In this document: piece by piece, positions 1-64,000 of the stretch
How the letters are laid out: each line of letters opens with the position of its first letter
Position numbering within the stretch: position 1 is the stretch's first letter
Assembly: GCF_032854445.1 (NCBI RefSeq)
Contig: NC_088301.1
Coordinates: 26,334,402-26,398,401, forward strand
DNA length: 64,000 bases
Direction: 5' to 3'
Source of the DNA: Liolophura sinensis
Lineage: Eukaryota; Mollusca; Polyplacophora; Chitonida; Chitonidae
The notes under the pieces: model-generated
What the model was told of the DNA's origin: nothing
The model's database searches: none
The model's input: only the letters and a program-made list of their open reading frames with translations
Made by a program: the position numbers and the translations under genes

Positions 1-716
1 CATTGTCACGCCAATTTCGTTACTAAATTCGTCACGCATTGATTTATGCCTTAATACCATGTATTCTCTCAAAACGCATCCAGGTAAAACTAAAACTATA
101 TAATGTAAACGATCAAAGTGTTCCGGGATTAGATGGACTATGCATACACAAAACCATGCAAGATCGTAAAGATATACCATTCCTAGAGATGAACTTTTCA
201 TCATTAAGTTATTTATTTGTCGATGTTTACGCGAATTCTCACGGATTTATGCAAATTGTAGTATAGGCGTAGTAGCTATCTATACCTTAACTCCATGACT
301 GAGTTATTCCAATGGAATATCAGTAGAAATTGTTTTTTTTTTTGTTCAGTTCTGGCAATAATGAAGGGATCTATAAATCTCACTGGCACCTTTTACTGCA
401 GTTATTGCTGACATGTATAGATATACGTGTTAGTTTTATCTGCATTGATACATTTCTGCTTACTTACACACGTAAATGGATAGATTTTAAAATTATATTG
501 TCAGTTTTAATTTGGACAATATATAGCCTGGGCACGAGTCAGTGTTCCTTAAGTTTTTCATAGAACACGTCAAAATTGTTTTTAGGCCTTCCTTTTGTTC
601 TGTTTTCTCAATCCTTTATCAATACATATTCTGGATATAATATTTTCATGACCAAATTTACCCGCTGATCAAGTCTTAAAAAGGAACTCATTTTTTTTGT
701 ACATTTGCACATACAG
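1..716 (+). other. SELENOP intron, 3' part
   Basis: A+T-rich DNA ending in a T-run and acceptor cag at 714-716. I find no exon for the N-terminal UxxC motif here; the few ORFs look random. Confidence 0.6.
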
Positions 717-3700
717 CCTGGAGACAGTGAGGCAGGCACTGGTCAGTCATGGGTTCCAAGATATCGCCTTCTATGTCGTCAATTCCCGTCTCTGGCACTC
801 CCAAATGTTGGTTGAAGAGCTGGAGGTGAGAGTTGGCTTTCCAGTTTTCCAAGATACTCACTCTCGAAATATTTGGACTTCACTTGAGGGGAACAAAGAC
901 GACTTCTTCATATACGACAGGTAAGACAAAGCGGCTGTGTATTTGTGTTTCTGGCGCCGGAATCACAAGCTACATTTCTGACCAATGAGCCGTAAGCTTC
1001 AGGTGCTGGGTCCTATTTCCGGATGCATGTATCAATCAGGGGCCGAAGCCACATCTGAAATACCTTGTGCAATTTTATGCCTTTTATACCTCATCCCAGC
1101 CATTTCAAGACAAACGTGTCAAACTGTCAACTTCCAGTACCACAAACTAAGCATCGTGACAAGATTCTAAATTCTGACCGAAGTCAGAAATGGCTTTGTG
1201 GAATCGACTCCAGGTGCTATTTTATTAGCATATATCTACCTGGGGCAACTTTTATGTATCAACCGTGTTCTATTTTAAAACGTGTCTTCTGGGGAATACT
1301 TTTGTGTATCAACTGGGTCCTGTTCCAGGATGTATCAACCAAGGACTACTCCCATGAAACTTTGTAGATACTTACTTATCTAAATCTTTATATAAGATTA
1401 TGCCATCTACCCAGAAGGTCATCTTCTATACAACGTGTTGCTATGGCAGTACCGTTTGTATTGCACCCCTTTCACTTTAGCAGCGTTGTTTTCTGGAACC
1501 GATTTTACAAAGCCCTTGTAGCAGTACGAACATTGTGTCATCATTTCTGCATAATTACTATACTGCATAATGTGAAAAGTACTCCATGCATGGTATCTGA
1601 AATGAAACGTCAATAAAATGCGGAAGAGAAAAGCCACATCCCTTTCTGAATAGGCAACGCGAAATACATGTACATCTACCAGTGACGGCACTTGTGGCAA
1701 ATATGCTTCCATACACATAAATTTTCCAACAACCAGAATCAGTGTTTTGCTCCATCTACGCTTGTTTATATAATGGAAAACGAGCCTCTACCGAAGTGTT
1801 GAAGAAATGAAGTGAACTGAATTGAACAGCAAACCATATGCAGTGATCTAAGCTACAAAATAGCCAACACATTTGATAAATAGGGTATAGAAAGGAGGAC
1901 CAAAAACTACAGGTGTCATGGATACAATCATTATCCTGATGTTTTTGTTGGTCATTTTGTCCGTCTGTCGTTAAGTTTACGGAAAAGGTCATACAGGGAT
2001 TTGCATGATATTTCACCTACACACTGACCTTCATATTGATGGTCATACAGGGATTTGCATAATATTCCACGTACACACTGACCTTCGACTAAGGGGGGTT
2101 GTGATGCAATGAATTTTTCTAATGATCCTCGATCACTGACATGCAAAGTAAAATTGTTTCTGGAATGTACATTCAGTTCTGGCACAATTTTGTGCTCTTG
2201 GATATTCTCTTCTAGTTCACAATTATAATTCCTTTAAATTAGTTCATTTCGTTCATGAATTCTCACAATTTTGTAGATGTGGGAACCTAGCCTATTATCT
2301 GCCCTACCCGGATAGCTGGTTAGGCTACAGATTCTTCCAGGAGTACCTCTTGTCGGCTTACAACAACGACCCCTGCGGCTGTGAGAGGTCCCAGCACGGG
2401 GCTCCTGGCGAATCAGAGGAAGCTGAAAACGAAGGAGAGGGTGAAAACCCAACACAGGAGCCAAGCGTCACGGCTGACATGGAGGACAGAATGATGGGAG
2501 ACAGCCCAGTCACTTACAACCGCAAGGAGTTAGAGGAGGTACTGTGACTGAGACTGATTCTTAGAGTGTTCATATACCTGAAAGGTTTTTTAAATGTTAA
2601 ATGTTTTTTCACTCCGCGCTTGAATCGCGAAAAGGCGAGAGAGATTAATTTGAGCCTGTCTATCCGTCACGCATTCGTTTTCCTTCCAATTTTAATAAAT
2701 TTGGTGTGCAAATTCAATTTGTGTAATCTCTGATCGGAAAACCAGTCAGATCCATGCATAAGATACCAGAATGAAAACCAGCTCGGGCTAGCTTGATACA
2801 TACATATGTCCATCACGTTAGAGAGGGATATACATTCTGTGAATTAGCTTCTTTCCACGAATCTACAGCTAGGAAACCAAATCAATACAGCGTTTGTCAA
2901 TCTAGCCAGGAAAATCCTGCCACACCGGCAGGCTACCTAAAGCTGATATGTGAAGTGTTTTTCAACCCCATGCAAATTAATGTCAACATCTGGAATGAAA
3001 AAAAATCTTTAACATTTCCAATTTGCTTTTTGACTTCATATCTGTCCTTGAAGGTGATCAGACAACGTTGCCCTGATGTTGAAGTTCAACAGTTGAATGT
3101 GCACTCAACAATTAATTTGTTGTCTAAGTGATGCAAGAATGTAGTCTTGCAGCAGATTTTTCTGTGAAAAACAGCACACACATTCTATTAATTAAACATA
3201 AAGATTCCATTAGACTAACTCGATCATACGTTGAATAAGACAAAATATTGTGTTAAAATTAACAGATTAATTTTTTTAAGTGTGTATGGGCAGAGGTTTT
3301 TTTTTTCAGTAAGGCAAGCTGCGGCACAGCAGATCAAATTCACCCTTAAGATGTTCTAATTCACAAAATTCCAGATACGCCGTCAGAGAAAGATGGAGCG
3401 AATCTTGTACAATAAGACGGTCAGGAAGCACAAGTCCAGGAAGAAGAGCAAGAAACACCAGAAGCTGCAACGTAACAAACATAAACTGAAGAAGAAACAG
3501 CATCTAAAGGAGAAACATCATCAAAAACTAAAGACTAAAGAACATCATCATCATCATCACCATCACCATCACCATTCTAAACACCACACAAAACACCAAG
3601 AGGAGATGCCAGAAAGGGTGCATCATTCTTTAACATACTGAGAACAGTTTTCTAAAACTTACCTGTGTAAAGTCATTCTCAAATTAGGCCTTGAAACACA

Positions 3701-6700
3701 CTGATGTCCTGGACCCATCTCCACAACTGTTCCACCAACAACAACGGTTTTGCCAGATGTCATTAAAACTATCACATGAAAATGATTCATGTCCACACCT
3801 TCAAACAGTAGCACAACACTATGTGCCAACAGTACTGATATTAACAATACATTTACCTTGTGCAATTCCACTGAAGAGCCATTTAGTTCCAATGATAAAT
3901 CTCTCAATCACACTTCATCTATAACAGATCCTTCCAATATGACTAATACATTTGATCAAATGCCAGAGAATGGCACAAATGTATGATGATGACCATGTCA
4001 GACTATGACCGAAGAAAAAGGATGACAGTGACCCAAGGCTCAGGGAGCAATGTCTACAGTATCCTGATCTTGATCCAGTGATCTTAAAACATCAGACAGT
4101 ACTCAGTGACAGTGACCAACTGGTGTACACTGCTGACAGTGCAGTCAGGGAGCAATGTCTACAGTATCCTGATCTTGATCCAGTGATCTTAAAACATCAG
4201 ACAGCACTCAGTGACAGTGACCAACTGGTATACAGGGCTGACAGTGCAATCAGGGAGCAATGTCTACAGTATCCTGATCTTGATCCAGTGATCCTAAAAC
4301 ATCAGACAGCACCCAGTGACAGTGACCAACTGGTGTACAGGGCTGACGATGCAATCAGGGAGCAATGTCTACAGTATCCTGATCTTGATCCAATGATCTT
4401 ACTACATCAGACAGTACTCAGTGACAGTGACCAACTGGTGTACAGGGCTGACAATGCAATCAGGGAGCAATGTCTACAGTATCCTGATCTTGATCCAATG
4501 ATCTTACTACATCAGACAGCACTCAGTGACAGTGACCAACTGGTGTAAAGGACTGACAGTGCAATCAGGGAGCAGTGTCTACAGTATCCTGATCTTGATC
4601 CAGTGATCCTAAAACATCAGACAGTACTCAGTGACAGTGACCAACTGGTGTACACGGCTGACAATGCAATCAGGGAGCAATGTCTACAGTATCCTGATCT
4701 TGATCCAATGATCTTACTACATCAGACAGCACTCAGTGACAGTGACCAACTGGTGTACACTGCTGACAGTGCAGTCAGGGAGCAACGTCTACAGTATCCT
4801 GATCTTGACCCAGTGATCTTAAAACATCAGACAGCACTCAGTGACAGTGACCAACTGGTGACCAGGCCTGACAATGCAATCAGGGAGCAATGTCTACAGT
4901 ACCCTGATCTTGATCCAGTGATCTTAAAACATCAGACAGCACTCAGTGACAGTGACCAACTGGTGACCAGGCCTGACAATGCAATCAGGGAGCAATGTCT
5001 ACAGTATCCTGATCTTGATCCAGTGATCTTACTACATCAGACAGTACTCAGTGACAGTGACCAACAGGTGTAAAGGGCTGACAATACAATCAGGGAGCAA
5101 TGTCTACAGTATCCTGATCTTGATCCAGTGATCTTAAAACATCAGACAGTACCCAGTGACAGTGACCAACAGGTGTAAAGGGCTGACAATGCAATCAGGG
5201 AGCAATGTCTACAGTATCCTGATCTTGATCCAGTGATCTTAAAACATCAGACGGCACTCAGTGACAGTGACCAACTGGTGACCAGGCCTGACAGTGCAGT
5301 CAGGGAGCAATGTCTACAGTATCCTGACCTTGATCCAGTGATCTTACTACATCAGACAGTACTCAGTGACAGTGACCAACAGGTGTACAGGGCTGACAAT
5401 GCAATCAGGGAGCAATGTCTACAGTATCCTGATCTTGATCCAATGATCTTACTACATCAGACAGCACTCAGTGACAGTGACCAACTGGTGACCAGGCCTG
5501 ACAATGCAATCAGGGAGCAATGTCTACAGTATCCTGATCTTGATCCAGTGATCCTAAAACATCAGACAGTACCCAGTGACAGTGACCAACTGATGTACAG
5601 GGCTGACAATGCAATCAGGGAGCAATGTCTACAGTATCCTGATCTTGATCCAGTAATCCTAAAACATCAGACAGTACCCAGTGACAGTGACCAACTAGTG
5701 ACCAGGCCTGACAATGCAATCAGGGAGCAATGTCTACAGTATCCTGATCTTGATCCAGTGATCTTAAAACATTAGACAGCACTCAGTGACAGTGACCAAC
5801 TGGTATACAGGGCTGACAGTGCAATCAGGGAGCAATGTCTACAGTATCCTGATCTTGATCCAGCGATCCTAAAACATCAGACAGTACTCAGTGACAATGA
5901 CCAACAGGTGTACAGGGCTGACATTGCAATCAGGGAGCAATGTCTACAGTATCCTGATCTTGATCCAATGATCTTAAAACATCAGACAGTACTCAGTGAC
6001 AGTGACCAACTGGTGTAAAGGGCTGACAATGCAATCAGGGAGCAATGTCTACAGTATCCTGATCTTGATCCAGTGATCTTACTACATCAGACAGCACTCA
6101 GTGACAGTGACCAACTGGTGTACACTCCTGACAGTGCAGTCAGGGAGCAATGTCTACAGTATCCTGACCTTGATCCAATGATCTTACTACATCAGACAGC
6201 ACTCAGTGACAGTGACCAACTGGTGTACACTGCTGACAATGCAATCAGGGAGCAATGTCTACAGTATCCTGATCCTGATCCAGTGATCTTAAAACATCAG
6301 ACAGTACCCAGTGACAGTGACCAACTGGTGTACAGGGCTGACAATGCAATCAGGGAGCAATGTCTACAGTATCCTGATCTTGATCCAGTGATCCTAAAAC
6401 ATCAGACAGCACTCAGTGACAGTGACCAACTGGTGTACACTGCTGACAATGCAATCAGGGAGCAATGTCTACAGTATCCTGATCCTGATCCAGTGATCTT
6501 AAAACATCAGACAGTACCCAGTGACAGTGACCAACTGGTGTACAGGGCTGACAATGCAATCAGGGAGCAATGTCTACAGTATCCTGATCTTGATCCAGTG
6601 ATCCTAAAACATCAGACAGCACTCAGTGACAGTGACCAACTGGTGACCAGGCCTGACAATGCAATCAGGGAGCAATGTCTACAGTATCCTGATCTTGATC

Positions 6701-7247
6701 CAATGATCTTACTACATCAGACAGTACTCAGTGACAGTGACCAACAGGTGTACAGGGCTGACAATGCAATCAGGGAGCAATGTCTACAGTATCCTGATCT
6801 TGATCCAATGATCTTACTACATCAGACAGCACTCAGTGACAGTGACCAACTGGTATACAGGGCTGACAGTGCAATCAGGGAGCAATGTCTACAGTATCCT
6901 GATCTTGATCCAGTGATCCTAAAACATCAGACAGCACCCAGTGACAGTGACCAACTGGTGTACAGGGCTGACAATGCAATCAGGGAGCAATGTCTACAGT
7001 ATCCTGATCTTGATCCAGTGATCTTACTACATCAGACATTACTCAGTGACAGTGACCAACTGGTGTACACTGCTGACAGTGCAGTCAGGGAGCAACGTCT
7101 ACAGTATCCTGATCTTGACCCAGTGATCTTACTACATCAGACAGTACTCAGTGACAGTGACCAACGGGTGTACACTGCTGACACTGACAAATATCTGGTG
7201 ATAAACCATCCTGATGGTGACCAGTGGTAAACAGTATTATGAATTAG
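717..7247 (+). CDS. SELENOP: Selenoprotein P with a very long UGA/Sec-rich tail (5' exon outside window)
   Basis: Secreted selenium-transport protein; UGA is read as selenocysteine (Sec, U). Seen: exons 717-920, 2277-2538 and 3375-7247, bounded by AG acceptors and GT donors, with phases that join exactly (AG|A giving Arg; then phase 0). The first two match the SELENOP thioredoxin-like domain: FYVVN, SQMLVEEL, GNKDDFFIYDR, then CGNLAYYLPYP. Exon 3 begins with a Lys/Arg-rich stretch and a run of 11 His (about 3543-3575), as in the SELENOP His-rich region, then an Asn/Ser/Thr linker with many N-glycosylation sequons, then the Sec array. The frame has 162 TGA (hand count) and no TAA/TAG until TAG at 7245-7247, giving 1,445 residues within the window. 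The exon with the N-terminal UxxC motif must lie upstream of base 1. Domain identity is near certain. That every TGA is decoded is inference, supported by the SECIS elements. Confidence 0.93.
921..2276 (+). other. SELENOP intron with a small tandem duplication
   Basis: Intron between the two thioredoxin-domain exons (donor gtaaga at 921, acceptor tag at 2274-2276). It contains a direct duplication of about 53 bp around 1988-2087 (ggtcatacagggatttgcat occurs twice) and several degenerate repeats of gtatcaac(c/t) at 1020-1350. No coding sequence recognised. Confidence 0.6.
2539..3374 (+). other. SELENOP intron carrying a MITE
   Basis: Intron between the second thioredoxin-domain exon and the His/Sec exon (donor gtactg, acceptor ccag). 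The 3' part contains an inverted-repeat element (separate entry, 3105-3280). The rest shows no recognisable feature. Confidence 0.6.
3105..3280. mobile_element. MITE-like inverted-repeat element, copy 1
   Basis: Shares with the elements at 61811-62028 and (reverse) 53605-53812 the internal block attctattaatt(a/c)aacataaag and the terminus ttaaaattaacag. The left end is diverged. Short, noncoding and with inverted termini, so probably a non-autonomous DNA transposon. Confidence 0.6.
4020..7222 (+). repeat. SELENOP: In-frame 105-bp tandem repeat array encoding the Sec-rich domain of SELENOP
   Basis: About 30.5 copies of a 105-bp unit (units start at 4104 and every 105 bp to 7149, with a partial lead-in from 4020). 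In the SELENOP frame each unit is 35 codons with TGA at unit positions 2, 4, 11, 23 and 25, giving the pieces QUQUPTG, CUQC (or GUQC) and SUSUSSD. Row by row I counted 155 TGA from 4023 to 7220 and no TAA or TAG. Unit variants differ by a few bases; the block 6223-6432 is repeated as 6433-6642, a recent two-unit duplication. Other frames contain TAA or TAG, so only the TGA frame is preserved. Confidence 0.95.
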
Positions 7248-7300
7248 ATTCCCACCAAATATTCCACCAGATTTTAGAAGTGCATCAACCATCGAAGAGA

Positions 7301-7366
7301 AACCATTTGTATGACGATTCTCAGAGAAAACCGGGAGGTATCTGAGCATTAGAAGCTTAAAATGTT
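7301..7366 (+). promoter_or_regulatory. SELENOP: Possible second SECIS element (form 1-like), 3' UTR
   Basis: SELENOP mRNAs typically carry two SECIS elements. Here ATGA 7311-7314 and TGAG 7343-7346 could form the quartet, with AAAA at 7327-7330 twelve nt after ATGA. Helix II is short and bulged (GAT/ATC and CTC/GAG pairs). A lower helix AAC-ATTT with AAATGTT (7301-7308 with 7360-7366) leaves an asymmetric internal loop. It lies only about 60 bp after the stop codon. Weaker than the element at 7593. Confidence 0.5.
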
Positions 7367-7592
7367 GCCAATTCTCTTTGATAGTTTATCACTTTAAGAA
7401 CGAATACTTGTATATTTTCTGCACTCTACTCACAGTATAGTGTCTAAGATGTGTTACTATTTTCAATATGTTAGCATAAATACACATATTATCAAATGTT
7501 TCTTTTTACACTTTATTCACTTAAGACAGTAACTTTTTGCATAATCTTAAATGTGTCAGCGTTAAATTTATCATATGTTTCTAAAGCCAATG

Positions 7593-7689
7593 TTCCTTAT
7601 TTTTAAAACTCTTCATGAAAAGATGGCAGAAAATCATGGTTATGAACCTGCTGTTTTGGACCCCTTAATGAGTGATTAAAATCAAGGAA
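7593..7689 (+). promoter_or_regulatory. SELENOP: SECIS element, form 2, in the SELENOP 3' UTR
   Basis: A SECIS hairpin recruits SBP2 and the Sec elongation machinery to recode UGA. Seen: ATGA at 7615-7618 opposes GGA(C) at 7658-7661, giving the non-Watson-Crick GA quartet. Above it, helix II pairs 7620-7629 with 7648-7657 (10 pairs, some G-U). The AAAA bulge is at 7630-7633, 11 nt after the quartet strand. A mini-helix TCAT/ATGA (7634-7637 with 7642-7645) caps it, which defines form 2. Below, helix I pairs TTCCTT 7593-7598 with AAGGAA 7684-7689 and TTTTAA 7601-7606 with TTAAAA 7676-7681. All expected parts are present at normal spacing. Confidence 0.9.
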
Positions 7690-7752
7690 TCTGGGTTTTT
7701 GAAATCATATGTATCTTTCATCCAGTGATATTTCTTTTATATGTATAATAAT

Positions 7753-7773
7753 AATAAACAATTTGTCAATAAA
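7753..7773 (+). terminator. SELENOP: SELENOP poly(A) signals
   Basis: Two AATAAA hexamers at 7753-7758 and 7768-7773, followed by a GT-rich stretch (ggttgttttt near 7783), about 510-530 bp after the stop codon and downstream of both SECIS candidates. Confidence 0.7.
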
Positions 7774-7876
7774 CAAATCAGCTGGTTGTTTTTCATTTCA
7801 TGAGGATCACAGTCGTTAATGAGCAAAATATCAAGAACTGTACAGTTTACTGCCTATGTTAATGTGTGCATGTAGT

Positions 7877-8110
7877 CAATGATTCCTTATCTGAGGATTC
7901 ATTATTGGACGGTTCATTATCTGAGGATTCATTATTGGACGGTTCATTATCTGAGGATTCATTATTGGATGATTCATTATCTGAGGATTCATTATTGGAC
8001 AGTTCATTATCTGAAGATTCATTATTGGACAGTTCATTATCTCAGGATTCATTATTGGACGGTTCATTATCTGATGATCCATTATCCAATTGTTCATTAT
8101 CCGATTCCCT
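7877..8110. repeat. 30-bp minisatellite downstream of SELENOP
   Basis: Seven to eight copies of a 30-bp unit around ctgaggattcattattgga, degenerating at the 3' end. Both strands are open by chance (SLSEDSLLDG on +, NRPIMNPQIM on -). It lies after the SELENOP poly(A) signals and is read as noncoding. Confidence 0.85.
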
Positions 8111-9063
8111 ATTATCTGACCTATTTATCATATTGCCTAAAACAAGACCAAAATTTTTCTAAAATGAAATTTATTACATCTATATCAAAAAGTAGTTTCT
8201 CACCAATATTCTAAATACTAAAATGGCTGTCCCTGAGTTGCTTATTCATTTGTCTTTCTCTTTAGTCTTTTTGCTTATATTAATGGGGACCTACTCGCCA
8301 TTTCATTGACATCAAACGTTCGTTTCCTAGCTCATCATTAAAGACAGAATGACACTGCAGTTGATTACACGATTGTGTTTAATTAAAAGCAAATAAGTAA
8401 AACATGTGCACAATTTGAGTCATAACGACCATAACAATAACAATCAACAAACAAGATATCCTTACAAATATCTGATAAATTTGTCAATGGTGCAAATAAA
8501 CCATTTTAAAAAATAATTTCTCACCAACAGATGATACCTAATGAAATTAGTGATGTACATGCAGATGCCAACTTTAATATGTATAATAAAATAAAATGAA
8601 TGTTAAAAATAAAAAGATTTTATCAAATTAATTGATAATGCAAAAAGGACCACACCTGCAAACAACACACACCTGGCATTTGCTTAGATTATTTCTTCTA
8701 CAAGGAATTTCTTTAAGGCTGGGGATATTTTTGGAGAGTTTATCGCAAAATATATTTCAATTATTGTTTTAATACATGTATCACAATACAAAAAACTTGA
8801 CATAATCCTTCAAAACAGGCTTCATACAGTGCTCAAAAGGTTATGTATTGTATAGTATCCTGAAGATCACTTTCACATTATAATAATGTGTGACTTTGGA
8901 CTTATTCTGGCAAGTTAATATACGTAGATCTACTTGTGCTGTATCATGCCAACAATACCTGAAATGTATTGCAGTTTGTACATGTAGGTCATTTCTGCAA
9001 CATTCGTGTTTGCAGCTCATTTTCAAGTTACATGTATTTAGGGATCAGGCTACATGATGTGAC
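8111..9063. other. Intergenic, no gene seen
   Basis: A+T-rich DNA between SELENOP and the convergent GPX7-like gene. I see no splice-bounded coding segment or other recognisable feature. Confidence 0.5.
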
Positions 9064-9306
9064 TAGGCAATAGAGTGTACACTTGGAGCCAGGAGTCTCT
9101 CACCAACGCAGTCGCTGTGAGTTCAAGTCCAGCTCATGCCGGCTTCCTCTCCGGCCGCACGTGGGTAGGTCTGCAGCAACCGATGAATGGTCGTGGGTTT
9201 CCCTCGGGTTGTGCCCAGTTTCCTCCCACCATAATGCTGGCGTCGTCGTATAAGTGAAATATTCTTGAGTAAGGTGTAAAATCCCAATCAAACAAATAAA
9301 TAAATA
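9064..9306 (+). mobile_element. SINE-A copy (tRNA-derived, near full length)
   Basis: The head contains a Pol III B-box-like gtgagttcaagtccagc, then the conserved middle (gtgggtttccctcgggttgt, ccataatgctgg), the 3' end tataagtgaaatattcttga and an (aaat)n tail. This copy and those at 24229 and 57884 show the consensus in + orientation. Confidence 0.85.
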
Positions 9307-9867
9307 TGACACACTGTTATCTTAGCAAAACAACCGAAGTTGAACACAGTTTGTCCGCCATACATGTATTGAATCTCTCTTAAGACAGACTGACATTGAT
9401 TTCTTGGGTTGTTGTGCGACGCCACACTCAAGGATTTTCTACCTATATGATGACAGACAGTTTTAAGGGTGGAGGGAACTGGACTGCTCGGAAAAAACCA
9501 TCAACCTTTGGCAAGTTATCCTGAAAAATTGTTCCAAGCTGCCATATTGGTGGTAGGGAAATGGCCTCCTGTGAACTTCATGTAGGTCTACATGTCAGTG
9601 TGCCGTCAACAACTAACTGCCACACAGGCCCTCAGGTCAATGGAGCTGGGGAATCTGGATTGCATGGGCTGAAAAAACCAGCACTGCTCCAAAGTGCCTA
9701 CGGCTGAAAAATGTTCCAGACAACAACACACCCTGCACATTATTCACAGGACATACCCTTGGACAACTCAAGTCCACAAGTGCAAGTTGACCTGTGTCAG
9801 TGCTATTGCCAGAACACCGATCTTATTTATCATGAGACTAAATATGATACATTTACACACCAAAGGA
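9307..9867. other. Intergenic with a diverged SINE-C-like fragment
   Basis: Between the SINE and the GPX7-like stop codon. The stretch around 9410-9700 (gacagttttaagggtggagg) resembles part of the SINE-C element at 10805. It includes the GPX7-like 3' UTR; no clear AATAAA on the minus strand close to the stop. Confidence 0.4.
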
Positions 9868-12800
9868 TCATAACTCAGTTCTATCTTGTGTTACTACATT
9901 TGGTAATTCTGGGTCCTTTGGTTTAGATATACGGTCTACAACAGCCTTGACTTGATCAAATATGTCCTCTACTGATGTCCATGGGCCCCAAGCATCCACA
10001 ACATCTCCGTCGTCATTTACCAGATATTTCCAGAAATTCCAGTTTGGCACTTTCCCAGATTTCTCTAGAAATACAGAACAACGTAGCATATTTTAACATT
10101 ATAAGAGAAAAAGGAATGTGTGTGTGTTAGAAAACAATATTAAAAACATATTTATTTATTTATTTAATTGACACCAGTTTCAAACAGCTGTATTATTTAG
10201 CAATATTTCGTATTCCCATGGTAATATATATATTTTTTTATCTACAAACACATTTTCGTCTAATTATTTCCTACAGGGTGTGTAAGCTGCCCTCAACAAT
10301 TCTCCATTTCCTGCAAGTTCCGAAGTGATGCTAATGAGAAACATTCCAATACTGTTGTTCCTTTGGCTGTACACTGTATGACATCACTTTCTAACAAATA
10401 ACACATCACTGGTTAACCGATTCATCTGTCAGGCCCTGTTCACATTTACAGTGGGCTGAAACCACACTATATACATGTACATATACAAGCATAACAGTTT
10501 ATGCATTTTGGGATAAGAATCCCAGTGAAAGACAAAACAGAAAGAAATTTATATTCACCCTCTAAATACTTCCATGCTTCAGGAATGTTTGAGTCCAAAA
10601 CCTGTATCTTCGAAAACATGGGAAAGTTCACCTGGTACCTTTGTTCAGCAAAATTCTTTATTTCATTATTATTCTGAAACAACAATGAATGCCAAGAAGA
10701 CAATTATCAAGTTATTCAGTCCTAAATTAAGAATGATAAAGAAGCCTACTGGGTAGGATACACACATTCCATGGCAATTAAAAGCCATAAATATCAACCA
10801 CAAAATCATTTCTTTATTTATTTATCTGATTGTTATTTAACACCAAACATGAACATTTTTCATTTATACAATCGTCAGAAGTTTTAAGGATGGAGGAAAC
10901 AAGAGTGCATTTTGGTTTCCTCTGCCCATAAAGCTGACAGCTGACAAGTCACTGATAAAATATTCCACATGTTCTGCACAAAATATGTGGAAGACAAGAT
11001 ATGAAAGTAAATAAATTAGGCTGTGCAAACATCCTCAAGAACAGTGTTGGCTGCTTGTTGTCACCAACATCCCACAAGCACTGACAGCTGCGGGAAAAAA
11101 ATTCCACAATTTCCCTGTCCAAGGCTGGGATTGAACCCTCACTTCTTGTGCCTTATGGTTAGGAGCCATGCACCTTACTGACTGAGCCACACCTTATTTG
11201 AAGTTTTACAGTATTTTACATGACAACTGCACAAGTTTGACCATAGCAATTATTCAGCTCAACACAGAAGTTTCCTTTTTTACTACTAGACAGAACTGTT
11301 CACTTTAGAATTCTACGTGTTTCACACTCACTGATGACTAAAAGCTGGTGTTTGATTTATTGATTTATTTCATTGGTGTTTTACGCCATACTCAAGAATA
11401 TTTCACTTATACGACGACGGCCAGCATTATGGCGGGTGGAAACCGGGCAGAGCCCGGGGGAAACCCACGACCATCTGCAGGTTGCTGCAAGACCTTCCCA
11501 CGTACGGCCAGAGAGGAAGCCAGCATGAGCTGGACATGAACTCACAGCGACCACATTGGTGAGAGGTTCCCGGGTCATTACGCTGCGTTAGCCCGCTAAC
11601 CACCTGAGCCACGGAGGCCCCCTGGTGTTTAAACTTCATGTAATATAGTAAGAGATTAAACTTAGCCCTAATAACATTCATACCCCTGGTTCTTGGGCAC
11701 CAAACTGGTTACAAGGAAACGCTAAGACATTGAATTTCCCGGTTCCTCCCAACATACTCTGCATTCTCACAAGACTTTTGTAATGACCATCAGTAAATCC
11801 ACACTCACTGGCAACGTTGACGACCAAACTGACCTGAAAACAGTGACATATAATCCTAATAAGCTTCAAATGGTAACCTTATCAATTAAATCAAATATAG
11901 TCTACCAAAATGTAGATAGACTGCCTAAATACCAACTGAAAGTACCTGTGTGGGTAGTAAGGCAACGTAGGAAGGACTGACAGGAAGGACTGACAGCAAC
12001 CTGCAGATGTTCGTGGGTTTTCCCCGGGCTTTGTCTGGTTTCCTACCACTATAATGTTGGCCGCCGTCATATAAGTGAAATATTCTTGAACACAGCATAA
12101 AACACCAATCGTATAAATAATAAATAAATAAATAAATAAAATAATGTCAAGATACTAATACAAATTTTAACCATTTGCACAAACTCTAACCTGGATTAGA
12201 ATGACTAATAATTTAAGTGCCAACAAGCCTATTCCAGATAGTAACACCAGGTAAGATTGATGACTGAAGGTAACAACCTGACTTTTGTGATGACAAAGCA
12301 GAACAAGTCTATTAAATACAAGCTCAAGGTAGTGGAAACTTGTGCAGGCCTTCATAATAATAGATTTCCTCCTCACCTAATTCTGCTCTTCGTCACTGCT
12401 ATAAGCATTTAGTGAAATGCTGCTGAGTACCGATACAGCATAACACTTCAATACAAAAGCCTAAATAAATATTAAATATGCTTTGGTTATGGGCAAAGGC
12501 AAGCCTGTTCCTTGCAGTCTCAATCTAGCCCAAATATCCGGAATACTAATTTGGCAAAAAATACTGTATTTCACCTGAAGTTTGGCCGGTAAGAATGCAC
12601 TTACAGGAGCACATGAAGGCATTAGAATGATACTTTAGGGGGTTTTCTGATAAGAAATTAATCAAGCTTCACACAAGAAACCCTATAAGTAGCCATATAC
12701 AGTGGGTGAATCGATCAGAATAATGGAAAATGTGTCCCTTGAAAAAAAGCTACCAGTAATCTTTAGGTTAAATACAGTAGGCTATACCAGAAGGCATACA

Positions 12801-13350
12801 TGTAGTTATAAATTATAAGGCAATAATTATACTGTCAGTGTATAGTGTCGTCTAGTATTCTAAGGACATCGACAAACAAATTAAAAAATACCAAATAAGT
12901 GGTTTGCTCTTTTCAAAATCATAAATAAAAATCGTTAGACAAGTTTTAGACCTTCAGATGGTAATATCGCACCTTATTCCTGTATTTTCTTAACTGCACT
13001 TTTTCGCCGTCAATATTGAAAACCTGGTATGAATAAAAATTTCTCCCTCCTGTAGAATACACATCGGAATTTGGAAAAGTGTTATCTACACGCCTGGCCG
13101 TGCCATCATCGTCTTCATCAGACAACCGTTTGTCTACCACGACATCGTTTTCGTCTGGCAGAATTTGAGAGTCGTCCACCTCGCCGCTTGGAGACTGCAA
13201 TGTCAGGGGCTGCACTTCTTCCTCTAGTTGATGTGCAATCTGATCATCAGCGTGATCTTGATCCTTATCAGAATCATCGTGAAGGTTTCCGTGGCATGGA
13301 TGCAGAAACAACAACCCCATAAATACAAACAAACACTTTCTTACTTCCAT
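9868..13350 (-). CDS. GPX7: GPX7/8-type glutathione peroxidase with peroxidatic Cys
   Basis: Thiol peroxidase of the GPX7/8 group, which acts in the ER/secretory pathway and reduces peroxide at the expense of protein disulfide isomerase thiols (family knowledge). Minus-strand exons: 13350-12973, 11833-11684, 10673-10559, 10064-9868; phases 0, 0 and 1 join exactly to 279 residues. ATG at 13350 was chosen because a signal peptide follows (KCLFVFMGLLFLHPCHG); the frame is open further upstream but without one. Residues about 22-97 are a long acidic linker not typical of GPX7. The GPX fold starts at FYSYQVFNIDGEKV; NVASECGFT holds catalytic Cys137 (Cys, not Sec), then LAFPCNQFG (Gln170) and WNFWKYLV (223-230) complete the active site. 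The C-terminus DRTEL is a weak KDEL-like tail compared with REDL/KEDL of vertebrate GPX7/8. Confidence 0.93.
10805..11192 (-). mobile_element. SINE-C, tRNA-derived element in a GPX7 intron
   Basis: Read on the minus strand, the head has an A-box-like tggctcagtcagtaagg and a perfect B box gggttcaatcccagc (11124-11138), followed by a different body from SINE-A or SINE-B and a (ttta)n/(aaat)n end near 10815. Lies in the intron between GPX7 exons 2 and 3. Confidence 0.6.
11354..11621 (-). mobile_element. SINE-A copy, full length, with target-site duplication
   Basis: Complete element on the minus strand in the GPX7 intron: tRNA-like head (ccacggaggcccc at the plus-strand right end), B-box region, conserved middle and (aaat)n tail. 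Direct repeat ctggtgttt flanks it at 11345-11353 and 11622-11630. Confidence 0.92.
11984..12142 (+). mobile_element. SINE-A copy, 5'-truncated
   Basis: Starts in the middle domain (cagcaacctgcagatgttcg), runs through tataagtgaaatattcttga and ends in a long (aaat)n tail. It lies in GPX7 intron 1. Confidence 0.8.
12143..12972 (-). other. GPX7-like intron 1, rest
   Basis: Noncoding A+T-rich intron sequence between the acceptor at 11834-11835 and the donor at 12971-12972. No further feature seen. Confidence 0.5.
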
Positions 13351-13699
13351 CGTATACATCAAATCGTCTGCAACTTTCTTCCACGACAGCAGATTCGTAT
13401 CTTGCCAGTGCAATATATCATTCATGCAGATAAAGATACGAGTGTACAACGTGGTTGTGTGCTCGGAAACTTGAAGGAAACTGTGCAATTTTTAGAATAA
13501 ACTTAGGGGTGATGTTTATTTTCTGGGGGTATGGAGAAAATTAACTTTCAAGTAAAAAGGCTATGAAGATGTGATTGATATATTCTCTAAATGTTTTTAA
13601 ACAACGCTTTTGTTGGATTACTAATAATTAATTGACCTTTAAACCATTTTATTTGTGGCAGAGGTAATGTTCAACGGCTGTTATCTTACCACAGGGGTG

Positions 13700-13830
13700 T
13701 CCGAATGTTTTGCCGTCGCCACGGGGGAGGAGATTGTTTATTTCCTACCAGCCAATCAAAACGCGAGCACTTGCGCTGTTGGCCAATCATGAACTAGTTA
13801 ACCTAAAGCCGGCATGTGCAAACCTGCAAC
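13700..13830 (-). promoter_or_regulatory. Putative promoter of the GPX7-like gene
   Basis: Two CCAAT boxes (13752-13756 and 13783-13787) about 400 bp upstream of the start codon, in a locally G+C-richer patch with acgcgagc between them. No TATA box. Inference from motif spacing only. Confidence 0.35.
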
Positions 13831-14739
13831 GAAGAGACAACCTTGTCATCAATGTAATCAACTTTCTTTTGTTTTTATCGGATAATTCTGATGCTAATCA
13901 CCTTAAGAAGACGCCTAATCCGTGAATAACAAAGTGGTAAGTTTGACTATCTTCATGATGCATAATTTTTAATGGTGGAAAACAAAGTCTTCACGGAGAG
14001 AAGATAAGGGGTGATTTTACAACAACAACATAGGTGTTTAACAAAGCATCTCGTCAAACTGGAAATGCTCTGTAAATTATTTAGCACTTTATCGTAGCAC
14101 TATTTAGGAATTAACAATGCTGTTGAATGCAAATCTCTTAAGTGAAATCTTGAGATCACGGAAGCGAATATGTATGCCATGATAAGTTGATAAATGAAGA
14201 TTGCGTACAAATTTTATAAGAGTGGGGATCGACAACAAAATGGTGGGCTACCTGGGAAGCTTTGTCGTGATGATTAAATACATTCACAGAGAAATATTGA
14301 ACGTCTACCAAGTTATCTTACTTCTCTTTATCTTGCCATGAACGGGTTAGGGTGACTGAATGTTTGACAACTTCTACATTCGACCCTCAACAAAAACCTT
14401 GGCTGTGACGTTTTTTAATATTTAGACCAATCATCACAGCCAACAACACCTCCATAGTTGTATAGCTTATACAACTTTCTGCTTGCAGTCCAAAAAATTG
14501 GCAGAGCCTATTTAACTGCTAAATTTAAACGTTAGACCATTTGATTAACCTACCTAAAAACACTAAACAATAAGGAATGCTTTGTTATTGGTTTTTGTCC
14601 TATAGTGATCACATCTCCATGCATGTGCAAGCTAATATTTACAGTCAAGTTGAAATGATTATGTGGGCAGTTAGAGAGCTTGGACTCTCTCCGGTTCTTA
14701 CATAGAAATATGTTCACCACTCGTCCAACCTGACTCTGA

Positions 14740-14880
14740 CTGGTCGAGCATTTCAGAGGTCATGGGAGTTCACGCAAATCCTATAAAATCGTGCCTTTTT
14801 TCTGTGTTAGTTTGTGAGAGCCTCGACCTCATATCGCCTACATCTGCATGAACTCACCAGACCCCTGAAATGTCGATTGG
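14740..14880. repeat. Imperfect inverted repeat (hairpin or MITE remnant)
   Basis: Arms of about 35 bp at 14740-14775 (catttcagaggtcatgggag) and 14846-14880 pair with a few mismatches. Part of the right arm (gactcctgaaatg-like) recurs near 36190-36215, hinting at a repeat family. Confidence 0.5.
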
Positions 14881-15631
14881 ACTTACTTGGATCTGACTCA
14901 GATATGCGACTTTTCCTTTAGCTAAGCAGCCGATACACACTCTGTCCTGAAATCTTTGACCATGAGCAGTGACATTTAATGGATAGGGGACATATTTGTT
15001 AACTTGTGTCTTTTGGCACACACACACATGTTCTGGGCTATAAATTGCCACACAGGTGAGTGTTGTCCGTAAACAAAAAGCGATGTATAGACCAGTTGTT
15101 TGGGCTAATTCGACCCTGTGTTTTTGGTCTCTGTTCGATGTGTCATGTATGTGGACCTAGACTGACTGCACTGTCTATGGTATAATTAGTTTGTTTTTAA
15201 AGTTGAGAAGCTGTGCTATCAAACTTGCCAACTTAGGTTCATTGCCGAACAGAAAGTTGGTAATTTACACTTCTTTACTGACAAGCAACTGCAAGTTTTT
15301 TGTCGTTAGATTCTGTTGTTGTTCTGAGCCTCTCTTCACACTAAGGCTGGTTGGTGAAGAAATCTGCAAGAGAGAGGAGTGCCCTGCACAAAACACCTTC
15401 ATTGAGGGACCCTACTGGTTCCAATGGTTAAAACTCTTATTTGCTGCACCTATCAGGTTCATGACCATTGAGCTCACATGTTCAAATCCAGCTGTCTCTT
15501 TCTCAAGAAGTGCGGTGCCTGGTAAAGGTCTTCAGTTTACTCCCCGGCACTACAGTTACCCCCTCCCATATGATAAAACTGACTGCCATCGTATAAGTGG
15601 AAAATTCCTGAGTATTAAATACCAATCAGTT

Positions 15632-15803
15632 AATATTTTATTTATTTATTTGATTGGTGTTTTACACGGGACTCAAGAATATTTCACTTATTTGGCGGCA
15701 GTCAGCATTATGGCGGGAGAAAACCGGGCAGAGCCCAGGGAAAAACCACAACCATCTGCAGGCTGCTGACAGACCTTCTGACTTAGGGCTGGAGAGGAAG
15801 CCA
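15632..15803 (-). mobile_element. SINE-A copy, head missing
   Basis: (ttta)n start, gattggtgttttacac, ctcaagaatatttcactta and gcattatggcgggagaaaac; ends at ggagaggaagccag before the tRNA-like head. Confidence 0.8.
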
Positions 15804-16944
15804 GTCCAATTATTTAATAAATTAATTGCCAATATTCATTAATTAATATTCAATATGACAGTTACCCATACAGTTGAATTAATCTCCGGCAATATCATGT
15901 AACTTTCGTCTCATGATTAAACTAAAAATATATCCCAGATGTTTACTCAGTATATAACGTCGTTGATGAAATAATATAAAGCGAAAAGTTCAGATCAAAG
16001 ATGTAATGCCCAGTATGTTGTATTTACTCGGGTCATTGATTTCCTATTCAGTTATAATCAGGAGATAAGAACACAGCATGATCTCACACCTCCTGTGTTA
16101 GCTTGTTAGAAGATTAATCAAAATATTTAACATTCTTCTTGGTGAGCTTATCTAGGCTTGTATTGTACATGTAAATGTGTTAGTTTTACAATAGCCATTG
16201 AGTCATTTGAGTAGTATGTACATCAGTGAAGCATCAAGTTTGTGCTGTGTAAAGTATTGAAAGGACATAATTGTCAGACAAATATTGCCAGATAACTAAA
16301 AAAAAACAAAAAAAACAACACTATATCGTGCACTAACAGATAATTTGAAAGACAGTTATTCTTCTGAAATTCTGTTACCTAGCAGTTTGACAAATCTCCT
16401 TAATACTTAATCCTTAATCTGTAGTTGTGTTCATTTTAAGGAGATTGAATATTGCTCCTAATCAGTATAATATGGATTGAGTTTTGTTGTTGTATAGGCA
16501 GGCAGCAGAACAACAGATTAAACTGGTATTAAGTAAGAAAGCGAAGAGATTTTGCAGGTCCTCATGATTTTTGATTTATTACTTGTTAATGCTGTTATGG
16601 TGACCTGTAAAAATAAATACTTTTATGTAAAACTTGCAGTCAGCTTCCTTGTTAAAGAGAACTTAAAAGTCAGCCAATAAAACTGAATTCATTAATAAAG
16701 TAGTATTCCAAAAATGTTCTAAAATTCTGCACCGCTTATCAACAAAATAAATAGCAAACAAAGGTCAGTAACTAGTCACTCATTTCTATCTAGATTGACA
16801 TCCCAAAACATAGCTCTCCCGTACCATTGGTATTAAACAATGTGACAGTAAGAAATTACAGTGTACAAACAAAAACACCTGATACCCAATCAAAGAGTAT
16901 TAGCTGTGTTCCGTTTTCAGTTGAGACCTAATAGGTTTTTTTTG

Positions 16945-17025
16945 TCGTGACAGCCAATTGTCACGTGACGTTTTGAGCACTAGTGATTGGCTAAGTTCAT
17001 AAGAGCTTCTACAAGATGGCTACTC
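16945..17025 (+). promoter_or_regulatory. Promoter-like cluster, possibly for CDC20
   Basis: CCAAT at 16954-16958, an E-box CACGTG at 16962-16967, an inverted CCAAT (attgg) at 16986-16990 and a YY1-like caagatggct at 17013-17022 in 70 bp. Arrays of CCAAT boxes are usual for mitotic genes. A 34-codon ORF begins at 17016. A rival candidate is a TATA-like tgtatataacc near 19497. Neither is proven. Confidence 0.35.
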
Positions 17026-17603
17026 TGAGTGAATTGTCCGTCACTGCAATATCTCCACTGCTGAACTCCATCTTCTCGGCTTTCAAGACTTTGCAGAATT
17101 TTTTACATATTTTTCTGTGATAACTGTGTCTTATATCATCTTTCTGTGTATATGTAGTGGCAGGCTTTATGTTCACTTAAACAGAATTCTTATACAAAGA
17201 ATAGGTCTTGAGTCCTGTTAAGCAGCTTGTATATTTGATTTATATAATTTTATTGGTGTGTAACGCCTTACTGAAGAACATCAGGCCCGAGTCACTATAA
17301 GAACATGAAGATAAAGGAAAGTGATAGAACTTTCATCACTGATCAGCTCATGAGTTCTTTGCATTGTGAATTGGTTATAAAATTTTACTTACGTGTGTAG
17401 AATTCAATTTCCACTTTGACAGAACTTCATAACTCGTATTTCTCTTCAACTGCTTGCGTACGTTATAGTGCCATAAGTCAACGTCTTTAAGAGAAAAGTT
17501 ACAAAAACCTGATTTACAAAGTTTTGTGGAAGTGGGCCCAGAGTGATTCACTTTAAATTTTTATTACAGTGTCTTTCAATTTATTTATTTTTAGAGTGGT
17601 GTT

Positions 17604-17780
17604 TATTATTATTTGATTGGTATTTATTATTTGATTGGTGTTTCACGTCATAAAACACCAAAAATATTTCACATATTCGACGGCGGCCAGCATTATGACC
17701 AGAGTCTACCCTGGTAGAGCCCCTTGGAAAACCATGTCCATCCGCAGGTTGCTGGCTGACCTTCCCACATACATATATGG
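17604..17780 (-). mobile_element. SINE-A copy, diverged and partial
   Basis: gattggtgtttcacgtcat, cacatattcgacggcggcca, gcattatgac and the cagguttgctgg-like cgcaggttgctggctgacct are recognisable; the head is absent. A shorter 3'-end fragment lies at 17235-17285. Confidence 0.7.
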
Positions 17781-19800
17781 TTGATATCTTTTAATCCTTG
17801 GAAATGAAGAAATATTTAAGTTGTTGGTAAAAAAATGCTGTAAAACAGTTTAAGTACATAACAAGTAAAACTGTACAAGCATGGGTACTCTTGTTTTGAC
17901 AATATGAAATCATACTTATTTATTTCATTAGTGTTTTGAGCTGTACTCAAGATTGTGATATCATAGGTAAGTAATGAATTGGAGAACATGACAATTGGAG
18001 TAGTGTTAAAAAAAAAATCACTATTGAATCATCATTAAACCTCTCCTATCCAAGTTGTATCAGTTCTGTGAATGGAAAATTCATAAAATAAAATAATCAT
18101 TAAAAATGATGTCAGAAATAAAAAAAAGTATATAAAATTTACAACTGATGATGTTATAGCGACTGTTTGAGCATACATGCTGGACATACTTTATTTGTCT
18201 ATCGCTATAATGTAAGTGTTTGAGTGACAAATTGACTTCATGATCACTATTCATGTTTATTTTTCCTGTTGATCAATCATTAATATACATTTATCAGAAG
18301 CTAGTAGAGACAGTTATGGTTTTGTCTGGAAATCCATGTTCACAACTTGATGTCTCGGATTGAAATATTGCACTGCTAAATATGGGCTGACTGCAACATA
18401 ATGAGTCTGCTTTACCTGTTGAAATCATGGCAGAAAAATGTCAAAAGAAGGCAAAAACTTCTGCTCATTTGTCAACATGATCACAGTTTAACCATTAAAC
18501 CATATCTTCAATGGTATGATTATTAAGATATTTTTTGAAAAAATAATAAAAATAATTACAGCTAAAATTAAAATAATAACTGTTTTTTAGAACTGTTGGT
18601 GGAATATGTTGGACTTAAGCCATGCTAAAAAAATGGTCTTTGTATGGGGATGACCCAACCCTATTGGAAATATTAAGAGCAGATAAAGATTTTAAAAGGA
18701 ATTAACATGATGAGAAGAAAGAAATCCCATCAAAAGCCCCAGTGCAGTAACAACTCTTTTTGGGTGATCAGTCATAGGCATTAGATGTAATTCTCTATCT
18801 GTAGATAAGTTTTAACCTGACATTTCAATTTCGTTATTAGTATCCATGGTTATTTGTATACATTAATACACATTTGTCAGAAGTCAGCACTGACAGTTGT
18901 GGGTTTTGTCTGACAATCAAGGTTCACAGCTTGACTGCTTGAACTCCCCGATTAAAATAATGAATACACTGAATAAATATACTAACTGTGACATTTGTTA
19001 GTTTCCTCTGTTTTACCTTATATGGTGAATTTGGGTTTTAAAAGGTTAGGCAAGGTGTTAGTCAAAACTGTGTAGCCAACTGGTACATGTTCTGACTGCT
19101 TATTGTCCTTGATCATATCCAATTTACAGACTTGTCAATAAATCCAGATGGCACTGGGTCTGAACAAAGGATTACCTGCCCCACACCCCCAAACTCTCTC
19201 CTATCACCCCCTTTCCCCCACTCCACCCCATGTCTTCCTTTGTGTCCCTAATCAAAGGTACCTAGATACTAGCACCACCATGTGGTCAATGATATACAGC
19301 TAAGTTTACCTGATAGGTGAATTAGACCTCACACTGATTCCAGGTAAGTAGCTTGATCTGTGCTGAGGGGACAACAACTCAGTAACTGTATTGTCTGGTT
19401 AAAGGACAGTTTTTAAGGACAGTAGACAAGGTCAGATTTGTCTGAACTGGACATGATGTTTCTGTTTGGGCTTGTTAGTATCTCTGTTCTTGTAGACTGT
19501 ATATAACCCGGGTCAGTGACAGTCTCAAACCATTCCATTTTGTCCTTTCACCTGAACACCAGTGTAAGAGTGCCTGAACACCTGCTCTTAGAAAATTCTA
19601 AGTTTCTGCCAAAAGGAGAAAGACTGCCACATTACCTGTCAAGATTGAACATCTGCTCTAAGAAATTGCAAGTGTACTGCAAAAAGAGAAGAAAAAAACC
19701 TACCTCTTTGTCTCTTGAGGCATAATATTGATAAGTAACCATGGATATCAGACATCGTATGATTTTACGAAGAAGCATGTTGAAAAGGGTGCGTTTTTGT
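17781..19800. other. Upstream region or 5' intron of CDC20
   Basis: A+T-rich noncoding DNA. A TATA-like element (19497-19506) and a pyrimidine-rich acceptor ending ccctcag at 19801-19807 suggest either a nearby start site or a spliced 5' UTR. Nothing else recognised. Confidence 0.4.
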
Positions 19801-19869
19801 CCCTCAGGTAGACTGAGCAAGCGAGACTTACTGACGCACAATCTTGCTGCAAACAACGACCCTCTCGTC

Positions 19870-22800
19870 ATGGCACAGTTCAACCTGGAGAATGAGATCA
19901 GCAATATCCTGAGAATGGACGGAGCTTTGACGCGAGGCCCCGCCATGAGGTGGCAGAGGAAACAGAGCGAGACGGAACCTCGCCCTTCACAATCCATGGA
20001 TAACCTCAACGTCAGCCAGGGCACGAAAACCCCGAGGAAGCCCCTCAGCAAGTCCAGCCCTAATACCCCAGAACACGGATTAGGCAGCAAGACGCCTGGA
20101 TCTCAGAGTAAGTATAGGAAGAAGTAAATTGATGAAATATTATGAATCATGATAATGAAGAAGTACATGTAAAGGCATATCTATGAAAATTTTGAAATCC
20201 ATGAAAGTTTCTGGCCCTTGCACCTGGATAAAGATGAAGATTCTTGCATGATGTCTTAATATTATGGAACCCATGCATTACAATTTAATCTATGAATCTA
20301 AAACAGTATTGATTCTCGAAAATGAAAAGTAAGGAATTTTGGACATTAATTCCTCAGATAGAGATTATTTGTAATATTTTCATTTGGATGAAACTTACAG
20401 GCAAGAGAAAAACACCAGGTGCAAAACTGCCGAAAACCCCAAAGACGCCAAGCGGTGGTGACAGATTTATTCCGAACCGAGCCACAACACAGTTCGACCT
20501 GGGCCACTTTAAATTGATGAAACGGAACAGCCAGGAAAATACCGAAGTGTTGAGTCCTGCCAAACAGGAGTACCAGAGAGTCATGGAGGAAAACCTCAAT
20601 GGAGATCTCTTGAGTAACAAAATCATCTCTTACAAAGCCAAGGCACCACAAGCCCCTGAAGGTACAATTGGTTAGAAGCAGTTGACTATTGATAGGCTTT
20701 TTTGTAATAAGTTAAATTAATCACTGGTAGTTTATTTAGTACTTCACCAAAAATTAAGACCTCAGAAATGCCAAATATTAAGCGAAAGGGGCACCAAGTT
20801 TGTTAATGCAATTTTATCCTTTATTGTCCATAATGCGGTCGCTAGTTGAAATTGTGTGAATTTCTCAGTTTAGACATTGAACTTAGCCTTAACTGTTGAG
20901 ATAATGAGTTTAAATCCAGCTCCAGCCTTATATCAAGAGGATAGCTGGAATGGTTTCCTAGAACCCCGTTCCCATAAACCTGCTTACCATCATACATGTA
21001 TATGAGTGGACTATTCTTGAGCATAACATAAGAACATTGAAAGTCAAAAATAAATAAATTAGAAACTCATTCTCTAATGAATTTTATTTGGTAATCTGTT
21101 TCAGGTTACCACTCTGAGCTGAAGGTGTTATACAGCACCTCGAAGTGTAAGAGCAGTTCCAAAAAGAACCGTCAGGTGCCTCAGGTGCCAGAGAGGATCC
21201 TTGATGCACCAGATATTCTTGACGATTATTGTAAGTACTATTGCTTTAGTTTACGATTTGCGTAACCTGAAACGTTGTTGCAAAGGGAGAAAACTATGTA
21301 TCGTTCATTTAGTCACACTCTGAAATGGCATTACTTCCAGAGTAAAAGAAGTGTTTTTCATTGGTCTTCAGGGAGTAGTTCATCAGATGACTGTTGTGTA
21401 GAATTGCTGTTTTACTTTTTTTGTCTAATATAGAGTAAATGACCTATAATTTCATGAAACTTTTCACTACAGTAACCATTCATATAGCATGGAGACAATT
21501 CCTTGGTGACAATTTTCCCTAAAATTATAGCTGATGGTTGAAGAATTCCAGACTATGGCATTAAAACACCAAACAAACAGATAAAGAAATAAACCCTCGT
21601 TTGTTTTCAGATCTCAACCTGCTGGACTGGTCTGTTAACAACCACTTGGCGGTGGCCCTTGGTAGCAGCGTCTATCTGTGGAATGCTGGATCAGGGGAGA
21701 TAAGCCAGCTGTTACAGATGGACAATCCTGAAGACTATGTGGGAGCAGTGTCCTGGATTAAGGAAGGAAACTACCTGGCTGTGGGCACAAGCTGTGGGGA
21801 AGTTCAGGTGAGGTTAATAAGTTATTTTATGGTGCAGTCATCACAGATAAGCCCATAAATCAGAAATAATTTGAAAAAAAAGTTATTTTAAAAAAGGTTA
21901 TATTGTAGCTTGTTTTGATTTTGAGAAATGTATGATGAAAGTTAAAAAAGTAGTAAGCCATTGTTATAGTGGGACACAATTATTTAATTGGAAAGTTTAA
22001 ACTTTCTGATATCTGATTGTCCCTTTATGGGGAAGCTATATATAGGAACACAAGATGACTTTAAAACAAAAGCATTCCACTGTACTTTTAAGATGGAAAT
22101 TTGCATGAGTATCATATGTGTTCCTGCAGACAGATTACAAAAAAAAAAATCTCTTAGTTTATACATTATATTCAAGTATCATTGTATGGTAGTCCATTGA
22201 AAACGGACTAAAACGGGTCAAGTTACTTATTTTTAAAGATATTCTTGATAGAAAAAACGGGAATTTTTCATTGTTTCATATTCATTGCTATTGTAAATAG
22301 AGATATACAACTTGTTCTTAACCAAGTTTTTTTGCTTCTTTTCTTGCAGTTGTGGGATGTGGGACAACAGAAACGAATCAGAAATATGACTAGTCACGCG
22401 GCGCGGGTGGGTGCCCTTTCTTGGAACTCTTACATCCTCAGTTCTGGCTCACGGAGTGGCTTCATCCATCACCACGATGTTAGGGTGCCTGATCATCATG
22501 TAGCCACATTAGGCAGCCATACTCAGGAGGTCTGCGGGCTCAAGTGGTCACCTGACGGCAAATACCTGGCCAGCGGAGGCAATGATAACATCCTGAACAT
22601 CTGGTCATCTAGAGATCGTGCTCCACTCACCGATGTTCGACCCTTGTACAGCTTCAGCAGGCATCAAGCTGCCGTCAAGGTAAGGGAGACTACTGTTCTT
22701 GCTTTTTCCTTAGGTTTATTCCTGGGTTGATTTTCATGTTGAATTGAAAGCAACATGTTTTTTTTTTTTTTTTTTTTTACCAGACTTTACAGATTCATAT

Positions 22801-25050
22801 AGTCTGTATTTCAAAACTTCTCATATATAATATTTTAGCATCACTTTGGAATGATGCCGCACAGAAATGTAAACCGAGAGATTTTGTCCTGATATGGTGG
22901 TTAAACATGTTAAAAGCTATGTGAAAACAAGCAAGCAAACATGATAGTAAATTATTTTATTCATATCCTTGTAGAACAACAAAAATTGGTAAGCCACATT
23001 GTTGATGTCTGTCTGTGAATCTTTTCCTCTGACCATAATGCTGGTGGCCATCATATAAGTGAAATATTCTTGAGTACGGCTTAAAACACCAATCAAATAA
23101 GTAAATCATGTGAACCTTTATTTCTGCACAGGCCTTAGCATGGTCACCCTGGGAAGCTGGTGTATTGGCCAGTGGGGGTGGGACAGCTGATAGACAGATT
23201 TGCTTCTGGAATTGTAACACAGGTGCTTTCCTCAACAGTGTGGACACGAAGTCACAGGTAAGACTTATCTCCCCTTACCTGTTTTAATTTTTAAATGAAG
23301 AAAAGTAATGTAATTGAATCTCTGACTTGTGAAAATTGACTTCTGACTCATGAAGATTATAAAGCTGGTAATTTACTTTTACTACATTACATAGGACCTG
23401 GGAGAGATACAAGTTCTCAGGGAGTTCTGTGTGGGGATGCTCACGCATACACCGGAAGTTGGGGTTAGAAGACGCCCCATGCACCAAACGCTCATGCGCA
23501 AAAGCCGTGTACCACCTGCCTTCTAGAAACTCCCTAGAACTGGCATCTCTCATAGGCCCTGTTATACTGCAGTTCTAGAACTATGATTACCACGGTAGCA
23601 CTTGTGGGGCTGTTTGAGTGAAAAATTCTTGTGTATGGTGTTAAACAAAAAGCAAATGAAGAAATAGAAGTGTTAATATTAAAGGCAATGATTTGTTAAT
23701 TCAGAAATCTATGTTTACTCAGGTGTGTTCCCTTCTGTGGTCCAAAGAGTACAGAGAACTGGTATCCAGTCACGGATATGCCCAGAACCAGCTGATTGTG
23801 TGGAAGTACCCGACTATGAACAAGGTCACAGAACTGACTGGTGAGTCTCAGCTTCAATACCATTCATTTTCTGGTGTCTTTAGCATGGTATTTCAGTGAT
23901 TCAGCACTACAGATACATATCCATTAAGACTATGATGTGATGTGACTAAACGTTATGTCGGAAGTACAAAGCGAGTGAACCAAAAAAACGCAGATCAAAT
24001 GTGTTGGTGCCTTAATACCGGTTTTGATACTGGTTTTGGGTCCTCTTAGGGTTATTTGGTGAAAGCGGTGTTCTTGCGTAACTCCAACTTTGAGGCATAG
24101 GTTCTTTTCCCGCCTTGGGGAGGGAATTTTTACATTTACCCGCTGTAACTGTTCATACGGATCTTACTAAGCGGTTTGCATAGTCTTATCTTCGTAAAAG
24201 AGCACTCGTCTTCTAATGATATGGCAATGTGGTCGCTGTGAGTTCAAGTCCAGCTCATGCTGGCTTCCCCTCCGGCTGTACGTGGGAACGTCTTGCAGCA
24301 ACCTGCGGATGGTCGTGGGTTCCCCCCAGACTGTGCCCGGTTTCCACCCACCATAATGCTGGCCGCCGTGGTATAAGTGAAATATTCTTGAGTACGGCGT
24401 AAAACACCAATCAAATAAAATAAATAAATATAAACCACTCGACCACAGCCCACATGAGTAGATACTGAATTTGCTTGTTACCTTGTAATAAGTTTGTGGT
24501 TAAGCCTCTTCTCCAACGTAAATTCCCTCACCTTACAACTTTTGTATGTTCATTGCTTTGAGATCATTTTTGCTATGTATATCCTTCACATGCCTGTATG
24601 TACATGTGTAAAGACAGGGCTCCAGTTTACCACAAAATGCCACTGTTATGACATGGTGCTGCCTCACTAAACCACCATGCCAAAAAACACACTACACACA
24701 TAACCACACTATAGTCTTGACTTCGTCAAAGAGCACTCGTCTTCTAATGACATGGTGGGAAAGTTGGTCAGTGACTTGCCGACATTTGGTCTGGGGTTTA
24801 CCCCAGTCTCTCCTTACGCAACAAACCGTCAGTCAGTCTGACCTCTTTCTTCATTACTCTCATGCTCACAGGTCACACAGCTCGAGTCTTGCACATGGCC
24901 ATGTCTCCAGACGGATCCACTGTCGTGTCGGCGGGTGCTGATGAAACTCTTCGACTCTGGAAGTGTTTTGCTGCCGATCAGCAGAAGAAAACTCAGAAAT
25001 CAGCCAGCAAGAGCAAACCCAGTGCTATCTTCAGGCCGATGATTCGGTGA
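19870..25050 (+). CDS. CDC20: CDC20, APC/C activator with seven-blade WD40 domain
   Basis: Activates the anaphase-promoting complex and is the target of the spindle checkpoint. Eight coding exons: 19870-20107, 20401-20661, 21105-21230, 21611-21807, 22350-22679, 23132-23257, 23723-23840, 24872-25050. All phases join; the total is 1,575 bp, 524 residues (human about 499). ATG 19870 chosen because MAQFNLENE matches the family start; the frame is open upstream. Seen: MRWQRK; the C-box DRFIPNR; the Mad2-binding segment [17 protein letters not shown]40 repeats with [80 protein letters not shown] and [11 protein letters not shown]; and the C-terminal Ile-Arg tail that docks on the APC/C. The canonical KEN box after the C-box reads SQEN, so KEN is not conserved there. 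Confidence 0.97.
20878..21055 (+). mobile_element. Old SINE-A-like copy in CDC20 intron 2
   Basis: Strongly diverged: gagtttaaatccagctcc (B-box region), ggtttcctagaaccccg, gactattcttgagcataac and an (aaat)n tail in the expected order. Confidence 0.55.
21808..22349 (+). other. CDC20 intron 4
   Basis: Noncoding intron between donor gtgagg at 21808 and acceptor cttgcag. No repeat recognised. Confidence 0.6.
22680..23131 (+). other. CDC20 intron 5 with poly(T) and a SINE-A fragment
   Basis: Contains a T-run of about 20 near 22759 and the 3' half of a SINE-A at 23012-23106 (ccataatgctggtggccatc, gtgaaatattcttgagtacg, (aaat)n-like tail) just before the exon. Confidence 0.7.
23394..23560. mobile_element. 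Hairpin MITE-like element in CDC20 intron 6
   Basis: Arms of about 35 bp: gggagagatacaagttctca (left, 23400 on) and the reverse-complementary gaactggcatctctcatagg (right, to 23556), with agggagtt/aactccct inside. Total about 167 bp, noncoding. No convincing target-site duplication seen. Confidence 0.6.
23841..24871 (+). other. CDC20 intron 7 with SINE and a separated direct repeat
   Basis: Besides the SINE-A at 24229-24432, a segment of about 45 bp (gagcactcgtcttctaatga) occurs at about 24182-24226 and again at 24713-24757. No coding sequence. Confidence 0.6.
24229..24432 (+). mobile_element. SINE-A copy in CDC20 intron 7
   Basis: B-box region tggtcgctgtgagttcaagt, the full middle domain (cctgcggatggtcgtgggtt, ccataatgctggccgc), tataagtgaaatattcttga, gtacggcgtaaaacaccaat and an (aaat)n tail; A-box part missing. 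Confidence 0.9.
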
Positions 25051-25120
25051 AGTCTTCATTTCATCCCAGCAAGGCCCTAGTGCTAATGGATCTGGCTACA
25101 TTATTCAGTGCAATTTTCAT

Positions 25121-25201
25121 CACATTATTCCATCATGGAATTCCATTATTCCATCATGGAATTCCATTATTCCATCATGGAATAATATTATTATTAATAA
25201 A
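25121..25201 (+). repeat. Palindromic short repeat and poly(A) signal in CDC20 3' UTR
   Basis: Three copies of a 21-bp unit built on the palindrome ttccatcatggaa, followed by AATAAA at 25196-25201. A second AATAAA is near 25829. The repeat could fold into a hairpin in the mRNA. Confidence 0.7.
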
Positions 25202-25884
25202 GTTTGTGTATATAGAGCATGCTAACTTTGCCACTTTTACAACACATAGATCAAGTTCACACATATCGCTTTTAAATCATTCAAACATTCTTTCATTTCA
25301 GCACATACTTTACATATATCGTGGATATAAGTAAATGCGCCTCAGACTATACTAAAGAATAGTGATTAATGTATTGCATTACATTGACATTGTGCTCATT
25401 GAAAAAAACATGTATAATTTTTTTATACATAAAAACAAAGGATATTTCTGAAGCTTCAGTGCCACAGATTTCCCAACATTCACATGTTCCTACAATCTAG
25501 TAGGTAAATTTGTAGAAATGTATTTTTATATCTATATATATGTATATAAACTAGTCTGTTTTTGGATGATACTTTTGGTAGTTTGTGCAAAACCTACCTG
25601 ATCCCACTTTTATAGGTTATGTAATAGTTAGTTTTGTGGCGTTAATGAAAATGTGGAAGATAAAAAGAAAACATAACAGTTCTTGTTGAGTTGTTTTCAG
25701 TGTTTGTTTTTTGTGTACATTGGTATTTAATTTGTATATATATATATAAATGTATATACGATGTGTTTGCAAACTGCATTTACTTTTCTGCAGTTTTTGT
25801 TTTTCTACGAAAAAATTATTGGAGAAGAAATAAAGCTTACAACAATGAGAATTGTGTTTTTTGGAGTTTACTCATTGTAGTTGA

Positions 25885-26010
25885 ACGTCGTCGTGGAAGG
25901 TCATGGGTTTTTCCTCACTGCTCTGCCGGGTTTCCTCCCACCATCACTCTGGCCGCTGTTGCGTATGTGAAATGTTCTTGAGTACGATGTAAAAAGCCAT
26001 ATAAATGAAT
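25885..26010 (+). mobile_element. SINE-A copy, 5'-truncated
   Basis: gtcgtggaaggtcatgggtt, tttcctcccaccat, gtgaaatgttcttgagtacg and a short (aaat) tail. Confidence 0.75.
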
Positions 26011-27324
26011 ATTTTCATTAAATCTGAATAAGGCAATACCTGTCTCGCTGTCCGCAGGAGGTAAAGTCTTCAGTGTGTTGACGTGTTCACCGGTTCAAGA
26101 TATGGGGTTGTTACACGACTTCTTTTTACCCTTCCCATACTAATGCTGCCTCACTGGAACACAATTCCAAGACACCAACATAAAACAGAGTGTGAGGCCT
26201 GTCACAACATATTTAATGGTAAACTGTGGGAAGTGATCGGGATTTGAACCCCAGCTTAGAAGCAGACAATTGGTCTCCACTAAAAACACCACACTGCAAT
26301 GTGCTTATTAAGCAATTTAGTCATCCAAACTACATTAGAAATAGGGTAATGGTAAGACTCAGCCTGGGATTGAACCTGCTGGCACATAAACCTCAACCCT
26401 TTTTGCATATAAAACTGCCACTCAGTCCAATTCATTTAACTAGATTTTGGAGACAAAACTACATTGGTTGGATTGATCAACCAATCAGGGCTTCACAAAA
26501 ACTATAATTTTATAACTCAACACAGAATAATGCCTTCACAATATGCTTGAATAAACGCCTTGCAAACATGCAAAAAGGTTTTAAAATGACAGTACGACTA
26601 GGCCATTGTTGATTTACTGGTCCGATTCTGGTAACATTGCAGGAATAATTTGACCTCTTTGAAGTTATGATAAATGACCTCGTATTCCTTCCTGGAACAA
26701 TGCAAATAAATATCATAAAATGCCGCTTTCGTTGCTAACACATACATTTTTTCCAGCAGGATATCATCATATCTTCCTAACAAACTTGTATAAATATTAG
26801 CAAAACTCTCAGGATCAGGCCAAATGTGCTACTTAATCATTTATCACATTACATCAGTTCCAAAATAAAACAGGTCCAGACGTAAACTCATGGCTCCCGG
26901 ATCATTAAGCTATCAGAAACCCAACACAACTTTATCATAACTTGTGGCCTTATTCTTCATATATGGTTTCACATCCAGTTTCAGCATACATATTCATATT
27001 CGTCAAGACAGTTTACTCCAGACTATTTTCCGACACAAATAAATGTTATAAAATATGATTAGATGCTGGAACTACTTTTCCAGCAGGATATCATCCTACT
27101 TTGCAGTGAGACCTTTAAACACATTTCTCAGATCAACGGAACTCTCAGAATCAGGCAAACGGAGTTACTAAGTCAAGGATGAATTTTTACTACAAATACT
27201 ATAATCCTGGAGTTAAAATTAAAACCTCAATCATCACACATTGAACACAGCAAACCATTCATAATTCAAGAACTGTGCTAAAGTTTAAGTCCTGATTCAT
27301 GATCCTGGGATATTGATATACCAC

Positions 27325-27455
27325 TGACGTGACTGAAATCTGCAACCTCTGGCCAGTCTTGGGTTTCCTCTGGGCTCTGCCCAGTTTCCTCCCATCGTAA
27401 TACTGGCCGCTGTCGTAGGAGTGAAATATTCTTGAGTACGGCATAAAACACCTGT
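27325..27455 (+). mobile_element. SINE-A copy, 5'-truncated
   Basis: ggtttcctctgggctctgcc, tttcctcccatcgtaatact and gtgaaatattcttgagtacg are clear; the A-rich tail is lost. Confidence 0.75.
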
Positions 27456-28244
27456 CTTGTTGTTAATAATGAATCACAACAAAGATTATTCCATAGAAGT
27501 AACCGAACTCCTTTTCTAACTCACATCATGTGTACATGTGTCATCACGACTGTATTTTGTTTCAAATACAAAGGTCGCATATGGGTGCATATCACACCAT
27601 TATATGACAACACCAATCAAATAAATACAGCCACAAATCAATGAAACTTAAGTCACTCAAGAAATGTACTAAAATTCAGCGTAATAAATATCATTTATAT
27701 ACAAACATGTCTACCAATTTACCCTGCCCATGTAATTCAGCTGATTCAATAATACATGAGAAAGATATTAAGACTTCTAAACAAGACAGTTTCATTACAG
27801 TCTAGAGGGGTTGTGTTATCTTACAGAATCATATAGTCCTGAAAAACTTTCATCTTGTAACAGTTAGCCCTCATGGACACAGGGGAAATAAACCTCAAAC
27901 ATTTGCTCAGCGCTGAGCTTGGCTAGCCCACAACTTGTTTTTCGCATGAAGGAAGTAGCACATTTGGAGTTCTATCTACTGAATCATTCCTTTAACTCAT
28001 CAAATCTAATAATTATGAAACACTAGGAAAATCTGTGGAGATATTTCAATTGCAGACATCACTTAACCTATTATGTTTTCACTGCTCAATTATTCTACAA
28101 CTGTAACAATTACGAGGAAAATGGCCTTACAATAAACAAAAAGTTTTGCCAAAAAAAATCTGAAAATGTCCACAAATGATCTGTTATAACTTATGTTTTG
28201 TGAAAACACTCTTGTGAAACTGGATTGCTGAAAATGGCTGAACA

Positions 28245-29400
28245 CTGGCGTAGGGCGTAGATAATGGGGAAGTTACTGGAAACTTACTTGTAGACATCAA
28301 GAAGGCAGTTGATACTGTTTATCATGATATATTACTTAAAAAACTGAAAATATACAAATTTCACTCAACTACTTTTACTTTCTTCCAGTCCTACCTATCC
28401 AACAGAGAAGGTTGTTGTTGGAGGAGAAATATCTCATGCATATCTCCCACAAGGCTCTATATTGGGACCTTTACTTTTTATACCATATATAAATGATCTA
28501 CCATTATTTATAAAAAAAACAGTGGCAATTCTACTGACAACTTTACTGATGACACAACTATATACAGCTCCTCAGGCAATATGTCTGACATTGAGTGCAA
28601 TCTTAAGCCTTAATTGCACTAAAGACTGGTGCGACAAAAACCTCATCTTCATTAATACCCAAAAATCTAATTACATGATATTGGGCTCCAGGCAACGGCT
28701 GCAGTTAATCAAACACGTTCATTTCTCTGTTATGCTTGATGGAAACAAACTCAAACGGGTCACTAATGCTAAACTGCTTGGTATTTATATTGATGAACAT
28801 CTTTCCTGGAACACACAAATCAAAAATGTGCGTAAAAAGGTTTCTAAATTGTTTGGGATTCTACAAAGGAAGAGAGCTCTTCTAACACGTCACTGTAGGG
28901 ATATTTTCTATAAGTGTTATGTTCTTCTTCACTTTGATTATTGCTATTCTGTATGGGGAAACTGTTCAGCTTAACATAGAGAAAGCATAGTCAATTTACA
29001 AGAGCTGCTTGTTCAGTTCTACAAGAAAGCATGTGAAACAACTTTATTTTCAAGACTAAAATGGATGCATTTTAATAAAGGTTTAAAGTACAAAATTCTT
29101 TGTATCATTTATTAAACATTATATAATCTCTGTCCAAACTGTATTAAACAACTTTTCCCTCCAAACAAACAGTAGTACAATATTGTTCTGAGATCGGCAC
29201 ACCATAATATCTATCTAGCAAGGACAAATTCTATGACAGAAAGTTTGGCACATACAGGCATCAAACTATGAAACTGCCTCCCAAACCACATAAAAGAAAC
29301 CCCTTCCCTATCAAGCTTTCAATCACATTACTTCAAATTACTGTTATCTGCAAACAACAACAGAATGTACATGTATGCATGTAAGCTTCCATTGTATTAA
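28245..29400 (+). mobile_element. Decayed LINE (non-LTR retrotransposon) reverse-transcriptase fragment
   Basis: 5'-truncated remnant of a LINE ORF2. In order: LLVDIKKAVDTVYHDILLKK (RT core), QSYLSNRE, then an open stretch 28462-28974 with GPLLFIPYINDLPLFI, DWCDKN-IFINTQKSNYMIL, KLLGIYIDEHLSW and FDYCYSVWGNCS (RT thumb region), then the C-terminal region typical of CR1/Jockey-like elements (SFSRLKWMH, LARTNSMTESLA, NCLPNHIKETPSLSSF). The catalytic FADD-type motif is not readable in the main frame (the local sequence gives TLLMTQLY), and frameshifts and stops interrupt the rest. Clade assignment is tentative. Confidence 0.85.
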
Positions 29401-31344
29401 CCATCTAGATAATATCCCATCTCTCTTAACTTTACTTGTTCAGAATCCAAATGTGATATGTTTAGCCCTAAAATGTACATGAGCATTAAGGGGTGGTTAA
29501 TGGGCCATCTCCCACTCACTTGGTTTGTTCTCTGTACATGTGTATAGAGGGTTCCAGCCAACAGGGGGGCAGGAAGAGGTCGGTAATAGGCCGTCTCCCA
29601 ATACCCTACTTTTCCTGCTGGTTGGGACAGTTTTTTTTTTGATTGGACCCTGACGTACATGTTTCCTATATATTGTTTTCTCTATGAAGGCCATGGGGAA
29701 GGACAGTTTCATTGTAAATTCACCGAGCTGCCTTCAATAAATAAAGATATTATTATATATTATAATTTAGCTTGGGAGAAAGCTAGGGAGAGCCCGACAG
29801 AAACCACTGCACCTTGCTGGGAACCAGACAAACACACTGACATAAAGTGCAGCATCATGTGTCACGTGCAGGGTCATGTCATCATCCAAGGCAACTCCCT
29901 AGAAGGTTCATTCCATTAGGGTCCTCTTAGTTTATAATTTATTTATTTATTTATTTGATTGGTGTTTTACGCCGTACACAAGAGTATTTCACTTATACGA
30001 CAGCGGCCAGGATTATGGTGGGTGGAAACCGAGGGACAAAAACAGGGGAAACTCACGACCATCCACAGGTTGCTGGCAGACCTTCCCACATATGGCCGGA
30101 GAGGAAACCAGCATGAGCTGGACTTGAACTCACAGCAACCGCAATTGGTGAGTGACTCCTTGATCATTACACTGTGCTAGCGCACTAACAAACGGAGGCC
30201 CCAGTTTATAATTTATAGTCTTCCACGTATAAAAGAATGAATGATTTGGGTTTACCACCACTTTGTCAGTATTACAGCTATCACGTCGACACGGTTCAAT
30301 GCATTGCACGTTTCAGTTCTGAAAACTCATCTGTATATAACTTATCTATTGCCTGACCACAAGAAAAATGAACAACTAACAAAGTTATGTTTAGTGAAAA
30401 GAATACATCATAATTCTCTGATCAATGTATCATCACTGGACATAATACCAATGAGGATTGGTCATTGCACATTTTATCTGACCCTCATAGTTTTGTGGGT
30501 AATTTCATCAATTCTCCCCCCCTCCAAAAAAGACAGCATAACAGTTGGCCAACATAACAGCAACACTGACTGCAGCCAGACAATCTCTCAGAGACATCAC
30601 ACATGTATTTACAGTCACAAAGTGGATACACAATCTCTCAAGAGACATCATACATGTATTTACAATGGCACAGCGCATACAATATTACCATGAGCTTTTT
30701 TTTAATAATAAGTTAAAAACACCTTTTTTGAGATAATGGCATAAAGGTCCATATTGTGAACTTTGCGCAATATTACAGTATTTCATCTAAACTAGCCGTG
30801 AAGTCGGACTACTTTCTTATCTTACAAACACTTAGCATCAAAACTATCACTTTAAGGCCTGTATGTACCCTTTAAAGTGCATCTTTACACAGAGTATAAA
30901 ACATGGACACCATGAGCCTTACCACTTTCTTATAAGTTTTTTTTTCAAACCTGCCAAGCACCTTTTTTACAGACTCCATAATGATAATAAAACTACAATT
31001 TTTACATACAAACTGGATGTATATGAGAGTGGACAAGATCAAATAATACATATCTTGTAATCAAAAACTTTTACTGTTCACCTTTAACACAGTAATGATT
31101 GGACGTTGAATTCAGACATAAATCACCAGCAAACTTAAAGTTGGAATTATCTCCCTTGATATCATGATTACACCCATTGTATAACATACATTCAAGTACT
31201 TTAATATACTACCAATGCTTTCATTATCTTTTCAGGTAGAATGTTATCCTGGAGCACTGGTCAAAGTAGCCAGATACTTGCTCAGCTTTTTACAAAAGTA
31301 GCAGGCTATGATACAATGTTTTAAGTACTAGACACCCGGTTTCT
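29401..31344. other. Intergenic, with one SINE-A
   Basis: Apart from the SINE-A at 29941-30202, A+T-rich DNA with tandem-like duplicates of gagacatca(c/t)acatgtattt near 30590-30660. TRAPPC5 3' UTR occupies the right end. No coding sequence recognised. Confidence 0.5.
29941..30202 (-). mobile_element. SINE-A copy, full length, with 13-bp target-site duplication
   Basis: Full element in minus orientation with tRNA-like head at the right end. Direct repeat agtttataattt(a) at 29929-29940 and 30203-30215. Confidence 0.92.
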
Positions 31345-34300
31345 CTATCTGCCTTCCACCATTTTGTCTCTTGTTATTACGGCTTCATCAAATTTGATCA
31401 TGAATGTTGTACCCTTGTGCCAATGAACAGTCACCTTTGCTGGCTGGAATCAAAAAAAAAAGCAAAAATAATATGTGTAAGTCATTTAGCATTAGAGTGA
31501 GTGAGTGAGTGCTTGGGGTTTAACGTCGTACTCAACAATTTTTCAGTCATATGACGACGAAGGAATCATTAGGGTGCATGCACGTGTAATGTGCCTCCTT
31601 GTTGCAGGACGGATTTCCACCGCTCTTTTATTTAGTGCTGCTTCACTGAGACGACTTACCGAAGGCAAGTAAGCCACCCCGCCCGAGCCATTATACTGAT
31701 ACGGGTCAACCAGTCGTTGCACTATCCCCTTCATGCTGAGCGCCAAGCGAGGAAGTTACAACTTCCTCTTTTAAAGTCTTAGGTGTGACTCGATCAAGGA
31801 TTGATCCTGGATCTACCGGTCCCGAAGCGGACGCTCTACCAACTGTGCTATCCGGGCCGGTCATTTTTAGCATTAGATGTGACATCCCATAAAAAAATCC
31901 ATGTTTTCTTGATTGACCAACCAAGCAGCTTAGAGAACTGCTACATGTAGTTGCGGCTAATAAGTGGGTTAGCAGCAAGAGATGGATTTGAACATGTGAC
32001 CCACGGGTCAAGGGCTGATGGATATGCACTGGGTTAGTGCAGGTAAATAGCACTCATGCTATATTCAGTATTCTTATGGACTTTTTTCAACTTTTTACAT
32101 TTTTCAGTGTTGGTCTGTTTTGTGGGTGAAGGAAGCCATGGTGCCCGGAAATAAAAACCCGACCTTGAACGAGTTACAGACTAAATTACTGGCTAAATTA
32201 CTGGCTAAAAATGCACAGCATACATTGGTGAAAAAGTCAACAACTACATGAGCTTGTTATCTTCAAGAAACCACAAAGAGTGAGAGCAAGGAAATCCACA
32301 AATTTGCTATCCATTGCTAGGATTGAACCGTCACCTTGTACATTCTTGACCACTCATCCACAACCTCATTCCCACTTAATAATTTAAAAATAAAAGTTCA
32401 AAATGAAAAAAATTCCTTCATCATCAAACCTGTCTTTACCCTTAGAATGAACGATGAGGCCACATTAAGTCGCCAGTACTTCAGCCCAAAAAGCGATGAG
32501 CTTACCTTTCCAGCAAAACACAATAATAATCAAAAGCATCAACGGCCCTACTTTTTACTTACAAAGTTTGATCCGTTGAGAACAGCCTCCAATATACCAG
32601 CAGTAAATGCTGCACAGTTTAGGCTACCTGAAAAAACAAATGCAGTTACTCATTACATGGTTCCCAAGTTCTAGTAATAATACTATTTGCTTGTAAGACC
32701 ATGTTCAACTAGGACATGAATAACACAGAAAAAGGCAGATTGAATTACTCTAATTACTACTATGGGCCCAGTTGTGCAAAGGTGTATTAGCTAATACTGG
32801 TATTATATCATATTTTATATTTAAAAATTGGCCACACTCAGCAGCCAATGCAATTGTTCAAAGTATAACAGCAGCAGTTTTACTTCATATTTAATACACA
32901 GGTACACAACTGCTTTTAGGCTAAGTACAAAACTGAGCACTTGGATTAAAGTTAAATCTTGTATTAAATCTTAAAACTGTTTTGAACAACTGGGCCCTAA
33001 TGTCAAACTACATGCACATTTCACTTAATAATGAAAAACCAACAAAAGGCATAGCTGAGGGGAGATAACTCTGGTCATATAACAGACATAGAATAATCTG
33101 TTGCTTACCTTTATCTTTTGGAACAGAAATAAACTTGTTGATTAAAGGCTCCTTTTCTATTATATAATCTGAATACAGTTAGGAGTTAAGGAATATATAT
33201 ATATATATATATGAAAACCAAAAACAGTACAACACTTGTTATCAAGCAATACATCTAAAACCAATCATAAAAGTGAGCAAATAAAAAGAAAAGGGAGCAA
33301 ACCTCACCACATGATACCCTCACTTTCTCACGAATGTACATCAATGAATATTTACATCACCTCCTAACAGAGACTAAACTATAAGAGTGTGGAATGATAA
33401 TGTGTGTACTAGCTATCCATTAATCCATTAATGTGCAAAGCCATTTTGGAAACACAGCTCTGAACAGAACACAGGAGTGCGGAAAAGCAGGGAGATAGAA
33501 TGACAAGCGTACAGGCAGATTTTGTAGAACGTGACTCGGCACAATGGAAATGTGTAAGCTATCTATTGAACCAAGTTCCATGTTAATAAGGCTGTTTTGG
33601 AGACACATCCAGTAACTTGGGGTCCACTCTGGTGTCCTTGTGGGACACCTTTTGAAATTATTCGGATTATTATTATTATTACTATTATTATTCTTGGTCA
33701 AGATGTAAAATTGCAATATCTCCAAAATTGGTAAAGGTAGAAAGAAACCAAACTTTGGAAGTAACCTTTGACGTTTTCTGCCGTTTTACCAGTGGCATGA
33801 TTTAGCAGCCATTTTGAATTTCGCTGATAAGCTACAAAATCTTCTTCTCCAAAATGGTTACACCTATCAAAATAAACTTTTTGTTTACAGTTTTTGGGTG
33901 GATTGTCCTACCTTTATTGTAAAACGCTTTTAGTTTGGTATGCAAATAAGGCCAAAATCGACCAATGAACTTGGCTCAAAAGTAGGTCAATTTTAAAAAC
34001 TGCTTAAAATCATTTAAAAAAACACACTATTTGGTGCCCACTGACATCACAATTACAAATCTGCAAGAATTATTTTTGTACTTTGTGTTGTTTTCATGTT
34101 ATGACCTAAAAACCAACAAAAAATTGACAAAGAAGTGTACTCCAAAATCATCCTAGACTGCATGAAACCATTGGCTGCAATTTATCGTGGGAACGGTCAT
34201 CAGCTCTGCGACATTGTATTCCTTTCTGTCTCCTGCTCTTGGGCACCAACTTCATAACAATGTATTCTTTCTATCTTTTGTTCTTGGGTATCAGCAGAAG

Positions 34301-37300
34301 ATCAAAACCACCTAATCTCTATTCTAGTCTTCAGTACTTGGCCAATTGTAAATGATGCTTGGCAGTGTAGGGTTCAAATCTAGTACATTGCTTAACATTT
34401 TTTTTTTCGTGTTTTTTAACCATTATCATGAACTTTGTAGACATCAGGCTACCAGAAGTGGTAAAAGTCTAGTCATGTGGACCTGGGCAATGTTGTTGGA
34501 TAACAGTTTTAATGTTTATTTATTTGACTTTGACTTTGTTTTCTGCTATACTCAAGAATATTTCACTTGTATGACAGTGACCAGCATAATGGTGGGAGAA
34601 AACCTGGCAGAGCCCTCTACGATCCGCAGGTTGCTGGAAGACCTTCCCAGTATGGCCGGAGAGGAAGTCAGCATTAGCAGGACTTGAACTCACAGCGACT
34701 GCATTGGTGGGAGGCTCCTGCGCCACACTGTCGCGCTACCCTCCTCGGCCAGAGGGGCCCCTCATCTAATAATAAAAAATATGGGCATGGAAAACTGGAC
34801 AGACTGAAATTAAAACTTACAAACGGATTTTGTGCAACATGACATGAAGAAGTTCGAACAATGTCAACACGAAAGGTATATATTTCAACGAGTTTCAGCT
34901 GCCTAAGCTTTATGGATATCAAAGTTTGGAATGATGAGACTGACTCAGACAATAATTAGAAAATATCTCAACACATTACAATTTTCATAACTTTCAAATT
35001 TATCACTGACAACTAGAGTCATAAAATAGAAAGGATACAGGTTCTTTCATCATCATTAGCATGCTCTAGCTTGTCTGCCTCCTTTCCAAAAAGAGTCTGG
35101 AATGACAGAAATGGTTTAATACAATGAAAAGATTATAACATCCTTCTTTGATTTGTAGTGAGTGAGTGCTTGTGGTTTAACGTTGTACTTAACAATCCTT
35201 AACAACAAAGGAATCTAGGAGTGCTACTTAGAGTGCAAGTAAATGTGCCTCTTTGTTGCAGGATGGATTTCCACTGCTCTTTCATCTAGTGCTGCTTCAC
35301 TGAGACGCCTTACTGAAGGCAAGTAAGCCACCCCACCCGAGCCATTATACCGATACAGGTCAACCAGTCATTGCACTATACCCTTCATACTGAACACCAA
35401 GCGAGGCAGTTACAACTTCCTCTTTTAAGGTCTTAGGCGTGACTTGACCCACGATTAACCCTGGATCTACCACTCCCGAAGCGATCATTCATTTGTATTT
35501 TATGTCTTACTTTAGAGTATGTGCATATTATGGCAACCATCTCAACATAAAATATACACTACCTGTATGTATAAGAATATGATACAAGTCATACAATGGG
35601 TTACTAGCAGAGTATTTTCGACAAAAAACCCTATTTGGTCTCAGTCTGCGTCTCACCCATTCCTGTCAATATGTGCATTTGAAGCAACAGGCTTATCTTG
35701 AGGCTATAGTGATTAGCATAAACTTTATGTTCTATACTGCAAATCCGCAACCTTTTTGCAAGCTTCGGGCACTACACCTATGAAAAAGCTTGTTTATTGC
35801 TGGGAAATGGGGACTGGGGTAATCCTGTTTGCTGGACTCTCAATGTGCACCCCAGGAGTTCTAAAATGCACAAATGATCATAGCCATGTGCTCATGCCTA
35901 CATGTATATGTTTGGAGAAAGCAAATATCTGTTACTCTGTATAATATTTGTCAAAAATGTGAAATCCCCAAACAACAAATCTGCACTTCAGGCGTTTCAC
36001 AGGTTGACACAGTTTAGGTGGGACTAGGCAGGAGCTCTCACAAACTAGGCAAAAGGTGTGATATTACATCAGTTGCTAGACTGAATATAAATCTTGCACA
36101 GTCAGGCCTGTCTCGCCTTTAAAATCTCGTCTTTTAGCCACATTTTTAGTTTAGGAGCCCCCACCTAACGTAAAGTAGCGTGAACTTGCAAGACTCCTGA
36201 AATGCTGACTCGGCTTATGCAGAATACACATAAATGCCATGTTTAATTCTCAATATGAAAGCATTTGTATTCTTGCGAGAGCTTTTTTGGGTGGGAATAA
36301 AACAGCATCTGTGCCTGTGTTGATTCCTCTCAAAAAAACCTTGCAAAATTGTCACTGAAATTTGGTAATGATCTTCTCAAAGAATATATAATGTTGATTT
36401 TAGATAATGGTAACACAGAATAACGTGCTGCATGTAGAAAGTAATATTCAAGATACATGTATATCCAACTGAGTTTTGTAGAAAATGACTATCAGCAAAT
36501 CAATATGAAAATACTCACCTTCCATAGGTTTGACTTGATGAAGAGCAGCATGTTGAGTAATTTTGTTTCTCGTTTAAACCCTTTCTCCCTTACGAACATC
36601 ACATCTAATACCCTAGAGCCAACATGATGGCCCATCTCTGCCAACCTGAAATAAAATGTGTAACAATATTGAAATGTTATACCAAAAAAATTCTTCACAT
36701 ACAGTAACTCCTGTAAAAATCAGGGCATATATGCCTGGCATATCTAGCAATGGTACATTTCATACTCTATGTACAGGCTGTATAACACTTTTTTTTAAAA
36801 TACCATTATGAGGATTATTCTGTCAGGTCACTTATTATTACAACTGCAAGAATCATAGCGACTGATTACAGCACACTCAATGAACACCTGACACTTAAAA
36901 AAAATAATCAAGTCATTCAATTCAACTGGGCCTAGGTTAATAATGCTACTCACAATAAATTTCAACAAATTAAAATGGTGTGGAACAATTTTGGTTTTAA
37001 AGGGTCGGAACTTTTTGGGCAGACAGGTAAGGACAAAAAGTGACAAGTGGACATTCTGTTCACCTATCACATTCCAGTTCACAGCCTTACTTCTTTACTT
37101 AATATATGTTAGGTCTGTACAGTTTAGGTTGTTACAAAGGTCAAACAGTAGACATACATAGCACATCATCAGTTCACTGAGCTTGAAGAATCTGTTTTTC
37201 TCAATGATCACCTGAGAAGGAAGTCAGCAAAATGTCCAACAACCTATATTTTACAATTCCCATTATGCCATAATAATCTATAATAATAGATTTATTTATT

Positions 37301-37978
37301 TATTTGATTGGTGTTTTATGCTATACTCCACATAAAAATAGAGTTGATGGACTCTAATGCCTGTGCATTCATTGGTCAGCACATGGAGGTAGAACAGCCT
37401 TGCAGACACTCTTAATTCTGGTCTCCTGTAAACACAGACAGCAGCGTCAGAGGGTTTTCGGTAATACACATTTTAGAAATGTATTAGAAAGACTGAAACC
37501 ACAACTTATGATAAATCAGCCAGTTGACCATGTATGTAGTCTATGGGTTTGCTAGTGAAAGGGTGGGATGAGGAATTGCTAGTAAAAGAGGGGGGGGGGG
37601 GGTGAGGGAGAGAGGGTGAAAGAAGTGGAGGGGGGGACAACGGGGGGGGTGGGGGCGAGTGAAAGGGTAAGGTGGGGGTGGAAGAGTGCACACGCATCAC
37701 AGGTACATTGTTACTGATTCAGTGGTTGGCAAATGCTTACTTGTTCTGTAGATCTGGAACAGTGAACACACGATTTTGACAGTACTGCACCATTTCCGAA
37801 AACAGCAGAGCAAATGTCGCCAAATTCACCTGCAAAGCAAATGCAGATAATCAGTACCTATTAATTCATGTATGTACTTTTTGTCATTGTTACTTTCCAA
37901 CACAACTTACGTCGTTTTTCCCTTTTCCCTAAAGGTTTATCAACGATTGACGATTTTTTGTTTCATGAGGGACGCCAT
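31345..37978 (-). CDS. TRAPPC5: TRAPPC5, core subunit of TRAPP vesicle-tethering complexes
   Basis: Bet3-family subunit of TRAPP II/III complexes, which act as Rab GEFs in ER-Golgi traffic. Minus-strand exons: 37978-37911, 37829-37741, 36645-36519, 35096-35039, 33168-33109, 32627-32563, 31443-31345. Exons 2-7 join in phase and give VNLATFALLFSEMVQYCQ, LAEMGHHVGSRVLDVMFVRE, TLFGKEADKLEHANDDERTY, YIIEKEPLINKFISVPKDKG, SLNCAAFTAGILEAVLNGSN and PAKVTVHWHKGTTFMIKFDE, ending VEGR; a near-complete match to the family. Exon 1 is 68 bp, two bases longer than a phase-compatible exon; its frames show MASLMKQK and SSIVDKPLGK, split at two A-runs (see findings). At 66 bp the protein would be 187 residues (human 188). 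An upstream YY1-like gccatcttg overlaps the start. Confidence 0.96.
31497..31859 (-). mobile_element. SINE-B copy, full length, with target-site duplication, in TRAPPC5 intron 6
   Basis: Read on minus: a tRNA-like head with A box (tagcacagttggtagagcg), a body of about 280 bp and the end cgttaaaccccaagcactca with (ctca)n. Flanking repeats gtcatttagcattaga (31481-31496) and gtcatttttagcattaga (31860-31877). Confidence 0.92.
31878..32562 (-). other. TRAPPC5 intron 6, rest, with tRNA-like fragments
   Basis: Old tRNA-derived pieces: ggatttgaacatgtgaccc near 31984 and ggattgaaccgtcaccttg near 32319 look like inverted B-box regions of further SINE-C-type copies. No coding sequence beyond the exons. 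Confidence 0.4.
32628..33108 (-). other. TRAPPC5 intron 5
   Basis: Intron sequence with no recognised repeat. Confidence 0.6.
33169..35038 (-). other. TRAPPC5 intron 4
   Basis: Contains an (AT)n microsatellite at about 33188-33212, an (att)n stretch near 33664-33692 and a SINE-A at 34515-34760. Confidence 0.7.
34515..34760 (-). mobile_element. SINE-A copy in TRAPPC5 intron 4
   Basis: tttatttatttgactttgac start, ctcaagaatatttcacttgt, ccagcataatggtgggagaa, ggttgctggaagaccttccc, cttgaactcacagcgactgc and the tRNA-like head ggccagaggggcccc; slightly shortened in the middle. Confidence 0.88.
35157..35487 (-). mobile_element. SINE-B copy in TRAPPC5 intron 3
   Basis: gtgagtgcttgtggtttaac, tgtgcctctttgttgcagga, ccactgctctttcatctagt, ggcaagtaagccaccccacc, aagcgaggcagttacaactt and the partial tRNA-like end ccactcccgaagcga. 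The last part of the head is absent. Confidence 0.9.
35488..36518 (-). other. TRAPPC5 intron 3, rest
   Basis: Noncoding; 36165-36230 resembles one arm of the hairpin repeat at 14740-14880 (actcctgaaatg). Otherwise unremarkable. Confidence 0.5.
36646..37740 (-). other. TRAPPC5 intron 2 with a G-rich tract
   Basis: Includes a SINE-A 3'-end fragment (tttatttatttgattggtgt at 37290-37320) and the G-run tract at 37586-37680. Confidence 0.7.
37586..37680 (+). repeat. Purine/G-rich tract with quadruplex potential
   Basis: G-runs of up to about 13, separated by short a/t spacers, including ggggggg and gggggggg blocks. The G-rich strand is the template strand of TRAPPC5, so stacking would lie in front of its polymerase. 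Formation of a quadruplex is inference. Confidence 0.6.
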
Positions 37979-39451
37979 CTTGAATAAATGTAAAAGTAAG
38001 GCGGAACCTGCCGAAAATACGGATCACGGACTTTATCCTAAATTGATCTCGAGGGCTCATGAATGCAACTACACGTGCACAGGCCTCCATCAATAGCTAT
38101 GAGGAATAATTTGCAATTCTTTATAAATATACAACCTTAGTGGGTAGCACTTATACATCACTTTTTATACATATTTCTGCACACATCATTTTGGTGAGAG
38201 CCTTACGAGTCATTGTGCTGTGCTGGGAGACTGTCACCACTCGGCCACGGACACCGTCATAATGCCTGCTTTTATTTTGAGTATATGACCTATGTACTCA
38301 ACAATACTTCGCTCACCGGATATTTCATGGGGATTAGATTTATTTTATTGTAGAGAACATCACCTTTACAGACCTATGTATACATGTAGACTATATGTTT
38401 GTGTCTATACTCATCAGTGTCTTTGACAAACCTCCTGACTTAAAACCCTAGTCGAAGAATTATGCACGAACTGGATTTGAACCTGCGACCTTATTTGTCA
38501 AGAGCTAGTGGACTTTCCCTATACTGAAACATTTTGTCTATCATAACATGATGATGTTTCCTTGCTGCAGGTCGCTGACAGTATAGTCAAAACTATGGCG
38601 GGCCCGATACAGGCGCAAGATCGAATTTGACTAAAAGTTAGCACACATTTCAATGACAACTGCCGAAATGCTGTTTATTATTGCGGTGATGCGATGAATT
38701 AAAAAACACACTGAAGAATTAAACAGTTCAAGTTTAGATGTTTAATGTTAACAAATCACTATACAGGAAAGTTACTCTATATTGATGTAGATTCGATTCT
38801 CTCGCACTCTACAAGTGCTACTTTAAATTAAGTATGCTTCATGAAACTGATCTTCTATACAAAGGCATAGGCCTGTCGAGCTGGAACTTGGATGTAAATA
38901 AATTTCTGAATTTGAAACTTTTTGTTTGTGTTTGACCGTAAATATGCAAGATTTTTAGCCCGCTGTGTTGTAGAGGCAATGTTGTTGTCGTTCAGTGATT
39001 TTTGTCTTAACTGGTCTTTTCGAACAAGTTTACTGCAATTCCCGCCTTAATAAAAGAACAAGAACTAACCGTTCAAAAGAGAGTTGCATGCCCTTTTTGT
39101 CGAATTCCGCTGAAGTCATGGTACGTAAATTTAGCGTAAACATTAACAGTTATTAATTTCCCCCTCTACATAAAATTGCTCCTGACTGCATTATTACAAA
39201 GCTGATAGACAACCAAGAATGCTTTCAGTATCAGCGAGAACAGGGAAGACTTTCACATGCGTGGCAAATCCATTCTCTACCGACCTTTATATCAGATATG
39301 ACGCTCTATGCTTATAATAGTTTGAATGTAAAGCGACAAAAATAATATAGCCCCTAATCAATTACGAGAAATTGATTCGCAGTTTTCCTTTTTAATTAAC
39401 TCAAGAGAACTCATATATTTTCCACATTAAGACAGACCCTGCTCTTCTTTG
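37979..39451. other. Upstream of TRAPPC5, no gene seen
   Basis: Contains tRNA-like SINE head remnants: ggtgagagcc...ctcggccacggac at 38193-38250 and an inverted B box ggatttgaacctgcgacc at 38473-38490. No exon recognised. Confidence 0.45.
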
Positions 39452-39457
39452 CCTAAT

Positions 39458-39775
39458 CCGGGAGCGGTAGATCCAGGACCAATCCTGGGTCGAGTCACAC
39501 ATATGACTTTAAAAGAGGAGGTTGTAACTTCCTCGCTTGGCGTTCAGCATGAAGGGGGTAGTGCAAACGACTGGTTGACCCGTATCAGTATAATGGCTCG
39601 GGCGGGCGACTTACTTGCCTTCGGTAAGGTGTCTCAGTGAAGCAGCACTAGATAAAAGAGCGGTGGAAATGCGTCCTGAGACAAGGAGGCACATTGCATA
39701 CACCCTAAGGATTCCTTCGTCGTCATATATTGTTGAGTACAACGTTAAACCCCAAGCACTCACTCGCTCTTTGTC
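39458..39775 (+). mobile_element. SINE-B copy, plus orientation
   Basis: Head ccgggagcggtagatccagg, body with cctcgcttggcgttcagcat and gtgtctcagtgaagcagcac, end aacgttaaaccccaagcact and (ctca)n. Near-repeats tctttgcctaat (39446-39457) and ctttgtctaat (39769-39779) flank it. Confidence 0.88.
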
Positions 39776-41409
39776 TAATTCTGCTTAAGCCATGTTGCTG
39801 ATATTTAGCCATAAAATGAACAGTTAGAATAAAACCCTGACTGAGGTAAATCATTGGCAAGAGTGCTATATTTCTTACAGTGTACTTATTTACTGGCATA
39901 AAATTCCCTAGTAGGTGCATGAAAAGAATATATAACACAGCGTATTTGAAGTATTCATCTTATCTCTTTGCTCATCAGGGATGTCATTTCTTTATAAGAC
40001 AACTATTAACGTGATTTAAACGCCTGTGAATTATGAGCATAATATGGCAGAAGGGATGCTTATAGTAGATCTTAACGATTTTCCCCTCCATTGAAGACCG
40101 GCAGTCGACCGGAATGATTACAGGGTAAGAAGTGACGAAGGGCTCATCGGGGCACCTGTCGGCTTTATCAAAGCGAATCTATACCGGTTACATATTTTGG
40201 TTCACCTGCAAAAACCAACCGAAAAACGCCACTTATGTACGGCCCCACGCAGGGGTGGGGCAGAATCCCGATACAGAGGGCGCCTGAGGACCGTATATAC
40301 GTGTCATCCTTTCAACACACTCGTTTCATACCCGGGGGTACAAAGTTTCCGACCCTGACACAATGCTTTTGATGTTGGATTGTCAAAGTGTCGGGTGATA
40401 AAAAAAAGCACGGTAAATTAAGCAAGGTTAGGCCCTCGTACGATTGCAAGGCCCTGAGCTGTTATCAAACAGTCGGTTAAGAATTGAACAATGGACAAGA
40501 GCATAGCCTCACGAGTGAACGAATCACATAAACTTTTTGGAGTCTATAGTAAGTTGGTGACAGATTCTTACTGAAGGTGGTTATCATATATAGCTTCAAA
40601 AAGATATCCTTAGTTATGAACTACATTTGATGAACAACGTTCACGAGCTTTTATAAAGTTTCTGTTCGACCTACGCACAGAGCACCAATAGTTCGAGCTT
40701 CTGAACACACCTGTACAATTCATGTTATAAGGAACTATAATGTAGATTTCCGATAGTATAACGTTTGCTTACGCTGCATGCAATGACTCAGGGTGGCTTG
40801 TAAAGTAAAGCATTGACCTAGGCCCTAATATTATGGCATTGATCTGAGACCACAAAGTCTCTTCTAATTTTTTTAAATATTTATTTGTACTTACAGGCAC
40901 CTGTATTTAGAGTCTAACTGTCCTAAGCGGCCACTCTCTGCGGCGACCGAACTATTTTCCACGTTAAACGACCTGTAATATGCGGACACTTTTCCAACGC
41001 ATATAGGCCTACTTTTCTCTACATATTGTAGAGAAAATTAAGTCCGGTATCAAACTGTCCTACGCGGCCGAGATTTTCAAAGTAATGACGATCAGTCATT
41101 CGAAATGTACAAAATGATTGCCACAAATTTCGACAGCCTTGATAGTGATTGAAAATATGCAATGTTGTAACCTGCCATCTTATCTTGACCAGTGAAGTTT
41201 GTGGTTTACTGGTCAATGGCACCAGAGCCTATTTGTTTTAATGCCCGGCTAGCTATTGTCAGAACACTCAGGTAGAGGGATTTGCACCATGTAGAGGTCA
41301 TCTGGGGTCTTCACCATATAAAATTTATGGTGGGGTATGTAACCACTACGGAAAGGTGATGCGAGGAATACGTCCATGGAGTGGACAAGATGTCCTGGAT
41401 CCGCTGCAA

Positions 41410-41675
41410 ATTCGTACATCAGTTACCTGACAATGCCATACGGCTGTCCATTGCGGTGTTCCGACAGTTCCGAGCTACCACAATGCACTGTGTTATAGTA
41501 CCGTACACCAGTTACTGTCCAGCTGTCCAGTGCAGCGTTGATAGTTCCGGGCTACCATAATTTTTGGGGCTACAATACCGCGCATCAATTACCTGACAAT
41601 GCCGTACAGATGTCCAATGCAGTGTTGACAGTTCCGAAATACCACAATGTACTGTGCTACAGTGATGTACATTAT
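41410..41675. repeat. Degenerate tandem repeat of about 88 bp, three copies
   Basis: Each copy follows the order (a/c)atcagttacctgacaatgcc, (a/c)gctgtccattgcggtgtt, gacagttccgagctaccaca, then actgtgctacagta, with about 15-20 percent divergence between copies. Confidence 0.75.
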
Positions 41676-42211
41676 GTGACGATAGTGTTCATATAAGCTT
41701 TATTAATGCGTTCTTCACCCCTGATCATGCACGCATATTCTTGCTTCGATTGATAAGGCTATAAGTACAACTTGCATAGTTTCAAGATGTGGTTGTAAAC
41801 CTGTCAAAGTGAATTTTAATGAATCCAATAAAAATCATATAGGGCCTACTGTAATTCTTCAACCTTTTTGCATTTTTGCAACATGTTTATTCAAGCAAAT
41901 TCTGTGTAGACTGATAAAATGATACTTCAACCAATGTAGTTTTGACTCCAAAATCAAATTAAAAGCATGCATAAATTACACTTAAAGCTATTCTTTGATA
42001 TGCGAAAAGGTTGAGGAATTTTACGGTACATAGTTAATATGATTATAATGGTTTAAACCGGTTTCTGCTGCCAGAAACCCATAGAAGATGGCTACCAAAA
42101 CTGCACACTTCTAGTGATTTGTCGGTCTGAAACCGGAAATCCAGCATAGTGTTTACAAAGGCTTTCGGTTCAATGACGTCTAAATGATCGGCCAGATTTG
42201 CTAATGTGCAT

Positions 42212-42448
42212 ATTTTTTATTTATTTATTTGATTGGTATTTTACGCCGTACCCAAGAATATTTCACTTTACACTACGACGGCGAACAGCATCTTGGTGGG
42301 ACGTAAAACCCACGATCATCTGCAGTTTGCTGGAAGACCTTCCCACCTACGGTCGGAGAGGAAGCCAGCATGAGCCAACATCACAGCGATCATAATGCTG
42401 AGAGGCTCCTGGGCCATTGCTAATCCCCTCGGCCACGGAGGCTTCCGT
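42212..42448 (-). mobile_element. SINE-A copy, shortened in the middle
   Basis: tttatttatttgattggtat, ccaagaatatttcacttta, atcttggtgggacg, gtttgctggaagaccttccc, gagaggaagccagcatgagc and the head ccctcggccacggaggc. Confidence 0.88.
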
Positions 42449-44705
42449 TAATGTGTACAGGGACGGATAAGGATGTAGGAACACACAGTTTTGTTGTTGT
42501 TACATTTTTGTACTTTCTGGCTGGTTCCAAATACCGAGTACATGTTTGGTGCGCACTATAATTACATATATTATGAAAGTGGATGGTTAAACGTAGTTAG
42601 TTATGACAAAGTGCATGTTTATATATTGTTTCCTTGATGTATGGTACAAACGTATAACATCAAAGTTATGCTGTACTTATACTGGTACTCGTCACTGTGC
42701 CATTATGGGTGTCAAAATTATTGATATTGTTAAAAAGTTTACTCGCCTTCTCGCTTGCAACTTTAGATCTGTTACATGCCATATATAGTTTGTTCCCATC
42801 GGCCACATAATAACTCCCTGTCATATACTTGAATTGTTACCGTAAGTAGGACGCTATCAAGGTATTCTATAGGATGGCTGTATACAACATGGCTTGGGCC
42901 CACCTATACATGTTATATATATTTATGTATATATGTTATACATTTTTTGTCTTAATATTAACATACATACATGTCACACCGCACCTATCCTAAAAAAAGC
43001 TTTTGTAGAGATACCAATACTTGCATTAGGGGAATATACTTAACGAAAATTAACACAAAAAAAATAAATAAAATATAAAAAATATCATTAATTGAAATGA
43101 AAGAAAATGTCTTTTTCTTCAGAAGAAATACAGATTTTAAAGAGAATTTTTATAGAAAAATGGGCAAGTCTGTTTTTTATGTCTTTGATGTTGCATGTGA
43201 GGAGTTATATAGCAGAAAACATGTGTTACATGTGGCATAAGACCTCCCCCGTATAAGCTAGTTAATATATGGCCAATCCGTACGCTCAGAACTCTTCTTC
43301 TCTTGGAGGTAAACTAGCTCAGGGCCGGACATAAGCACTTTAAACAGACGTATACCTGCTTTAAGTAAAGAGCCGACAGGTAATTCCATCACCTCCAACT
43401 GATACCGCTCAACGTGGATCTAATTAAGGGGAGGGTGCAACATCAAAGATCTTGCCGACTGCACCGCCAGGTATTATATATGCCGGGGTCATTAGAGTTC
43501 CTCAAATCGCGGAGGGCTTTCTTAACCGGTGGGTTTGGAGGTCGGGCTTGAAAAAAATCTCAACCACAGCACAGCACCTCCCACAAGTCTCTGGTTAAAC
43601 TCATTTCATACCACCCTGCGTGTTATTAAAGGCCATTCCGGGCGGACTGTTTGGACATAATCCGTGCGTCTTTCGCCAAGGGTGGTAAAAAGGATGCAGG
43701 TATAAGAGTTGTACGGAGGCTGTAGGTGATAAACTATCTGCACCAGTACCAGAGTACCCTCATAACTCACCGGGGGAGGGGGAGGGTAAGGATGCTCATC
43801 TGCCGCTCAGCTCTGTGGCTTCTTCTATCTCTCCGAGCCTTCCAGGAATCGCTGGACCAATACCGTTGCATGCACAACCGTTTCTGCTGAGTTGATTAAA
43901 TCCCTGTTCCCCTGTGTGTTTGACAATCCGCCTTGTACTGTACACAAACACGTTCTTGTAGCGGCCCGGATCGGAACAGGCTGTACAGGAAACAATTACG
44001 CGGAATAACACATGTCGGCTTCCTCTGTTTACTCAGCTTACTATAACGAGACATTGGGAGAAGAGTGTTTCAAAAATTGGGGCTAGCTGCATGCACGCGC
44101 AATCTGTACCGTTATGTTTGCATTCACATTCCAAGAATGTCCAAACCCAGAGAATCTTTACACCATTATCTCACCACCTACGCTACATTCAGTGTGTTTG
44201 TATACATTTGTTATCTAGTGGGCAACTGCATGCAGCCGAATCTATGCGCAGAACCATTTCTGACGTCGATCAAAATTTGGAATACGATTTTTGAACATTA
44301 ACTGACCACCTCATATATGTTATGTTAAGATAAAGGAACAGAAATTTCAACATCAAGTCAATTCTGACAACATCTTGTGCAATTGGTTCCATAATTTCTG
44401 AGTCGAGATCTTGAATTTGTCTTGTATGAGAAAAGGGCAATGTACTGTCTGCATGTGCGTATATGTACATGCTCAAGGAAATCCAAACTGTTCAGCGTGT
44501 GCACCTTATAGCAAAAATTAAAACTGAAATGATAATGTTGCGTCTTTCGGAAAACTGCCTGGTTCTGTTTATTGGATTCCTCCCTAACCTCTTAATTGCT
44601 CTACACAGGTTCATAGTTCTATGGTAGTTGTATTAACCGCTTTTTCGCATATTAGGCTTGGGTTTATTAATCTGGAACGTCCATGAATGGTTGGCGATAG
44701 TAATA

Positions 44706-44965
44706 AATGAATGGATGCTTGAGGTTTTACGTCATAATTAGCAATTTTTCAGTCATATGACGACGAGGAATCATTAGGTGTGTGTACAAATACTGTGTCT
44801 TCTTGTGACAGGGCGAGTCCATGTCGTGCTGCCGCCAATGAAGTATCATACGGAAGACACTAGACATGACTCCCCAACCAGTCACATTATACTGACACCG
44901 GACCAAGCAGTCCTGTTTCCTTGCTCTAACTTCTCAGTGCTGAGTGCCAAGCGAGGCAGCAGGTT
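44706..44965 (-). mobile_element. Diverged SINE-B-related element
   Basis: ggttttacgtcataattagc, cagtcatatgacgacgagga at the left end match SINE-B; the right part (ctgacaccggaccaagcagt, ctgagtgccaagcgaggcag) matches the element at 63775-63960 better, so these two may form a SINE-B subfamily. Confidence 0.7.
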
Positions 44966-45103
44966 GGCGATTGGTATACGAATGTCTACTTTATGCGGCT
45001 TAGATTGCATTAAAAGATTTGTTTTCTTATCTGCATTAGAAAATATAATGACAACTTACAAACAAAAAGTTAACACAATGGGTAACAAAATTCCTCCTAA
45101 ATG
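44966..45103. other. Short unique sequence
   Basis: Noncoding sequence between two SINE-B-type elements; nothing recognised. Confidence 0.4.
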
Positions 45104-45117
45104 CGCTGTACTTCTGA

Positions 45118-45363
45118 GTGAGTGAGTGAGTGCTTGGGGTTTAACGTTGTACTCAACATTTTTTCAGTCATATGACGACGAAGGAATCATTAGGGTGCAT
45201 GTACGTGTAATGTGCCTCCTTGTTGCAGGACGGATTTCCACCGCTCTTTTATTTAGTTACAACTTCCTCTTTTAAAGTCTTAGGTGTGACTCGATCAAGG
45301 ATTGATCCTGGATCTTCAGGTCACGAAGCGGACGCTCTACCAAGTGTGCTATCAGAGCCGGTA
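45118..45363 (-). mobile_element. SINE-B copy with internal deletion and 14-bp target-site duplication
   Basis: Both SINE-B ends are present (gtgagtgcttggggtttaac left; ctaccaagtgtgctatcaga tRNA-like head right) but about 120 bp of the body, between ctcttttatttagt and tacaacttcctctttt, is missing. Direct repeats cgctgtacttctga at 45104-45117 and 45364-45377 show insertion. Confidence 0.92.
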
Positions 45364-48080
45364 CGCTGTACTTCTGAACTTAAACATTCTGGTACAGAGA
45401 ATTTATTAAAATCTCGATCGCTAAGCCAGCATTCCCATAAGTCTCAAACGGATAATTCAAGAAACTTTGTAACAACATGTCGGAAAATTCGGCACCGATT
45501 AAATTACGTACAAAATTACGAACGCGTTAGACTTCATAAACTATCCCGTGAACAAACTTGGCAGACATTGGACTGTCACCAAGACTTTACAACCAATGAC
45601 AGCGAAATCGAAATTTTGGACATTTTTTGTCCAAGGCACTAATAAAAGTAAAGCATCCCATGTAATTTTGTAATGTATATTTTTCCGGATGGATACTGGC
45701 CAAATGGTTAAGCGGATCGCCTTTATTGAATTGCTAGGTGACGGGACGTGGGTTCAGTGCCATGACTCCCGCTGGAGACATTGGATCTTTCACCAGTATG
45801 AATTAGGTCACATGTGGGAAAGTGCGCCAGTATTGGCATGCCAAAGGTCAGCGGTTTACTCCGAGCACTTTGGTTTCCTCCACTCATATCAAACTGGCCG
45901 CCATTGTATAAGTGAAAATTTTTTTAGTATGGAACTACTTTTGTACATGTCATCTGATACATTCATTGAAATGTTCGTGGACCGCATCACAAGGCCGTGC
46001 ACTTTCGCGCGATATATATTTCACCAAAAAAGAGGTAGAAATTCTTCATGTGCTTAATTTACGAAAACACCGTCATTGCAATAGCATTAAGCAGCTTTGT
46101 ACAATGTATAATTACTTACAGACAGCGTTTAAAACTGTACAAATGTTTTGTGAGCGCGGACGTGAACGAAATTGCAGCGCGTATGAATAAAGTCAGAAAT
46201 ACAACGAAGATGACACATTGCTTATTCTTTTCACGGATGCAACAGATAAACTGATACGCATTTATATACATGTAGAGAAAATGTCAGGATATAAATAATA
46301 AACAGAATATTGCACAAGGAAGGTTAAATACCATAAATATTGTTCTCGTGAAAGGTAGAAACGATAACCAAGAGACGCTTCGCGATTTAACTGATATATC
46401 ATCCCGGTTATTTTAACATTATAGGAGACAGTAGTTATTACATGCAAGTACACCAAACTGTTGGACTTTTCCTAGTTAGGCTACGATGTATTCCGTATAG
46501 ATACTCCTGAAAAATAGCTCAGTTTACGGTTTACTGAGTAGTGTCACACTAAGGGCATTCAGACACAATAAGCTCGTCTGTCGAACCAGAGATCAAAGGA
46601 CACCGCCGCAGGTAACTGTTATTACGTTTGTGCCACACATATATACACGAAACTTCCCAATACACTCGTTGTACCGGCTTACCTGATGTATGGAGCGATA
46701 CGCTATAATGCGGCTACCGGCAGTTTACAGCATATCAAGTCTTCTCGGATAGTTTGTTTAGTCTGTCATATCCGGGAGCTGTCTTAACTTATCATACGCA
46801 TCTATGTTGATAATTTGAGTATACGGTATCTCTATGAGTTCAGATTAAGTTAACCGTCCTATCTGGGCATGGTGTGAACCGGAGTGAAGATGCGATTCCC
46901 GCTGTTTTGGCGAAAGACTGGCTACATGGTGCTGTTATATACGTCTGTGGTATCTGACACCTTACACAAAATATCAACTCGTTCAAGAGTTATAATCACT
47001 CCTGGGATTCTAGTATGTAGCGATGTTTTCATACCTACATCGAATGTTTAAACTATATTTTATTTCAGTCTTAGAAGGCCGAAAGTTCGTCTTCCTTATG
47101 CATGTATATACTGTTTTGATCAAATGTCCTAATTCGTTAGCATTTTAATGTACCGACTTGATATTAAGGTTTAAATCGAAACAAACAGAAAAAAACCCCA
47201 TGCAATCCCAAATATACAGATTAAGGTATCTTAATCAGCTCATTTTCGAGAGAACCGTTGTAACTATGGCAATAGTTATTTATACGGAGTGCCGATATGG
47301 CCATTCGTGTTATTGCAGATTTGCTAAATTAAGCAACTACCATAGTGTCAGTTTAGCGCTATTTGGCAACAATCAGATTAGCCAGATAAGCAATACTCAA
47401 TGAATTACAGAGAACCATGAGATTAATGGTTGAGGCAAGAGATTTTTACATATTTTTTTACGTGACACATGAAGGACTCGGCCAAAGATAAGCACCATGA
47501 TTGATTGGGAATGATCAAGTCACTAATCAGTCACAAGTCTTCTTATGTAATCTGGAAGAGGATTTCCCAAAATCGTTATGCGCAGGTGCAAATGAAAAGA
47601 ACCAAAAAAGTCATCTGAAGTTGAAGCAAACTATTGAAATTTACAGAGATATGATTTTGCACCTTCACGCTGTCAACGCTTCTCTGACGTTTTTCTGCTG
47701 TGGACCCGTTACTGCATTGAACACTGAACACAGGTCAACTTAGTAACAGGTTAGACTCAACTCGGTCATCTAATGAAATCTCTCAACACATATCTTCTGT
47801 GGATCTTCATAGCTCTAGAATTTCACTGGTTGAAACGTATTACGTCTACATGAACTGAACCCAAATCACCCACCAAAACACCCCAGAGGTAATCCCGAAG
47901 ACATCAAAAGATGAAGGGATATGACTTCTGCTTATAACGAGAATGTGTTTTCTGGATTCAGAATATATCACTTAAGCAACGCTTAGAAAACATTTCCGAT
48001 TGTGTTGTTGTTCTCCTGTGAGCATCACTGAAAGACGGTATTCCACCTTAGGCTAGATATGACAATATTGATAGATTAGT
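45364..48080. other. Intergenic; one unexplained open stretch and a SINE-A fragment
   Basis: An open frame ends at 45642 (about 90 codons after the SINE-B; contains KIRHRLNYVQNYERVRLHKL). I do not recognise it, it has no splice-site support, and it may be chance. A diverged SINE-A fragment is at 45862-45935 (ggtttcctccactcatatca, gccattgtataagtgaaaat). The rest shows nothing. Confidence 0.35.
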
Positions 48081-48082
48081 TA

Positions 48083-48255
48083 CATGATAACGTCATTATC
48101 ATCCTGTGCAATGATCTGGGACGTAATGATGACGTTATTATCATCCAGTGCTATGATCTGGGATGTAATGATGACGTCATTATCATCCAGTGCTATGATC
48201 TGGGACGTAATGATGACGTTATTATCATCCAGTGCTATGATCTGGGATGTAAGAG
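48083..48255. repeat. 42-bp tandem repeat with CRE-like sites
   Basis: About four copies of a 42-bp unit (gatgacgttattatcatcca, gtgctatgatctgggacgta). One copy holds a perfect CRE palindrome TGACGTCA at 48172-48179; the others have TGACGTTA or AACGTCA variants. An ORF through it is a by-product. Confidence 0.8.
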
Positions 48256-49597
48256 CAGATTATGCACACGATTCATCTGCTTTCATTATTTCAAGTGATA
48301 CAATCTGAAAAAGATTACATGCAGCAGAGGGAGTAAAATCAGAGCCACGTCGTGATGGCTGGCAAATGGCCACATGTCTAAAACTTTTCACAAAGAACAT
48401 TTCTTTTGTCTTTCTGCAACTGGGACGTAATCCAAACTTCATTGTAACGTATCTTGCATGTTTAGAGCAGAATTCTATATCTCCGGCTAGCGAAGTTAAT
48501 CATGGATTATATTTGTCACGTGTTTAAAATACAAAAAAAAAAAAAAAAAAAAAAAGAGGCCCCCCCCCCCCCAAAAAAAAAACAGTACGTCTCGATAACC
48601 GCTCCAGAGTTATTGCAGAAATTTTTAACAATCTTCTTTGTATATGTATGCTATAAGTACACACTGTACTGTGTAATGTGTTCTTGCATTCGAGTAACAG
48701 TCCTGGTATTTACACTAGAAACAACCCACCTCTTTTAATAGTAGAAAAAAGGTCAAAATATATGATATTGCGATATGGACTTCATGTGGCGCTAAGATTT
48801 ATTTTGTTAAAAACACAAAAAACAGGAAAAAAGAGAAAAATAAATGTTTTTAGAGATGATATTTATGCTACTCTAAAAGTCCAGGTATTCTGTTTCTTAA
48901 TTTACCCTTCTTCACGATATTGCAAACTCTTCCCGTGCTGATATACTATCGATATATTGCAGAGACCCATTTACTACGATATATATATACGCTGCGAGGT
49001 ATGGCAAAGGGCTTATATTTAAAAGAAGAGCCCGGGATAGCGTTGCGGGCCGGTCTGCTGGTGGGCTAGTTGATGCATGGTCTGGCTGGTGGTGTGGTAC
49101 TCTTATCTTGTGAGCTGGTGTGTTTATAATGACCGGTCTCTGGTATTGTACTCTCGCAGTAAGTTAATACCATCTGGCACAGGTTGTTATAGAGCCTCGG
49201 CCCCCGGGACCGAGTGGACGCTTCGTCAACCAACGTCCATTGGCGGTTTTCCTTATTCTTTCTTCCCTTCTCTTCGAGTTCCCAGCAGCATTCGGGTCCG
49301 AGAGAGAAAGCGATTAAAGCGACATCGTTCTGGGAAGTTTCCTTTCAACCTTTATCATGCCGTGATTATGCCTTCTGGAGATTATCCAAACTGTGCTTTT
49401 TAGGGGTAGGTATAGAAGACAGAAAGTATAAAAACTTTGCATGGATAGAGTCTAGGGCTGTAGGACACACAGTGTATGAAGGCTGCACCAGTTTGACCAT
49501 TACTGTGGACAATTTGACGGCATGGTCCCAGCGTACAACGTCTGCGGACATGCGCTCTCTAGGATAGCAGCGGAACCCTCTGTACATACACCTAGTG
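48256..49597. other. Upstream region of the ADAMTS-like gene
   Basis: Contains a run of A (about 25), then 14 C, then A at 48529-48582, and short random ORFs (for example 49077 and 49214). No conserved coding sequence recognised. Confidence 0.4.
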
Positions 49598-49612
49598 ATG
49601 TATATAACCGGC
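49598..49612 (+). promoter_or_regulatory. TATA-like box, possible ADAMTS-like gene promoter
   Basis: TATATAA at 49601-49607, about 720 bp upstream of the ADAMTS ATG on the same strand, in a G+C-richer stretch. Downstream, gatagctggctagctagtca (about 49680) is a near-palindrome. Motif evidence only. Confidence 0.25.
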
Positions 49613-50329
49613 CTACCGTGAAGAGTAATCATTATAAGGTCTATTAGAGGCGTGTCTGTAGCCAGCCGTGTCGTTGAGGAGATAGCTGGCTAGCTAGTCA
49701 GCTACCTGTAACGGATTCCTCGCATCTCCCATTGAGCTAGAAGACTCCAAGTGCACAGTACATGATGCCGCTAGCACCGCTGATGCCACGCTGGAGGGTT
49801 CCACTCGAATCTAACCACAGCGATGAGAGAAAGCAATTATCCTGCAAATAACCACAGCCATATGCATTTGCATTATCTGTTACCATTCTGCGGGCTGATC
49901 AGCTGGTCGCTCACGTGAAGTGTACGGTATGCGGTCGAATGTCGGTACTCAGCCAGGGATACGTTTTATACAGACGGATTGACGAAGGCGTGCGAAATTC
50001 ACTCACTCTGGAATCTGTTAAAAACGGGAATGCGGAAGGAATTTCTGTAAAAGAAATAACAAAAAGAAAAACGGAACTTTGGAAAGAATTTCAACCGGTG
50101 ACAATGACTTTACGGATGAATATATTTTCTGTTTTTGTGCTTTTTGGACTCTAATACCAAACCTAATTCTTGAAGATCGGACCAGAGTGGGAAATGAAGA
50201 AATCGCTAATTTATCAATTGAATGACCAGAGCGATGTCGGCAGGGATCAGCACGAATGACTGAGTGTTAATAGTGTTCAGATGGACGCCCTTGGGTCGGG
50301 TCGGGCACCTCCCGGGGCAAGCCTCTAGT

Positions 50330-53300
50330 ATGATCATATTGTGCTTGTTTTTAACGTGTGCTCTTACTCCCGGTCTGCCCGCTCCAGTGGTCCAAAATTC
50401 AACTTACGTGACGCCGGAGTATCTCCAGCGGAAAACAGGTAGGTTAATTAGGGCCTAATTAAGTGTTACTTACAGATAGCATCATACTGGATAGACCGCG
50501 GGGAGCCAAGTATCATCTGACTATGTTGTGAATATTGCAGTTTTTAACAGCTCCAACTGTTTTTACAAAAAAAAAGTGAACTTATGAAATTATGCAGTCG
50601 ATACTGCATCACTACACACTTTTTTGTCTGTTACGTATAACATGGCAGTAGGGTTAGGGAAATGAGGAAGATTCTGACTCATTTTCTCTTTCTTACCATT
50701 TGCCACAATCTGTCAAAATTTTAGTCTAAGTGAAGCATAAGTGTAAATAGATCGTGCTCTTGAAATTTGACCCCAATTATCATAGAAGAGCCGCTCCTTA
50801 TGTTTCTTAGCATTTTGACAGTCATTTATCCAAAGCAGACGCCAGGTAAAAGTACTTTTCTGATGGTGGCGCTCCTTTCACTTTTTTAAATTATCATTTA
50901 GATATCCGGTAAACTATGTTCCAGTGACTCTTTCACTTAAAATCCCATTATATTGTCAAGTAAGAAAATCCTTGTATTCAGGCCAAACTTTGTTGTACGG
51001 TTGTGGCAATGTGCTGTGATTGTCTTCACGTTTACGATCAATTAGGCTTAAACATTATTTCAGATGCCCCCAAATATCAGGTAATCTTTGAGTCCATTCA
51101 TTTATCAATCGGTTAGCCACATTATATATTACATTCAAATGCTTGGCGATTCAAAATCAGTCACTCTCACTTTCAACGTTCGAAGGGATTAGTGGAAATA
51201 GGCGGTCGACGGGTGCCGTTTGCGTAACCGGACGTTCATTGAAGACCACTTTTCTTCCTTTAACATTGAAGATAAATTATCACGATGGAAGTTATGGTGT
51301 GCAAGTTAATGCGTCACACGTTGGAAAGTTTCTTAATATTTTGCCTGCAAAAGTGACTCGTTCCCATCGTACAGGTGAAAAATTCATCAGTATGGCGTCA
51401 GTCAGTCAATCAGCCAGCCAACCAACTTACCAACTAGATAATCAATCAACGTCAACCATTTTTTACTGCAGAACGTCTCTTGAGCACGCTGCATCATTAT
51501 GAGATGGTGGTGCCCACAATGGTCAACCCTAAGGGAGAATTCATCAGTTATCGTTTGCACCAACCACAAGACGGCGAATCTGGGATACGTAAGAAGCGTC
51601 GGGCCACTTCCGGTTACCATGTCAACGATGTCACAAACCATCTACCTCAGCAGCCTGTTAACGCTGTTCACGCCGACGAGTCGGACGTACGCATATATTA
51701 CAGGCTTTCGGCATACGGACGGGAGTTTCACTTTAACTTGACGTTGAACAGCTTATTGGTATCAGAGGACTTTATTGTGGAACACTGGAGTAAGGCAGGT
51801 GTGGAGCGTCACCACCAACGCGTCCCGGCGTGCCATTATGTTGGTCATAGTCAGAGCCCAACGGCTTCCAGGGCCGCCATTAGCAACTGTAATGGACTGG
51901 TGAGTACCTTATCACTGCTGTCTTTATTTACATTCTTGTTCCTCCTGCCTCTATCTGTCAACAGGTTCAAACGCTGCCATGTTGTATAATGATCTACACG
52001 GCGAGGTATGCAACAAGGCTAATATCTGAGGGTAATGTTCAGTTATATGAACATAAGTGTCTTCCGCCTGTACATCATCTTGAAGTTCAAGAGCTGCATG
52101 GGTTTACCTCGGTTGTCTGTAGCTCAGGTTATCTTCAGTACCACGGAACGCCAAAAAGTATAAAAACCCAGTCAGCTTCGTCTAGGTAATTTCCCGTCGA
52201 TTCAACAAACTGCTTGTTTATATGTAAAACAATTATGCCGTTGGTTTTTAAAAAGCTCCATGCACGGTGCATGGAAAGAAGGTACAAACGCATTACGCAT
52301 TAATTACCGCATTTTTTGGCACCACGAGCAAGTAGGCCGATTATATATGCTTGTATAAATGTGTGAGAATTGGGGCAGCAAAGTGGAGATAAGCGTGCAT
52401 ATGTCGATATGCGCATGTCTCCATCGCGGCTATCATCTGACTTGGAGCAGTATACTGTGTTGAAATCTTAAAGACCAGGTTCAGTATAGGCATGCCAGTA
52501 AAAGTACATTAGGGATTGTTATTCAAAAGTAAGAATTTCCTGAAAGTAGAGAGGTACAACAGCAATGGCCATTCTCATTAATGCTACAATTCTTGTGAAC
52601 AGTTAGACTAAGTAATTAAACCAAAAGACTAACGTAAACACGTTAAGTGGACGTGACAATGCAATATTGATGTGACACCCGCTAACCAAGGAAGAACAGA
52701 TCATTTCCAAAATCACACAACACTCGCCAACCAAGAAAGGACAGGCCTTGCACAAATTCGCAGAACACCCACTAACCAAGACAGGATAGGCCATGGACAA
52801 ATTCGCAGAACAACCGCCAAACCAAGAAAGGACAGGTCATGTCCAAAATGACATAACATTCACTAACCAAGAAAGGACACGCCATGTCCAAATCACACAA
52901 CACCCAGCAACCAAGAAAGGGCAGGCCATGTCCAAACTCACACAACACCCAGCAACCAAGAAAGGACAGGTCATGTCCAAACTCACACAACACCCAGCAA
53001 CCAAGAAAGGACAGGTCATGTCCAAAATCACACAACACCCAGCAACCAAGAAAGGGCGGACCATGCTCAAAATCGCACTGCACCTAGCAACCAAGATAGG
53101 ACAGGTCATGTCCAAAATCACACAACACCAAGCAACCAAGAAAGGGCAGGTCATCTCCAAAATCACACTACACCCAGCAACCAAGAAAGCACAGGTCAAG
53201 TCTTTAATTGTATCATCCTCCAAAACACAGCAACACTGTGTATTTCACAAAAGGGGATCCACTTAAACAAAGGGAATTTATTTTCAATCAGCTTGGTACG

Positions 53301-56300
53301 ATAGTCAGGGCAGAAATCTAAATTTCACATCTCGTATTTTGTGGTTAAACTTTTGCTCAATTACAAACACAGGTCTATTTCAGCCTATAGCTTTAAGTGG
53401 AAGTTGACCATCGCAGACTGAGTTTTCTAGAGGCCTCAGTTCTGCGTGTTGGAATCAAAGTTTATCTTACTTGGCTGTGGTATGATGTCAGGAAGTTTGA
53501 CAGATAACTGATGAGGTGCGGTTCTTGTATCCAGGCCTCTGGCGGGTTTCATACACGTAACACATACCACTTGTGATCCCTATTTCTATACTCAATAACA
53601 TAACCTGTTAAACTTAACAGAAAGTCTGTTATTTGTGTCTTATATTTATTATTAAAATATGCGTCATATTCAACATAGCATCTAGTTAGTCTAATGTAGC
53701 CTTAATGTTGAATTAATAGTGTATGTGAGCTACATTTAACAGAATAATCTGCCGAAATAACAGAATACATTCTAGCATTATTCAGACAACAGACTTTCTG
53801 TTAAGTTTATTTTTTGAGACTAGCTTCCCGGTCAAATTAATGTATCTAGGCATGTACTGTTTTGGCGGCCTTATTGATGAGACTTGTTTAAACCACTATT
53901 ATAAGAGGTTTAACGTTTTTGCTGTCCAAGCCCCAATAACACAAGCTATCTTTTTTATTCGTAGCCTACCAAATCATATAAAAATTTTAAACATGCTATA
54001 GAACAAAAATAAATTTGAGACAACAGAAACAACAGAGTTTCCATTTCATTGGGTAAGCTGTCTGTGTGACACGGAGCTGACCAATCAAATGCCGGATCGT
54101 GCGATTCAAATGTCAAATCAAAGAGCGTGTGACATGATTTTCACTGCTCTTCCCTAGACGGACAGACAAGATGGTCATGTGACATGGTAGAGTCACTAGG
54201 GCAGTAGACAATTACCTCAATATGGCATAAAATATAAACCAGTATGCCTAAATAAATTACAAGTGTCGTCAAGATATTACTTACAGTGGTTCGGGACCTA
54301 AGCAACATATTACTCCAGACGTTAAATTTTGTCGAGTCAAAAATAGCGTGGAATTGGCCTTTTTTGAAGTTTTTTGTCCTGTCTTTTTATACATGGATTG
54401 TCACGGTTTCTGACAATAGCATCTGAGAACAATGCAAGCCTCGTGACAACTCAACCTGTCTATATGTTATCTCCATCGTACCCAGCTTTGTTCTAAATTG
54501 TATACCACACGAAATATGCCTTATCAGTTTCCCAGCCATCAGGCCGGTTTTCCTGCCAGCTAAGTTCAGACCGTCTGTATAAGTGCAAGAATGCTATAAA
54601 CACTTCTGTTTGGGAAAACCTGGACCAAGAGAATCGATACCTTCTAAAATAAGGACATGCCGGATAAATATTACAGGGTTATGGTATAATAATATCAGTC
54701 TAATATATACATTCGTCTTATGACGCTCTGAATTTCTGTCTGGGGATTGCCTGCCGTTATAGACATCAGCCATATAGCTCAGAATTGTTTATATGGGGTT
54801 CTATCCTGGCATTTGGATCCCGTAGAGCTCAGTTATCTCTATGGAAATAAGCTATTTCATTGAAAATTGCTGTGAAGCTTGGGGAAGAAATTTAGCCAAG
54901 AACAGCAATAAAGCAATCTTGCAATGTGGAGTCTAAAACTAGGGTGATTTTAGAGTGAAGCTTCTGTTTGCTCATGTATATTTATTTATTTATTTACTTA
55001 ACATGGTATAGACACGACGCCGATAAGTTTTATGGTTTAAGGAAACCACACTGGAGTCCAGTAGAAACCACTGCCCCTAACAACGTACCTGACAAATCGC
55101 CTGACTTAAAACCGCTTCCAAACCTCAATGGTCGCTGATAAGATTCAGCAGGAAAGATGTTTCTGTGGGTTGAGCTACCTTTGGCCCTAGTTTCTGTTGG
55201 TGTCAGTGTAGCAGAGGAGATCACAGTTTATTCTATGGGGATTTCATTCTTACCTGAAATTATACTGAAGTGAAAAGTGAAGGATCCTGCTTTGCCTTGC
55301 ATTTGCCTTTTTCATTGCCTTGCATTTGCCTTTTTGTTTGCCTTGCATTTGACAACGAACATTGCAATTGCAAACCTTCGCGTGATGCTACAAGCGACAT
55401 TTGGTGATAGAACAATCTTGGATAAGACAGAAAATACACTTTCCTGTACAATCTGTCAACCAAAATTGATGTCCAGGGTTAATAATAGCAAGGACAATTT
55501 CCAAAACAATATTCAACACAAACTACTTAGAACTAAGAAAGGATATTAAAGTAAGAAATCAGTACAGATTCATGCCAAAAAAGCAGTCATGCACGTAAAC
55601 GGCTGCACTTGAACTTCAGATGGGAATTGACAGTTTTGATGGAACGATATCTAGTTTGTCGAACATAAATGCCTACCCTAGCGCTATGATGCGATGGAGA
55701 AGTAACGTCACAAGACACGAAATTTTATCAACAAAGTTTGTCGCAATATTTAATCATAGTGTTAGTCAGCATCGTTAGATACCGTAATAAGTTCCAGGCG
55801 ATCTACAACATCTACTTGGGCGTCATAAATGCACTTTCCCAACCGGACGTTCAAAGGCAGCCAAGTGGTTATTGTGTTAGTGTATTGGTAGTGCAGTGTT
55901 TGGTATATAAGTACTAGACTAGCAGACCGGATACCTGTACGCTTCTCCTGCTCTCACCATCTGGAAACTCTTACTCTACAACAGATGGCTTATTAACAAG
56001 ATATGGCTTTGAAAAGGCCACGGAAACGTAAACGAAATGAAGTGTTAGCGCGTGCGAACGTGGGCCCAAGGGCAGCTATCCCTCCTTATTATAACACACA
56101 GGGGTGTCTGTCATGAACAGACTACTTCATATCGCTTGACCCACTCCTGTCGGCGATGCCAGACACCCTGACCGTGAGAATTCACTGGTGGGAGGGGAAG
56201 GGGGGTGATAAGATAATAAAATATGGGTCGTGGTGATAGACACTCCGGTTCAGAGCAAGGAAGGATTGTTTGCATTGTTGCATCAGTTCATAGTTTAGCC

Positions 56301-59300
56301 TCTATTACCACGGCCTTACATGGTGAATTGCTGCTTAGCGCAGACAGCCTCACTAGGTTGTTTAAACGCCAACGATCACACTTAGTTGATTGCTGTTTTG
56401 ACGTCAACGGCCACATTTAGTTGGTTGTTCAAAGCCAACGATAACACTTGATTAATTGTTGCTTAACGCAGACAGCCTCACGAGGTTGTTTAAACGCCAA
56501 CGATCACACTTAGCTGATTGCTGTTTTGACGTCAACGGCCACATTTGGTTGGTTGTTCAAAACGAACGATAACACTTGATTAATTGTTGCTTAACGCAAA
56601 CAGCCTCACTAAGTTGCTTAAACGCCGACGATCATACTTAGCTGATTGCTATTTTGACGTCAACGGCCACATTTGGTTGGTTGTTCAAAGCCAACGATAA
56701 CACTTGATTCATTGTTGTTAATAAAACGGCCTCACTAGGTTGTTTAAACGCCAACGATCACAACTAGTTGATTGCGGTCCCAACACCAACGGCCCCATTT
56801 GGTCGGTTGCTCAGAGCCAACCATCACTCTTGATTGCTTGTTGTTTAACAACATAGGCCACACTTGACTGATTGTTTTTATATCGACATTCACGTATAAT
56901 GGGTTGACGGTTGTTTAATGCCAACGGCCACACTTCGTCCCAGGTGTTTCATTCTCCTCACGTTGTTAATGCAATTGTATCGTTGATACTCTACATGATC
57001 AAATGAAGAACATCCGTTTTAGTTCTCCTATCTTAATATTTCCCTTCTTTAATATTAAAAAAAGCCTTAGTGGATTTTCCTTTAAATTTGTAGAGCACAG
57101 TTTAATTAGCATGATAGGCAAAAGCATTACCTTATATGTGTGTCTTGTCAATGTTTCCTGCTATATTTTGGGTCTACATGACTCATGCATTGCCTGAACT
57201 GTATTGAGAAATATTCATTCTATTGACACCAGAATTTTGCAACGAAACTCTGCTTCAATCCGCCCTAGTTCTTGGTGGTTTTCGTTGAACGCTATCTTGG
57301 AAATTGGTCTATCTTGCGATTATTGACTGGAAACGTTCACTTTGGATAACAATTGGTATACGAAAGTCTGTTAGTACGTCCAGATTCTAATGTCGGTCTT
57401 TACCGAGGCCATAGTGGCCAATTTGGGGTCATCCCGAGCAGGAAACTGGGCAAAGCCTGATTTCAAACTTGTACCATGGTTTTCTTTGTCCGTTGTTAGT
57501 ACCCGACCTTCACAGAGGCTGCTGAGAGTAGTGGATGTAATATGTCGGGGGATTTTAACCGATCGAGGTGAAATCTTGTGCAGCATTTTCACCTATATGA
57601 GATATTAACAGCATGCAGGTGTTTTTTTTTTTTTTTTTTTGAGCGTTTGACCACCAATATGGTCGCCACAGGTATTTTCAAAAACTTGCAATGGATAGAG
57701 TTGAAACATGTAGAATGTTTTTATAAGCACGATTGCATGGCTGGTACTGACTTCCCATTGTCTCTATTGAAACCTTCACTTTCCAGCACAATGGATGTTA
57801 CTGGAAAATCAACCTTTGACTTGAAAATGCATAGTGTGGTGTGAACATCCACATGACTTGGTGTTGTGCTGTCTCATTCAACACTCCCAGTAGCCTCTCA
57901 CCAATGCAGTCGCTGTGAGTTCAAGTTCAGCTTATGCCGGCTTCCTCTCCGGCTGAGCATGGTAAAATCTGTCAGCAACCTGCGGATGGCCGGGGGTTTC
58001 CCCCGGGCTCTGCCCGGTTTCCACCCACCATAACCCTGGCCGCCGTCGGATAAGTGAAATATTCTTGCGTACGGCGTAAAACACCAATCAAATAAATAAA
58101 TAAATCATTCAACATTTATCAACATTTGTGGTAGCAATCCTGATCCTTTCTCACCAGTTTGAGCTGATATAGGGTTTCCTATAACACGTATGGTAACATA
58201 TAGAAATGGTTGTGGTTTATCATAGGCCATGTGGCTCCCCATATCACAAGCAAAGAATTCACGAGTTGATAATTGATAGGCGTAACATGCCTTACATTTC
58301 AGGAATTATGTGTGTTTTGTCTAACTAAGTTTTGCATTTTTATCTTCAACTTGGTTATATTCGCTAAGGAATATAACGGTTTTATTAAATCCGTATTTTC
58401 TGCGATGTTTCACTTTTGCATTCTTTCCTCAGTACGGGATATTCACAATGGTGGATAAGGATTACTACTAAAATTCGTATTGCTTCAGTGACTAAGTTTT
58501 GTATTCTATTCTACAGCACGGAGTATTCACCACGGACGATGAAGATTACTTTGTAGAACCGCTGTGGAACCATACCAATAACATAGCCGTGGACGGTCAT
58601 CCCCATATAGTCTACAAGCGCTCAGCTCTGAGACTCCACGACGGGGTCAGTCATTGTGGTGTGTCAGGTAAAATGCTCTTTTTACCTGCAGAGTTGTAAT
58701 TGTTCTTAATTAGTTTCTAATTTTGTTGTGTTTCATTTTCTAACTTTATCAAGGGCATACAATCTTTGTTCGTTGATGGTTTGTATTGAACGTTGTTGGT
58801 TTGCGACCAATTGAAAATTGGTCTCGGGATCATTGATCTAGAGCATCCATTATAGTTGACGGCTGGTATACAAATGTCTGTATCCGATGCCTCGATTCTT
58901 CTTGTTGCTGATAGTAGAGAGCATTTTTTGCTGTGCGAATGTTTCGCAACTTGTAACATTCATCTATTTTTGTTTTTGTTGTTTTGGGTTATTATGGAAA
59001 CGAAATCGTTTTCAACGCAGATTCTCTTAAATTTACAAGGTCTCCTAACTGGTAGGTTGGGATGCTTTGTACTAAATTTGAAGCCTGTCTTTTACTTATC
59101 TAACTGAAAAACCGTCATTTGCGAAATTTTAAATTTTTGAGAAGAAAAAAAAAAAATAAATAAATAAAACGTTAACAGTATTTTTTCTGTCTATATACAC
59201 ATTATTGCTTTCGGCCTTACAAAAGAGCAACAGAACCAATCTTCTTTGAACAATGGAATCGCACTCTATTTTATCCTTGAAGAATACACAGGAGAAACTC

Positions 59301-62300
59301 AGATAGTGTTGTCATATACTAGTAATAGTCAAGTTGTCTACCTTCAGTCTTCAGTCTTGCTGCAGCAACCACTTGTTACTTTTGGTGTGTAAGAAAACAT
59401 AACCATCCGCCACTGGATTAGCAATTAAGTTTTGAAACCTTTGCCAAAGCAAAATGGGGAATGATAGATCTGTATGCAGTTTCCGATAATAGCGGAGTGT
59501 GATAAATTTCCATCTGGTTATATAGAGCCCACCTCATCAGCCATTAACCGCGTTCATTAGGTGAATGTGGAGACGTAATGATGCTGCAAAGTTCACACTG
59601 TGGGCCCCATAAACATGTATAAAGATAAGCTGTAGGCATGAAGGCGTGGCACACTGTCTGGGTCATTGTGCCAAGGCCTGTCTGCATCCCAGAATCCAGC
59701 GTTAACTACCTGCAGGTGCTGCTCGTCAGCAAAAGTACACTTATGCACATTTCACATGGTTCGGGGTTGTGTGGATGGGGTTTTTTTGTGGGTCATAATC
59801 ATCTTTTTACTCCGTCCACAGACAAGAAGAGCGGTAATCTGGAGAACAGTAACGATAAGTGGTCCCTGAATAAACCTTCTCAGTTTCTGAATCATTACAT
59901 CAAGTGGAATGGCCTCAAGGGTTACGACTTAGAACAAAACTCGTGGAAGTTCAAGCGACGGTCTGATGAGTTCAGCTCCGGTGTCTCCTCCTCCCCGAGG
60001 GTCGACGGAGGGGATTCTGCTCCCGGGGGTCAGCCGGTGCGCTCTCAGCGCCGAGCTCGATCCGTCAGCATGGAAAGACACGTGGAGACGCTCGTCGTCG
60101 TAGACAAGATGATGGTCGGTTACCATGGGCAACAGGAGATAGAGCCCTACGTGCTTACCATTATGAATATTGTAAGTCGGCTTCTTCAAAGGTATATTTA
60201 AGACACAACAGGTGGGGGGACTCGGCCTAGAAAAGCTCAGTAAGCTTTATATTACATAACTCGTTGTGGATGGTGGCAAAATTCCTATACCTCACCAGCT
60301 GAACTATACCTCTCTTAAAAAAACGGTAAGAATACCAAAACTCGCAAATAACATAGAATCACTTTCTATAACCTACTGAGAATGCCATAGCCCACTTACT
60401 GAGCCGAGCGATTTGTTTGACTCATTTGCTTTGGGACGTTTATATACATGGCAGCGGAATATATATACACAGGTTATCATTTATGCTTTTTTTATGAGAG
60501 CTGCATAAAGTCACACACTCGCCCATCCATAAGAAAGACCACTTTTAACAATTCCAAAAACAAAAAATAGAAAAAAATTCACAACGTTACAGGTATCACA
60601 AATACTATTTATCCTGTGCTAAGTATAGGATTATCGGATAATTTAAGTCAGATTTCCTTGATTTGCGCTTAATGGTGTGATTAAGTATAAGAAAACAAGA
60701 TTGTGAATTCTCGAAAGAGAAAACAATTATGAATGTGAAGTCTTTCTGTAAGTTTTTATGGTATATCTATCCCACAAATAAATACCTGTCGTGATCAGAA
60801 GAACAGAGCACGTCAGTTGAGCACGTATCATTGTTGATTACATCCTCATAGGCCTGAAATAACTTCACTCCAATTTTCTCATTTTTTTTTACGATGAGTA
60901 TAATTCTCTCGTAAATAAATCTGGAGGGAGTTTTCAGAATTTCTGACGCTGTGCTTTATGTCTAAACTTGCCAAATCCTGGGTTAGGGGCTGTATAAGAA
61001 TCGTGTTGACTGTAGCCGTCACATTAGATATATAGAAGTTATAAAATCAAAGCGCAACTTGGATACATATGTTTTAAATTACATGTAGTATTTAACGTAC
61101 AAACCAGCATGTTGAACAATTTGAATACTCATTAAAGTTAAGCGCCTGTGGGATATTTCTCACATCTTTGAAAACTTAATTCTGTGTATGGTAGCTGGTG
61201 TTGAATATCTGTTTGGAAATTGCTTTTGCAATTCCAAACTGCTGGCTTGGAACATTGTATGGTTGGCGATTGACACATGTATATTTGTTACGACACCGAG
61301 ATTTATGTGAATGGTTGCAATTAATATATCTCTCATATGTATTTGATGTGGCGAAGAGCTTACAACGCTCGCCTCTAAAGCTTTGAAATGATTACTCTTT
61401 AATCTCATTTTACCACCTTTAACAAAACGGCCCAATAATTTTGCATTCTTTTATTCTTTCTCATAGTGAGTCAATCTATTCAGTGTACATGCTTTTGACT
61501 AGGTTGTACTTATACATTGCAACAGAACAAAGCGATTTCTTTTCACTGCGATTTGGATCTTTGTGTAGCCTGTCAGTCTCCCATTCCTAACATCGGTACT
61601 TTCTTCGCACTCAGCGTAATGGAGTGTATGTCAAGTACTGGTCGGCGCAGTGTTTCAGTGAGGCAGCACTGCATGTATATCACCGTGACCTTACGCAAAA
61701 AGACACCGTCGTGATATGATGGAAGTGTAATGTTTAAAGCTGCACTAAAACCCAAAACAAAACCTAAAATAAATAGATTTACTTAACCTTTTACAGACTC
61801 ACAAAAAATCAAATCTGTTAATTTTAACTGAAAGCCTGTTGTCTTGGTGATGCTAGAATGTATTCTGTTATTGCAGCATATTGTTCTGTTAAATATGACA
61901 CGCATATTCTATTAATTCAACATAAAGACTAACAAGATATTATGCTGAATATGACAGATTATTGTGTTATATTAACATAATGCATTCCAGCATCATTTAT
62001 ACTTTCTATTAAAATTAACAGATAAATTTTTTGAGCGTAATCTTGGAAAAGAGTTATGAAGCCAACTGTTCTTTGAGTATCGCTATGCTTTTGTGGTTCA
62101 TCAGAGAGTACGTTTAAACCATGTGATCTAGTAATATCCTTCATGGAAAATACCCTGCTATTTTACCGTAGTCAGAGCTCTTGGTCACACTTTATTGGGA
62201 GAAGTCCCCTTTTGACTCAGGGGATCGTTTTTAAACCCACGGTCCCCTAGGGTCAGAAAGTCAAGCTTAGGCCTCTATCCTAGACATTTCCACTTGGCCC

Positions 62301-63732
62301 ATGCAGGGAACAACTACACAGATGGTTAGAACCACGTGTACTTGCCAAACACTCTGTCCTGTATCCGGAAATCTGGGACCAATTAAACTAAAATTCAGGC
62401 GTGTAACAAAAGCTGCAACTCTTTCATCACTGCTTTTTCAGAGTAGCTCTCTTATTCCAAAACTACTGCTTTTAAAGATTGGTTTCTGAAGTATTGTGAC
62501 TTTTGGAACAAAATAAAGCTGTCGGATCTGGGATCAAAGAGACGTTTCTTGTATGGGAGAGAAACGCTTTCAAGCACAGACAGGCAAAGTTCAGCCGACT
62601 TGCGCCATCTGGCGGTGTACATAATGAACAAATCCGGCAATGTTTGGCCATGTGTCCAACAGAAATGACCATGTAGCCTTGCCGGACAGGAAAGACTGTT
62701 TAGCTCACCAGTGGTCAGTCAGGGTCCGTGTCCATGGCAACATCCAATTTATGTGTTCATAAATTTAAACTCAGAAACACGGGACCTGGTAAATTTTTGA
62801 GTGATCAGTGTGAAAACTGGGGAAACTCAGCACGCTCAAATTTGAGAGAAAAGTGCGTTTCCCTTTGTTGCCGTTCATTGTAAAAAAAAAACTGACTGGT
62901 AGCATATGATTTCTAAAAAGAGGAGAAAATGTATCCCTGGCATGAATATTTGCACCACTTTTAGTCATCATATGTATAGGACATGAGTATACTGTAATTA
63001 TTCTAATTTTTGAGACAAATATTGGCAGTGCTGAAAGCTGAAAATTGCATTTCTCTTCCGGTTTTTTTTAGAAAAGTAAAGATATGAATACGTTGTTCGT
63101 TAGACTTTCTAACAGTGTGGGAAAAGAAAATTTGACATGTATATTAGTTAAAAAAAGAGCAGATCAGATGTCCCAGAAATTAGAAGAATTACGGTATTAG
63201 CACTTTATCAACATTCCCACTCATTCATGACAATTTCTGTTCCATCTTTCACAAAGTTTAAATGTATGGTACCTGTGAGTTAAATTGACCACCACATTTA
63301 CAGTTTAGTCGACAGTCTTCAACCAAGGTGCAATGGTAAGTTTTCCTACCATATAGCGGAAATTATGCCAACACCAATATCCTACGTGGCGATCTAATTC
63401 AGCTCAACGAACATTCGACACTGGGTTAAGCGGAGTTAGAAACAGTTATGAAGCAATGCCAGAGACTCTGGACAATCTGTCCATATTTACTGACAAAAAG
63501 CAGCACCGATATTTTCAGTACGCTTGATGACTTACTTATTTGTTGCACTGTTGTTTAATGTGACACTCAGGTAGCGTCAATTGAGCAAACTTTTTTGCCA
63601 CCGCTGTTGTGCCATTAAGACAAAATATCTGTTTTCTCTTGAGGTCAGGTTGCTAAGTTGTACCATGACCCGAGCATTGGTAACGCCGTCAACGTGATTG
63701 TCACCAGGCTGGTTCTCCTCACGGAAGATCAG
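50330..63732 (+). CDS. ADAMTS6/10: ADAMTS6/10-like secreted metalloprotease (N-terminal part)
   Basis: Secreted zinc metalloprotease; human ADAMTS6 and ADAMTS10 act on fibrillin microfibrils and matrix. Exons 50330-50438, 51472-51899, 58517-58667, 59822-60171, 63649-63732; phases join and give 374 residues. ATG 50330 starts a signal peptide ([19 protein letters not shown]). The prodomain has [42 protein letters not shown], then [24 protein letters not shown] and the cysteine switch HCGVSD (Cys226). A furin-type site RRAR (306-309) precedes [20 protein letters not shown], the start of the metalloprotease domain; the last exon gives [21 protein letters not shown] second basic site RKKRR lies at 76-80. 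The zinc-binding HExxH exon and all later domains lie beyond the window. ADAMTS6 versus ADAMTS10 cannot be separated here. Confidence 0.95.
50439..51471 (+). other. ADAMTS-like intron 1
   Basis: Between donor gtaggt and acceptor actgcag. A 119-codon ORF at 51143 ends in it and is not part of the gene. No repeats recognised. Confidence 0.6.
52640..53205. repeat. 45-bp minisatellite in ADAMTS-like intron 2
   Basis: About 12 copies of a 45-bp unit (cacccagcaaccaagaaagg, acaggtcatgtccaaaatca), the outer copies more diverged. Because 45 is a multiple of three, long ORFs appear on both strands; these are not genes. Confidence 0.9.
53605..53812. mobile_element. MITE-like inverted-repeat element, copy 2
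   Basis: Perfect terminal inverted repeats: aacttaacagaaagtctgtt at 53611-53630 and its reverse complement at 53788-53807. The interior in reverse orientation matches the copies at 3105 and 61811. Confidence 0.85.
55288..55352. repeat. Short tandem repeat, unit 22-24 bp
   Basis: Three copies of tgccttgcatttgccttttt with small spacers. Confidence 0.75.
56300..56900. repeat. 128-bp higher-order tandem repeat made of four related submonomers
   Basis: tgctgttttgacgtcaacgg begins at 56391 and 56519, and a variant at 56647, so the period is 128 bp; about four copies with increasing decay to the right. Each unit has four submonomers of about 30-35 bp of the type ttgtttaa-cgccaacg-gccacactt-gttgat. 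Confidence 0.8.
57884..58104 (+). mobile_element. SINE-A copy with target-site duplication
   Basis: 5'-truncated at the A box, with agtcgctgtgagttcaagtt, cagcaacctgcggatggccg, ccgccgtcggataagtgaaa and an (aaat)n tail. Direct repeat tcattcaaca at 57874-57883 and 58105-58114. Confidence 0.9.
58668..59821 (+). other. ADAMTS-like intron 3
   Basis: A+T-rich, with an A-run near 59143-59165. The frame upstream of the exon at 59822 is open back to 59638 but includes the pyrimidine tract and acceptor, so that part is not coding. Confidence 0.6.
60172..63648 (+). other. ADAMTS-like intron 4
   Basis: Noncoding intron between donor gtaagt at 60172 and acceptor gaggtcag; includes MITE copy 3 at 61811-62028. 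No further exon was recognised, although short exons cannot be excluded. The direct join ATT|GTT gives [12 protein letters not shown] as the family expects. Confidence 0.6.
61811..62028. mobile_element. MITE-like inverted-repeat element, copy 3
   Basis: Imperfect terminal inverted repeats of about 46 bp (aaatctgttaattttaactg... and ...attaaaattaacagataaat) flank a noncoding interior shared with copies 1 and 2. Confidence 0.8.
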
Positions 63733-63774
63733 GTAAGTCTATATTTTACCACACTATGCCTCAAATTGTTTACA

Positions 63775-63960
63775 AACACCCCACCCAATCACTTTATACT
63801 CACACCTGGCCAACCGGTCCTGTTTCGTTGCTCTGACCACTCAGTGCTAAGCGCGAAGCGAGGCAGCAACAGGCGCCATTGATAAAGTCTTTGGTCCTTT
63901 GATCCCAGGTCTCCCGACTTCGACGCCCTAACCATTTGGGATTTACACTTCCTTGGAGGA
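63775..63960 (-). mobile_element. SINE-B-related fragment in the following ADAMTS-like intron
   Basis: actcacacctggccaaccgg, ctcagtgctaagcgcgaagc and aggtctcccgacttcgacgc match the right half of the element at 44706-44965 and SINE-B (aagcgaggcag). The 63733-64000 stretch is intron otherwise. Confidence 0.65.
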
Positions 63961-64000
63961 GCTCAGATTCTAGTGCCACTCCCTAGTTTCCCACCAGTGG

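Follow-up and report, generated by a model that had tools for sequence, protein, structure and literature searches.

A SELENOP gene of the chiton Liolophura sinensis with 163 in-frame UGA codons, most of them in a 30-unit tandem array

Results

Structure and identity of the gene

The window, by which we mean the whole stretch of 64,000 nucleotides analysed, carries exons 2 to 4 of a SELENOP gene, and exon 1 adjoins it upstream (Table 1). The source, Liolophura sinensis, is a chiton (Polyplacophora, Chitonidae); the species of the genome described in PMC11068029 was renamed from L. japonica to L. sinensis in a published correction. The four coding exons comprise 197, 204, 262 and 3,873 bases, all three introns are of the gt-ag type, and the exon at 3375–7247 is the last. 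The complete gene encodes 1,511 residues with 163 Sec codons and a UxxC motif.

Table 1. Features of the SELENOP locus; positions are those of the window unless a contig is named
Feature	Position	Strand	Description
Exon 1	C7:26334170-26334366	+	Upstream of the window; ATG, hydrophobic N-terminus, UxxC with UGA1, gtaagg donor, phase fits exon 2
Exon 2	717..920	+	SelP_N thioredoxin-like, PF04592 match; acceptor cacatacag/CCTGGA, donor CGACAG/gtaaga
Exon 3	2277..2538	+	SelP_N end and acidic linker, PF04592 match; donor GAGGAG/gtactg; join as in the public protein
Exon 4	3375..7247	+	Lys/His-rich stretch, UGA linker, 105-bp array, tail and stop; 162 in-frame UGA
Lys-rich segment and His run	3375..3638	+	No UGA; precedes the gene's second UGA; the public protein ends here
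Linker	3639..4040	+	9 UGA; seven of the protein's nine N-glycosylation sequons
Tandem array	4041..7190	+	30 repeats, each 105 bp (35 codons) long; 151 UGA
TAG stop	7245..7247	+	Sole TAA/TAG of the frame in exon 4
SECIS-like hairpin 1	7311..7354	+	ATGA, helix, unpaired GAAA, small extra helix on top, AGAA; from fold and descriptor scan
SECIS-like hairpin 2	7607..7674, core 7615-7661	+	ATGAA, 10-bp helix, unpaired AAAA, GGAC; from weak Rfam match, fold and descriptor scan

The original prediction had placed one more Sec, that of an N-terminal UxxC motif, outside the window. A search for exon 1 with the pattern TGA-N6-TGY in open stretches of the 20 kb upstream of the window gave nine matches, among them one lying 64 bases before the window start (...VVALLQASUNLCLHQARG...), which supplied the expected codon in frame at residue 57 (ALLQAS-U-NLC). 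Only 35 intron bases separate this exon from the first base of the window. With exon 1 included, the SelP_N domain (PF04592) was matched at residues 23–196 with 153 bits (cut-off 23.2) and an E-value of 1.1e-44, compared with 1.5e-23 without it, in agreement with the assignment to SELENOP that had been made from the letters of the window. By eye, the N-terminus is hydrophobic (MTGRGAVLTACASLLLCLVSA).

In two initial protein searches, with 124 and 35 candidates, the L. sinensis model was the single match and no relative from another species was returned. When the N-terminus was used as query, 7 of 84 candidates matched, one of them again the L. sinensis model, and in the alignment the chiton sequence was 35–43% identical to the six other SELENOP N-termini, five of which are from vertebrates. 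UGA1 sits inside the conserved stretch VTVVALLQAS, at the place expected for UxxC. At the Sec site itself, one of the six aligned proteins has C followed by xxC, and in the other five the residue is missing or the region broken; the placing of UGA1 is therefore backed by the residues around it rather than by an aligned U. A PDB sequence search with the N-terminus gave no match.

A second SELENOP gene was considered and rejected, as the three genome matches to the N-terminal part (four candidates scored) were exons 1–3 of the gene described here. With query P0001, the other two of the three genome matches were weak and had TAA or TAG inside. By these sequence searches, the gene is the only SELENOP copy found in the L. 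sinensis genome.

The public protein model, 'selenoprotein Pb-like [Liolophura sinensis]', has 214 residues and was 100% identical to our query over 88% of the query. In it, part of exon 2 is spliced to exon 3 and on to the first part of exon 4 in the way that had been proposed from the upstream exons and their splice phases, which bears out the reading frame. The model begins at a Met inside exon 2 and breaks off at the UGA at 3639, so that it includes not one of the 163 Sec codons.

In-frame UGA codons of the last exon

Translation of 3375–7247 with TGA read as U gave 162 U in 1,290 codons before the single stop codon, TAG at 7245, exactly the numbers first counted by hand. The recount likewise returned the seven linker UGAs at 3639, 3702, 3777, 3783, 3984, 3987 and 3990, followed by four in 4023–4071 and 151 from 4107 to 7218 (positions compared for the first 15 and last 8 UGAs of the exon). 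The total for the gene is 163 and not 162 because exon 1, with the UGA of the UxxC motif, adjoins outside the window. Each of units 1–29 of the array has five UGAs and unit 30 has six, and two more lie in the tail after the array. Across the whole frame of 1,511 codons no TAA or TAG precedes the final TAG, and the remaining two frames of exon 4 contain 11 and 34. The base following UGA is C or T in 160 of the 163 cases.

As the array is one sequence copied many times, its 151 UGAs are not independent, and the chance tests were therefore performed on the linker, one unit and the tail (187 codons). No TAA or TAG occurs in this sequence, where shuffles average 5.07 (P(0) = 0.0044). It has 16 TGA; the shuffles average 6.88, and none of 5,000 reached 16. 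The linker by itself gave weaker values (P(0) 0.024, P(TGA) 0.045), and for the stretch before the linker P(0) for TAA/TAG was 0.08.

Variation among the units of the array

Variants were analysed in 29 units, unit 30 being left out because its end departs from the others. Units 1–29 differ by 34 distinct variants at 32 columns, none of which falls in a TGA codon, although 4.9 would be expected to (hypergeometric test, P 0.0026 by column and 0.009 by codon). When the TGA mask is moved circularly through all 105 positions, only 2 placements, one of them the true one, miss every variable column. All five TGA codons are thus invariant across these units, and unit 30 keeps the five too; besides TGA, ten of the 35 codons of a unit are invariant. 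The share of synonymous variants in the SELENOP frame was 8 of 34, compared with 22% expected. No variant creates a new TAA or TAG against 1.8 expected, a result that is weak when taken alone. Since the TGA codons are untouched and the synonymous share is as expected by chance, selection, where visible, acts on the UGA codons rather than on the peptide between them. Only the TGA codons show constraint at the protein level, and the case for translation of the array therefore rests on the UGAs together with the open frame.

The mean pairwise identity is 93% over 29 units, and a single pair among the 30 units (22 and 24) is identical. The array contains a 247-base exact match at a shift of two units, and among the shifts of 1 to 24 units that were tested, 22 gave the highest overall identity (95.5%). 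This pattern of similarity among the unit sequences fits repeated unequal exchange or conversion. Searching the genome with the 105-bp unit gave 30 matches, every one of them within the SELENOP array, and a dispersed satellite was accordingly rejected as the source of the repeat.

SECIS-like hairpins and Sec machinery

Both SECIS-like hairpins lie at most 430 bases 3' of the stop, on the same strand as the gene, and in both the ATGA, the apical AA and the opposite GA are placed as in SECIS elements, whose AAR loop and AUGA:GA stem are described in the available part of PMC8704476. The fold of hairpin 1 gave a z-score of −2.09 for 7275–7395 and 0.29, no better than shuffles, for 7300–7370; the corresponding values for hairpin 2 were −2.46 for 7590–7690 and −0.74 for 7607–7674 alone. 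Both hairpins thus outdo most shuffles when folded with broad flanking sequence, but not when the flanks are short or absent. Rfam SECIS_1 matched hairpin 2 weakly (20.6 bits, E 0.28; cut-off 35) and did not match hairpin 1, and nothing in the whole window reached an Rfam cut-off. When both strands of the 64 kb were scanned with a SECIS descriptor, nine matches came out, two of which were these hairpins, a background that serves as a rough guide only because the descriptor was written after both candidates had been seen. AATAAA signals are present further 3', at 7753 and 7768. Around the UGA at 3639, none of three folds was clearly better than shuffles. The spliced mRNA has a stem-loop at UGA1, but its z-scores of −1.65 (70 nt) and −0.42 (100 nt) are not significant.

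A tRNA-Sec model produced 32 matches in the genome, five of them over the cut-off. Two distinct tRNA-Sec genes with the anticodon TCA (L012 and L013) were called by both the model search and ARAGORN; a third match over the cut-off (L014) was not called by ARAGORN, and the fourth and fifth were tRNA-Ser. For SepSecS, six exon matches over the cut-off lay together on contig C6, two of the six with TAG inside. Eight selD-type exon matches were found on contig C7 in two neighbouring groups of opposite orientation; scored exon by exon, none of the eight reached the model's full-length cut-off, and three had a stop inside. The SECIS-like hairpins, these matches to parts of the Sec machinery and the retention of the UGAs would all fit decoding of the UGAs as Sec.

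Alternative readings of the array

If UGA 3639 were mainly a real stop, the gene would make a selenium-poor protein with one Sec that ends after the His-rich stretch, and the array would drift as an effective 3' UTR. Early SELENOP UGAs can indeed end translation, as in the short rat forms mentioned in the accessible text of PMC8230778, and the array is without constraint on amino acids other than Sec; yet the 34 variants leave the TGA codons untouched, and the 1,290 codons hold no TAA or TAG before their end, with the P(0) of 0.0044 given above for linker, unit and tail. The public model terminates exactly at this UGA, but it also lacks exon 1 and UGA1, so that its end point says little about biology. 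The frame downstream of 3639 is, moreover, the one set by the SELENOP exons. We regard a main stop at 3639 as unlikely.

Far less probable still, and rejected here, is that the +1 frame of the array is the coding one, giving a conventional repeat protein with about REQCLQYPDLDPVILKHQTALSDSDQLVYRADNAI in each unit, and that the frame-0 UGAs are a by-product. Within the array this frame has no TGA and only five TAA/TAG in about 30 units, but these five break it, as do others further up in the exon, it is not the SELENOP exon frame, and its synonymous variants (9 of 34 against 25% expected) are no more than chance would give. One open piece of this frame, 6019–7227, matched five Pfam families, of which SidM_N exceeded its cut-off of 27 with 32.2 bits (E 8.7e-08). 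No single stretch passes alone in any of the five, however, and the scores look like sums over repeats. A different doubt concerns the repeat number, which could be an assembly artefact or vary so widely between alleles that 163 is unrepresentative. Tandem arrays are known to change copy number, and the identity of units 22 and 24 and the 247-base exact match could be read in this sense; the units are nevertheless distinct, with their mean identity of 93% and one identical pair in 30, and the assembly was built from PacBio HiFi reads (mean 8,347 bp, 14X, according to the part of PMC11068029 available), which are longer than the 3.9-kb exon. We hold this explanation to be improbable. We infer, from the sequence evidence above, that the frame is translated to its end with its UGAs decoded as Sec.

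Discussion

Comparison with known SELENOP proteins

The molluscan maximum of 132 UGAs named in the original prediction agrees with the papers citing it, as far as their accessible text goes: 132 in one bivalve species (PMC8230778), 132 UGA in bivalves (PMC10235951) and, at the top of the list in PMC8744743, 133 Sec in the SELENOP of the bivalve Elliptio complanata. The title of Baclaocos et al. 2019 itself contains 'Up to 132 UGAs in Molluscs', and the available parts of PMC10875847, PMC12693785, PMC8310308 and PMC12822975 give no higher UGA number. Among the literature matches listed, which covered titles and the starts of abstracts with most subscription journals and all of bioRxiv lying outside, none claimed a higher UGA count, and none of the titles matched by selenoprotein with chiton or Polyplacophora was of a paper on a chiton selenoprotein. 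Like the chiton protein, that of E. complanata is, going by the accessible excerpt, a mollusc SELENOP with a very long Sec-rich C-terminus; compared by Sec count alone, the chiton has 163 UGAs, the bulk of them in its 30 nearly identical 35-codon modules, against 133 Sec.

The oyster SELENOP, with 46 Sec in the portion of PMC8230778 available, is a further point of comparison. It too is a mollusc SELENOP with many UGAs but, by that figure, has 28% as many Sec as the chiton protein. In the work of Baclaocos et al. 2019, the oyster protein (46 UGA) is reportedly made full length from a gene with two SECIS elements, with a reported decoding of about 5% for UGA1 and close to 100% for the distal UGAs. 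Expression data reportedly exist for the oyster gene, whereas the chiton gene is described here from its sequence.

Vertebrate SELENOP proteins have 10 Sec in human and up to 37 in fish (available text of PMC12822975), and the human gene has two SECIS elements (available text of PMC5133445). They share with the chiton protein the SelP_N domain, the UxxC motif, a His-rich region and a Sec-rich C-terminus, and their two SECIS elements compare with two SECIS-like hairpins in the chiton, but their Sec number is 4 to 16 times smaller. Vertebrate SELENOP is not known to contain a tandem Sec module of the chiton kind. The chiton SELENOP stands at the extreme of an already known family.

Proposed mode of expression and evolution

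Taken together, we consider it very probable that L. sinensis has a SELENOP gene with 163 UGAs, 30 modules and two SECIS-like hairpins, whose UGAs would be decoded as Sec and whose product would serve as a selenium carrier or store. By analogy with other SELENOP proteins, a putative signal peptide would direct secretion, the N-terminal UxxC would be redox active and the C-terminal chain would carry selenium. SBP2 and eEFSec, together with Sec-tRNA, would be brought in by the SECIS elements. The first UGAs may act as a slow, selenium-dependent gate, and ribosomes past this gate would read the array processively, yielding a high-capacity selenium carrier or store. The computed share of ribosomes passing 162 UGAs is 20% at 99% efficiency each, 44% at 99.5% and 85% at 99.9%; a full-length product therefore needs very efficient decoding, as 99% per UGA leaves only 20%. 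The full-length protein, signal peptide included, would have a computed mass of about 166 kDa, of which about 12.9 kDa is selenium.

On the evolutionary side, the copy number may have been set by unequal exchange between units, and the UGAs may have been kept by selection as the residues between them drifted. We lean, by a modest degree, towards the stronger reading that this protein has the most Sec of any known, 163 per chain at an efficiency of at least about 99% per UGA, and that its array would store selenium under a selection that counts hardly anything but UGAs, with copy number changing by unequal exchange, the spacers drifting and the UGAs fixed.

Significance

Within the literature searched, the in-frame UGA maximum moves from 132 or 133 to 163, in a chiton and 30 above the bivalve's 133 Sec, and the original prediction that the count exceeds the known maximum holds to that extent. 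The locus is also a case of a public protein model holding none of 163 Sec codons. Its 30 near-identical five-UGA modules form a natural test piece for processive recoding, in which one mRNA could report how efficiently each UGA is decoded, how far this depends on selenium and where termination sets a limit. If decoding as in the oyster applies, the yield of chiton SELENOP would depend steeply on the efficiency at late UGAs, and a single chain, if translated to its end, could carry 163 selenium atoms.

Repeats and coding-like fragments in the window

Directly 3' of the SELENOP 3' UTR we observed a tandem repeat with a 30-bp unit (TTCATTATCTGAGGATTCATTATTGGACGG; 6.8 copies, 92% matches), which is contained in a 112-codon open frame of the HYLRIHYWTV type. 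A second tandem repeat has three of its six frames open. As listed in the table, an exon of a CDC20/Fizzy-type WD40 gene and a LINE reverse transcriptase-like fragment were matched below the cut-offs of their models. Judged by eye, the open frame that precedes the WD40 exon may be the N-terminal part of the CDC20/Fizzy-type gene; the Pfam search returned no match for this frame or for the one with an ADAMTS-like end.

Additional features of the window
Feature	Position	Strand	Evidence
30-bp tandem repeat	7881-8106		
Open frame, possible N-terminal part of the CDC20/Fizzy-type gene	19735-20127		by eye
CDC20/Fizzy-type WD40 gene, exon	22212-22730	+	PF24807, E 2.9e-39, under its full-length cut-off
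LINE reverse transcriptase-like fragment	28348-28974	+	PF00078, E 0.013, under cut-off
Tandem repeat, 3/6 frames open	52790-53304		
Open frame, end resembling ADAMTS-type metalloprotease start	59629-60201	+	by eye only

tRNA-Sec and selD-type loci

Two tRNA-Sec genes that differ by one base were found on separate contigs, at C6:47908678 (L012) and C5:1088976 (L013). A third, weaker tRNA-Sec Rfam match (L014) lies 980 bases from L012; ARAGORN did not call it, and it is perhaps a decayed copy. Matched exon by exon, the selD-type loci L031-L038 (C7:52014353-52037884) form two putative genes side by side in opposite orientation.
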